This document shows positions 1 to 43,626 of a stretch of 43,626 nt of DNA, piece by piece (positions within the stretch are counted from its first letter, which is position 1; every line of letters begins with the position of its first letter). The position numbers were made by a program, and so were the translations under genes. The stretch covers positions 1 to 43,626 of the forward strand of contig JAUSII010000031.1 in NCBI GenBank assembly GCA_030648035.1, given 5' to 3'. The DNA is from Deltaproteobacteria bacterium (GTDB lineage: Bacteria; UBA10199; SPLOWO2-01-44-7). Below the pieces are notes generated by a model. It was not told the origin of the DNA. It saw nothing but the letters and a program-made list of their open reading frames with translations, and made no database searches.

Positions 1-476
1 GGCAGGAGGGTGAACAAATGATCGACGAGAGGCGAACCCTCACCACGGACGGCAAGAAAAGCATCTTCCAAATTTTCAAGAATAGTCCTTTTAAGATTTT
101 CAACATCGATGGATGTTGGCTGAACCGTCGCCGAAAATTCCCCCTCTACCGGCCGTTGTAACGATTCAACGCGGGCAAGTATTTTCTCTGTCACTGCCGA
201 GGATCCGTTATGAAAGAGGGCAAAGCCGAGAGTGAGCTTGGCTCTTCTTTCCCCGACAGGATCGCTTTTTTGATGGGCTTCGAGATAGGCATCCAGAGAG
301 TCGGAAAACAGTTTGGAATAAACGCCACGGGGAGATTCGTCGTTGAACACATCCCGCACCGCCAATACATCAGCCCCCAAAACTTCCGCCGTTACAAGGG
401 CTTGAGCGGCCAGAAGGGGGTCGGCATAAACCGAGGCCCCCACGCCAAAAAGCATAGAAATATCACCAATCGCCAT
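1..476 (-). CDS. Unknown protein, N-terminal part (runs off left edge)
   Basis: An open frame on the minus strand starts at an ATG (474-476) and runs through the left edge without a stop, giving about 158 residues. An in-frame TAG lies just upstream of the ATG, which fixes the start. The product begins MAIGDISMLFGVGASVYADP and is rich in Ala, Val and Leu, with a helical look. I see no signal peptide with a basic n-region and no catalytic motif, and I do not recognise the family. An open frame on the opposite strand (210-569) is treated as a shadow, because the minus frame has a more natural amino-acid composition and a well-placed start. Function unknown. Confidence 0.6.
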   Translation of the reverse strand, partial: MAIGDISMLFGVGASVYADPLLAAQALVTAEVLGADVLAVRDVFNDESPRGVYSKLFSDSLDAYLEAHQKSDPVGERRAKLTLGFALFHNGSSAVTEKILARVESLQRPVEGEFSATVQPTSIDVENLKRTILENLEDAFLAVRGEGSPLVDHLFTLL

Positions 477-520
477 ACATCCCTATTATCGGCAGAAAGG
501 CGAAAAAGTTGCCTCCAAAT

Positions 521-863
521 AAATAAGTGTCTTCGCGTCATCGAGTGGGTAAAAATGGTGGCCCTGTGAAGTCCCCCCTTTGAAAAAGGGGGGTCAAGGG
601 GGATTTTCTCCCGCCAACCGCTCTGTCACAACCTGAAAAATGGCTTCCATGACTCCATCCATCTGTCATTTTGTTTCTAAGTAGTCGCGAGTATTTTTTC
701 AATTTGGCATCGTATTCGAGCATGAGATTAAATCCCCCCTCACCCCCCTTTTTCAAAGGGGGGGAGTAAAATGCACACGCATTCTTGCCCGCTTCTATTC
801 AGCACCACCGCCTATTTCAATCCCCCAATTTACCCACTCAATGACGCAAAGACCCTTTATTTT
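521..863. mobile_element. MITE-like element with nested inverted repeats
   Basis: This fills the only long intergenic gap at the left end (477-912). The outer ends are imperfect inverted repeats: 521-556 reads AAATAAGTGTCTTCGCGTCA then TCGAGTGGGTAAA, and the reverse complement of 825-863 reads nearly the same (GTCTTTGCGTCATTGAGTGG). Inside them lie a second pair of arms, 572-607 and 728-765. Each is itself palindromic (CCCCCCTTTGAAAAAGGGGG type) and they are inverted relative to each other. Between the inner arms is the start of a DUF559-like reading frame. The arrangement fits an internally deleted, non-autonomous element. No transposase is encoded. Confidence 0.65.
538..723 (-). pseudogene. 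DUF559-like gene remnant inside the repeat element
   Basis: The frame starting at the ATG at 721-723 encodes MLEYDAKLKKYSRLLRNKMT. This resembles the N-terminus of DUF559 (very-short-patch-repair-like endonuclease) proteins, which typically open with Tyr, a basic LK-x-SR-x-LR stretch and an MT pair. After about 22 residues the similarity stops, and the frame runs into repeat-encoded sequence (KSPLTPLFQRGD). All catalytic parts of a DUF559 protein are missing. I infer a deletion derivative of a repeat-flanked DUF559 unit. The family assignment rests on a short stretch and is tentative. Confidence 0.45.
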
Positions 864-912
864 TTTGCGAGGAATTATTTTACGGTTTTAGGGAAGGTGC
901 TTTTTTAAAAGC

Positions 913-1557
913 TCACCCCCCGTTCAGGTGACTTCCTTTTTCGATTTGTCTGCGGATGATGAAATAGAGGGCGCCCAGAACGAGCACGGCGATGGCGAAG
1001 TAGATCAGCTTTGCTTTTAACACATGCGCCAGCACGGCCGGATCTTGCATAAGTGACGGTTGATCGCCGATCACCTCTCTGCCAAACCAGGCAAGCACAA
1101 AACACCAGAGGCCGGAACCGGTCAGAGTGGCAACGCTGAAGCGCAAAAAATTCATGCGCAAGATTCCGGCGGGAATGGAAATGAGATGGCGGGCCACCGG
1201 CAACAGGCGCGAGAGAAAAACACCGCCGGCTCCATATTTGAGGGCCCATTTTTCGGCAAAGGCCAACTTTTGGGGCGTGATGAAAAAATATTTTCCGAAT
1301 TTTAAAAGAAAGGGACGTCCGACCCACTGCGAAACAAAATAAGAAATAACCGAACCAAAATAAGAACCAAAAGTCCCCGCCGCCACCACTCCCCAGAAAT
1401 TCATCTGGCCCTGACTCGCCCAATAAGCCGCCGGCGGAATGATAATCTCGCTGGGAATGGGCACCACGGTCGATTCCAGCGCCATCAGCAAAAAAACGCC
1501 GAGGTAGTGCCAGTCGAGCACAAATTGAAACCAGACGGTTAAGAGATGATGGAACAT
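913..1557 (-). CDS. DedA family membrane protein
   Basis: A polytopic inner-membrane protein of 214 residues, the usual length for DedA/SNARE-associated proteins. The N-terminal half carries the family signature ESTVVPIPSEIIIPPAAY. The middle has GAGGVFLSRLLPVARHLISI, matching the conserved F-x-S-R-x-x-P-x-x-R motif around the membrane re-entrant arginines. Several hydrophobic segments follow, with a final helix near residues 185-205. DedA proteins are proton-motive-force-dependent transporters; characterised members recycle undecaprenyl phosphate or related lipid carriers. The substrate here cannot be read from sequence. Its start overlaps the end of mutY by 19 bp, so the two are probably cotranscribed. 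Confidence 0.9.
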   Translation of the reverse strand: MFHHLLTVWFQFVLDWHYLGVFLLMALESTVVPIPSEIIIPPAAYWASQGQMNFWGVVAAGTFGSYFGSVISYFVSQWVGRPFLLKFGKYFFITPQKLAFAEKWALKYGAGGVFLSRLLPVARHLISIPAGILRMNFLRFSVATLTGSGLWCFVLAWFGREVIGDQPSLMQDPAVLAHVLKAKLIYFAIAVLVLGALYFIIRRQIEKGSHLNGG

Positions 1558-2549
1558 ATTTTATGATTGAGCGACGAGGTCGGAAAGTTTTTCAATTCCG
1601 CCGGTCGAATCCACTGATATTCGACATATTGCCCGCCCAGTTTTGGTTTCCCTTTTCGAAACCGATACAGATGCGGCGTCATGCGGATGCTTCTGTTCAT
1701 AATCGCGTGCCGCACCACCGCCAATGGACCTCTCGATTCCACATCCAAACCCAAATGACAAGGATCGATTTGCGGAAATTCCCACATCGACTGAAGATGT
1801 TTTTTTTCTCCGCGCCGCGCGAGCAGATACGAGCCATTTTTTTCAATCAGCGCCGCAATGAGAGAGACTTTTTCCACCGCCTGTTTTTTTGGGGGCGTCG
1901 GATAGTCGGCCACTTTTTTTGTAATAAAAGCCTGGCACTCTTTTTTGAGTGGGCAGATGCCGCACTTCCAATCTTTGGGTGTGCAGACCAGAGCGCCCAA
2001 CTCCATCAGCGCCTGATTGAAATCCCCCGGCCTCGATTTTGAAACAAGGCCCGCTGCCAAAGCCCACAACTTTTCATGGAGAGGTTTTGCCTTGGGATCT
2101 CCCTTCAAGGCGAAGAGACGAGTCAACACGCGAATCACATTCCCATCGACCAACGGGACCGGCTCGTTAAAAGCAATCGAGGCAATCGCCCCTGCCGAAT
2201 AGGGCCCGATCCCCGGCAATGTGAGTAGGGCATCACGCGTGGAGGGAAAACAACCGCCGTGCTCGTGGACAATAATTCCCGCCGCCTTGTGCAGGTTGCG
2301 CGCGCGAGAATAATAACCGAGCCCCGACCAGATTTTTAAAACCTCGTCGATGGAAGCTTCCGCCAGACGGGTTACATTCGGAAACTGTTTCAGAAAGCGG
2401 CTATAATAAGGAAGCACGGTATCGACCTGCGTCTGTTGCAACATCATTTCAGAAATCCACGTTTTATAGGGATCGGGTTTTGACAAACGCCAAGGAAGAT
2501 CGCGCCTGTTCTTGTCATACCATTTCAAAATTTTTTCAGTAGACTTCAT
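1539..2549 (-). CDS. mutY: A/G-specific adenine DNA glycosylase MutY
   Basis: Removes adenine mispaired with 8-oxoguanine in base-excision repair. Visible landmarks in order are LPWR near the N-terminus, WISEMMLQQTQVDTVLPYYS with the catalytic Glu, the helix-hairpin-helix LPGIGPYSAGAIASIAF, VDGNVIRVLTR with the catalytic Asp, and a four-cysteine iron-sulfur loop CTPKDWKCGICPLKKEC. A C-terminal NUDIX-like domain recognises 8-oxoG. The open frame extends to 2585, but the ATG at 2547-2549 is preferred: the protein then begins MKSTEKILKWYDKNRRDLPW as in homologues, and overlap with the divergent protease start is avoided. Length is about 336 residues, normal for the family. Confidence 0.95.
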   Translation of the reverse strand: MKSTEKILKWYDKNRRDLPWRLSKPDPYKTWISEMMLQQTQVDTVLPYYSRFLKQFPNVTRLAEASIDEVLKIWSGLGYYSRARNLHKAAGIIVHEHGGCFPSTRDALLTLPGIGPYSAGAIASIAFNEPVPLVDGNVIRVLTRLFALKGDPKAKPLHEKLWALAAGLVSKSRPGDFNQALMELGALVCTPKDWKCGICPLKKECQAFITKKVADYPTPPKKQAVEKVSLIAALIEKNGSYLLARRGEKKHLQSMWEFPQIDPCHLGLDVESRGPLAVVRHAIMNRSIRMTPHLYRFRKGKPKLGGQYVEYQWIRPAELKNFPTSSLNHKICSIIS

Positions 2550-2575
2550 ATCCGCTTCATGGTGGAAAAACGGCC

Positions 2576-3358
2576 GTGCTGTCAACCTCTCAAAAGTGGC
2601 CCAAAGACTGGATGGTTCTCGGTTTTTTTGTGGTGCTGGTTTTATTTCAGATTCCCACCGCCATCATCATTCGCGACATTTCCATCCCGCTCGGTGTTCT
2701 GCTCAATGAATATGTTTTGCTGATGGGGGGTTCCCTGCTGGTGGCCTTAAGGTGGGGAAACTTTTCAAACCTCTTTCCGTTCCAGAAGAGGGAGAAAAAA
2801 ACATTTTTCTGGGCGATCCTCATGACCCTGGCACTGGTGGTGATCATCGACGGCATCGCCTTCTGGAGCGAAAAAATATTTCCCCTGCCGCCCGAGATAA
2901 AGGCGATGCTCAAAAAACTGATGACGGTCCATTCGTGGCAGGAGGGTGTCTGGCGCTGGTTTTTGCTCTGCATCACACCGGCCCTCTGTGAAGAGATTTT
3001 TTTCAGGGGTCTCTTTCAAAACACCCTCGCCCATCGTTGGAACCGGAAATCGGCCCTCATCATGACGGCTGTCGCCTTTGCCGCCATCCACGGCATTCCG
3101 CAATATTTTCACCTCTACCTTCTATTGGGCTTTTATCTGGGGTGGCTGATGCTGGAGAGCAGAAGCCTCTTCTTCCCCATTCTGGCTCATTTCATCAATA
3201 ACAGTTGGACTTTTATCAACTTCTGTCTGGGAAACGAAACCGTGGTTGGGGATAACTGGCATGGGACAGATACGCTTATGATCGCCCTTGCCCTCTTCGT
3301 TTTTTTTGTCTCGGCTTTCCGTTTCAGGGAATCGTGCAGAAAAATTCAAAATTCGTGA
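2576..3358 (+). CDS. CPBP family intramembrane glutamic endopeptidase
   Basis: A 260-residue multi-pass membrane protein of the CAAX-protease/bacteriocin-processing (CPBP, Abi) family. The three family motifs are present: CEEIFFRGLF (catalytic Glu pair plus Arg), FAAIHGIPQ (His), and AHFINNSW (His plus Asn). At least six hydrophobic segments surround them. A GTG at 2576 is taken as the start, with GGTGGA about ten bases upstream; an ATG at 2612 is the alternative. It is divergent from mutY and is followed after 9 bp by the kinase-like pair, so the three plus-strand genes probably form one transcript. The substrate is unknown. Confidence 0.88.
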   Translation: MLSTSQKWPKDWMVLGFFVVLVLFQIPTAIIIRDISIPLGVLLNEYVLLMGGSLLVALRWGNFSNLFPFQKREKKTFFWAILMTLALVVIIDGIAFWSEKIFPLPPEIKAMLKKLMTVHSWQEGVWRWFLLCITPALCEEIFFRGLFQNTLAHRWNRKSALIMTAVAFAAIHGIPQYFHLYLLLGFYLGWLMLESRSLFFPILAHFINNSWTFINFCLGNETVVGDNWHGTDTLMIALALFVFFVSAFRFRESCRKIQNS

Positions 3359-3367
3359 AAAACCTGT

Positions 3368-4174
3368 TTGACCCGATTCACTCCGTTTGGTAGTCAGAGG
3401 AAGTTGATAAAAAACTTTCACATCGGCATCATGGGCAACCTCTTCTCCGGCAAAACCACGCTCATGAACGCGTTGTCGAAAGATCCCTATAAAAAAGATC
3501 TCGAAGCACTCCTCGACAACGGAGAACTCCACACATTTTCAGAGCGGGTTGAAAAAGATTCCCTGGCCGATCAGTGCCTGGCCCTTTTTTATCAGGATCG
3601 GGTGGCCAACATTTTTCCGACGGAAGTCGCCTTTCTTCATATGCGCACCCTTCAGCAAAGAGAGATTCGCCATCTGATGACAAAAGAAAACCACCGCGGC
3701 GTTGTCATCGTGGAGGATCGCCCCTTCATCGACGGGCCGGAGGTTTTTGTTCAAAGAATGATTCAGTCGGGAGAAATGCCAAAGGCCCACGCGAGACTCT
3801 ACAAGACAATTTTGAAACAGATCATGGAGCAGGAGCGAATCCGTTTTCCAGATTTGATGGTCTATCTTCGCTCCGAACCCGAATCACTCGAAAACCGGCG
3901 CGAAAAGCGGGCCGCCGATGGAGATGGTTATGCCGCTTCCATCCAGCCCGGCTATCTCAAAGAAATTCACGATTGCTATGAGCAGTTGGTGACAAACTGG
4001 AAGAGAATTCTTCTCCGTTATCAGGAGATGACCATTGTGCCGCCAGACATTGATCTGATTATTCTTCCGGCCGAGATCGACATGTATGAACACCCCGACT
4101 ATGTGCATGTTGCGGCCGCCACCATCCGCGAAAAAATGCGCCGGATGATCGCCGCCCGGAGAAACAACTTGTGA
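3368..4174 (+). CDS. Deoxynucleoside kinase-like P-loop protein, copy 1
   Basis: A 268-residue P-loop kinase resembling the deoxynucleoside kinase (dNK/dGK/dCK) family, which phosphorylates deoxynucleosides for salvage. Seen are a Walker A GNLFSGKTT near residues 23-31, an FSERV segment in the place of the family's Glu motif, VIVEDRPFIDGPEVF resembling the DRS loop, and YLRSEPESLENRREKR resembling the LID arginine segment. The start is uncertain. A TTG at 3368 gives the longest form, and a TTG at 3404 (just before NFHIGIMG) gives an N-terminus closer to the usual family length. It overlaps the next kinase gene by 4 bp (GTGA), indicating translational coupling. The exact substrate is not inferable. 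Confidence 0.75.
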   Translation: MTRFTPFGSQRKLIKNFHIGIMGNLFSGKTTLMNALSKDPYKKDLEALLDNGELHTFSERVEKDSLADQCLALFYQDRVANIFPTEVAFLHMRTLQQREIRHLMTKENHRGVVIVEDRPFIDGPEVFVQRMIQSGEMPKAHARLYKTILKQIMEQERIRFPDLMVYLRSEPESLENRREKRAADGDGYAASIQPGYLKEIHDCYEQLVTNWKRILLRYQEMTIVPPDIDLIILPAEIDMYEHPDYVHVAAATIREKMRRMIAARRNNL

Positions 4175-5070
4175 ACCTTATTGCCGACGAATCCATTCCG
4201 CGCCACCAGATTCCCAACCGGCTTACCTCGGTGGAGCGTCGCCTCACCAAACTTTTTTCTGAAAACCAGAAGCTGGTCGCCTGTGTCGGCAATATCGGCA
4301 CCGGAAAAAGTTCGCTGGTAAAATATCTGGCCTTCAACACCGGCATGAATGCCCTGTTTGAATTGCCCGATGAAGGCTTTGAAGACTACATTCCGGGCAA
4401 TCCGGCCATCTATCATCTGCTCAACACCTCCAAAGATTCGGCCAAACGGACCTTGGGAACTTATTACGGCGCCATCAACAATTTTCTGGAGGCCCACAAA
4501 ACGCACCCGGTGGAAAGTCCAGGATGGATGCACGCCAAACAGTCGCTGGAAAAATCGGCGCTCGACATTCAGCACGCCTATCTCGATCTGCGCAAAATGC
4601 AGTTGCAATCGGCGCCGCACTTGAAAGGTTCCACCTGCATCGACGGCTCTCCATTGGCCGACCGCCATGCTTTCTGTGAGGTGTTGCACAACGACATGGA
4701 GATCCCGTTTTTGAGCGCACATGGTTTGCAAAAAATAGAGGAACGTCTCAAAAGAGATTTTGACCCTTTAAAAAAACCCGACCTGATGATTCTTCTGCAT
4801 GGTCCGGTGGAGATGTTGCTCGATAATATCCGCGAACGGGAACGCAAAGAAGAATTGAAAAGCGGCGAGAAACAGGAGCTTCCCGAAGGGCTTGTCCGCC
4901 TTGTGAGAGCACTCAACCAACGCTACGGCGCTTTTACAGATGTGTTGCAGAGAAACAACAGCTACACCGGCCCGGTTTTGAATATTGATGTTTCAAAGAT
5001 AGATTTCGTCTCGAACGTGCGTCATCTGATTGCGGTGTTTGAGGGGATTGAAACACTTCTCCCCTCATAA
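4171..5070 (+). CDS. Deoxynucleoside kinase-like P-loop protein, copy 2 (divergent)
   Basis: A 299-residue protein starting at GTG 4171, overlapping the previous stop. It has a P-loop VGNIGTGKSS near residues 39-48, preceded by an unusually long N-terminal extension of about 35 residues. FELPDEGFEDY follows the P-loop in the place of the acidic substrate motif. CIDGSPLADRHAF is a degenerate DRS-type loop, and LMILLHGPVEMLLDNIRERE matches the YL-x-PE-x-x-LxRI-x-R region. It is clearly related to deoxynucleoside kinases but strongly diverged from its neighbour. The tandem arrangement recalls heterodimeric dNK pairs in some Firmicutes, but that is inference. Its 3' end overlaps the convergent 1265-residue gene by 49 bp. 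Confidence 0.65.
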   Translation: MNLIADESIPRHQIPNRLTSVERRLTKLFSENQKLVACVGNIGTGKSSLVKYLAFNTGMNALFELPDEGFEDYIPGNPAIYHLLNTSKDSAKRTLGTYYGAINNFLEAHKTHPVESPGWMHAKQSLEKSALDIQHAYLDLRKMQLQSAPHLKGSTCIDGSPLADRHAFCEVLHNDMEIPFLSAHGLQKIEERLKRDFDPLKKPDLMILLHGPVEMLLDNIRERERKEELKSGEKQELPEGLVRLVRALNQRYGAFTDVLQRNNSYTGPVLNIDVSKIDFVSNVRHLIAVFEGIETLLPS

Positions 5071-8000
5071 CTCCAGTTTCCCAGATCGAGTAGAATCAAT
5101 GCCCCTTGCGCGGTGCCATCATAGGAATAAAAATCGATATTGAAGCGGCCGTTCGGAAGCCTCGTAAACAAAATACTGTCGAGAAGATGGGAATTGCTCA
5201 CCTGAAAATCTGGATGGCTCGGGGCGGCATAAAATTCGGTGCCCGGCATATCTTTTCCGAGTTGAACCGAATGATTATGAAAATCACCCATCTCGGCTCT
5301 TCGGTGGAGCAGAATATCCGACTGGGTATAGGTGCCATCTCCCGTTTTTTGGGTTGGTTCGATCGGTGAAACAAGAACCCGGCGTTTGAACGTAATATTC
5401 CCCCCCACTTCGCTGTCGAGAATATCGAAAAAATCTCTGTCCAGGAGAGAACCGACTTCATTGCGCCAGAGAGGATCTTCCAATGCACGGACCATGGCGA
5501 AAAGCTTGATCAGATCGGCCTCCGAACAACGGGAGAGGGCACCCAGAGAATTCTTTTCCGCCTCCCCCTGCTCCGGCAAGGATTTAAAATGGCGAGCCTC
5601 CGGCTCCAGGTGCCTTAATTTTTCGGTCAGCCATGCCTTCAAAGATTCCCTCCCCCCTGCCAGAAGGGTTTTAAGAGTCGGGTCTTTGAGATAATTTTCA
5701 AAGTCCTTCTGGAGAAAGGCATGATCGGAGACTCTATAGGAATAGTCTGTTTTCGCAACCAACGGATGGCGGAATATCTTTCCGGCATAGACGGTGGATT
5801 CATAAATATCTTCGGGTTTGTCCAAAAGTTTTTTGAAATCGGGTTTGACTTTGGAATATTCCATAATCATCAGGTCGGGCATAATCCTGGAAAAGGCTTC
5901 CAGTGAATTACTGAAGCGATCAAAATGATTGAAAAGATTCTCACGGGAGAGACCGTAGCGCTGTTCGAGGCGCTTGAGAGTGAATTGAAAGGCTTCATTG
6001 TTCCGGAAAATTTTCTGAATATCGCCGTTTAGAACGGGAGTTTCAAGAATCGGAAAAATTTCCACTCTTCCACTGGCCGATGGGGGGCGAGTAGCGATCG
6101 AAAACTGAAAGCCAAAACTGGCCAAAGAATGCGGAACAAAACCGTAATCCATCAGCTGTTTCAGAGATGTGGTGATCCCCTCCAACCGGCTTAAGGCAAG
6201 ATGAAAATCGATTCTCACTTTGCCGCCATCCATCGCCATCAAAGCTCCAATATGCATCTCCTCTTCTGCCGTTTTCGGCTTGAAATAATTGTTCAGGGAA
6301 TCCTTTTGATTGAAAAGCTGCCATTTATAATCAGGTATCGTATCCAGAAGTTGGGCAAGGCGCAAAAAGTTCTCACGCTCTTCTTCAGTCAGGGTCAAAA
6401 GAGAGAAGAAAACACCCGCTGAAAAATGCGGCGCTATTTTTTCAAGATAGGGTTTGGCCGCGTCGAACCATGTCCAAAATTGGGTCTCTTCACCACGATC
6501 CGTCATTCCATGATAGGCCGTAGCCATCGAAATCATATCACGATGAGGAAGCTTTAAATCCGGCATGTGCCGATTCGCCTGATTCAAAAAGTCCTCCAAC
6601 CATTTTTGTACTTCGGGATTGGCATGCAGGGTGAGCAGGTGGGAAAAAGGATAGTATTTTTCTTTTTGAGCAAAAACATCCTGCCCAAAATTCATGTCGA
6701 AAAGGTCACTCGATTCCTGAATATCCAAATGAGGTTTCAGGGTTTCATACAGGGCGATGACTTCGGGTTTCAAAAGATGCTGGGCGTAGGCTTCAGCTTT
6801 CTGCAAAAGAAGATACTGGTCCATGACTGAAATCTGTGTCGGGTCGGCACCGTAGGCATGGTAAACCTTCTGCATCGCCTCTTGTGCAACAGCCGAAAAT
6901 TGGTCGAGCTTGTCGGCCACGCGACTGTCAATTTCCGGCATGACAGGGTGGCGGATAAAAAAGGATTCGGGATTTTCTTTGGTTACAATTTCAATAAACA
7001 GGCCAAAAGAATCTGCTTTCGGCACACCGCGTTTTAATTTCTGAAACGCCTCAATGTATCGCGGCTCCGACATCTGCCCGATCTGGAGGGGGGATAGAGA
7101 GAGAAGTTGATAGGGTCTTTCGATGTGAAATATAAAATTGTTCTCCCCCCAACGGTCTTTTTTCACCTCCACAAAGGAGATTCCATATTGGGTCTCCATC
7201 ACTTTTACGACCTGTGCATAATCGATATTTTCCCGCTCCTTCAGCCAGGCTGTTAATGAAAAGGTGTCGGAATGACTGTCCCAGATGACCGCAATCAGGG
7301 GTTCCCATTGAACATCTCTTGAGTCCAATTCTTTTGCGCTCTGCAACCCGACCAAAATATTTTTAAGCTTTTGAAAGGTGGATGGCCATTCTTCGGATGG
7401 AATTTTTTGAAAGAGGCGGTAGAGAAATTCCATTTTTTCAGGATCTTCATCACTGCCGTTACTCCCCGGCCTGAAAGAAGTGGAAAATGGAACGGAGCGC
7501 TGTTGGATTATTTCTTTCTCAAGTGATTTGTCCCTATTCCAGTAGGTTTTGAACGTGTTCAAGCCTACTTCGCGGAGATACCTAAGATCAGACACTGTAA
7601 AATGTCGCATGAAAGTCCGATAAAAATGGGTGAACTCTTTTTCGGTAAAGAGAGGGTGAATGGGATAAATATCCTGATAATTTATATTTTGACGGTTGCC
7701 TCCACTTCCAAAATAGGGGAATATCAACCCATTATACTGAAGGTGCCGAATGTGTTCGGTGTCGTCTATTCTATTTGAAGAGGGCCATCCAAAGTAAATA
7801 GTCGAGCCGGCAAAAACATTGTAGGTCTCCTCAAGCTCGGCAAGTGACCCCACATTCTTTTGATATTGGAAGGCCAAATAGTAACTGCATGGATCCTGAT
7901 GCAAAGAGAGTTTGGGGTGAAGCCGGTGATGCTCCTCCATAAAATCAAGGGCCCCCTTTTCTTGGGCCAGCAGGTAGAGCCAGAAGATATCTTCATCTTC

Positions 8001-8819
8001 GAAATACGAAAATACATATTCCCGTTCATGATGATCGAGAGGTTCATTGGGCCCAAACCGGCTATAAAAACCTTCCAGAAAATTTATGAATCGGTCTGTT
8101 CTGTCCGTTTCCGATTCGGCAATCTCTTTAATGCGTATTCGCAAATCCAGTAAATCATTCTGCGGAAAAATCTTGGAGAGGAGTTTGCGCAATTTTCCGG
8201 TCCGTTCCAGATGTTCCCAATAACCGGGAGTCGTCTCCGATTTTTTATACTGGTCGATATACAAGGGTGCATGCGTTGCCGAAATGGGTTCTCCCAGCAG
8301 ATCAGAGTATCGACGAATGAAGGGGAGAATTTCAGGGATGTCACTAAGCTGAACCCAGTTTTGCAGGGAATGGGCCATATCGGTTTGGTCGCTGAAGGTT
8401 TTTTGAAATATTTTTTCAGCCGGATGAATCTGGGGGATGCCGAACGTTTCTGGAAAAGTCTCCCTGGCTTTTTCAAGAAAGGTGATGACTTTTTCAACAT
8501 TGCGATTTTTTAGAACAGAAAGCCAACCTTCATAATCTTTTGTTCTTCGGCAAAGATTGACATCCATCCACCGGGAGTGTTCTTTTACAAAACAGTGTTG
8601 TGGGGAAGGGTCATTACCAAAAACTTCAATATCCCCTGTCGTCAGTTGGTAACGGAATGTTTTTTCAAGATAGTCGATCAGTTTTTGAACGGCAGGGTCG
8701 GCCTCGATACGACGAGGTTCCGATGGAGGGCGCTTTGGTTTGGAAACGGCTTTTTTCGATGGCAGATCGATATCGAGCCCCAAAGCATCTCTTTTCGGTG
8801 TTTTTCGGATACGCTCCAC
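5022..8819 (-). CDS. Unknown 1265-residue protein
   Basis: A single uninterrupted frame from GTG 8817-8819, preceded by an ideal Shine-Dalgarno sequence (GAGAGGAGGAATCTTC). No signal peptide or membrane segment is evident, so it is probably cytoplasmic. The first 35 residues are basic and Pro/Lys-rich (PSKKAVSKPKRPPSEPRR). The body is rich in aromatic and charged residues, with a helical-repeat look but no clear repeat unit that I could align. The last 150 residues, containing DFHNHSVQLGKDMPG and FNIDFYSYDGTAQGALI, look more beta-rich. I do not recognise any family. It is monocistronic, and its C-terminal 15 codons overlap the convergent kinase gene. Confidence 0.8.
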   Translation of the reverse strand: MERIRKTPKRDALGLDIDLPSKKAVSKPKRPPSEPRRIEADPAVQKLIDYLEKTFRYQLTTGDIEVFGNDPSPQHCFVKEHSRWMDVNLCRRTKDYEGWLSVLKNRNVEKVITFLEKARETFPETFGIPQIHPAEKIFQKTFSDQTDMAHSLQNWVQLSDIPEILPFIRRYSDLLGEPISATHAPLYIDQYKKSETTPGYWEHLERTGKLRKLLSKIFPQNDLLDLRIRIKEIAESETDRTDRFINFLEGFYSRFGPNEPLDHHEREYVFSYFEDEDIFWLYLLAQEKGALDFMEEHHRLHPKLSLHQDPCSYYLAFQYQKNVGSLAELEETYNVFAGSTIYFGWPSSNRIDDTEHIRHLQYNGLIFPYFGSGGNRQNINYQDIYPIHPLFTEKEFTHFYRTFMRHFTVSDLRYLREVGLNTFKTYWNRDKSLEKEIIQQRSVPFSTSFRPGSNGSDEDPEKMEFLYRLFQKIPSEEWPSTFQKLKNILVGLQSAKELDSRDVQWEPLIAVIWDSHSDTFSLTAWLKERENIDYAQVVKVMETQYGISFVEVKKDRWGENNFIFHIERPYQLLSLSPLQIGQMSEPRYIEAFQKLKRGVPKADSFGLFIEIVTKENPESFFIRHPVMPEIDSRVADKLDQFSAVAQEAMQKVYHAYGADPTQISVMDQYLLLQKAEAYAQHLLKPEVIALYETLKPHLDIQESSDLFDMNFGQDVFAQKEKYYPFSHLLTLHANPEVQKWLEDFLNQANRHMPDLKLPHRDMISMATAYHGMTDRGEETQFWTWFDAAKPYLEKIAPHFSAGVFFSLLTLTEEERENFLRLAQLLDTIPDYKWQLFNQKDSLNNYFKPKTAEEEMHIGALMAMDGGKVRIDFHLALSRLEGITTSLKQLMDYGFVPHSLASFGFQFSIATRPPSASGRVEIFPILETPVLNGDIQKIFRNNEAFQFTLKRLEQRYGLSRENLFNHFDRFSNSLEAFSRIMPDLMIMEYSKVKPDFKKLLDKPEDIYESTVYAGKIFRHPLVAKTDYSYRVSDHAFLQKDFENYLKDPTLKTLLAGGRESLKAWLTEKLRHLEPEARHFKSLPEQGEAEKNSLGALSRCSEADLIKLFAMVRALEDPLWRNEVGSLLDRDFFDILDSEVGGNITFKRRVLVSPIEPTQKTGDGTYTQSDILLHRRAEMGDFHNHSVQLGKDMPGTEFYAAPSHPDFQVSNSHLLDSILFTRLPNGRFNIDFYSYDGTAQGALILLDLGNWSYEGRSVSIPSNTAIR

Positions 8820-8915
8820 GAAGATTCCTCCTCTCTTCTATTTTCGGCTTTAGAGAGGGGCAAAGTTGCTTGCTCCAGGGCTTATTTTAAAAAGAACAAT
8901 AATATCAAATATTTA

Positions 8916-9893
8916 CTACAACCACTTCCTCTTCCTGAAGAACCAAAGCATGATGGCTGTCAGAGCGATCATGAATCCCCAGACCACGAAATAGAAACCC
9001 TTCCAGTGCAGTTCCGGAAAATAATCGAAGTTCATCCCGTAGATGCCGACAATAAAGGTGAGTGGAAGAAAAATGGTCGCCGCAATGGTGAGGCGTTGCA
9101 TGACAAAATTGATTTCATGGGACAGCATCGTCGAATAAACCTCGAACACCGAGGAGGCGTGATCTCTCAAACCTTCCAGATCGAGAAAAACACCGTTCAT
9201 ATTGTCCACCAGCACCTTGAAATAAGGTCGCATCGCCGGTGGAATGAATGGAAAACTGCGGCTTTCATATAATTCCCGAAGCACCTCTCTTTCGGGAATC
9301 AGTTTTTTGCGCATATGCGCCACCAGTTTTTTGAACTCGAGAATTCTCTCCAGAATATTGTTTTTCACGTTTTTCAGCACATTATGTTCAATCTCATCCA
9401 GCGCATCCTGCCATTCCTGAATGGCCGGATTGTAATCCCGGATGCAAATATTGAGAATTCTAAAAAGGAGATAGCTGGTCCCATGATGAATGCATTCCCG
9501 TTTGTGCTCGACTATTTTCTGCCGTGCCAGGGCAAAAGTGCGGGCCATCTGTTCTGTATGGGTGGTGATTAAAAAACGGTCTGAAAAACAGACTTCAAAC
9601 TCCCTCAATTCACAATGTTCCAATTTGAAATCATAAAAAATACGGTGAAGCACCAGAAAAACATAATTGTCATGGATATCTATTTTCGGATCATCCACCC
9701 GATCCTGAATGGAGCGTAGTGTGAGGGGATGAAGACCAAAAAGTTCTTCCAGCAAATGGATATCTTCTGCGGAGGGGTCGCACACATCCACCCAACACCG
9801 GTGCGTTTTCTCGGCGACGGCTTTTTTCAAAACATCCACCTGGTCTGTTTCGATCCAGTCACCAGAGTCCGACCATAAGAGAATTTGAATCAT
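8916..9893 (-). CDS. corA: CorA family magnesium/cobalt transporter
   Basis: A divalent-cation channel of the inner membrane with 325 residues, the normal family length. The N-terminal two thirds form the cytoplasmic alpha/beta funnel and long stalk helix. The C-terminus has two transmembrane helices: about residues 262-284, ending in the diagnostic YGMNF selectivity motif, and about 295-317, followed by the basic tail RKRKWL. It is the last gene of an operon with the PiT permease (3 bp away) and the DUF47 regulator. The context suggests coordinated phosphate and magnesium handling, which is inference. Confidence 0.95.
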   Translation of the reverse strand: MIQILLWSDSGDWIETDQVDVLKKAVAEKTHRCWVDVCDPSAEDIHLLEELFGLHPLTLRSIQDRVDDPKIDIHDNYVFLVLHRIFYDFKLEHCELREFEVCFSDRFLITTHTEQMARTFALARQKIVEHKRECIHHGTSYLLFRILNICIRDYNPAIQEWQDALDEIEHNVLKNVKNNILERILEFKKLVAHMRKKLIPEREVLRELYESRSFPFIPPAMRPYFKVLVDNMNGVFLDLEGLRDHASSVFEVYSTMLSHEINFVMQRLTIAATIFLPLTFIVGIYGMNFDYFPELHWKGFYFVVWGFMIALTAIMLWFFRKRKWL

Positions 9894-9896
9894 ATT

Positions 9897-10904
9897 TTAA
9901 TGAAGACCGACAAATTTCAGCAGCATCATGCAAACAGCGGCAATGATGGCCGCGGCGGGAATGGTGAAAATCCACGCCCAGACAATACGGGAGGCAATCC
10001 CCCAGCGCACCGCACGCACGCGCCGCGTGGCCCCCACCCCGACAATGGCGCCGGTGATGGTTTGCGTGGTGGAAACGGGAATGCCCAAATGCGACATCAG
10101 CAGAATAATCACGCCGCCGCCCGTCTCGGCGCAAAAACCATCAACAGGCCGCAGTTTGGCAATTTTCATTCCCATTGTTTTGACAATTTTCCATCCGCCG
10201 AAATAAGTTCCCAGTGCAATGGCACCATGACAGGAAAAAATCACCCATATCGGCACCGGCGCATCTTTGGGCAAGTGGCCGGAAGCCGCCATAAGAGCAA
10301 CAATAATGCCCATTGTTTTTTGCGCATCATTGGAACCGTGTGAAAAAGAAAAAATGGCGGAGGACGCCAACTGCAATTTTCGAAACCAGCGATCCACATA
10401 ACTGGGAGCCATTTTGCGGCAAGTCCAGCTGACGATCAGCATCAATAAAAACCCGAGAAAGAGTCCGACCCCCGGTGAAATAAAAATGGCGGCAACCACT
10501 TTGGTGAAACCGGAATAGACAATCGCCTGAAAACCGGATTGCGCCACCGCCGCACCGGCAAAACCGCCGATCAGGGCATGGGAAGAACTCGTCGGCAAGC
10601 CCATCCACCAGGTGATCAGGTCCCAGACGATGGCACCCAGCACGCCGCACATCACAACACTGACGGTGATGAAATCGGGCATCACAATCCCCCTGGCAAT
10701 CATTTTGGCCACCGCCGTTCCAAAAGCAAACGCCGCCAAAAAATTGAAAAAAGCGGCCCACATCACGGCGGTGCGAGGGCTTAATACGCGGGTGGAAACA
10801 ACGGTGGCAATGGAATTGGCGGCATCGTGAAAGCCATTGATAAAATCAAAGGCAAGGGCAATGGCGATGAAAAAAATTAGAATGGGAAGGGAGAGCTCAT
10901 GCAT
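9897..10904 (-). CDS. pit: PiT family inorganic phosphate permease
   Basis: A low-affinity phosphate (metal-phosphate) symporter of the inner membrane. The signature FDFINGFHDAANSIATVVST lies near the N-terminus, and the second family repeat has SHGSNDAQKTMGI. Hydrophobic segments fill the rest, giving about ten membrane spans. The open frame begins at 10946, but the ATG at 10902-10904 is preferred: the protein then opens MHELSLPILIFFIAIALAFD, and the ATG sits in an 8-bp overlap with the stop of the DUF47 gene, a typical coupled arrangement for DUF47-PiT pairs. Length is 335 residues. Confidence 0.94.
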   Translation of the reverse strand: MHELSLPILIFFIAIALAFDFINGFHDAANSIATVVSTRVLSPRTAVMWAAFFNFLAAFAFGTAVAKMIARGIVMPDFITVSVVMCGVLGAIVWDLITWWMGLPTSSSHALIGGFAGAAVAQSGFQAIVYSGFTKVVAAIFISPGVGLFLGFLLMLIVSWTCRKMAPSYVDRWFRKLQLASSAIFSFSHGSNDAQKTMGIIVALMAASGHLPKDAPVPIWVIFSCHGAIALGTYFGGWKIVKTMGMKIAKLRPVDGFCAETGGGVIILLMSHLGIPVSTTQTITGAIVGVGATRRVRAVRWGIASRIVWAWIFTIPAAAIIAAVCMMLLKFVGLH

Positions 10905-11511
10905 TTTTGAGCACAATCGATTCAAGCACATTGGCCACATCTTCACAACGATCGGTGGCCGTTTCCATATGGTCCAGAATCTCTTTGATTTTAATAATAT
11001 TTATGGGGTCTTTTTCACGGTCAAAAAGGGTGGCCACCGCCAGCCGGTGGGCATCATCGGCCTCGTTTTCAAGACGGTTGATCTCGATGCACTGGGCCAG
11101 AATCATCTGCGGATGTTTGAGATCTCGCAACCGGAGAGCGGCCTTGGCAACCTCTTCTGCGGTACGAACAAGAATACGGGCCAGGACTTTGAATTCTTCG
11201 CTCACATTGGTGATCTTGTATAAAATCATGCGATTGGCACTGCCATAAATATAATCCAGAATGTCGTCCATTGAGCTGACCAGTGCGTGAATATCTTCGC
11301 GATCGAGCGGGGTGATGAAGGTCTGGTTGAGCAACTGGATTGTGTCGTGGGTGAGCTGATCGCCTTTGTGTTCCAGATCTTCGAGCGTTCTCAATTGGGC
11401 CTCTGTCGGGGAATGGGCCACAAAATTTTCAAGCGCCTTGGCCGACTCCAGCACATTCTGCGCCACGCGATCGATCAAGTCGAAAAATTCTTTGCCTTTG
11501 GAAAATAGCAT
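10897..11511 (-). CDS. DUF47/PhoU-like phosphate transport regulator
   Basis: A 204-residue all-helical protein of the DUF47 (PhoU-related, YkaA) family that partners PiT permeases. Seen are the opening MLFSKGKEFFDLIDRVAQNV, EDLEHKGDQLTHDTIQLLNQ, TPLDREDIHALVSSMDDILD (the family's acidic metal-binding signature) and RLENEADDAHRLAVATLF. A GTG at 11532 is possible, but the ATG at 11509-11511 matches the usual N-terminus. It is the first gene of the DUF47-pit-corA operon, reading away from the genomic island whose left repeat ends only 36 bp upstream. The original promoter region is therefore next to the insertion site. Confidence 0.9.
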   Translation of the reverse strand: MLFSKGKEFFDLIDRVAQNVLESAKALENFVAHSPTEAQLRTLEDLEHKGDQLTHDTIQLLNQTFITPLDREDIHALVSSMDDILDYIYGSANRMILYKITNVSEEFKVLARILVRTAEEVAKAALRLRDLKHPQMILAQCIEINRLENEADDAHRLAVATLFDREKDPINIIKIKEILDHMETATDRCEDVANVLESIVLKNA

Positions 11512-11546
11512 CGGGCGAGTTATTATCAACACGCTGGGGGAGTGTC

Positions 11547-11606
11547 AAATTCAAAGATAGAGCCAATGATAAATCGACTGTGCGGTGAGGACCCGGCGCA
11601 CATAAT
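11547..11606. repeat. Left island boundary: 60-bp direct repeat (attL-like)
   Basis: This 60-bp stretch is repeated in the same orientation at 26525-26584 with one mismatch (C at 11593, G at 26571). It corresponds to the last 18 codons and stop of the lytic transglycosylase gene plus four downstream bases. Here it has no gene attached: the codons for SIYHWLYL and the stop are present, but the frame upstream is island sequence. This is the pattern left when an element integrates site-specifically into the 3' end of a gene and restores the gene on its other side. Confidence 0.92.
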
Positions 11607-12325
11607 TAGGGTTGCATAATCTCTATCATCGCCTGGGGAATAAACTGCAACGCCATCTCAATTTTTTGATCCAACTTCTCCCTAATTGTCCTACTTGGAG
11701 TAGGTCCATCGGGTTTATAACAACCCACGCTTCCATCTTCTTGAAGACAGAGGATCCCCATGGACATAAGTGCAAGTGATGATCTGATCAGCCTATAAAG
11801 TTCTTTATCAAATTCCAGAGCCTGCAATTTTCGTTCGAAGAGCATCTTGTTAATTTCAGCGGCATTTGCCTTTAAAATATGTTTGATTATCAGGATCATG
11901 GTTTCATCACTCAAATTGATGAAATTTTCATAAAATTCATGGCCAAATTTGTTGACAGCGCCATTTTTTTCACACTGATCAAATGTAAATTCGCTGAGAG
12001 ATTTTGACGTCGTCTTTGCTCCCATTGGTTGACTCCTGTTGCCTACCCTTTTTATTTCAAAACGCCCACCAATAGCACCAGCAATCCCCAAAAGAAATCC
12101 CAATGAAACTAAAACCAAGCCCATCTTTGCTAAACACCTATTCTCCTCCAAGCTCTCTTTAAGAAACTGATTGCTTTTATAGTAAGTGCCAGAGATTTGA
12201 TTAATTGTTTCGTCAGATGGCAGAGCACCGAAAATTAAAATACCAGAACCAGCAAAATTTAAAACTAAGCCAACAATTAAAAATCCAAAAGAATATTTTT
12301 GAAAAAAATTTCTAAACATACACAT
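11606..12325 (-). CDS. Unknown membrane protein with two transmembrane helices
   Basis: A 239-residue protein with two hydrophobic segments, about residues 13-34 (FGFLIVGLVLNFAGSGILIF) and 67-88 (AKMGLVLVSLGFLLGIAGAI), followed by a soluble, mostly helical C-terminal region of about 150 residues. No catalytic motif is recognised. The first ATG (12325) has TGGAG upstream; a second ATG at 12319 is also possible. The start codons lie in the tail of a res gene remnant, and the stop codon uses the last base of the left island repeat, so this is the outermost island gene. It could be a membrane partner of the defence genes, but nothing in the sequence shows that. Confidence 0.6.
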   Translation of the reverse strand: MCMFRNFFQKYSFGFLIVGLVLNFAGSGILIFGALPSDETINQISGTYYKSNQFLKESLEENRCLAKMGLVLVSLGFLLGIAGAIGGRFEIKRVGNRSQPMGAKTTSKSLSEFTFDQCEKNGAVNKFGHEFYENFINLSDETMILIIKHILKANAAEINKMLFERKLQALEFDKELYRLIRSSLALMSMGILCLQEDGSVGCYKPDGPTPSRTIREKLDQKIEMALQFIPQAMIEIMQP

Positions 12326-12372
12326 ACTGCTCCATCAAATGTTTAAAACCCATATTCAACTGCACTTTGCCC
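12314..12372 (-). pseudogene. Remnant of the 3' end of a second type III res gene
   Basis: Reading the minus strand, 12372-12314 encodes GKVQLNMGFKHLMEQYVYV and then TAG. The intact Res protein at 14120-16801 ends GKVQLNMGFEHLMKQFEYLD. The DNA matches over about 47 bp (14133-14180 against 12325-12372) with about four differences, including a perfect 21-base stretch. The match stops at the downstream end of the res reading frame in both copies. This is the tail of a diverged homologous res gene, or an old duplication. It implies that the block 12373-14119 was inserted or exchanged next to a res gene. The downstream membrane-protein start codon is embedded in this remnant. Confidence 0.75.
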
Positions 12373-12396
12373 CCTTTTTCAAAAAAGGAATTCAAT

Positions 12397-13614
12397 TTAT
12401 CCATGTCCCATTTCTTTGTGATGGCCAACTTTAAGTGCCGTCCACATCGAGCTTTTATCATAGAGAACATGAACACGAATATCATCATTCAACCTTACGG
12501 AATATACTGTGCCATCCGGCCGAGACCGCCATTTTTCAAACCCTAGTCCGGGATAGGAAGGCCCAACACTTGCAAGAAAGCGGCATGCCTTTTTCCAAAG
12601 CTTTGGAACATGTTTGCCCAATTCCAAGAGCCGTTTTTTGAATTCATCTGTTTCTTGGTTTATAGCCACTGACCCGAAGTAATCGACAAACCATGGGGCA
12701 ATACCAAATCTTTTTTCATCATGAATAATATGGACCGGGCAATTTTCCCAGTGAAGGCGCTCATATCGTCCATAGAGCGGCCATAATTCCCAGTTATCGG
12801 CATGAATCAATTCATAATCAGGAATATACGCGATGAAGTCTTGAGCCAGCTTTTCGGCCAACTTAATAAATGGTTTTGTTTTTACGACCTTGGGGCCATC
12901 CCTGTACCCGGCAGGTTGTTGTTTAACAATGGCCACGAGAAGTTGCTTGTATGCATTAGGAACCTTTAAAGTTCCGGGGGCATAAAGAATAGATTGAAGC
13001 ATTGCCGCATTGGCCAGTTGTTCTTCCCATGCGATATAGCCGCCATTATTTTTGAGTTTGGGTCTGCTTATCACATGACAGGGCTTGCGGGTAATCAGCT
13101 CAATCTGGGATGTCATGTAGTCGGTCGAAAAGTGAAAAAGCTCATGCTGGTGTAAGGCTCGGAAGGCTAGTTTGATTTTTGTTAATCCATTACAGGGGAG
13201 CGATCCAAAAACGTTATAAGCAAGAAAAACAAGGCTCGAGATGGGAATATAGATTCCCCATTGTAGGCCCCGGTAGTGATAAGAAACATACCACGCTAGA
13301 GCATCGATTCCTTTGACTTCGATACTTTTCCTGATTTTCTCAGTTTCGTCCTTGCCCAGGTTTTTCACAAGTTGGTCGGGGTTATTTTCTGCGCCATATT
13401 CAAAAATAGGATCAAGGATTCGATCAGGGGGAGACTGTTCTTTTTCAGTGACTTGTGAAAGGTCATTTGTATTTTCACCCAGCATCTCCTTGTTCCAAAG
13501 TGAAACGACTTCATCCTCGGCTCCTGTTGGAACCTCGTTTGGTGGAATATCTATGTCTATGATGGCGCCGGAAATATCCTCAAGCTCTTTGCGAATGTGG
13601 TTAATAGATTTCAT
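12397..13614 (-). CDS. Putative zinc metalloprotease (ImmA/IrrE-like) fused to a RelE-like domain
   Basis: A 405-residue protein starting at ATG 13612-13614 with AAAGGA upstream. The first 100 residues are acidic and low in hydrophobics. The centre has LAFRALHQHELFHFSTD, with HExxH at residues 157-161. WEEQLANAAML follows about 36 residues later, matching the downstream Glu/Asn ligand helix of gluzincins such as ImmA/IrrE. The last 80-90 residues contain YSVRLNDDIRVHVLYD and ALKVGHHKEMGHG, close to the core strands and ending of RelE/ParE-type mRNA interferases. Both assignments are from motif recognition. No antitoxin-like gene is adjacent; the HEPN-like gene is 38 bp upstream. Confidence 0.6.
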   Translation of the reverse strand: MKSINHIRKELEDISGAIIDIDIPPNEVPTGAEDEVVSLWNKEMLGENTNDLSQVTEKEQSPPDRILDPIFEYGAENNPDQLVKNLGKDETEKIRKSIEVKGIDALAWYVSYHYRGLQWGIYIPISSLVFLAYNVFGSLPCNGLTKIKLAFRALHQHELFHFSTDYMTSQIELITRKPCHVISRPKLKNNGGYIAWEEQLANAAMLQSILYAPGTLKVPNAYKQLLVAIVKQQPAGYRDGPKVVKTKPFIKLAEKLAQDFIAYIPDYELIHADNWELWPLYGRYERLHWENCPVHIIHDEKRFGIAPWFVDYFGSVAINQETDEFKKRLLELGKHVPKLWKKACRFLASVGPSYPGLGFEKWRSRPDGTVYSVRLNDDIRVHVLYDKSSMWTALKVGHHKEMGHG

Positions 13615-13652
13615 ATTCCTTTAGAAGATTATTTAAAGGGTTGACCTTTTTA

Positions 13653-14090
13653 TTATTTTATCCATTCAAGAAAATATTTTCCAAATGCTTGGTTTAGTGA
13701 TCTGACCCATCGAACCACATCATCACCTTCAGAAATTAGTCTATCAAAACATTTACCATAGTATTCTTTCTGAAAATGATAAACACCGTGTCTATATATT
13801 TTGAGCAATTTTAGATTCTTAGATTTCAATAAATCATCAATGCTTTTGTCAGTTAAATTAAGCTTTGCCCAACCTTCGCAGACAACATAGAGACCAGCAT
13901 ACCAAAGACTCATATACATAATTCGTTCAAAACCGTTTTTTTCTTTAGATTCGTTCTTTTCTTTAAGGCAGTCGTCAAAATGAGTTCTCATTCGATTAGC
14001 CCAAATAAAGTAGCGATGTAATGTCAAAATAAAATCTTCACCCTTGGTAGTTTTTATTTTTTTACGAAGTTTTTGAAGGTTAGACGACAT
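13653..14090 (-). CDS. Small HEPN-like protein (putative RNase)
   Basis: A 145-residue, helical, basic protein of unknown family. It contains KIYRHGVYHFQKEYYGK, in which R100 and H105 form the Rx4H motif of catalytic HEPN ribonucleases, placed as usual at the start of the last helical hairpin. The aromatic-rich helix FERIMYMSLWYAGLYVVCEG precedes it. HEPN proteins serve as RNA-cutting effectors in toxin-antitoxin, abortive infection and restriction-linked systems. It sits directly downstream of res (30 bp), and the DNA is notably AT-rich. No obvious MNT antitoxin gene is adjacent. The assignment is motif-based and moderate. Confidence 0.55.
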   Translation of the reverse strand: MSSNLQKLRKKIKTTKGEDFILTLHRYFIWANRMRTHFDDCLKEKNESKEKNGFERIMYMSLWYAGLYVVCEGWAKLNLTDKSIDDLLKSKNLKLLKIYRHGVYHFQKEYYGKCFDRLISEGDDVVRWVRSLNQAFGKYFLEWIK

Positions 14091-14119
14091 TGTATTTCTA
14101 ATTAGTCTCCCTTTATATT

Positions 14120-16801
14120 TTAATCCAAATATTCAAACTGCTTCATCAAATGCTCAAACCCCATATTCAACTGCACTTTGCCGTGGGGGATTAAAATATA
14201 TTTCCAGGGTTTGCCGCCGTTTTGGGCTGTGAACTCTGAAGCGTGTTTGCAATACCAGAGGGCGGCTTTGGCTTTTTCTTGGGCTCCTCGGGCTTCCAGA
14301 TCGATTTCTCTCTTGGTCTCCACCATGTAGATGGCGTCTTTTGCCTCCACGATAAAATCGGGCTGATATCGACTTTCGTTTCTATTCCAATAGATGCTGA
14401 ATTGGCTTTGGGCTGGGCGTAGCCAACGGACAACAGTTTCTTTATCGTCTTCCAGAATAATGGCGAAGTCCTTCTCTGTTTTTGAATGAAATTTATAGGA
14501 GGTATGACAGGCTTTTTTGAATCCGGTAAATACTTTGCTGTGGATGGCATTGGTTGGCTCTATGGTTTCTTTAAAATCATGAATTTTGTCTTTCGTGTAT
14601 TTGGAATGGTTATGTTCCTCGATTTTGGTGAATGGAAGGACAACCGGCTTTTCAAACGCCGGGGCCTCGCAATAAAAATGCTCCATCATTTGCAAATAGA
14701 TGAGCCTTGCAATGTCTCTTCGATGAACAAAAAGCACATCGGAAATTTCAACCTCATTCAAATAGGACTTCATTTTTGCCAAAACCTGCCTTGTCAACTT
14801 CACCAACAGGTCTGGCTGATCGTCATAATCAATTTCGGGAAAATTTATAAGCTCACCGACAATGGTATTTTCCGGAAACTGAATCAGAATGCGACCCTTG
14901 CCTGTAATCACATCATCGGCAATGTCCAAATCTCTAAGCAGTCTCACAACAATCTCTTCGGATGGCGGCGGGTAGTTGATGTTTTTCACATCCAGATCAA
15001 AGTCGTGGAAACCCGATTTCACATTTTCGGATTGTAAAATAGAAATTCTTGGGATTTCAATAACCTGATTGGCAAAAGAGTCTACCGTTTCATCATAACG
15101 CTTTTCAACTTCCTGAAGGACATCCCCTGTAAAAAGATCCCCTTGAGGGGCTCTTTTCATTTTCTGTTTGATTTGTTCGATCACGATTGCCTTGATTTCG
15201 GGCCGTTTAAGTTCCTGAATGTTTTTTACCTTGGCATTAAATTCTGGCAAAATTTCAGTTATGGCGCGTTTAATTTCAAGTTGGGTTTTTGCTTCCTGTC
15301 TTTTTTGAACATCTTCAATCGCGGCAACTTTTTGTTCCTCGACTTTGAAGGCCTCATTAAAAGTGGTGTTTGAAGTGATAACTTCCTTTGGTTGGCTCAA
15401 GTCCTGCTCATCAATGATGATAATATTTTCTTTGCGGATGATGGAACCGGGTTTGTTGGCCTCATCGATAATTTCCTGAAACCGGTCATGGGCGACAATC
15501 GTCAGTTTGTCGACTTTCAACTCGCCCGTCCGCTTGCCGTAGGGAAGACGCAATCCACGCCCAATGGTCTGCTCACGCAATGTCATCGATGCCGCTGTCC
15601 GCAGGGGAATAATGGTATAGAGATTGGTGACATCCCAACCTTCTTTGAGCATGTTCACATGGATAACAATTTCAATCCGGTTGTTGGGGTCTTCCAGCGT
15701 CAGCAGTTGGGCGATATTTTCTTCTTTTTCGCCACCTCTTTGATTTGAGTGAATCTCCATCACCTTGTCGGCATATCTTCCATCGAAGAAAGATTGCGAC
15801 ATCATCAGCTCTTTCAGTTGGGCGGCGTGGTCGGTATCTTTGGCAACCACCAACACAAATGGTTTTACTTGTGCCACTCTGTTGTCGCGCGCATAAATTT
15901 CCAGGGCGACTTTTGTATCCTCATGAATACGAATACCGTCTTCCAATTTGACCCGATCCAAATCTTCTGCAGAATAAGTTTTTGGATCAAAGTTTTTGCG
16001 GGTGGCAACGGCGGGCTCTTTCACAAATCCATCCCGAATGGCTTTGGCAAGGGAATATTCATAAACCACATTCTTGAATTTAATTGTTCCGCTTGCCCGC
16101 TCCACTTGCGGTGTGGCGGTTAACTCAAGGCCCAAAATGGGATTGAGCTCATTGATAACTTGTAACCCTCTGTCAGCCCGATAGTGATGGGATTCATCCA
16201 TTAACAGGACGAGATCATCCAGCTCTGAAAGATAATTGAAATAAGATTCGCCAATATATTCGGAGAGGCGTTTAATTTTTGGTTCGGCGCCCCCTCTGGC
16301 CTCTGCATTGATTTTTGCGATATTGAAAACGTTGACAATTATTTCGTCCAAATACGATGTCTGTTTTGGATCGATTTGTTGGTAATTATCTCCGGTAATG
16401 ACTCTGGGCCTCTGTTGTGAAAATGCCCCAATGCCGCGAAAAACATATTTGGGGTGCGCCGGATTTCCAAAATCTTCAATGAGTTTGTTGTAGATGGTGA
16501 GATTGGGAGCAAGGACAAAGAAATTTTTAATCCCCTTGGCAAGATAAAGATAGGCGATGAATGCGCCCATGAGTCGAGTCTTGCCAACACCTGTCGCCAA
16601 AGCAAAACAAAGGGAGGTAAAGTTTCTCTCAAAGTCGGTGCATGTAGGATATTCCCCACGGACAATTGCAAGCTCCTGTTCAAGTGGAGCATTTTTCTGA
16701 AGCGATAATTTTTCACAAAGCGCGGCAAGAATATCAAGACTCTCTACCTGCGGCCGTCTCAAGCTCAATCGATTCTTTATTTGGTTCGCTATCTGTTTCA
16801 T
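14120..16801 (-). CDS. res: Type III restriction endonuclease, Res subunit
   Basis: An 893-residue ATP-dependent translocase and nuclease that acts with Mod on unmodified head-to-head sites. Seen are Walker A LATGVGKTRL near residues 69-77, Walker B/DEAH-like LLMDESHHYRADRG, motif III ELTATPQVE, and motifs V-VI GWDVTNLYTIIPLRTAAS with EQTIGRGLRLPYGKR. Near the C-terminus is a PD-(D/E)xK nuclease core, YQPDFIVEAKDAIYMVETKR. The ATG at 16799-16801 is chosen over the frame start at 16831: it lies 1 bp after the mod stop and gives MKQIANQIKNRLSLRRPQ as in homologues. All motifs look intact. Confidence 0.93.
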   Translation of the reverse strand: MKQIANQIKNRLSLRRPQVESLDILAALCEKLSLQKNAPLEQELAIVRGEYPTCTDFERNFTSLCFALATGVGKTRLMGAFIAYLYLAKGIKNFFVLAPNLTIYNKLIEDFGNPAHPKYVFRGIGAFSQQRPRVITGDNYQQIDPKQTSYLDEIIVNVFNIAKINAEARGGAEPKIKRLSEYIGESYFNYLSELDDLVLLMDESHHYRADRGLQVINELNPILGLELTATPQVERASGTIKFKNVVYEYSLAKAIRDGFVKEPAVATRKNFDPKTYSAEDLDRVKLEDGIRIHEDTKVALEIYARDNRVAQVKPFVLVVAKDTDHAAQLKELMMSQSFFDGRYADKVMEIHSNQRGGEKEENIAQLLTLEDPNNRIEIVIHVNMLKEGWDVTNLYTIIPLRTAASMTLREQTIGRGLRLPYGKRTGELKVDKLTIVAHDRFQEIIDEANKPGSIIRKENIIIIDEQDLSQPKEVITSNTTFNEAFKVEEQKVAAIEDVQKRQEAKTQLEIKRAITEILPEFNAKVKNIQELKRPEIKAIVIEQIKQKMKRAPQGDLFTGDVLQEVEKRYDETVDSFANQVIEIPRISILQSENVKSGFHDFDLDVKNINYPPPSEEIVVRLLRDLDIADDVITGKGRILIQFPENTIVGELINFPEIDYDDQPDLLVKLTRQVLAKMKSYLNEVEISDVLFVHRRDIARLIYLQMMEHFYCEAPAFEKPVVLPFTKIEEHNHSKYTKDKIHDFKETIEPTNAIHSKVFTGFKKACHTSYKFHSKTEKDFAIILEDDKETVVRWLRPAQSQFSIYWNRNESRYQPDFIVEAKDAIYMVETKREIDLEARGAQEKAKAALWYCKHASEFTAQNGGKPWKYILIPHGKVQLNMGFEHLMKQFEYLD

Positions 16802-16802
16802 T

Positions 16803-18461
16803 TTAATCCAAAAAATCCATCTGACTCGCAATCGGCTTCCTCTTCTTTTTCACCGGCTCCGGCTTCTTTTCCGGCCCAACAGGAACAAACTCCGGCGCGT
16901 TGGGATCTTGCGGCATGGAGATAATATTCAGGCTATAATCATTCTTGCCAAATTCACACCGCCCCAAAAGCATTTTGGGGATTTTTTTGATGGTGATATT
17001 GGAGAATTTATTTTCACAAGCTTTTTGAAAAGATTTACAGCAGACAAGCACGCTTTCTTCCGATTTCATCTCCTGCTGAATCTGGTCAAGCAGTTTTACG
17101 GTGACGAACTGTGTTGTGGTGAAAATAAAATCCCGCTCTGTGGACTGCCCCTGTTTCCAATAAATCTCTGCATCGGGCTGATACTTGAACCCTTCATGCT
17201 TGGCCATCGCCGCCGCAAGCATGTTGGCATTATAATTTTCATCGATCACAAAGTTTCCGTATTTGTCTTTTTTGAGCAGACTGGGCGCTAGATTATAAAA
17301 TTTGAACCCTCCGCCACCTTTCCAGCCAACGGCTTCCGAAATGCCACCTTGGTCAGTGCCATCGAGAACTTTTTGAAGGCGGGGAATGCAATGAGTGTGG
17401 CAGTGCTCCCCGAGCTCGATGCCGATCCATCTTCTCCCCATTTTTTGAGCAACAGCGGCGGTCGTTCCGGAGCCGAGGAAGGAGTCGAGAACGAGGTCGT
17501 TTGAGCAAGTTGAAATTTGAAGAATGCGTTGAATGAGTCTCTCAGGTTTAGGCGTATCAAATGCATCAATCTTTCCAAATAATCCATGGATCTCCTTTTT
17601 TGCCTCGTCGGTATGTCCAACTTCGTCACTTGGCCACCAAGTCCATGGCACCATACCCTCGACTTCCGAAAGATATCGAATTGTATTCGGTTGGGAATTT
17701 CCATCTTTGCCAAACCAAATACGACCTTTTTCACGTAATTTTAAAAACTCAGATTCTATGGTGCTCCAGCATCGCCCTTCAGGAGGATGGTGAACAACAC
17801 CAGTAGGCGTTGTTATTGAATACATTTGATTTGGACGAAAACCTTGGGCAGTCATTGGAATGCCACGCCATCTTCCTTGTGGGTCATTGTTTGGATTTTT
17901 GTAAATCTTTGCTTGTTCTTCAGTGATCGGAATTAGATTACGAATTTTTTTAAATCGGCCTACATTCTTTGCATAAACAAGCAGATACTCGTGAACATCC
18001 CCAATCGCTTCGCGATTTTCTCGAGAATATCTCTTTTGCCAAACGTTTGTCGCAACAAATGCTGATCGTCCACATACTTCATCCATCAGCACACGCAGAT
18101 ACGGCATTTCATAATCATCTATCGAAACCCATAGAGAGCCCTCAGATTCAAGAAGCTTCCAAAGAATCTCCAAACGATCTCGGATTAAAGAAAGCCAAAG
18201 AGAATGTTCAATTCCGTCATCATAATGTTCAAAAGCACTACCGGTATTGTACGGTGGATCAATGTAGACACACTTGACCTTCCCCGCAAACTCCTGCTCC
18301 AGCGCCTTGAGCGCCAAGAGATTGTCACCATGAATCAGCATATTCTCGGCCTTCGAATTACCAAAGGATTTCTCCGCATCCTCAATCAAAATCCGCGGCT
18401 CCAACTTCGGCCGATTTTCTTTGCCAATCCATGTGAGTTCTAATTTTTGTTTCTGGCTCAT
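16803..18461 (-). CDS. mod: Type III restriction-modification DNA methyltransferase, Mod subunit
   Basis: A 552-residue site-specific DNA methyltransferase of the beta class: the catalytic motif DPPYNTGSAF (residues 68-77) precedes the S-adenosylmethionine motif DSFLGSGTTAAVAQ and WIGIELGEHC. DPPY implies N6-adenine (or N4-cytosine) methylation. The region between the motifs is the target recognition domain. The C-terminus ends in a Lys/Pro-rich stretch and ASQMDFLD, similar to the end of Res partners. A GAGG Shine-Dalgarno precedes ATG 18461. Res starts 1 bp after the stop, so the two are coupled. Recognition sequence unknown. Confidence 0.94.
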   Translation of the reverse strand: MSQKQKLELTWIGKENRPKLEPRILIEDAEKSFGNSKAENMLIHGDNLLALKALEQEFAGKVKCVYIDPPYNTGSAFEHYDDGIEHSLWLSLIRDRLEILWKLLESEGSLWVSIDDYEMPYLRVLMDEVCGRSAFVATNVWQKRYSRENREAIGDVHEYLLVYAKNVGRFKKIRNLIPITEEQAKIYKNPNNDPQGRWRGIPMTAQGFRPNQMYSITTPTGVVHHPPEGRCWSTIESEFLKLREKGRIWFGKDGNSQPNTIRYLSEVEGMVPWTWWPSDEVGHTDEAKKEIHGLFGKIDAFDTPKPERLIQRILQISTCSNDLVLDSFLGSGTTAAVAQKMGRRWIGIELGEHCHTHCIPRLQKVLDGTDQGGISEAVGWKGGGGFKFYNLAPSLLKKDKYGNFVIDENYNANMLAAAMAKHEGFKYQPDAEIYWKQGQSTERDFIFTTTQFVTVKLLDQIQQEMKSEESVLVCCKSFQKACENKFSNITIKKIPKMLLGRCEFGKNDYSLNIISMPQDPNAPEFVPVGPEKKPEPVKKKRKPIASQMDFLD

Positions 18462-18472
18462 TATTTAAATCC

Positions 18473-20641
18473 TCACTTCAGGGCTAATACATTTTCATAG
18501 AGCTTCTTCAAGTGTTCGTCGGACATATCCAAGATTGGTTCATACATGAACGAATTCAGATGGATGCTCTCCGGTGTCATGAGAACCACCCGTTGAATGG
18601 TTTCGATGGCGCTAATGTCACCATTGAATAGTTCTTTAAACTTTTTTAATAGTGTGGGTGTTTGATTGGACTCAATACTGGATACGAACGTGGAATCATT
18701 AATTTTCTTTACCATGAATTGCTCAGCAGTAATGCGTATGGCAATCGAGAGAACAATCTTATTCTCTAAATTGATGCCATCCCAAACCTTGAGACATTCA
18801 CTCGCCTCGTGACGAATAATATCAATCACGGGCTTTTTGTCATCGGCCGACGTTTCATTGGAACCAAACACCGCTTTGTAAATGGTATCGAGGTTGCTTT
18901 GGGTGATGTCAGCGGAGTCGCTTTTCCAATGTAGCAACGACGTGAGCTTCATGAAATCAGGGTCCTTGTTTCCCTTGGTATATTCAATGATGTTACGAAT
19001 AAAAGGGATGGTCGCAATTCTCTTTTTGGGATCCTTGAAAAAATTAGGCTTCCAATCATTCACAAAAACGTTCTTAATCCCGGCTGCCTGATTCAGGGTG
19101 ATCCCAGTACTGTCCTTAGACGCCATGAGGCAATGCGAATACCTCACAAGGCTTCTGCTGTTTATGGTGCGAAAGAAATCGAAGTTATGAGTCATGATGA
19201 TCTGGTTGAAGTACGGTTCTTCCGCAATATCCATCAGGTATTGAATGATCGCATACTTGTTCTTGTAATCGAATGAATCAGCAATGTCATCGATAACGAA
19301 GACTGTTTCCTGTTTCACCTTCTTTCTAGCTTCAATTTCAAAAATAATGTTCAGGATATAGAGGGCTTTTTTCTCGCCCGTGCTTAGAGCTTGCATCAAC
19401 GCCACCTTCTCAACTGGCATGCTGTCCGATCCATCCTTAAAGGTAAATCCGAGGCTAAGCATAGGATCCCCACCCAACATCACAGAGATTTTGTTCTTGG
19501 CGATCAGCGTGAATGGAACAACAAAACGGTTATTAAAAATTTCAATTACCAACTCCCACTGCGTCCGTTGCTTGCCTGCCTCCTGTTCAATCTCCTTCTT
19601 CCTCTTCTCGGCAACCTGATATTTTTCGACCAAATCCTTGTAGAGCTCAATCCGTGCCTTGAAGTACGACTTCCAAATTTCTTCCTTAAAGCTCTCGATA
19701 TTTGCCAGCTTTGGAAGAAGTTCCTCATGGTCTGTCAGGTACGCATTAAAGTCTCTGACATTTGTGTTCTTCGTCATCAGCTTTTCGATTTCCGCGAACT
19801 TCTTCCTTAAGTCCTTATCATTCGAGATACCCTCTTTCTCCTTCGCAATCAGTTCCTCAAGTTGCTTCTGGCTAGTGATTTCTAAATTAACTCCGGCATT
19901 CAAACTCACCGTGTGCTTGGCATCGAAAAACCCGTTTTCGGCGAGGCTCTTTGCAATAGTGGCGGCGTTATAGTAGTTGAACGTGCCCTTCTTGAAATAT
20001 GTAGAGGCGACTAAGAGTTCGTTGTATTTCTTGATGTAGTCCTCAATCGCCGTCTTAAAGTCCTTGGTTCCGAGAAGGCTCAAAACCTTTTCGTCAAAAA
20101 TCGTGTCGTAGTGGATATCCGCAAATGGCGCGTCTTTCTGGGCCAGTAATTCATCCTTGACGCGGAGCAGAGCACGGTAGAATTCGTGTTCACTCTTTGT
20201 AAATGTGGAGGAAATTTCTTTTTCTAAGTTCTTCTTCGAATGGGATTGTTCCTTGAGAACCTTTAGAAACATCTCCTTAGATTTGTCAATTTCAACGTGA
20301 AGTTGTTCATATTCTTTTCGCAACTTGGAGTCTACGAGTAGGGTTGAAGTCTTTTCTGTGTGGCCAAAAACCTCGTCATAGGGAGGAACAACAAGAATGC
20401 TTTCCTTGGATAAATCAATACCATTCTCATCGGTGATTTTTCTACTGCACACTCGAGTTGGAAATATCCGATCCTTGGATATGGTCGCGTCAGCTACATC
20501 TTTGAATGTCTGCGCCAAGGAAGACTTCATCGCACCATTGGGGGCATAGATGGCATAAGCCTTCTGCTGGGAGAAATCGAACTGATATTTAAGTTTCTTG
20601 ATCCCGTAACAATTTTCTAGATCAATATTTAATTTGTTCAT
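18473..20641 (-). CDS. ABC/AAA_13-type ATPase of the defence operon
   Basis: A 722-residue ATPase with split ABC-like motifs and a long coiled-coil insert, the layout of AAA_13/RloC-like proteins. Walker A is IYAPNGAMKSSLAQTF (residues 31-46), with Met in place of the usual Gly before Lys. The ABC signature-like ALSTGEKKALYIL is followed by Walker B TVFVIDDIADSFDYKNK and the H-loop MTHNFDFF. Residues of about 100-370 are Lys/Glu-rich coiled coil. I see no clear zinc-hook CxxC and no PrrC-type nuclease triad, so the effector activity is open. The ATG at 20641 is preferred over 20653. It lies 11 bp upstream of mod in the same operon. Confidence 0.85.
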   Translation of the reverse strand: MNKLNIDLENCYGIKKLKYQFDFSQQKAYAIYAPNGAMKSSLAQTFKDVADATISKDRIFPTRVCSRKITDENGIDLSKESILVVPPYDEVFGHTEKTSTLLVDSKLRKEYEQLHVEIDKSKEMFLKVLKEQSHSKKNLEKEISSTFTKSEHEFYRALLRVKDELLAQKDAPFADIHYDTIFDEKVLSLLGTKDFKTAIEDYIKKYNELLVASTYFKKGTFNYYNAATIAKSLAENGFFDAKHTVSLNAGVNLEITSQKQLEELIAKEKEGISNDKDLRKKFAEIEKLMTKNTNVRDFNAYLTDHEELLPKLANIESFKEEIWKSYFKARIELYKDLVEKYQVAEKRKKEIEQEAGKQRTQWELVIEIFNNRFVVPFTLIAKNKISVMLGGDPMLSLGFTFKDGSDSMPVEKVALMQALSTGEKKALYILNIIFEIEARKKVKQETVFVIDDIADSFDYKNKYAIIQYLMDIAEEPYFNQIIMTHNFDFFRTINSRSLVRYSHCLMASKDSTGITLNQAAGIKNVFVNDWKPNFFKDPKKRIATIPFIRNIIEYTKGNKDPDFMKLTSLLHWKSDSADITQSNLDTIYKAVFGSNETSADDKKPVIDIIRHEASECLKVWDGINLENKIVLSIAIRITAEQFMVKKINDSTFVSSIESNQTPTLLKKFKELFNGDISAIETIQRVVLMTPESIHLNSFMYEPILDMSDEHLKKLYENVLALK

Positions 20642-20686
20642 CCCAACCCCCATTCCCTTGATCTATACATCCAATCAATTTTTTAA

Positions 20687-21973
20687 TCATGACTCGGTCG
20701 GATCTCCTTCACCTAACGCCTTCATCTCCAACCCCTCAATCTCCTGCAACGTCTTGCCCGCAATTCCCTGCAAATCGCCATACATGCCGACGGTTGATTG
20801 CATCACTCTTTCAATTTGTTTTTCACGCTTGGCCCATTGTTTGGTCATAACTGTCTTTTCTTTTTCCAGATCCTCTTTCATGGAAGAAAACGCTTCGACA
20901 ATGGCCTCAACGCGCTGACGAAATTGCGGGCCGGTGAGGTATTGATATACCATTTCCATCTTACTCTTCTGACCTTCGGATGTTTTACGCGCCATGCTAA
21001 TTTCAATGAGTGTATAGCGAAGCATCATGGCAACGGGGATCATCACTCTTGGATGTACTACCCAAACACCATCAGTCATTTCAAATGTTTCAACACCTTT
21101 CGGTAGCACCTGACTGACAATGATCGCAATTTCTGCCTTGGCTATTCGTTGGTCTTCACGGAGCTTCGGAAGCCAGTCCTTGCTCCAATTTTTTGTCCTT
21201 TTTGATTCCCAAAGAATCGCACCACAAGCCTGACCTTGCGTGCTAATGACATTCTGAAGGATATCTGCGCCACGCTCACCTTTTGCGATTGCTTCCACAT
21301 TGTCTAACGGAAATTCTGTTTTCAATAGCAATTCCAACTCAAGCTCCAGCACCTCCCCTTGAAGTTGTTGCGACCCCTGCTCGGACTTACGAAGCGCATC
21401 TTGCAACCGCACCTGTAGATCAGTGATGGTTTTGTCCCTTTCTGCAAATCCCAATTTAAATTCTTCTGAAGCCTCAGTCTTAGCCCGTTCACGGGCTGTA
21501 CCAATGCCTTCTTGAATTTTTTTCTCTACAGTTAAGTCCAATTCACGCTCTTTATCTTCCAGCGCCCGTTTTTGTTTTAAAAATTCGGCTTGTGATTTTT
21601 GCGCCTCGGCCAGTTTGACATCCCGTTGAGTGAGAACTTCCTGCAAATCGGCCAACTCTTTTGTCTTCTGTTCAATATCAGTAGCGGAGGCCAGCTTGGC
21701 TTTTTTGGCTTCTTCGGCGGCAATTTTTGTTCTATCCAATTTTAACTGTTCGCTTACTTTGTTGGCGATATCTTCCTCGATAGATTTCTTTTCATCCGCA
21801 AGATGCTTTTCTTTATCGCGCACAAATTTTTCACGTTCGGCAATGTCTTTATTGTTTTGCTCCATTTTTTGATCATAATGTCTGCGAATGGGTGCAAGCA
21901 ATGGCGCCGTAAAAGAATCCGTCAGCTTGATCTCTTTATTACAATTGGGGCATGTCAGTGTTGGTTCCGTCAT
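20687..21973 (-). CDS. DUF2130 domain protein (nuclease-like, coiled coil)
   Basis: A 428-residue protein of the DUF2130 family. The N-terminus has one CPNCNKEI half zinc finger, followed by about 180 residues of Lys/Glu/Ala-rich coiled coil. The C-terminal half has GAILWESKRTKNWSKDWLPK and LREDQRIAKAEIAIIVSQ. The spacing of the E-x-K and the preceding acidic positions is compatible with a PD-(D/E)xK-like fold, as often proposed for this family. Members recur beside restriction-modification and topoisomerase-like genes, but their biochemical role is not firmly established. It lies 45 bp upstream of the ATPase gene and 21 bp downstream of the AlbA_2 gene. Confidence 0.85.
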   Translation of the reverse strand: MTEPTLTCPNCNKEIKLTDSFTAPLLAPIRRHYDQKMEQNNKDIAEREKFVRDKEKHLADEKKSIEEDIANKVSEQLKLDRTKIAAEEAKKAKLASATDIEQKTKELADLQEVLTQRDVKLAEAQKSQAEFLKQKRALEDKERELDLTVEKKIQEGIGTARERAKTEASEEFKLGFAERDKTITDLQVRLQDALRKSEQGSQQLQGEVLELELELLLKTEFPLDNVEAIAKGERGADILQNVISTQGQACGAILWESKRTKNWSKDWLPKLREDQRIAKAEIAIIVSQVLPKGVETFEMTDGVWVVHPRVMIPVAMMLRYTLIEISMARKTSEGQKSKMEMVYQYLTGPQFRQRVEAIVEAFSSMKEDLEKEKTVMTKQWAKREKQIERVMQSTVGMYGDLQGIAGKTLQEIEGLEMKALGEGDPTES

Positions 21974-21994
21974 ATGTTCTCATTTCATCTTTTC

Positions 21995-23452
21995 TTACAC
22001 CCAGTATGGGATGTATTCTGCGAATTTTGAAGACAAAGAGGTGGGATCTTTTCGCTTGATGCGCCCTGCCTCAACAGCTTCCCTGATGAGATTTGAAACT
22101 TGGGTGCGCTTTTTTTCATGCATCTTGAGGCGCTCACGGAGTGTTGTATTGGTCATGGCACTCCCGCTTAGATATTTGAGTACTGCATGCTGATAACAGG
22201 CTTCAACACGTTCCGCTTGCAACATCTCGGATAATTTTCTTGGTGCGAATAGCGTTACTTTAAAATAATTTTCACCTTGCTCAAAAGCGACCGGCGGAAG
22301 ACCGAAAAGCTCAATGCTTGCCACTACCTTTAGAAAACCCGTTCCTCTCTCTTCACAAATTCGGTAACGGCGAAACGCCCGCGCAAGTATTTCATTGCGA
22401 GATTCGGGTGTGGTGCCAATAAGTCGGTCAATTTTTTTGGAAGGGGGGAGAGACCCGGGATTGATGAATTCAATTCGGTTGTCAAAGATTTCAACCATTG
22501 GTCCTGTTCCCTGGATAGTAAAATCCTGATGAATAAGGGCATTGGCAATTAGTTCGCGTAAAGCTATTTCAGGGTACATACCGACTTCACGTCGTAATGC
22601 CTTTTCGATGACTTCACTGTGGGGAAGAATATTCTTAAGATGTTCTATTATTTCTCCAAAACCAACGGCATATCCCTTCTGCACTTCCGTTTCATCAATG
22701 GTTTCAACTTTATTGAGACCCTTATAACGAATGACCCGAAGTCTTTTGCGTTCAAGTCCTTCAAATTCGGCAATACGGTTGGCGGCTGCGATAGCCCCAA
22801 AATTGCCGACATAATACCCACTGCCATCAGGTTCGATGATTTTTTCTCCTGTTAGCCAACGTAATAGTTCTTCAGGTTTTTCGGGTAAAGGCCTGTTCAG
22901 CAAACGGTGAATTCCTTCTATGTCAATTTTTTTAAGAATCTCTTCGGAACGCAATAGAGTTGATGCGCGGAGGGTTTCCCAGCAGGGGTTACGACTATTC
23001 AACATAAGAGAGCCAACCTCCTGTCGGGATGCTTTGCGCGTTGTTCCTCCGGAGCGAATATAGCAATGATCAAGCGGTTTGCCACGCAAATGGACCGGCT
23101 TGACTCCGCTCTCCTTTATAAAGACAAACAATAGGGGTGTGTTGCGAAACTCGACAATGGCATGATCTATGGTCACTGGCGGTTCCAAAGAGTCACGCCC
23201 GATATTGGCAAGCTGTCCAATAATGGAATCGGATTCTGCCTGCTCAATACCTTCGGGAATGCCTGTCTTCTCATCTACGCCAAATATCAGAACTCCACCG
23301 TTTGGATAATTGGCGAAGGCCGATAGATGCTCCGCCAATCGGTCTTTTTTGGGGGAAAGCTTCTGCTTCCAATCCAATTCATTGAGCTCGTGGAGCACTT
23401 GACCCAAGCTTGTTTCAAGAAGAGCTGATGCGTCTAAAATCCAATGTTTCAT
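21995..23452 (-). CDS. AlbA_2/Schlafen-like ATP-binding protein
   Basis: A 485-residue protein combining an N-terminal AlbA_2 (Schlafen-type) domain, seen in AEHLSAFANYPNGGVLIFGV and FVFIKESGVKPVHLRG with CYIRSGGTTRKASRQE, and a C-terminal GHKL-type ATPase segment with EIALRELIANALIHQDF and DNRIEFINPGSLP. The tail contains a winged-helix-like region (SNLIREAVEAGRIKRKDP). Proteins of this kind are annotated as ATP-binding proteins, RNA helicase-like or transcriptional regulators, and are frequent in defence islands. It could be a regulator or an effector here; the sequence alone does not decide. It lies in the same orientation and operon as the DUF2130 gene. Confidence 0.85.
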   Translation of the reverse strand: MKHWILDASALLETSLGQVLHELNELDWKQKLSPKKDRLAEHLSAFANYPNGGVLIFGVDEKTGIPEGIEQAESDSIIGQLANIGRDSLEPPVTIDHAIVEFRNTPLLFVFIKESGVKPVHLRGKPLDHCYIRSGGTTRKASRQEVGSLMLNSRNPCWETLRASTLLRSEEILKKIDIEGIHRLLNRPLPEKPEELLRWLTGEKIIEPDGSGYYVGNFGAIAAANRIAEFEGLERKRLRVIRYKGLNKVETIDETEVQKGYAVGFGEIIEHLKNILPHSEVIEKALRREVGMYPEIALRELIANALIHQDFTIQGTGPMVEIFDNRIEFINPGSLPPSKKIDRLIGTTPESRNEILARAFRRYRICEERGTGFLKVVASIELFGLPPVAFEQGENYFKVTLFAPRKLSEMLQAERVEACYQHAVLKYLSGSAMTNTTLRERLKMHEKKRTQVSNLIREAVEAGRIKRKDPTSLSSKFAEYIPYWV

Positions 23453-23533
23453 ATTATTGAACTAACAACTAATTGATATTATTAATGTTTTTAACGTTTT
23501 CCTTTTTCAACTGAAGTAACGCATTGCTTATTA

Positions 23534-26479
23534 TCATTTCACACTCCAACGAACAGTGAACAAGGGCTCCACACTCGATTTCTGCCGCAATTGTGTCTCC
23601 ACCCTGTTGAGCAGTTGCTCTTTATTGGCTTCTACCTCGTCTTGTGCTTCATACAGGCGTTTGCGCATTTCATTGCGCTTTTTTTCCATGTCTTTGATTG
23701 CCCGCTGAACTTTCACTTTTGCTTCAAGGCTGACAATTTTCTTTGCGTTTGTTTTTTCGGCCTTGATGTCTATCTCCAGCTTTTTTAAATCCAGCTCCAG
23801 GGCCTTTTTCATGTCCTCTGCCCATTTGTCCAGCTTATCCACTTCGGTATCAAAGAAACCGCTGTTACGCGCGGCAATTTGGCCAGAGGCCAGATGGATA
23901 GATTCTTTTTCCAATTTTTCCAATCGCTCATTTTCGTCATCCGTTATCTGGCCGTTGCCTGCGATCACTTCCGCCGAAAGTGCAAAGAGCTTTTTAGCAA
24001 TTTCATCGCCTATTTTTTCCCCGCGGTTGTCCAAGGCTGAAAGGATAATATGATCTTCGGCTTCAAACGCATCGACCGTGTAATTGGAAACCTTTAAAAC
24101 CCCCTGTTTGCCTACAAGGGGCCCCAAAATGGAAACAATTCCCTGATTATTGGAATAGTCAAACACCATTTCTGCTTCACCAAGCGGCTTATTTTTAACC
24201 TCATTCAAAATCCTTTGCGCCAAAGGATGGGCAGGGCGATAGACGTGTGCATCCTCAATGTTTTTGCCGATTTTATAGGGTCCGGCATCAATATTTTCAT
24301 CCGGGAAAGGATTGTTTTTGAGGATGAAAGAATATTCATGCCCTGCAAATTCGGCGTTATCCCCCAGAAAGAATCGGGTGGTATCCCAGAGCCATCGTTC
24401 ATAGGTATCCAGATGCGCACGGGTTTCACGCAGATTCATTCTCAACTTTTCATGAACTTCTGCATCGAAGTTTTCCAAAAGTTTTTGACGTGTCTCTCGC
24501 AAACTGCTTTGAATGTTTTCATCCATCGCTTTCTGTAAAGCATCAAAAGCTTCGTTGATTTCTTTCTCGGTGCGGCAAGTCTGATAAATGGCGGCGATGC
24601 GTTTTTCAAAATCGGCCCCCGATTCGATGCTTCCCAAAACTTCATCGCTGGCCCCAAACACCCCTTTGAATAAATTGAATTTTTGATCCAGCAGTTCATA
24701 TACGCGTCGGTCAGCCGCATTTTTACGATTCACAAAGTTGATCACCACCACATCATGTTTTTGCCCATAACGGTGGCACCGACCTATGCGCTGTTCAATT
24801 CTCTGCGGATTCCACGGCAAATCGAAGTTGATCACCAAAGAACAAAATTGCAGATTTATGCCTTCGGCCGCCGCTTCGGTGGCAATCATAATCTCCGCCT
24901 CGTTCTTGAAATAATCAACCAACGCGGCACGCATGTCGGCTGTTTTTGAGCCGGAAATTTTGTCGGTGTCTTTGTGTCTTTCGACCCATGCCTGATAAAT
25001 CTCTTTTGACTTTTCATCGTTATTGGAGCCGTTGAAAAGGACGATTTTCCCCGCATATCCGTTTTTGGAAAGAAGTTCTGAAAAAAGATAGTTTTGGGTG
25101 ACAGTCGATTCGGTAAAAATAATCGTTTTTTTATTGGCACCCAATTCCTGGGTCATCTCAAAACCTTTTTTGAGAGCAATGAGAAGCGCTGATCCCTTGG
25201 AATTATTCCAAATCTGTTTTGCCAAATGGTGAAACTTTTCCAGATCGGCTTTCTCCACTTTCATCAAGGCGATATCTTCATCGGTATAAGCGATGTTTTT
25301 ATCTTCTTTTTCTTCTCCATCGTCCTCTTCGTCGTCAATCCACTCTTCGGAGACTTCTTCGAAGTTTTCGAAATTGGCATCAATGCCAGCCAGCTCGTTT
25401 TCTTGAATCTGCTTCTGCTTTTTGGCGTTTTCAATGATTTTGGAAAGTTTATATGAAAGCTTATCCAAAGTGCTGGCGATGGCAAAAGAGGATGAGGCAA
25501 GGAGCTTTCGCAAAATGAGGGTTATCAATTGGCGTTGACTGGAAGGGAGTGCGAAAAGTTTTGGGCGTTGCAGATATTCGGACATGCCGTCATAGAGTGC
25601 GATTTCCTGTTCTGTGGGAACATAGTCCTGCGTCAAGGGAATGCGCTTTGTGTAATTGATGTATTCCAAAACCTGTTTGCGCAAAGTACGGGTACAAACT
25701 GATTGCAGACGGGAGCGCAGGTCCGCAAACATTTCCTGCCGAGGCTCAACCATGCCCAGCTCATTTTCATTTATATCTTGCTCGCGGGAAACGCGCGCGT
25801 AGTTCGACTTGAAACTTTTGAGATCGCCGAAAACATGATCATCGATAATATTCACAAGGCCATAGAGCTCGAGGAGGGAATTCTGCAACGGTGTGGCCGT
25901 GAGTAATATTTTTGGAACATCTGCCAATGCTGATTTTATTTCACGCGCGATTTTATTGCTCGATTTATAGACATTACGCAAACGATGGGCTTCATCAATC
26001 ACAACCAAATCCCATTGGGTCTGTTTGATATAAGGCGATTTGGCACGGGCAAAATGATAGGAACAAATGACAACGGTGTCTTGTTGATTGAACGGATTAA
26101 GATTGTCATCTTTGACATACTGGTTAAAAGATTTTGTTTCCAAAATGACCGACGGCAAAAAGAATTTTTCCTGCAATTCGGAATTCCATTGTTTACGCAA
26201 GCTCGATGGAACAATGAGGAGAATCTTGCGCTTTCTCTCTGCCCATTTTTGGGAAATAACCAATCCAGCTTCTATTGTTTTACCCAAACCGACTTCATCG
26301 GCAAGAAGGGCCCCTTTTGAAAGCGGAGACCGGAACGCAAAAAGTGCCGCTTCAATTTGATGTGGATTTAAATCAACTTGCGCGTTGGAAAGAGTTGAAG
26401 AGAGTTTTTCCAAACTGTTGGACGAACAGCGCTTGGTTAACTCATAGGCAAAATATTTCGCGTGATAAGAGGTAAGCAC
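23534..26479 (-). CDS. SNF2/RapA-like DEAD/DEAH helicase
   Basis: A 981-residue superfamily 2 ATPase. Motifs are seen in order: Q-like NPHQIEAALFAFRSPLSKG, Walker A LADEVGLGKTIEAG (residues 60-73), DEAH as VVIDEAHRLRNVYKSS, motif III LLTATPLQNSLLELYG, motif V ATEAAAEGINLQFCSLVI, and motif VI QRIEQRIGRCHRYGQKHDVV. A very acidic insert (WIDDEEDDGEEKEDKN) lies near residue 390. The C-terminal 300 residues are coiled-coil-rich. A GTG at 26479 is used; the opening YHAKYFAYELTKR matches the family as I know it. It is the first gene of the island in transcription order and starts 46 bp from the right repeat. It probably translocates DNA for the system. Confidence 0.9.
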   Translation of the reverse strand: MLTSYHAKYFAYELTKRCSSNSLEKLSSTLSNAQVDLNPHQIEAALFAFRSPLSKGALLADEVGLGKTIEAGLVISQKWAERKRKILLIVPSSLRKQWNSELQEKFFLPSVILETKSFNQYVKDDNLNPFNQQDTVVICSYHFARAKSPYIKQTQWDLVVIDEAHRLRNVYKSSNKIAREIKSALADVPKILLTATPLQNSLLELYGLVNIIDDHVFGDLKSFKSNYARVSREQDINENELGMVEPRQEMFADLRSRLQSVCTRTLRKQVLEYINYTKRIPLTQDYVPTEQEIALYDGMSEYLQRPKLFALPSSQRQLITLILRKLLASSSFAIASTLDKLSYKLSKIIENAKKQKQIQENELAGIDANFENFEEVSEEWIDDEEDDGEEKEDKNIAYTDEDIALMKVEKADLEKFHHLAKQIWNNSKGSALLIALKKGFEMTQELGANKKTIIFTESTVTQNYLFSELLSKNGYAGKIVLFNGSNNDEKSKEIYQAWVERHKDTDKISGSKTADMRAALVDYFKNEAEIMIATEAAAEGINLQFCSLVINFDLPWNPQRIEQRIGRCHRYGQKHDVVVINFVNRKNAADRRVYELLDQKFNLFKGVFGASDEVLGSIESGADFEKRIAAIYQTCRTEKEINEAFDALQKAMDENIQSSLRETRQKLLENFDAEVHEKLRMNLRETRAHLDTYERWLWDTTRFFLGDNAEFAGHEYSFILKNNPFPDENIDAGPYKIGKNIEDAHVYRPAHPLAQRILNEVKNKPLGEAEMVFDYSNNQGIVSILGPLVGKQGVLKVSNYTVDAFEAEDHIILSALDNRGEKIGDEIAKKLFALSAEVIAGNGQITDDENERLEKLEKESIHLASGQIAARNSGFFDTEVDKLDKWAEDMKKALELDLKKLEIDIKAEKTNAKKIVSLEAKVKVQRAIKDMEKKRNEMRKRLYEAQDEVEANKEQLLNRVETQLRQKSSVEPLFTVRWSVK

Positions 26480-26524
26480 AATATCTGGCTTTAAATACTA
26501 TTTTTGTAAGAATATCAATGAGTT

Positions 26525-26584
26525 AAATTCAAAGATAGAGCCAATGATAAATCGACTGTGCGGTGAGGACGCGGCGCACATAAT
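26525..26584. repeat. Right island boundary: 60-bp direct repeat (attR-like)
   Basis: This is the second copy of the 60-bp repeat at 11547-11606. Here it is continuous with the lytic transglycosylase gene and supplies its last 18 codons and stop, encoding VLTAQSIYHWLYL. Because the gene reads through without disruption, the island restored the 3' end on integration. Confidence 0.92.
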
Positions 26585-27863
26585 CTCTTGTCTCATCAAA
26601 CGGAATCTCTTCCACAAACATTTCTGGCGATTCGTCTTGTCTCAAACTCAACCATCTGGCTACCGCTTCTTCACCCGCGTTGTAAGCGGCGACAGAATAG
26701 GCGGTCTCATTTTTGAATAATTTTTGAAGAAAGTGAAGATAGAAAGCACCAAGCCGGATGTTGACATCGGGCTTCAGAATTTCTGGCAGATGAAAATGTT
26801 TCAGGCCGGAACTCTCCGCCACAACCAGAGCGGTTTGCGGCATCATCTGCATCAAGCCAATCGCACCCGAAGAAGAAACCGCATTTTCACGAAATCGCGA
26901 TTCCTGCCAGATGACGGCAAAAACGAGATAGGGATCGAGTTTTCTTTTTTTGCTCTCTCTCTCGACAAAAGTTTTGTAACTGCGGGGATATTTTTCTTCC
27001 CACTTCCAGCGTTCCTTCCCCTCTTCCAGGGGTGCCGGAGAGTTCAAAGAGGGAAAATTTTTCAAAACCAGAAACCCGTAATAGGTGGTGGCATATTGAT
27101 CGACCAATTTTTGTCGCAATTTTTCTGCCGCATCATGGCGATTCAGTTTTTCCAGAACAACCGAGCGCCAGTAGAGAGACTGTGGAGAAGAAATTTTGTG
27201 CCAACTTCGGAGTGCCTTTTCCAAATGACCCAGTCTGAAATCGCACCAGCCGCGCCACCAGGCGGTCTCGGGTCCGCTGAAATGGGCCAGCAATCTTAGA
27301 GACTTCTCATAATCCTTTGCTTCCAGTGCTGTCTTGAAGGCACGCTTCGCCATTTTTTGCGCCACTTTTTTGGATGTGGCGCTGTGCATGAGCTCTTCAT
27401 AAATTTTTATCGATTCGGGATAGCGCTTCAGGCGGCTTAAACCAGACGCCACTTTTAACAAACTTTCCTCCCGCATTTCGGGGTCCTCTGTTTTCTCGAT
27501 TATTTTCTGGAACAGATCGTTCGCCTCTTCATATTTTTTGAGCCCCATCAGCGCCCTGGCTTCGAGAAACATCACCCGATCTTCCTCTTGGGAATAGGAC
27601 TGCAAAGCCTTCCAGGCTTTTTCAAACCAGCTGAAGTCGATCAGGGTTTCGATATCTTCCAGATTGGCGGGAGACATCTGTTCAGCCTCCAGAATTTTGG
27701 GCAAAGGATCGGCATGGGCGAAAAAAGGGGTGATCAAAATTGTCATTGCGAGCGCCAGCGAAACAATCCCGATTTTTCCGGGATCGCCACGTCGCCCTTT
27801 GGGCTCCTCGCGATGACAATGGGATTTAAAACGATGTGCCAAACTGCAGAATGAGCGTTCCAT
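26529..27863 (-). CDS. slt: Soluble lytic murein transglycosylase (Slt family)
   Basis: Cleaves the MurNAc-GlcNAc bond of peptidoglycan, forming 1,6-anhydro ends, in the periplasm. The C-terminal catalytic domain shows AVIWQESRFRENAVSSSGAI with the catalytic Glu, GLMQMMPQTA and AYNAGEEAVARW. The preceding 250 residues are TPR-like helices (for example DLFQKIIEKTEDPEMREESL). The start is uncertain. The frame opens at ATG 27863, overlapping the upstream gene by 38 bp, and the signal-like stretch IGIVSLALAMTILITPFFAHA then lies at about residues 31-51. An ATG at 27746 would leave only a short hydrophobic leader. Either way the start region is made of repeat DNA (27739-27820). Confidence 0.9.
   Translation of the reverse strand: MERSFCSLAHRFKSHCHREEPKGRRGDPGKIGIVSLALAMTILITPFFAHADPLPKILEAEQMSPANLEDIETLIDFSWFEKAWKALQSYSQEEDRVMFLEARALMGLKKYEEANDLFQKIIEKTEDPEMREESLLKVASGLSRLKRYPESIKIYEELMHSATSKKVAQKMAKRAFKTALEAKDYEKSLRLLAHFSGPETAWWRGWCDFRLGHLEKALRSWHKISSPQSLYWRSVVLEKLNRHDAAEKLRQKLVDQYATTYYGFLVLKNFPSLNSPAPLEEGKERWKWEEKYPRSYKTFVERESKKRKLDPYLVFAVIWQESRFRENAVSSSGAIGLMQMMPQTALVVAESSGLKHFHLPEILKPDVNIRLGAFYLHFLQKLFKNETAYSVAAYNAGEEAVARWLSLRQDESPEMFVEEIPFDETRDYVRRVLTAQSIYHWLYL
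27739..27820. repeat. 82-bp interspersed palindromic repeat
   Basis: The ends are inverted repeats, ATTGTCATTGCGAG on the left and the complement of ATTGTCATCGCGAG on the right. The internal parts GAAACAATCCCGAT and CGGGATCGCCACGTCG are also near complementary, so the whole unit can fold into one long hairpin. Units of this form, which read in translation as HCHREEPKGR...GIVSLALAMT, are common dispersed repeats in many environmental bacterial genomes. It lies 5 bp after the stop of the upstream gene and covers the slt start region. It could also act as an intergenic attenuating hairpin within the transcript. Confidence 0.8.
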
Positions 27864-30828
27864 TTTTGATCGGCTTTCCGGTGATGTTGTCGGTCATCCC
27901 TGTCAAACGATTGCGGTTGGTGACAATGATGCCATACCCCAATCGGCCGGTCACCGGAAGACCGTGACCAATCACCATATCGGCTCGCAATTCGGTGCCG
28001 ACACCCAGCATGAACTTGTCGAAAAAATTATTGAGACTGTCGCGACCCGGTTCAATGGCATTCCATGCGTCACCATAATCGGCAAAAAATCCCATATGAA
28101 GGTTGTTCAGAAAAAAGGGCGAAGTTCCCAAACCTCTTTGTGGCGAAACCAGAGGGAGCCGATATTCGCCCGAGAGCAACATCACCCGGTTTCGGTCAAA
28201 CGAGGCCACCGGCAAACCTCTCAAACTGAAATAGCGTGTGTAACCGGCTCCGGCCAAAACACCCTCGCCCAGATCGCCGCCCAAAGTGAATGTGCCGGGG
28301 ATCACCGAATCACCATTGGCAAAACCACCGGCGGCGCGCACCGCAAAAACATTGTTGCGACCGAGTGGGAGATATTCGCGATAGTCTCCCATAAAAATCT
28401 GCTGTTCATTTTTTTCGGCGGAGAGAAGTCTGGCATCGGTGATGGTCCCCTGCAGTTTGAGTCTGCGTCCCTGTTCCGGATGGCTGATGGAGGCGGGATA
28501 GGCCACCGTCTGGCCATAAACATAGGTCAGGTTGATCCCGGCAAACACGCCCAGATTGAGAGCCGCCGCCTCGGAGGGGAGAATCGGGGTGATCGCATTG
28601 CGGTCTTCATAAAAATAGCTGGCCCCAACACCCATGCGGCTTCCCAAAGGCATTGAAAAATAGGTGTAAGCATTCCGACGTTTTTCATAAAAATGATAGG
28701 TGTTGCCGGTGCTGAAACTCAATGTTCCAAAATCGACAGCGAAATCGTTGATCCCCAATCCCATCACTGGCAACAATCGGTTGTAGGAATAGTTGGCAAA
28801 GTAACCGAGATAGTTGGGTCCCTCTCGAAAGGTCGGCCCGGCCGTCCAGTTGTGATAGTGGAGCGGATCGTTCCCCCCGGTGGCGGCGGTAACCAGAAAG
28901 CCGTCGCTCAAATATTGAAAACCGGGAAGCACATATCGCGGCAAAAAGAGCGATTGGCCAAAGGCATTATATTTTTTTGACTTCAATCCAGAAATCCAGC
29001 TCTCCGGCTTGTCTTCAACCTCTGTTTTCCAGTCTTCGTTCTTCTCTCCCAATTCCCGGTTCTCTGTCTTCAGTTCTCCCCTTTTCTCTTTTCTCCCCGT
29101 TTTCTTTTTCTCCTTTGGCTCTGTTATCTCCATTTTCACATACGGAATTTTCCGGACATCATATCCTTCTGCATTGTAATAACGGGCGAGCAGATCACCC
29201 TCTGGAGAAAGAGCCGGTTGAAACACGCCGGTCGTTACATGCGTGAGGCGCCGTGTTTTCTGCAAACCCCAGTCATAGGCATAAAGATTGTTGACCCCGT
29301 CTTCATCCGAACTGAAAACAATTGTTTTGCCATCCGCACTCCATGCCGGTCTCGATTCGACCGGCAAACCGTTGTGCGTCACGCGCCGCAATACAGCGCC
29401 ATCACTGGTGTAGACATAGAGCTCCCAGCCGACATTATTATTGAAACGAACCAGTGCGATTTTGGAACCATCGGGAGAATAGCGCGCGTTGGCAAACTGG
29501 GTGCCTGTTGCATTGGTGGCATTTTCCAAAACGTCAATTTTTTTGGATGCGACATCATATATATTGAGTGTGTCGGTTCCATTTTCGTTTGAAGCGAACA
29601 GAATTTTTGTGCCATCAGGAGAGATGTCGGGATCTCTGGCTCTCGCTCCTTGTGTCAATCGCGTCACCTTTCTGGTGTCGATATCGACTTTGAAAAGATC
29701 GTAATAACGATGGACCCGTTGGAACGTGGCGATCGAAGAGAAGAGGATCGATTTGTCATCGGGAGAAAAACTCATCTGGCCGGGAACTCTCTGCTTAAGC
29801 AGTTTTATTTTTTTGCCCGTCTCCAGATTTTTAAGCCAGACCACCGGAGCCTTCTTGGGGCTCAAAGCCACATAGGCCAACATTTTACCGTCTCTTGAAA
29901 ATGTCGGGAGATAAAACGAGTCTTCTCCGGACAAATAACCCTCCGTTGCGGTAATGCCCTCTCTCTTTAAGCCCTCTTCCCAAATTCCATATTTTTCACG
30001 GAGCTCGACCTGCCACTCTTTCCACAATTTGCTGATGCTCTTTCCAAAAACGACTTTGGCGTCGTGGTTGACATTGCCGATCCAGAAAGAGCGCTCGGTC
30101 ATCCGTTCAAAAGCCAGAAGTTGGTCTTTGCCAAAACGGTTTTCAAGATATTGAAGAAATTTCACGCCGAAAATATATTGGGTCTGCGAGCCGGGCCATT
30201 TCCAGTGGACCCCGTCGGCACGATCAATGGGGGGGAATTTATCATACAAGACCGCCGTCCTCACCATCATCTCGCTCAACGCCGCCCGCCCCCGACCCCC
30301 TTTGGTTTCGTCGGTCTCTTCCAATGTGGCGATGCCTTCACGGTTCCAGCCGGGTGTCATCGCGGCAGGCGTGATTAATTTTCCGAAGATATAGTGCCAC
30401 GGTGTCCAGAAACCGCCGTAGGCATCAAGATGCATGATGTGCGTATACTCATGCAGGATGAGAGTCTTGAGCCAGTTGTCATAGGTGTTGAGAGAGCTCT
30501 CCGGATCGGGGGGGGCAAGTCGGAGAAGAATCCAGTTGTAAGGAAGGGTGCTGGCCAGACCGTTCGATTCGTCGAAGTTGTCGGTTAAAATAACCTGCGT
30601 TCTCCCCCACGGCTTCCAGCGAAACTGCGGGGAGAGTTTTGTAAAGGCCTCTTCAAAATATCCAGCCGCTCTTTTGGCAACCGCTTCCTCTTTTTTTTCA
30701 AAATGAATCGCAAAGTGGCTGGTCTTGATCGTCTGCCATCCTTTGAGCGGATAAAACGTGGCGGCATGAACGGTTTGCGACGCCGTCAGAAAAAATACCG
30801 CAAAAAAAATCCCCCAAAGCTTTCGCAT
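27826..30828 (-). CDS. Secreted metalloprotease / TolB-like propeller / outer-membrane barrel fusion
   Basis: A 1000-residue three-part protein. A signal peptide covers residues 1-22 (ends TVHA before ATFYP). Residues about 30-290 form a gluzincin-like domain with LILHEYTHIMHLD (HExxH at 126-130) and NREGIATLEE providing a downstream Glu. Residues about 300-560 are PD40/TolB-type propeller repeats (FSRDGKMLAYV, FSPDDKSILFSS, ISPDGTKILFAS, YSPDGSKIALV, WSADGKTIVFSS). After a highly charged linker (about 567-613) comes a beta-barrel of the Omp85/surface-antigen type ending in Phe. It is probably anchored in the outer membrane with the protease and propeller in the periplasm or outside. The substrate is unknown. 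Confidence 0.85.
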   Translation of the reverse strand: MRKLWGIFFAVFFLTASQTVHAATFYPLKGWQTIKTSHFAIHFEKKEEAVAKRAAGYFEEAFTKLSPQFRWKPWGRTQVILTDNFDESNGLASTLPYNWILLRLAPPDPESSLNTYDNWLKTLILHEYTHIMHLDAYGGFWTPWHYIFGKLITPAAMTPGWNREGIATLEETDETKGGRGRAALSEMMVRTAVLYDKFPPIDRADGVHWKWPGSQTQYIFGVKFLQYLENRFGKDQLLAFERMTERSFWIGNVNHDAKVVFGKSISKLWKEWQVELREKYGIWEEGLKREGITATEGYLSGEDSFYLPTFSRDGKMLAYVALSPKKAPVVWLKNLETGKKIKLLKQRVPGQMSFSPDDKSILFSSIATFQRVHRYYDLFKVDIDTRKVTRLTQGARARDPDISPDGTKILFASNENGTDTLNIYDVASKKIDVLENATNATGTQFANARYSPDGSKIALVRFNNNVGWELYVYTSDGAVLRRVTHNGLPVESRPAWSADGKTIVFSSDEDGVNNLYAYDWGLQKTRRLTHVTTGVFQPALSPEGDLLARYYNAEGYDVRKIPYVKMEITEPKEKKKTGRKEKRGELKTENRELGEKNEDWKTEVEDKPESWISGLKSKKYNAFGQSLFLPRYVLPGFQYLSDGFLVTAATGGNDPLHYHNWTAGPTFREGPNYLGYFANYSYNRLLPVMGLGINDFAVDFGTLSFSTGNTYHFYEKRRNAYTYFSMPLGSRMGVGASYFYEDRNAITPILPSEAAALNLGVFAGINLTYVYGQTVAYPASISHPEQGRRLKLQGTITDARLLSAEKNEQQIFMGDYREYLPLGRNNVFAVRAAGGFANGDSVIPGTFTLGGDLGEGVLAGAGYTRYFSLRGLPVASFDRNRVMLLSGEYRLPLVSPQRGLGTSPFFLNNLHMGFFADYGDAWNAIEPGRDSLNNFFDKFMLGVGTELRADMVIGHGLPVTGRLGYGIIVTNRNRLTGMTDNITGKPIKNGTLILQFGTSF

Positions 30829-30842
30829 TTGGGGGAAATTAT

Positions 30843-30876
30843 ATTACTTTTTGAGCGGGGGCAAGGGGGGATTAAA
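30843..30876. repeat. Degenerate half copy of the G-rich palindromic repeat
   Basis: The sequence CTTTTTGAGCGGGGGCAAGG then GGGATTAAA resembles one inner arm of the element at 572-607 (TTTGAAAAAGGGGGG TCAAGGGGGATTTT). Only one arm is present. It lies between the 1000-residue gene and the end of the 285-residue paralogue, and it supplies the latter's TAA stop. Confidence 0.5.
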
Positions 30877-31729
30877 GACAATTCCTGCCAAAACACTTTG
30901 GTTCTTTTTCAGGCTTTTCCGGTTTTTCGCAATATCCCGATTCATTGCGAACGATGGTGTCTCCATAATAATAAGTCGTTCCAGTCTGAGGTGTCTCATT
31001 GGAACGGCAGCTGGGCCCCTCAACCACCTGTGTTCTACATTGTCCCAATTCCACACAAGCTTTGGCCCCTTGCCATAATCCAAACATGGCTGAAATCATT
31101 TCATCGGATTTTTTCTGACGCAATTGGGGACTGCTCAAAACAGCAATGGAACGTATGTATTTTTCTTGAAGACCAACCAAATCTCCAACATCCCATCCCT
31201 GATGAAAAATCCACCAACCTCCTTCATCATGACTTTTTGCCTTGGCAACCAGGGCATCGGAAAACTGAATGGCGGCATCGGTTTTTACGCCGGCCATCTG
31301 TCGACCGAGCGGTTCCACGCACTCCGTCTGAAAATTACTGACGGCTTGGCATTCATAAATCTGTTTCGCGCCATCAAAAAAAGGATCGACCGAGTCATTC
31401 AAAGGGGTTTTCAATTCGCCTTTGCCCGCCGTCACAGCCACCAAAAAACGACCGACATTTACAGGAAGGACATCCTCTGTCTTGGTGTTTCCGTCATAGA
31501 CACTTCCATCTTCGGCAAAACGGAGAGACCCCTGTATTCCGCCCCCATCCTTCAAGGTATAAGGGACCAGAACAACGCCATCCCCCACATTCCCCTGATA
31601 AACATCCACAGAGCCGCTTAGGCCATACTGATTAAAAACCTTTTTTGCTTGAGTGTAAGCTTGGCTACCATAAGCCGCATTCACTCCCCAGTAAAATTTC
31701 GTAAGATCCAGTTTTGCAGTTCCTGTCAT
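30872..31729 (-). CDS. Unknown protein, tandem paralogue A
   Basis: A 285-residue member of a three-gene family (30872-33627). Shared landmarks are a start like MTGTAKLDLTKFYWGVNAAY, VDVYQGN, RFLVAVTAGKGELKTPL, the cysteine pair in QIYECQAVSNFQTECVEP, and ACVELGQCRTQV. The C-terminus is cysteine-rich with a short acidic/Pro-Glu repeat (EKPEKPEKEP). There is no signal peptide or membrane segment, although six or more cysteines would suit an oxidising compartment. A strong Shine-Dalgarno GGAGGCATT precedes the ATG. It is the last gene of the C-B-A operon. Its stop lies in a degenerate repeat arm, so the original C-terminus may have been altered. Function unknown. Confidence 0.8.
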   Translation of the reverse strand: MTGTAKLDLTKFYWGVNAAYGSQAYTQAKKVFNQYGLSGSVDVYQGNVGDGVVLVPYTLKDGGGIQGSLRFAEDGSVYDGNTKTEDVLPVNVGRFLVAVTAGKGELKTPLNDSVDPFFDGAKQIYECQAVSNFQTECVEPLGRQMAGVKTDAAIQFSDALVAKAKSHDEGGWWIFHQGWDVGDLVGLQEKYIRSIAVLSSPQLRQKKSDEMISAMFGLWQGAKACVELGQCRTQVVEGPSCRSNETPQTGTTYYYGDTIVRNESGYCEKPEKPEKEPKCFGRNCL

Positions 31730-31757
31730 AATGCCTCCTTTTTGGTTTTACTGTTAC

Positions 31758-32699
31758 CTAATGACTCTTGTACCGGGGCCACCTCTCATTTATATTCCTC
31801 AATCTTCTATCATAAGAATAAGGACCATTTTCATTGCTACAATAATCACTGCCCCAGCTCCAGCAGGCCGTAAGATGATACGTTGTCGTTGATTTTTCTG
31901 GTTCTTCTTCACAAAAAGCCGCCGACGTAAAAACAACCTGCTCTTTATAGAGGTAGCTATCTTCACTATGAACAATTTCCCCTTCGTCGCAATCGGGTGA
32001 AGACCCCTCTTTGATCGTGCACTGTCCCATCACAACACAAGCATCCACGCCTTCTGATTCTGCCAATATTTCTGGAATCATTTTATCCCTTACCATTGCA
32101 AGACGCTGTTCCGACCCTTCAAGGGAAGTCTTGTCTATAAGGTCAACCTGTCTCCGATATTTTTTATAAATCGAAATGGCTTCGCCCAATTCCGGTTTTT
32201 CTTTAAAACCAAAGAATCTGTCCACTTTATCTTCATTGGATCTGGCTTCTTTTTTTGCATCCAGTTTAATTCTTCTCACCATGGAGGCGGAAAAAAGGAG
32301 CAAGTCATCCGCCTCTGCGTTATTTCTTTCTGCAAGTTCTGCTCGTGCCGGTTTCAGGCACTCTTGCTCAAAATTATCTTTGACTCGGCACTGATAAATT
32401 TGGCGGGCGATTTCGAAAGAATCAGCATCGGCTTTTTTCAAAGGATTTTTTAATTCCGATTTTCCTGCCGTCAAGGCAACCAAAAATCGGTCAACGGTAG
32501 CCGGCAGACTTCCTTGCAAATTTATTTTGCTGTCGGAAAGAAGAACAATGCCGTCATTGGGCTCTCCCTGATAAACATCGACCCTCTCTTGCAAGCCATT
32601 CTCTTCAAAAACTTTCTTTGTCTGAAGATAGGCATTGTCTTTGTAGACTGTTTTGATTGCGGCGTAGAATTTTTTGATATCCAGATGATTGTTGCTCAT
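31758..32699 (-). CDS. Unknown protein, tandem paralogue B
   Basis: A 313-residue member of the three-gene family: LDIKKFYAAIKTVYKDNAY, RVDVYQGEPNDGIVLL, RFLVALTAGKSELKNPL, QIYQCRVKDNFEQECLKP and ACVVMGQCTIKE. Compared with A and C it lacks the segment containing RFAEDGSV and has a distinct tail with several Cys, Trp and Arg residues (HLTACWSWGSDYCSNENG). The ATG is 1 bp after the stop of paralogue C, and the Shine-Dalgarno GAGGAGATAA overlaps that stop, so translation is coupled. No signal peptide is seen. Function unknown. Confidence 0.8.
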   Translation of the reverse strand: MSNNHLDIKKFYAAIKTVYKDNAYLQTKKVFEENGLQERVDVYQGEPNDGIVLLSDSKINLQGSLPATVDRFLVALTAGKSELKNPLKKADADSFEIARQIYQCRVKDNFEQECLKPARAELAERNNAEADDLLLFSASMVRRIKLDAKKEARSNEDKVDRFFGFKEKPELGEAISIYKKYRRQVDLIDKTSLEGSEQRLAMVRDKMIPEILAESEGVDACVVMGQCTIKEGSSPDCDEGEIVHSEDSYLYKEQVVFTSAAFCEEEPEKSTTTYHLTACWSWGSDYCSNENGPYSYDRRLRNINERWPRYKSH

Positions 32700-32700
32700 A

Positions 32701-33627
32701 TTATCTCCTCATTACAGCCCTGCAATGGGCTGGATGTTTCCCGCACCAGTCATCAGAGTCTTTTTCTTTCTTCTCTTCGATCTTCTTGCATTCTCCACTC
32801 CCATTTGCATAAACTTTTGCGCCCTTATAAAAATAGGTTGTCTTGCTATCGGCTTTATAGCCATCGTCGCAATCGGGCGTCTCCACCTCTGTTGTACATT
32901 GCTTCAGATCAACACACTCGGGGCCGTAGCCATCTGAAATCATTTCTTGAAACATTTTTTCTGCGGTGGCCAACCGTCGCACAGATCCATCCAAAGAATC
33001 AGCCTCAATTTTTTCCACACGATCTGAAAACTTATTATAATCATTTCGTATATCGCTTGCGTCAGAACCACTGCCGAAATTATTTTTAAACCAACCCTTA
33101 TCTTGTTTTTCAGCAACTTCCATTAATTGATCGGCCAAGGTGAGCACCGCTTCCGATTTTTCATTGTTTCTGCGACGTTTTGCTTCGGCAATTTTTTGTT
33201 TGCCAGGCTCCACACACTCTGCCTGAAAATTCTTTTCAAATTGGCATTCATAAATTTGCATCGCCCCTTTAAGAAGAACCGCCTGATCCTCATCCATCGG
33301 GGCAGTTAACCCCTTTTCTCCCGCAACGGCGGCGACCAGAAATTGGCCGACAGCGGCCGGCAATTCATCCTGATTTTTACCCAATCCACCCCGAACGCTC
33401 CCATCCTCTGAAAACCGGAGAAGGCCAAGGACAGATTGATCTCCCGCTTTGTATACATAAGGAATCAGAATAGTGCTGTTGCCGGCAGACTCCTGATAAA
33501 CATCAACGGTTTTTTGAAGACCATACCGACCAAAAACCTTGTAGGCCTGTGCAAGAGCCTCATTGCCATAGGCCACTTTCACTCCCCAAGAAAACCGGGT
33601 GAGATTTAGTTTTGCAGTTTCTGTCAT
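32701..33627 (-). CDS. Unknown protein, tandem paralogue C
   Basis: A 308-residue member of the three-gene family, closest to A: MTETAKLNLTRFSWGVKVAY, VDVYQESAG, LLRFSEDGSVRGG, QFLVAAVAGEKGLTAPM, QIYECQFEKNFQAECVEP and ECVDLKQCTTEVETPDCDDG. The start at ATG 33625-33627 is set by homology with A and by the Shine-Dalgarno AAGGAGGCATT; the open frame extends six codons further. It is the first gene of the C-B-A operon and is preceded by an ECF-type promoter-like element shared with the sigma factor gene. No signal peptide is seen. Function unknown. Confidence 0.8.
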   Translation of the reverse strand: MTETAKLNLTRFSWGVKVAYGNEALAQAYKVFGRYGLQKTVDVYQESAGNSTILIPYVYKAGDQSVLGLLRFSEDGSVRGGLGKNQDELPAAVGQFLVAAVAGEKGLTAPMDEDQAVLLKGAMQIYECQFEKNFQAECVEPGKQKIAEAKRRRNNEKSEAVLTLADQLMEVAEKQDKGWFKNNFGSGSDASDIRNDYNKFSDRVEKIEADSLDGSVRRLATAEKMFQEMISDGYGPECVDLKQCTTEVETPDCDDGYKADSKTTYFYKGAKVYANGSGECKKIEEKKEKDSDDWCGKHPAHCRAVMRR

Positions 33628-33661
33628 AATGCCTCCTTGGTTCACGTTTGATTCTTATGGA

Positions 33662-33688
33662 TGTAACGCTTGAAAAAGGAAAAAGTTC
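33662..33688 (-). promoter_or_regulatory. ECF-type promoter-like element before the paralogue operon
   Basis: On the minus strand, CGAACTTTTTCC is followed by GCGTTACA. GAAC and GCGTTACA have the same spacing (15 bases between them) as the element upstream of the ECF sigma gene at 38901-38927, and the bases just after (a CATA about two bases on) also match. GAAC in the -35 position is typical of ECF sigma promoters. The element lies 35 bases upstream of the paralogue C start codon. Confidence 0.65.
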
Positions 33689-33718
33689 GGTCGGATATTA
33701 AAAAATCTTATTTTTGTT

Positions 33719-34885
33719 TCAATGTCCTGAAGCATAGGCCCTCACCTCTTCTGTGGATGGCAAACAGGCTTTAAAGGCACTCTGTTGAATCGGTTTGCAA
33801 ATATAACCCTCCTCTGTCCGACAATCCGAATCTTGCTCGCAGGTGACAACGCAAAATCCAAAATTATAATCAGAAATGTGTGGATAATAAACGGTGTCGA
33901 CTCCCAAGGCGCTCTGTTTTACAGAAACGGAGGGACGGTTATCGGCACCCAACGGACAACTCTCTGAAACCCGATATCCCCATTCACTGCAATAGCCCCC
34001 TGTGTAATCAGAAAAATCGATGCAAAAACCCGTGGCGCAATCAGAGCTTTCGACAGGGCCATCCGATGCGAAAGGTCCATCGAGATGACAAGAATCCCCC
34101 GTTACTCCGCCACAGACCCGATCTTCATCGGTCATGCCGTCGCAGTCATCATCTATTCGATCGCATATTTCGGTTCCCGGCCCAAGATATCTTGCTGTCG
34201 TCTCCACCCAAGCTCCATTTTGACATTCTCCCCACCCCGGTCTGCAAAAACTGACCCATTTGGTTTCCGGCGGAAAAGGATAAATTTCACCGGTCAAGGG
34301 CATTCCATCATCCCCTTCATCAGTCATGCCATCGCAGTCATTGTCTTTACTGTCGCAAATTTCTTCAGAGCCACCGTATTCATTAAAATAAATCCACTCC
34401 CAAGCAAAAGAGCAATAACCATAGACATGGCATTCTCCAACCGGATGAAGTCCATCAGGGTTGTCATCTTCTACAATTTTATACCTATCATTCTCATTAA
34501 GCAGACAAGACGATTCCCAAAAACCGTCCGCACCGCAATATTGCTTGCCCAGATCACAAGCGCCGCAGGAACGCATCTCCCCCACATGACATTTTATTCT
34601 TTCTGCGGTCACCACATCGGGATGAGCGATTGCACTGGCGGTTTTTGGAACACCGCTGGATGTTTGTGAAAAATTTTTATCATCATCCACGGACTGTTCA
34701 CCCCCACAACCCAACGCTTTGGTGGCCAGCAGAAAAAATGGATTGAATGTGTTGATTTGTAAAATCGTTTTGCCGAGCCAGAGAGCGGCATTTTGAAAAG
34801 GAGTGTCAGCCACGGCCATGATGTCTTGGGGCGGAGCATCGGATTTTGAGAAAGAGACAGATCTATTTTGAACGGGATTTATCAT
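33719..34885 (-). CDS. Cysteine-rich MopE-like metal-binding protein
   Basis: A 388-residue protein with two copies of the putative metal-binding motif known from MopE-like proteins: EICDSKDNDCDGMTDEGDDG and EICDRIDDDCDGMTDEDRVC. It also carries many further cysteines (for example VGEMRSCGACDLGKQYCGAD and DSCHLDGPFASDGPVESSDC). The N-terminus is unusual: about 48 polar residues precede a hydrophobic stretch FNPFFLLATKALGCGG, which looks like a lipobox region but is internal. It overlaps the upstream gene by 4 bp (ATGA), so the two are coupled. MopE-type repeats bind metal or calcium in surface proteins of many Deltaproteobacteria; the role here is unknown. Confidence 0.82.
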   Translation of the reverse strand: MINPVQNRSVSFSKSDAPPQDIMAVADTPFQNAALWLGKTILQINTFNPFFLLATKALGCGGEQSVDDDKNFSQTSSGVPKTASAIAHPDVVTAERIKCHVGEMRSCGACDLGKQYCGADGFWESSCLLNENDRYKIVEDDNPDGLHPVGECHVYGYCSFAWEWIYFNEYGGSEEICDSKDNDCDGMTDEGDDGMPLTGEIYPFPPETKWVSFCRPGWGECQNGAWVETTARYLGPGTEICDRIDDDCDGMTDEDRVCGGVTGDSCHLDGPFASDGPVESSDCATGFCIDFSDYTGGYCSEWGYRVSESCPLGADNRPSVSVKQSALGVDTVYYPHISDYNFGFCVVTCEQDSDCRTEEGYICKPIQQSAFKACLPSTEEVRAYASGH

Positions 34886-35610
34886 CTTAAGTCACAGGTG
34901 GACGCCTCATCTGCACAAGGACTTTCGTATACCGCCCAACAGAGATCGGGCGGCTGTCTAAGCCAAACTTGGATGGTCCAGTTTTCTTGGTTGGGGATGA
35001 TGCGAATAAATTTGTCGGAGTTAAAGGTTGTCCACTTATCTTTATTGGAATTAGGATAGATGTAATCATTACTACTATGGCCATTGTATCCAACTCTTTC
35101 CTGCGGCCACTCATTATTTCCAAGTAAGAAAACTTCGTCTTGATAGTGAACACTCTCATAACCGAGTAAAAATGTCATAAGTTTATCGTGATCAAATTCA
35201 TCGCCATACCCATACATGTTCAAATAAACACAAGTTGACATTTTTGCTGTGAGACTTGCATTTTTATGACAGTCATCATTTTGATCCACCACTCCCGTCT
35301 TCTTGCAAAACACAATCCCCTCTGGCCCTGCAGGAGATGGCGGAGGCGGTGGTGGTGGCGCAACCTGCGGCGACCCCCCATCATTTAAAAATGGTTCAGG
35401 AGCTTCCATGCAACCGCCCAGGCTCAAGGGAAGGAGAAAAAGCGATAAAAGTCCTCCGATGAGAACTTCTCCTACCGATTTTTTTTCTGCATCGTCAGGA
35501 TGATACGCATCTATAGGACTCTTATCAGTAACACGCTCTCCCCGTGCATGGTCATAAGTACCGACCACCCGCCCATGTGAATATATTGAAACATTTTTGA
35601 CGTCGCTCAT
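34882..35610 (-). CDS. Unknown protein with internal lipobox-like site
   Basis: A 242-residue protein. Residues 1-48 are polar (MSDVKNVSIYSHGRVVGTYD). They are followed by a hydrophobic helix and lipobox-like end, GGLLSLFLLPLSLGGC (Cys at about residue 67), then a Pro-rich spacer with seven to eight prolines and a cysteine-containing C-terminal domain (FLLGYESVHYQDEVFLLG, WTIQVWLRQPPDLCWAVY). This matches the layout of the neighbouring MopE-like protein. If the internal site is processed, the product is a lipoprotein with an unusually long leader; otherwise it is a single-pass membrane protein. It starts 10 bp after the barrel-like gene. Family not recognised. Confidence 0.75.
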   Translation of the reverse strand: MSDVKNVSIYSHGRVVGTYDHARGERVTDKSPIDAYHPDDAEKKSVGEVLIGGLLSLFLLPLSLGGCMEAPEPFLNDGGSPQVAPPPPPPPSPAGPEGIVFCKKTGVVDQNDDCHKNASLTAKMSTCVYLNMYGYGDEFDHDKLMTFLLGYESVHYQDEVFLLGNNEWPQERVGYNGHSSNDYIYPNSNKDKWTTFNSDKFIRIIPNQENWTIQVWLRQPPDLCWAVYESPCADEASTCDLR

Positions 35611-35620
35611 TTTTCACCTC

Positions 35621-37204
35621 CTAAAATACGGCCGATGGCATAAAGCCGAGTCCCACTGTCCCGCCATACTCCATGGCATTGTCCGGCAGTAGAACGTCGC
35701 GATCTTTTTGCGATGACCAAAGATTTCTAAATCGTCCTTCGATATAAAACTCCATAGCCCTCCCTAGCGGGTGATGATAACTTCCCGTCACACCCGCTTC
35801 GGTCTTTTGCCACAACGGGTAATAATCGGCATATCCACGATAAACAAGCGCACCAAGAAAGCCCCTCTGTTCACCGAATAGTTGGGCAGTCAGTTTTGTT
35901 TGAAAATGATTGTCTATATGATCGGAGTCAGGATCAAATGAAACACCAGATGCGCCTGTATCATGAGGGAACAATTTATGATCTTCTCTTTTACAATTAT
36001 GTGAAACCTGACTACAGAACTCCGAGCCTTTGTGTGAAGGATAAAGATTAACACCGGAGAATTCTGTGTTCAGACCGAACATCGTGTAACTTGAGAGGAT
36101 GTAAGCCATGTCGCTTGTATCCAATACGCGATCCGAAACCGTTACCGGCGTCCCTTGAAATTGCCAATTAATACCCGTATGCACGTTCATGGGAACGAAG
36201 ATCCATGGATTTGAATTTTTCCACCAGAGGATATCTTCCTTGACCAAAGAAGTTCCAATTTCAAAAAAATTACGCTCAAAAAAGGGTATCTGCCATTCAA
36301 GGTCAAAAAGGGTTAGTTGTGTGTTATCTCCGACAATAACACTGTCTTGGGCGAATACATTATTATTTACAGCAAACCCTCTCTTTTTTTGATCCCACAA
36401 TGTGAGATCCAAAAGAGTCCCTCTAAAAAGAACATTGCTATCTTTTAAACGAGTCAGCCCCGGTTCGGTGGTCAGTGCCAGCCTCATTCCCTTCCGCCAT
36501 CCCCTATCAATGGTGGCATCATGCGACCCAGCGTAAGAGGCTGGTATCGTGTGTTCTCCCAGATTCCATTCTTTGAAGGCATCTTTAAAAAGGGTGTAGC
36601 GTTTAGAATAATCCAGCCCGAGTCTGAAAGCGAATTTTCCCCAAACGGTGAGAGATTCTCTCTCTTCGTGGAGCTCTTCAATTTTTTTTAATCTATCAAG
36701 GGCTTCGGGAATCCCTTTTCCAAGTCCAGTTGGTTTGTAGGTGGGGTGGTAGGTGGGAACGAGTTCGGCAGGCATATTAATTTTTCTTTGTTCTTTGCCC
36801 CCTTCCTGTTCTTCAGATTTTGCAGGTTCTTCTTCGGTAGACTCTACTCCTAATACACATTTTTTATATCCCTCATAATCTAGGGCTTTGACCATGTATT
36901 GTTGTTCGCATTTGCCCGCAGTTGTTTTGTAGTTGGGGCCCATCACAACTATTCCTTGTTCATTGCCCTCTTCCTGTCCTGCAGGTTCTTCTTCATTACT
37001 AAGCTCGTCAGGCACGCTCAAACCCAGCTCCGAGGCACATGTTCTGGCCCCGCTTAGCGGCATGACGGATCCACATTTTTCTTGGATTTGATCGAGCACT
37101 TCTTGGCCAAGCATTACATTTTCAGGGTTTTCTGCGCATTTTTTTATCAATTCTCCCTGATCCTTCACCCGGTATATCGACTTACAAATTCGGTTCAGTG
37201 TCAT
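35621..37204 (-). CDS. Unknown protein with cysteine-rich N-terminus and barrel-like C-terminus
   Basis: A 527-residue protein from ATG 37202-37204 with GGGAGGCATCT upstream. Residues 1-120 contain seven cysteines and are helical (RICKSIYRVKDQGELIKKCA, EVLDQIQEKCGSVMP). An acidic, Glu/Gln-rich linker follows. From about residue 190 the sequence shows alternating hydrophobic strands with aromatic girdles (GLDYSKRYTLFKDAF, LEWQIPFFERNFFEIG, YIEGRFRNLWSS) and ends GTVGLGFMPSAVF, with the C-terminal Phe typical of outer-membrane barrels. No N-terminal signal peptide is visible, which is at odds with a barrel. It is first in a three-gene operon with the two internal-lipobox proteins. Confidence 0.75.
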   Translation of the reverse strand: MTLNRICKSIYRVKDQGELIKKCAENPENVMLGQEVLDQIQEKCGSVMPLSGARTCASELGLSVPDELSNEEEPAGQEEGNEQGIVVMGPNYKTTAGKCEQQYMVKALDYEGYKKCVLGVESTEEEPAKSEEQEGGKEQRKINMPAELVPTYHPTYKPTGLGKGIPEALDRLKKIEELHEERESLTVWGKFAFRLGLDYSKRYTLFKDAFKEWNLGEHTIPASYAGSHDATIDRGWRKGMRLALTTEPGLTRLKDSNVLFRGTLLDLTLWDQKKRGFAVNNNVFAQDSVIVGDNTQLTLFDLEWQIPFFERNFFEIGTSLVKEDILWWKNSNPWIFVPMNVHTGINWQFQGTPVTVSDRVLDTSDMAYILSSYTMFGLNTEFSGVNLYPSHKGSEFCSQVSHNCKREDHKLFPHDTGASGVSFDPDSDHIDNHFQTKLTAQLFGEQRGFLGALVYRGYADYYPLWQKTEAGVTGSYHHPLGRAMEFYIEGRFRNLWSSQKDRDVLLPDNAMEYGGTVGLGFMPSAVF

Positions 37205-37218
37205 AGATGCCTCCCAAT

Positions 37219-37233
37219 CTATACAAAATTCAT
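37219..37233 (-). promoter_or_regulatory. Four-codon leader ORF with a strong ribosome-binding site
   Basis: On the minus strand, GGGGGAGGAGGTGGC is followed directly by ATG AAT TTT GTA TAG, encoding MNFV. This ends 14 bases upstream of the start codon of the 527-residue gene, which has its own weaker GGGAGGCATCT. It may be a chance ATG, a leader peptide or a standby ribosome site. Confidence 0.35.
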
Positions 37234-37274
37234 GCCACCTCCTCCCCCAAGAAAAGTGTGTTAAATAAAAATTA

Positions 37275-37301
37275 CTGTCTCAAAATTAACAAGCTGTCTC
37301 A
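37275..37301. promoter_or_regulatory. Pair of direct octamers in the upstream region of the barrel-like gene
   Basis: CTGTCTCA occurs at 37275-37282 and again at 37294-37301, 19 bp apart, or close to two helical turns, inside an AT-rich stretch. This is a possible regulator site for the 35621-37204 operon. The ECF-type element seen for the paralogue operon is not present here. Confidence 0.3.
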
Positions 37302-37313
37302 CTTATCGAACAC

Positions 37314-38093
37314 TTAAAACCGATCGATATAAACAAACAACTGCTCCGATAATTTTTTAATCTCTTGGCTGTATTGTTCGAAATCTTTGTCCAGATCAAA
37401 CAGATCGGCGTGTACGGCATCCAGTTGTTGGTCACTTGCCATCGCGTATTTTTCTTCTTCTTGCCGATAGGCCATCATTTGCTGGTTTGAGACCCCCAGA
37501 TTTTTTCTTTTTCCGTCAATGCCCGCCATCTGCCGGTCGAATGCCACCTTTAAATTATTAAGTAACGTCATTCTCTGCTGAACCAGGGCATTGAACGCAT
37601 TAACATCGGCTTCCTTGTATTTTTTGTTACTTATTTTTTTGGAAATACTGGCCAACTTTTCATTGAGAGAGTCGTTCAAAAGACATTCATATTGTTTCTG
37701 CCGCTGTCTGTATTTGTAATCGATTTTTTTTGCATGTCTGTCTTCCAGGGTCTGTTCATATATTTGCGATGCCTGTTCCATCTGCCTTTGCAGATTTTTT
37801 CTCTGATTGCCGAAATCGACATATTTCAGCCACAAGGCCTCGCTATCTTTGGAGGCTGCGGCCAGGATTTGTTCTTCGGTATCGGCCATTTTTCTTTCCG
37901 CTTCGTTATCTTGAATACGAAAATCAATCAGTTTTTGGCGCAATTCCACGTTTTTTCTTCTGGACGCAATGTCGTAGACAATGCGTTCCTTCCACAAAAC
38001 ATTTGATTCTTCACACGCTGGTGGCGTCGCCCACGCCTCATTAATGAATACAATGAGACAGACAGCGATCACCATAAGACCAAATTTTTTCAT
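37314..38093 (-). CDS. Secreted coiled-coil protein of the sigma factor operon
   Basis: A 259-residue protein from ATG 38091-38093, with GGAGGGACATT upstream; the open frame continues to 38144 but lacks a good start. Signal peptide MKKFGLMVIAVCLIVFINEA ends AWA before TPP. The mature part is almost entirely Lys/Glu/Gln-rich coiled coil (LRQKLIDFRIQDNEAERKMA, QRQKQYECLLNDSLNEKLAS) with two conserved-looking cysteines. It is probably periplasmic. It overlaps the end of the anti-sigma-like gene by 53 bp and is the third gene of the sigma operon, so it could sense or transmit an envelope signal; that is inference. Confidence 0.8.
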   Translation of the reverse strand: MKKFGLMVIAVCLIVFINEAWATPPACEESNVLWKERIVYDIASRRKNVELRQKLIDFRIQDNEAERKMADTEEQILAAASKDSEALWLKYVDFGNQRKNLQRQMEQASQIYEQTLEDRHAKKIDYKYRQRQKQYECLLNDSLNEKLASISKKISNKKYKEADVNAFNALVQQRMTLLNNLKVAFDRQMAGIDGKRKNLGVSNQQMMAYRQEEEKYAMASDQQLDAVHADLFDLDKDFEQYSQEIKKLSEQLFVYIDRF

Positions 38094-38394
38094 AATGTCC
38101 CTCCTCACCCAAGATATCCGTTTCATTTTGAGCCATCGACACATTGCCTGTGCTGTTGGTGATTTCTTCCATCAACATGAATCGAGCGGCCAAGACTTCC
38201 TGTTCAAGAGAAGGTCTGCCGATCAAAAAAACCAGCGCCATCATCGCGGCAAAAACAACTCCACCTCTCACAAGCTGCTTTTTGCGAAGTCTCTTTTTAT
38301 GGAACTTCCCGAACGCCCTGCCCAGCAGGGCACTTTGTCTCTCTTCGTCAAGCTCCGGCACTTTCCATGCCGGAAATTTAAAAGAATCATTCAT
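38041..38394 (-). CDS. Anti-sigma-factor-like single-pass membrane protein
   Basis: A 117-residue protein encoded directly after the ECF sigma gene, overlapping it by 8 bp. The N-terminal 43 residues are charged and cytosolic (VPELDEERQSALLGRAFGKF, then KKRLRKKQLVRG). One transmembrane helix follows at about 44-58 (GGVVFAAMMALVFLIG), then a short periplasmic tail with two cysteines. Size, topology and position fit an anti-sigma factor. No zinc HxxxCxxC (ZAS) motif is seen, so it is not the classic zinc-binding type. The role is inferred from context. Confidence 0.65.
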   Translation of the reverse strand: MNDSFKFPAWKVPELDEERQSALLGRAFGKFHKKRLRKKQLVRGGVVFAAMMALVFLIGRPSLEQEVLAARFMLMEEITNSTGNVSMAQNETDILGEEGHYEKIWSYGDRCLSHCIH

Positions 38395-38884
38395 AGGTCT
38401 CCCCCAATATTTTTTTCATCTTCTTTTTGGCTTCATTCAGACGCGATCTCACCGTCCCGATGTTGATGTTCAACGCATCGGCTATCTCTTGATATGAGAG
38501 CTCTTGATAAACCTGCATAATCAAAACCGATCTGTATTTATGATCCAACTGATCTATGGCTTTTTTGGCCCACCCTCCCTCCTGGTCATTTTCAAGCGAA
38601 ACTCCCGGTGTAACACCCGCTTCAAAGGTATTTTTATTCTCCATCAAAAAGAAGGACCTTATTTTTCTTTTCCTTAAGTGTGAAACGGCACAGTTCGTTG
38701 CCACACGATAAAGCCATGGCCGCCAGAGAAACAATTCGCTGTTATTTTTTTCGATATGCTCCATAAGCTTCACAAACACATCACTCAAAATATCTTCCGC
38801 CTCGGCGGAGTTGAAAGTGTAGCGGCACAAATAACTGAACAGCTCATTTGAGTGCTTTTTGAATAGGGTATCCACACTTTCCAT
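38387..38884 (-). CDS. ECF (sigma-70 family) RNA polymerase sigma factor
   Basis: A 165-residue extracytoplasmic-function sigma factor. Region 2 is at the N-terminus (LFSYLCRYTFNSAEAEDILS, DVFVKLMEH; core binding and -10 recognition, with RPWLYRVATNCAVSHLRKRK). Region 4 is near the C-terminus (LSYQEIADALNINIGTVRSR, helix-turn-helix for the -35 box). It starts at ATG 38882-38884 with AGGAT upstream. The first gene of the sigma/anti-sigma/coiled-coil operon, it has an ECF-like promoter element 17 bp upstream, suggesting autoregulation. Confidence 0.93.
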   Translation of the reverse strand: MESVDTLFKKHSNELFSYLCRYTFNSAEAEDILSDVFVKLMEHIEKNNSELFLWRPWLYRVATNCAVSHLRKRKIRSFFLMENKNTFEAGVTPGVSLENDQEGGWAKKAIDQLDHKYRSVLIMQVYQELSYQEIADALNINIGTVRSRLNEAKKKMKKILGETYE

Positions 38885-38900
38885 TTTTGAATCCTATGAG

Positions 38901-38927
38901 TGTAACGCGCGAGCGGGAATAAAGTTC
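38901..38927 (-). promoter_or_regulatory. ECF-type promoter-like element before the sigma factor gene
   Basis: On the minus strand, CGAACTTTATTCCC is followed by GCGTTACA, with 15 bases between GAAC and GCGTTACA. The same two boxes with identical spacing stand upstream of paralogue C (33662-33688). The element begins 17 bp from the sigma start codon, which would give a very short leader. This is the expected pattern for an autoregulated ECF sigma. Confidence 0.65.
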
Positions 38928-38982
38928 GAATTGAACGTTATTTATTTGGAAGTTATAACTTTTGGAGATCAATAAGGAAAGT

Positions 38983-41900
38983 CTATTTCACAACCTGCCT
39001 GAACGGTCTCAATTTGGAATAGCCCTCGCGCACCCACTTGGCTTCGAAGAGATTTCCATCTTTGTCGGTGTCGCCGTCGGTGTCGATGAAAATGGGATTG
39101 GTGAAGGCCCAGGCGGGGGCACCGACTTTTTTATCTTTGTGAAACTCGGAGAGTTTTGCCGGATCAAAATTCTCCGGCGCCTCTTTGGGAGAGACCAATG
39201 CGTTGGCAACGATGGGAAACAGCGAGCGATAGCCCTCCGTCTCTTGTGTCCCCTTCGCCACAATCACCACCCAGGTATCTTCCTTCACATTGATCGTGAT
39301 TTGCAGACGCGCGCTGATTTTGCCATCCTTTTGTTTCCACTCTTTGAGGGACTCATCCGAGAGTTTGAACCGCTGGGTCGCATCGTAGACATAACGGGGA
39401 ACGTGGTAGGGTTTTGCAAACTCCGAAGGGCTCAAAGCCTCATCGCGCATGGCAAAGCGACCGTTGTCCTCGGCGGGGATTGGCTCGGTGTTGGCATAAA
39501 TTTCGATCGTATCGAACCAGGCCCAATCGGGGGCCTCCACCAGAATATCAAACGTGATCGATTTTCCGCTGATGGTATCGCCCACTCCGGCCTTCTCTTT
39601 ATTTTCATTCGTGGCGGTTATCGCAATATAGGGCCCTGCCGACACAACGACGTGCCCCTCATTGATACTGTGTGCATAAACCTCTTCATCGATGTCGGTG
39701 AAACTCGTCCCCATACCATCCGCCGGATCGACGGAAGAACTGATAAAATTTCTGGGCATCCCCAGAGGAACGGCCACTTCCTGGTGACTGTCCGAATTTC
39801 CCGTTGCTGTCGGCGTCAATCCCAGATTCAAAAGATTAAACCAGGTCGGCAGGGCCGATTCCCAAAGCTGGTTGCCGTGCACATCGGGCCCGATCACCAG
39901 CTCGACAGCGGTGAAGGTATCCATAATCAATCCGGAACTCTCCATCGTATAGGGAGGCGTTGGTGCGCGATTGGCGGGAGCCGCAAGACGGCGTTCGATT
40001 GGATCGGCATAAGAAACAAACGGCGGAATGCCGAATTTTTTTTCATAAACCGGCGTTGTCAGCCAGCCGGTGGCGACCGGAAGACCGTTGACACTATCCG
40101 AAATGTGATTGAGCTGAATAACCTCTTCTCCCGGATCGAGCAGGGCCTTCTCCACAATTTCCCCAGGAGAGAGACAATAATCGGCCGCGGGTGAAACTTC
40201 ATCCCAGGAATGCAGAGACCAGTCGAGCGCGCCGTGATCGGGATCTTCCATGTCGGGCGTCATCGGAAAAGCATGTATGTGCCCATAATGATTGGGGGTG
40301 ATTTCATCACCGACCACGGTTTGAAGGCTGTCGGAATTGAGCAGACCCTGGCTGACCAGCTTGGCCACCACCGGACGATAGTCGGTCAAATAATCGTGAT
40401 CGGAACTGTGAAGCACATCGAGTCCGTCGGCCGCGGCCGCGAGCGCACGATTCTCCAGGCTGAACCCGCTGTCGGGACTGGGAAGGGCGTGGATATGAAA
40501 ATCGGCGGAGACAAAACCGGGCGTCGCCACCACTTTTTTCAAAACAACGCCACTGATGCTGATGCTGGATGAGGCCTGCACCGTCACATCACGTTCCACA
40601 ATCGAATATTCCGGCCCGTGCGAAAAAACAAAATGATAGGTTCCCGGTTCAAGTTCAAAAGAATTTCCCCTCTTCAAACCGATGCCGCCTGCGGCGTTGA
40701 TCAGCTTGGCATCGACAATGCCGAACGGTTTTACAAAAACACCGATATCCGAAAAGGTGCCAGCCCCTTCGGTTTCCGGGCTGGGGTCTGTCCCGACAAT
40801 CGTGAGTCGGGAGGGAATTTTCATGCCGGTCTCGTCAGTGACACCGCCACTGATCTGCACGATGCCGGTTTCTCCCAAGGTGCAAACAATCTGGGTCCCC
40901 TGAATTTGAGTCAAATCAATCTGCGAAGGCGTGCAACTGCCGGCCCGCAGAGTTCCATTTTCGTGATAGCCCTCTTTTTCCACCCAGACTTCATATTTGC
41001 CACTACCAAACGCCTGTCCCACCAGACCTTTGCCGGTCGGCAGGAGGCCGTGGAATCGGCCGTTCACATCGGTGACATAAGTGACGATAGTGCCACCGCC
41101 CAGTTTTTTGACAGCCACCGTTGCACCATAAATCGGCGCACCACTGGCCACCACCACCTGCCCTGTGAGTGTGGCGGTCGGCACTTTCAAAATCTGGAGT
41201 CCCGTATCGAGCACCGATCCGGCAGAGCCATCCCCCACCACAAAATAACGGGTGAGCACGCGATCGGTCTCCGGAGGAATCACAAAATGGATGTCGGGAG
41301 TGGCACGATTTCCGAGCGGCAGAATTTTCAAAAATTCCTCACCCAACAAAACACCGGTCACGCCGGAGTAGCTCAAAGAACTGGTGGTATAGAGTTCGTC
41401 TGGCGCATCGGGCTTCTCTTTGTCTTTCGGTTTTTTAAAAGAGCCGATGTCGTAGAAATATCCATACGAAACATCGCCCCCCGGAAACGCGGAAAAGATA
41501 ATAGCCGGAGTGTTCTGCCCCACCTGCGATACTGTGGGTGGAGAAAATCCCAGACCCGGAATCAGCATCTGCAATTCGCCCCCGCCCACCAGAAAATCAC
41601 CGACAGGCATCGAGATGGGATGACTGGAGGGATTGCTGAAGGTGGTGTCGATCTGCACATAATTTGCATGCGGATCGAGCCTGAAATCGGTTGTCACCTG
41701 CGGATACATATCCTTGACGGTGTCATCCACCTGAAAAGGAGAACGGCGATCATCAAAGCGGTCGGCGAAATTAATCTGTTGTCCGATGATGGCGAGGGAG
41801 GCATCGGCGATCCAGTCGAGATCGAGATAATCATAGACATCAATCATTCCGCTCGCCCGCAGAATTTGCGCTTCACCATCTTTGCCGTCGGCAATCACAA

Positions 41901-42285
41901 TGTAATCAAAATTGTTGATGGTCCATTCGATGTTGACCAGTGGAAAGAGAGCATAGAAATGATCGTTGCCCGCCTCCCCCGGAGCACGAACGCGATCGGC
42001 ATCGATAATATTTCCACCGAAGACATTGAGTCCGCTGTTTTTTGCCGGTTTCTGCAACAGCACGCGGATTTTGTCGTTGGAAAGGATCACATCTCCTTTT
42101 GTTCCCTGTGCCCCAGGCCCGCCAATCAGTTCTGAATCTTCCTTTACCGTCAATGCCGTCTGGGGTGTGGCCACCAGATTGGGAGATGTTTGCGGAGTAA
42201 TCCCCAGCTCGTTGTCGGGGCAGGCGGTGAAGAGAGAAATCACCAAAACCGGCAATATATAAAGAAGTGGATGTTTGTTTTGCAT
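38983..42285 (-). CDS. Large PHP-domain lipoprotein with carboxypeptidase-like domain
   Basis: A 1100-residue exported protein. The N-terminus MQNKHPLLYILPVLVISLFTAC is a lipoprotein signal with Cys at residue 22. The first 350 residues are beta-rich and unassigned. LTGQVVVASGAPIYGATVAV with the following strand region is a carboxypeptidase-regulatory-like domain. From about residue 590 a PHP-type metallohydrolase domain shows VSADFHIHALPSPDSG, DVLHSSDHDYL and TATGNSDSHQEVAV, so His and Asp metal ligands are largely present. Near the end, FIDTDGDTDKDGNLFEAKW resembles an EF-hand/dockerin calcium loop. It is probably an outer-membrane or surface hydrolase, with substrate unknown. The ATG at 42283-42285 is used; a TTG lies directly before it. 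Confidence 0.85.
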   Translation of the reverse strand: MQNKHPLLYILPVLVISLFTACPDNELGITPQTSPNLVATPQTALTVKEDSELIGGPGAQGTKGDVILSNDKIRVLLQKPAKNSGLNVFGGNIIDADRVRAPGEAGNDHFYALFPLVNIEWTINNFDYIVIADGKDGEAQILRASGMIDVYDYLDLDWIADASLAIIGQQINFADRFDDRRSPFQVDDTVKDMYPQVTTDFRLDPHANYVQIDTTFSNPSSHPISMPVGDFLVGGGELQMLIPGLGFSPPTVSQVGQNTPAIIFSAFPGGDVSYGYFYDIGSFKKPKDKEKPDAPDELYTTSSLSYSGVTGVLLGEEFLKILPLGNRATPDIHFVIPPETDRVLTRYFVVGDGSAGSVLDTGLQILKVPTATLTGQVVVASGAPIYGATVAVKKLGGGTIVTYVTDVNGRFHGLLPTGKGLVGQAFGSGKYEVWVEKEGYHENGTLRAGSCTPSQIDLTQIQGTQIVCTLGETGIVQISGGVTDETGMKIPSRLTIVGTDPSPETEGAGTFSDIGVFVKPFGIVDAKLINAAGGIGLKRGNSFELEPGTYHFVFSHGPEYSIVERDVTVQASSSISISGVVLKKVVATPGFVSADFHIHALPSPDSGFSLENRALAAAADGLDVLHSSDHDYLTDYRPVVAKLVSQGLLNSDSLQTVVGDEITPNHYGHIHAFPMTPDMEDPDHGALDWSLHSWDEVSPAADYCLSPGEIVEKALLDPGEEVIQLNHISDSVNGLPVATGWLTTPVYEKKFGIPPFVSYADPIERRLAAPANRAPTPPYTMESSGLIMDTFTAVELVIGPDVHGNQLWESALPTWFNLLNLGLTPTATGNSDSHQEVAVPLGMPRNFISSSVDPADGMGTSFTDIDEEVYAHSINEGHVVVSAGPYIAITATNENKEKAGVGDTISGKSITFDILVEAPDWAWFDTIEIYANTEPIPAEDNGRFAMRDEALSPSEFAKPYHVPRYVYDATQRFKLSDESLKEWKQKDGKISARLQITINVKEDTWVVIVAKGTQETEGYRSLFPIVANALVSPKEAPENFDPAKLSEFHKDKKVGAPAWAFTNPIFIDTDGDTDKDGNLFEAKWVREGYSKLRPFRQVVK

Positions 42286-42404
42286 CAATAGTCTTATCGG
42301 CTCAAACAGAAAAAAGTTGCTAGTGTGGGGGCGTTATAAATGCCGCATCGCGCCATTTGGCAAAGCATTTGACTTCGCCAAAACTCTCGGATAGAAGCGG
42401 CCCC

Positions 42405-43496
42405 GTGATCATCGGAATTCCAAAAGAAATTAAAACCAAAGAGACGCGGGTCTCCATCATTCCGCAAGGGGTGCGCCAGCTGATTCAGGCCGGACACCAG
42501 GTTCTGGTTCAGCAAAAAGCGGGAGCCGCCAGCGGATTCAGCGATGAAAGTTACACCCAGGTCGGGGCGACTCTCGTGGCCGATGCCGGAGAGGTTTGGG
42601 AAAAGTCCGATCTGATCGTCAAAGTCAAAGAACCGGTCGAGAGCGAATATAAATATTTAAGACCGGGACTTTCTCTTTTTACCTATCTTCATCTGGCCAG
42701 CGTGCCTGCTCTGACCGATGCCCTCTGCCAGAATAAAGTGACCGGAATCGGTTATGAAACGGTGGAATTGGAAGATGGCGAGTTGCCTCTTTTGAAACCG
42801 ATGAGCGAAGTGGCCGGCCGCATCGCCACACAGATCGGAACTTATCTTCTGCACGCCAACCACGGCGGCAAAGGTTTATTGTTGGGCGGCGTCACCGGAA
42901 CAAGCCGGGGATTGGTCACCGTGATCGGCGCCGGATGGGTGGGCTTGAATGCCGCAGATGTTGCGGTGGGACTCGGAGCCGAGGTCGTTGTTCTGGATAT
43001 TAAAGATCACAAATTGAGACAGATTGAAGAGAGGTTCAAAGGAAAAGCCCGCGCGGTTCGTTCCACATCACAAGCGATTGCCGAGTGGATCGCCAAATCA
43101 GATTTGGTGGTCGGTGCCGTTCTGGTTTCCGGCGACAAGGCCCCAACTGTTCTCACCAAAGAAATGGTGGGATCGATGGAAGAGGGATCGGTCGTTGTCG
43201 ATGTTGCGATTGATCAGGGAGGTTGCATCGCCACCTCCAAGCCGACGACACATGCCGAGCCGACTTATAGAGAGCGCGGCGTGATTCACTATTGCGTCAC
43301 CAACATGCCGGCCCTCACACCGAGGACTTCAACCGAAGCCTTGACCGCCGCAACACTCCCTTATGTTTTGAAATTGGCGAACCTGGGAATTCAAAAAGCG
43401 CTGGAGCAAGACTCCGCACTCAAACTTGGCCTGCAAACCGAAAATGGCAAAGCCATCCATCCGATCATCCAAAAATTATTTCCGAAGTGGAGTTGA
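42405..43496 (+). CDS. ald: Alanine dehydrogenase
   Basis: Catalyses reversible NAD-dependent oxidative deamination of L-alanine to pyruvate and ammonia in the cytoplasm. Seen are [18 protein letters not shown] at the N-terminus, [26 protein letters not shown] with the active-site His, [15 protein letters not shown], the Rossmann [17 protein letters not shown], and [11 protein letters not shown] with the catalytic Asp. The GTG at 42405 is chosen because the protein then starts at the conserved IIGIPKE; the open frame reaches back to a TTG at 42357. Length is 363 residues, close to the usual 370. It is divergent from the PHP lipoprotein gene and convergent with coaX. Confidence 0.93.
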
Positions 43497-43518
43497 AAGA
43501 GCGATCAACTTTCAGCGG

Positions 43519-43626
43519 TCATTTTCTGGACCAGATAAAATACAACCCTTCCAACGTTAGAAACCGTTCCACACTTTCAATCGTCTTTGATTCCTGCGCA
43601 ATGAGAGAGGCGAGACCGCCGGTGGC
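43519..43626 (-). CDS. coaX: Type III pantothenate kinase, C-terminal fragment
   Basis: The right edge cuts this gene. The minus strand from 43626 to the TGA at 43519-43521 encodes [20 protein letters not shown] followed by [15 protein letters not shown]. This matches the C-terminal end of CoaX, where a conserved ATGGLA loop and an LTLEGL motif close the ASKHA fold. CoaX phosphorylates pantothenate in coenzyme A synthesis. Only 35 codons are visible; the start and active-site Asp lie outside the window. Confidence 0.85.

Follow-up and report, generated by a model that had tools for sequence, protein, structure and literature searches.

The hallmarks listed for ECF sigma factors are an AAC motif at -35, a CGT motif at -10, a co-transcribed anti-sigma factor and positive autoregulation (PMC8103513). 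In the CnrYXH system of Cupriavidus metallidurans, CnrH is the sigma factor, CnrY a short membrane anti-sigma factor and CnrX a periplasmic sensor, and CnrY is believed to release CnrH once CnrX has bound metal in the periplasm (PMC4598750). The locus described here lies in a 43,626-nucleotide stretch of a deltaproteobacterial genome (contig JAUSII010000031.1), analysed as a whole and called the window below. It resembles autoregulated ECF systems, such as those of RpoE in E. coli and SigW in B. subtilis, in a sigma factor made of sigma2 and sigma4, in AAC and CGT promoter boxes, in a promoter before the sigma gene and in a membrane protein gene after it. Unlike in these systems, the sigma factor is no more than ~34% identical to any ECF factor compared, the regulon is apparently only a local cluster, the anti-sigma factor is not recognisable by sequence and the targets are uncharacterised.

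CnrYXH is the nearest working analogue, since it also combines an ECF sigma factor with a short single-pass membrane protein and a helical periplasmic protein. However, CnrH is a weaker match to our sigma factor than several other ECF factors, no sequence link to CnrY or CnrX was found, and there is no sign of metal sensing. The coiled-coil protein of the locus matches no Pfam or NCBIfam family, sensor families included, and so does not qualify as a CnrX-type periplasmic metal sensor; we do not claim membership of this system. The circuit is a new instance of a textbook kind, and its novelty is the uncharacterised paralogue family that it contains. The locus links a locally expanded family of uncharacterised proteins to a switch of the envelope-stress type, and it yields a sharp regulon prediction, namely one sigma factor and ~1-2 operons in a genome in which one ECF factor was found.

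The ECF sigma factor and its operon partners

The 165-aa product of 38387..38884 (minus strand) is a bona fide ECF sigma factor. It consists of sigma2 and sigma4 only, with PF04542 at residues 7-74 and PF08281 at residues 108-156, both above cut-off, and the linker of fewer than 50 residues places it with ECF group IV. TIGR02937 (sigma70-ECF) scores 87.7 bits against a cut-off of 42.9. Its best structural matches are SigW, SigE and SigH, with CnrH lower (4cxf, E 1.4e-5). Four proteins with sigma region 2 were found in the genome: this ECF factor, RpoD, RpoH and a FliA/WhiG-like factor. In the family models RpoH scored above the cut-off of the sigma-32 subfamily, and the FliA/WhiG-like factor scored below its own. 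A protein search with the sigma factor in its own genome returned only itself, which makes it the only ECF factor found, in an assembly that is 96% complete and from which a second one may therefore have been missed. Among 60 related genomes no orthologue was found beyond ~34% identity, and a species-wide scan gave remote matches only. Footprinting through sigma orthologues was dropped because none was close enough.

The two genes downstream encode the presumed partners of the sigma factor. The first (38041..38394, minus strand) shares 8 nt with the sigma gene. Its 117-aa product has a single hydrophobic segment and from its position and sequence is presumed to be the membrane anti-sigma factor; it matches no family in Pfam or NCBIfam, including the anti-sigma families. 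The second (37314..38093, minus strand) encodes the 259-aa coiled-coil protein, which carries a signal peptide and is presumed from its context to be a periplasmic partner or sensor. Since neither protein matches a family, both presumed roles rest on context. In some relatives (loci L036 and L043) the genes after a remote ECF gene likewise encode a membrane protein and then a small protein that is exported, so the layout of the sigma operon is not unusual.

A two-box element before the sigma gene and paralogue C

The element GAAC-N15-GCGTTACA, or in its longer form GAACTTT-N12-GCGTTACA, occurs on the minus strand at 38901-38927 and at 33662-33688 with identical spacing. The 27-mers, GAACTTTATTCCCGCTCGCGCGTTACA before the sigma gene and GAACTTTTTCCTTTTTCAAGCGTTACA before paralogue C, were both recovered where the first-pass annotation had placed them, and its claim of the same boxes at the same spacing before these two genes is confirmed. 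The base preceding each 27-mer is also the same, a C, which extends the sites to CGAACTTTATTCCCGCTCGCGCGTTACA (38901-38928) and CGAACTTTTTCCTTTTTCAAGCGTTACA (33662-33689). Both elements are oriented toward the adjacent downstream gene: the first lies in a 98-base gap, 16 bases from the ATG of the sigma gene (38884), and the second in a 91-base gap, 34 bases from the ATG of paralogue C (33627).

In the sigma-gene promoter, the putative -35 GAAC (38924..38927, minus strand, part of CGAACTTT) is assigned by exact match and spacing and corresponds to the canonical ECF AAC box (PMC8103513), and the putative -10 box GCGTTACA (38901..38908, minus strand) has its CGTT core at 38904-38907, 16 bases from GAAC. 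In the promoter of paralogue C, the -35 GAAC (33685..33688, minus strand, again part of CGAACTTT) and the -10 GCGTTACA (33662..33669, minus strand) are exact matches. Thus both sites have AAC and CGT boxes in the arrangement GAAC-N16-CGTT, the form of group IV ECF promoters, with the same 16-base gap between GAAC and CGTT. Of 28 remote ECF genes, 3 had GAAC-N15-17-CGT in their upstream region, against 1 in the control, which provides no real support.

From the form and position of the two sites, we consider it very probable that both are promoters of the ECF sigma factor encoded at 38387-38884, one serving autoregulation and the other the C-B-A operon. Because this is the sole ECF factor found in the genome, we infer, as a strong assignment, that it is the one that reads the element. 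An envelope signal would free the sigma factor from its membrane-bound anti-sigma partner, with the coiled-coil third protein perhaps relaying the signal. The freed sigma factor would bind GAAC (-35) and CGTT (-10), 16 bases apart, and would transcribe its own operon, giving positive feedback, together with the C-B-A operon. The small regulon predicted earlier, made up of the sigma operon and C-B-A, is supported by the ECF form of the boxes, by the single ECF factor found and by the only other gene-proximal copy being the one at C, although its extent may be larger than two operons. As is usual for ECF promoters, transcription could begin at any point ~2-8 bases past GCGTTACA, which would make the leader ~9-14 bases long at the sigma gene and ~26-32 at C. 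A start 6-8 bases after GCGTTACA, as first proposed, lies within this range but would place the start of the sigma transcript inside the gene's own AGGA.

Intervening genes and the extent of the regulon

Three genes, all on the minus strand, separate the two promoters. The first encodes a 527-aa protein with a possible beta-barrel C-terminus and no family match (35621..37204), the second a 242-aa protein with an internal hydrophobic stretch followed by Cys (34882..35610), and the third a 388-aa protein with MopE-type metal-binding motifs (PF11617; 33719..34885). The regulon may exceed two operons and reach up to the whole nine-gene stretch. In that arrangement the sigma promoter would read all nine genes as one long unit, within which the C promoter would only boost transcription, a possibility to which we give somewhat less than an even chance. 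All nine genes share a strand and either overlap or are separated by short gaps (~110 and 91 bases). Consensus scans found no terminator-like site on the minus strand in either of the two gaps between the sigma operon and C, so transcription from the sigma promoter could continue through the three intervening genes, and the gap before 37204 contains neither an ECF element nor, in the same kind of scan, a sigma-70-like site. But consensus scans are weak, and the lineage's own terminator or housekeeping promoter may escape them; moreover, the C promoter is immediately preceded by a sigma-70-like site (33695-33722) that matches 9 of 12 positions.

The two proteins encoded within 33719-35610 both begin with a soluble N-terminus of ~50 residues, followed by a hydrophobic stretch that ends in Cys (ALGCGG and LSLGGC). 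This layout is unusual and lipoprotein-like. A protein of comparable layout (L085:3558-4253) adjoins the homologue of the paralogue family in genome G039.

A shared leader block downstream of the boxes

Compared in fixed register, the two sites agree at 8/8 and 8/8 positions in the boxes and at 11 of the 16 bases just 3' of the -10 box (binomial p ~5e-4), whereas the spacer (4/12) and the upstream sequence (15/49) are both at chance level. The further matches around the boxes that the first-pass annotation reported therefore exist downstream, but not in the spacer or upstream. The likeness is concentrated in the first ~13 bases past the -10 box (CATARGAWTCAAA), and the combination GCGTTACA-NN-CATARGAWTCAAA occurs genome-wide only in these two copies, even with 3 mismatches allowed (control 0). 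At the sigma gene, the block shared with the C promoter (CATAGGATTCAAA, 38886..38898, minus strand) holds the probable ribosome-binding AGGA. At C, the block shared with the sigma promoter (CATAAGAATCAAA, 33647..33659, minus strand) is probably not the ribosome-binding site, because the candidate for that gene, AAGGAGG, lies further downstream. In the fixed register the sigma ATG stands opposite an in-frame GTG of C, located 18 bases upstream of its ATG start.

Because the leader is common to both sites, one promoter is perhaps a copy of the other. The comparison suggests that the sigma promoter was copied together with its leader in front of C, apparently in that direction; if so, the locus would be a clear, small case of the birth of a regulon by promoter duplication. 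A recently duplicated leader could also carry a different signal, such as a binding site for a repressor or an activator, or else a housekeeping promoter, that the sigma factor does not recognise. This would agree with a likeness that continues beyond the -10 box into the leader, and that the sigma factor recognises the sites is itself a prediction. Yet we regard it as unlikely, since outside the boxes only the short leader is alike; with the spacer and upstream sequence at chance, what has been retained is precisely the two-box ECF form with its 16-base gap, and the element shows no palindrome.

Rarity of the element in the genome

Recognition by the ECF sigma factor, our preferred reading, also agrees with the distribution of the element, for which reversed patterns served as controls for the counts. 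GAACTTT-N10-16-CGTTACA has 3 exact matches in the 2.39-Mb genome, namely the two window sites and a copy on another contig (C132:20811-20837(+), equivalent to L003:1501-1527), which lies antisense in the early coding sequence of a gene for a signal-peptide protein and lacks both the preceding C and the downstream block. Base counts predict ~0.005 such intragenic exact copies, so this one was unlikely by chance a priori; it is either a chance occurrence or an antisense promoter, and it leaves a small loose end. The earlier statement that there is no third copy is therefore correct for gene starts but not genome-wide, and the random copies away from gene starts that could have spoken against the regulon amount to this single exact one rather than many.

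Looser patterns gave no excess over the controls. With up to 2 mismatches there were 8 matches against 6, and all of those beyond the two window sites were intragenic or overlapped a start codon, as does one on contig C40 at the start of a greA-like gene on the opposite strand. GAAC-N16-CGTTA gave 7 matches against 20 and GAACT-N14-GCGTTA, with one mismatch allowed, 18 against 57. For GAACTT-N13-15-CGTT there were 16 matches against 31; 13 of the 16 lay inside ORFs and one lay outside ORFs, where a search downstream of it found no gene. The two window sites alone directly preceded gene starts. The intragenic third copy means that exact copies without promoter function may exist, but a chance likeness of two unrelated upstream regions is highly improbable, as the two-box pattern was found in none of 100 dinucleotide shuffles of the window and, in its exact form, in none of 45 other genomes of the class, and each window copy reads along the coding strand and is no more than 35 bases from a start codon, in one case that of the sigma gene itself.

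The paralogue family

Paralogue C (308 aa; 32701..33627), B (313 aa, 34% identical to C; 31758..32699) and A (285 aa, 42% identical to C; 30872..31729), all on the minus strand, are related proteins with Cys-rich tails. No known domain was found in them with Pfam or NCBIfam, and the predicted fold of C is of low confidence (mean pLDDT 58), with no PDB match at E<=0.001. A fourth, isolated paralogue is present on contig C11 of the same genome (L081:5947-6972) beside a patatin-like gene, and homologues occur in G003 and G004, which belong to the same family of genomes, and more remotely in G024 and G039. The ECF element is absent before the fourth paralogue and before the G003 and G004 homologues, and no sigma homologue is detectable in G003 or G004. 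The link between the sigma factor and the family is therefore lineage-specific, as far as sampled. Tentatively, and with rather more doubt than confidence, we propose that a lineage-specific ECF factor drives a newly expanded Cys-rich family without a recognisable fold, and that copying of the sigma promoter and leader before this family would have recruited a private regulon absent from the sigma-less relatives.

The palindrome ARACA-N3-TGTCT, noticed by eye in the regions that precede the fourth paralogue and the homologues in G003 and G004, was considered as a candidate signal and rejected because its genome count (21 against 22 in the control) is at control level and its sites are mostly intragenic. 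The sites upstream of L081:5947, L082:5775 and L083:5835 are possibly due to chance and constitute a weak lead. A similar sequence, GAGACAGCTTGTT, precedes window position 37204.

A restriction island elsewhere in the window

Two 63-base direct repeats with 97% identity (window 11544-11606 and 26522-26584) flank a type III restriction-modification pair and PDC-S46, DUF2130, AlbA/Schlafen-type and DrmD-like helicase genes. A lytic transglycosylase gene (26529-27863) overlaps at its 3' end with the right-hand copy, an arrangement that resembles an integration site at which the end of a gene was duplicated. Within the island, a 54-base direct repeat (87%) is found at window 12318-12371 and 14129-14182. 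A 239-aa gene has one copy at its start, and the type III restriction gene has the other close to its 3' end, which suggests a partial gene duplication.
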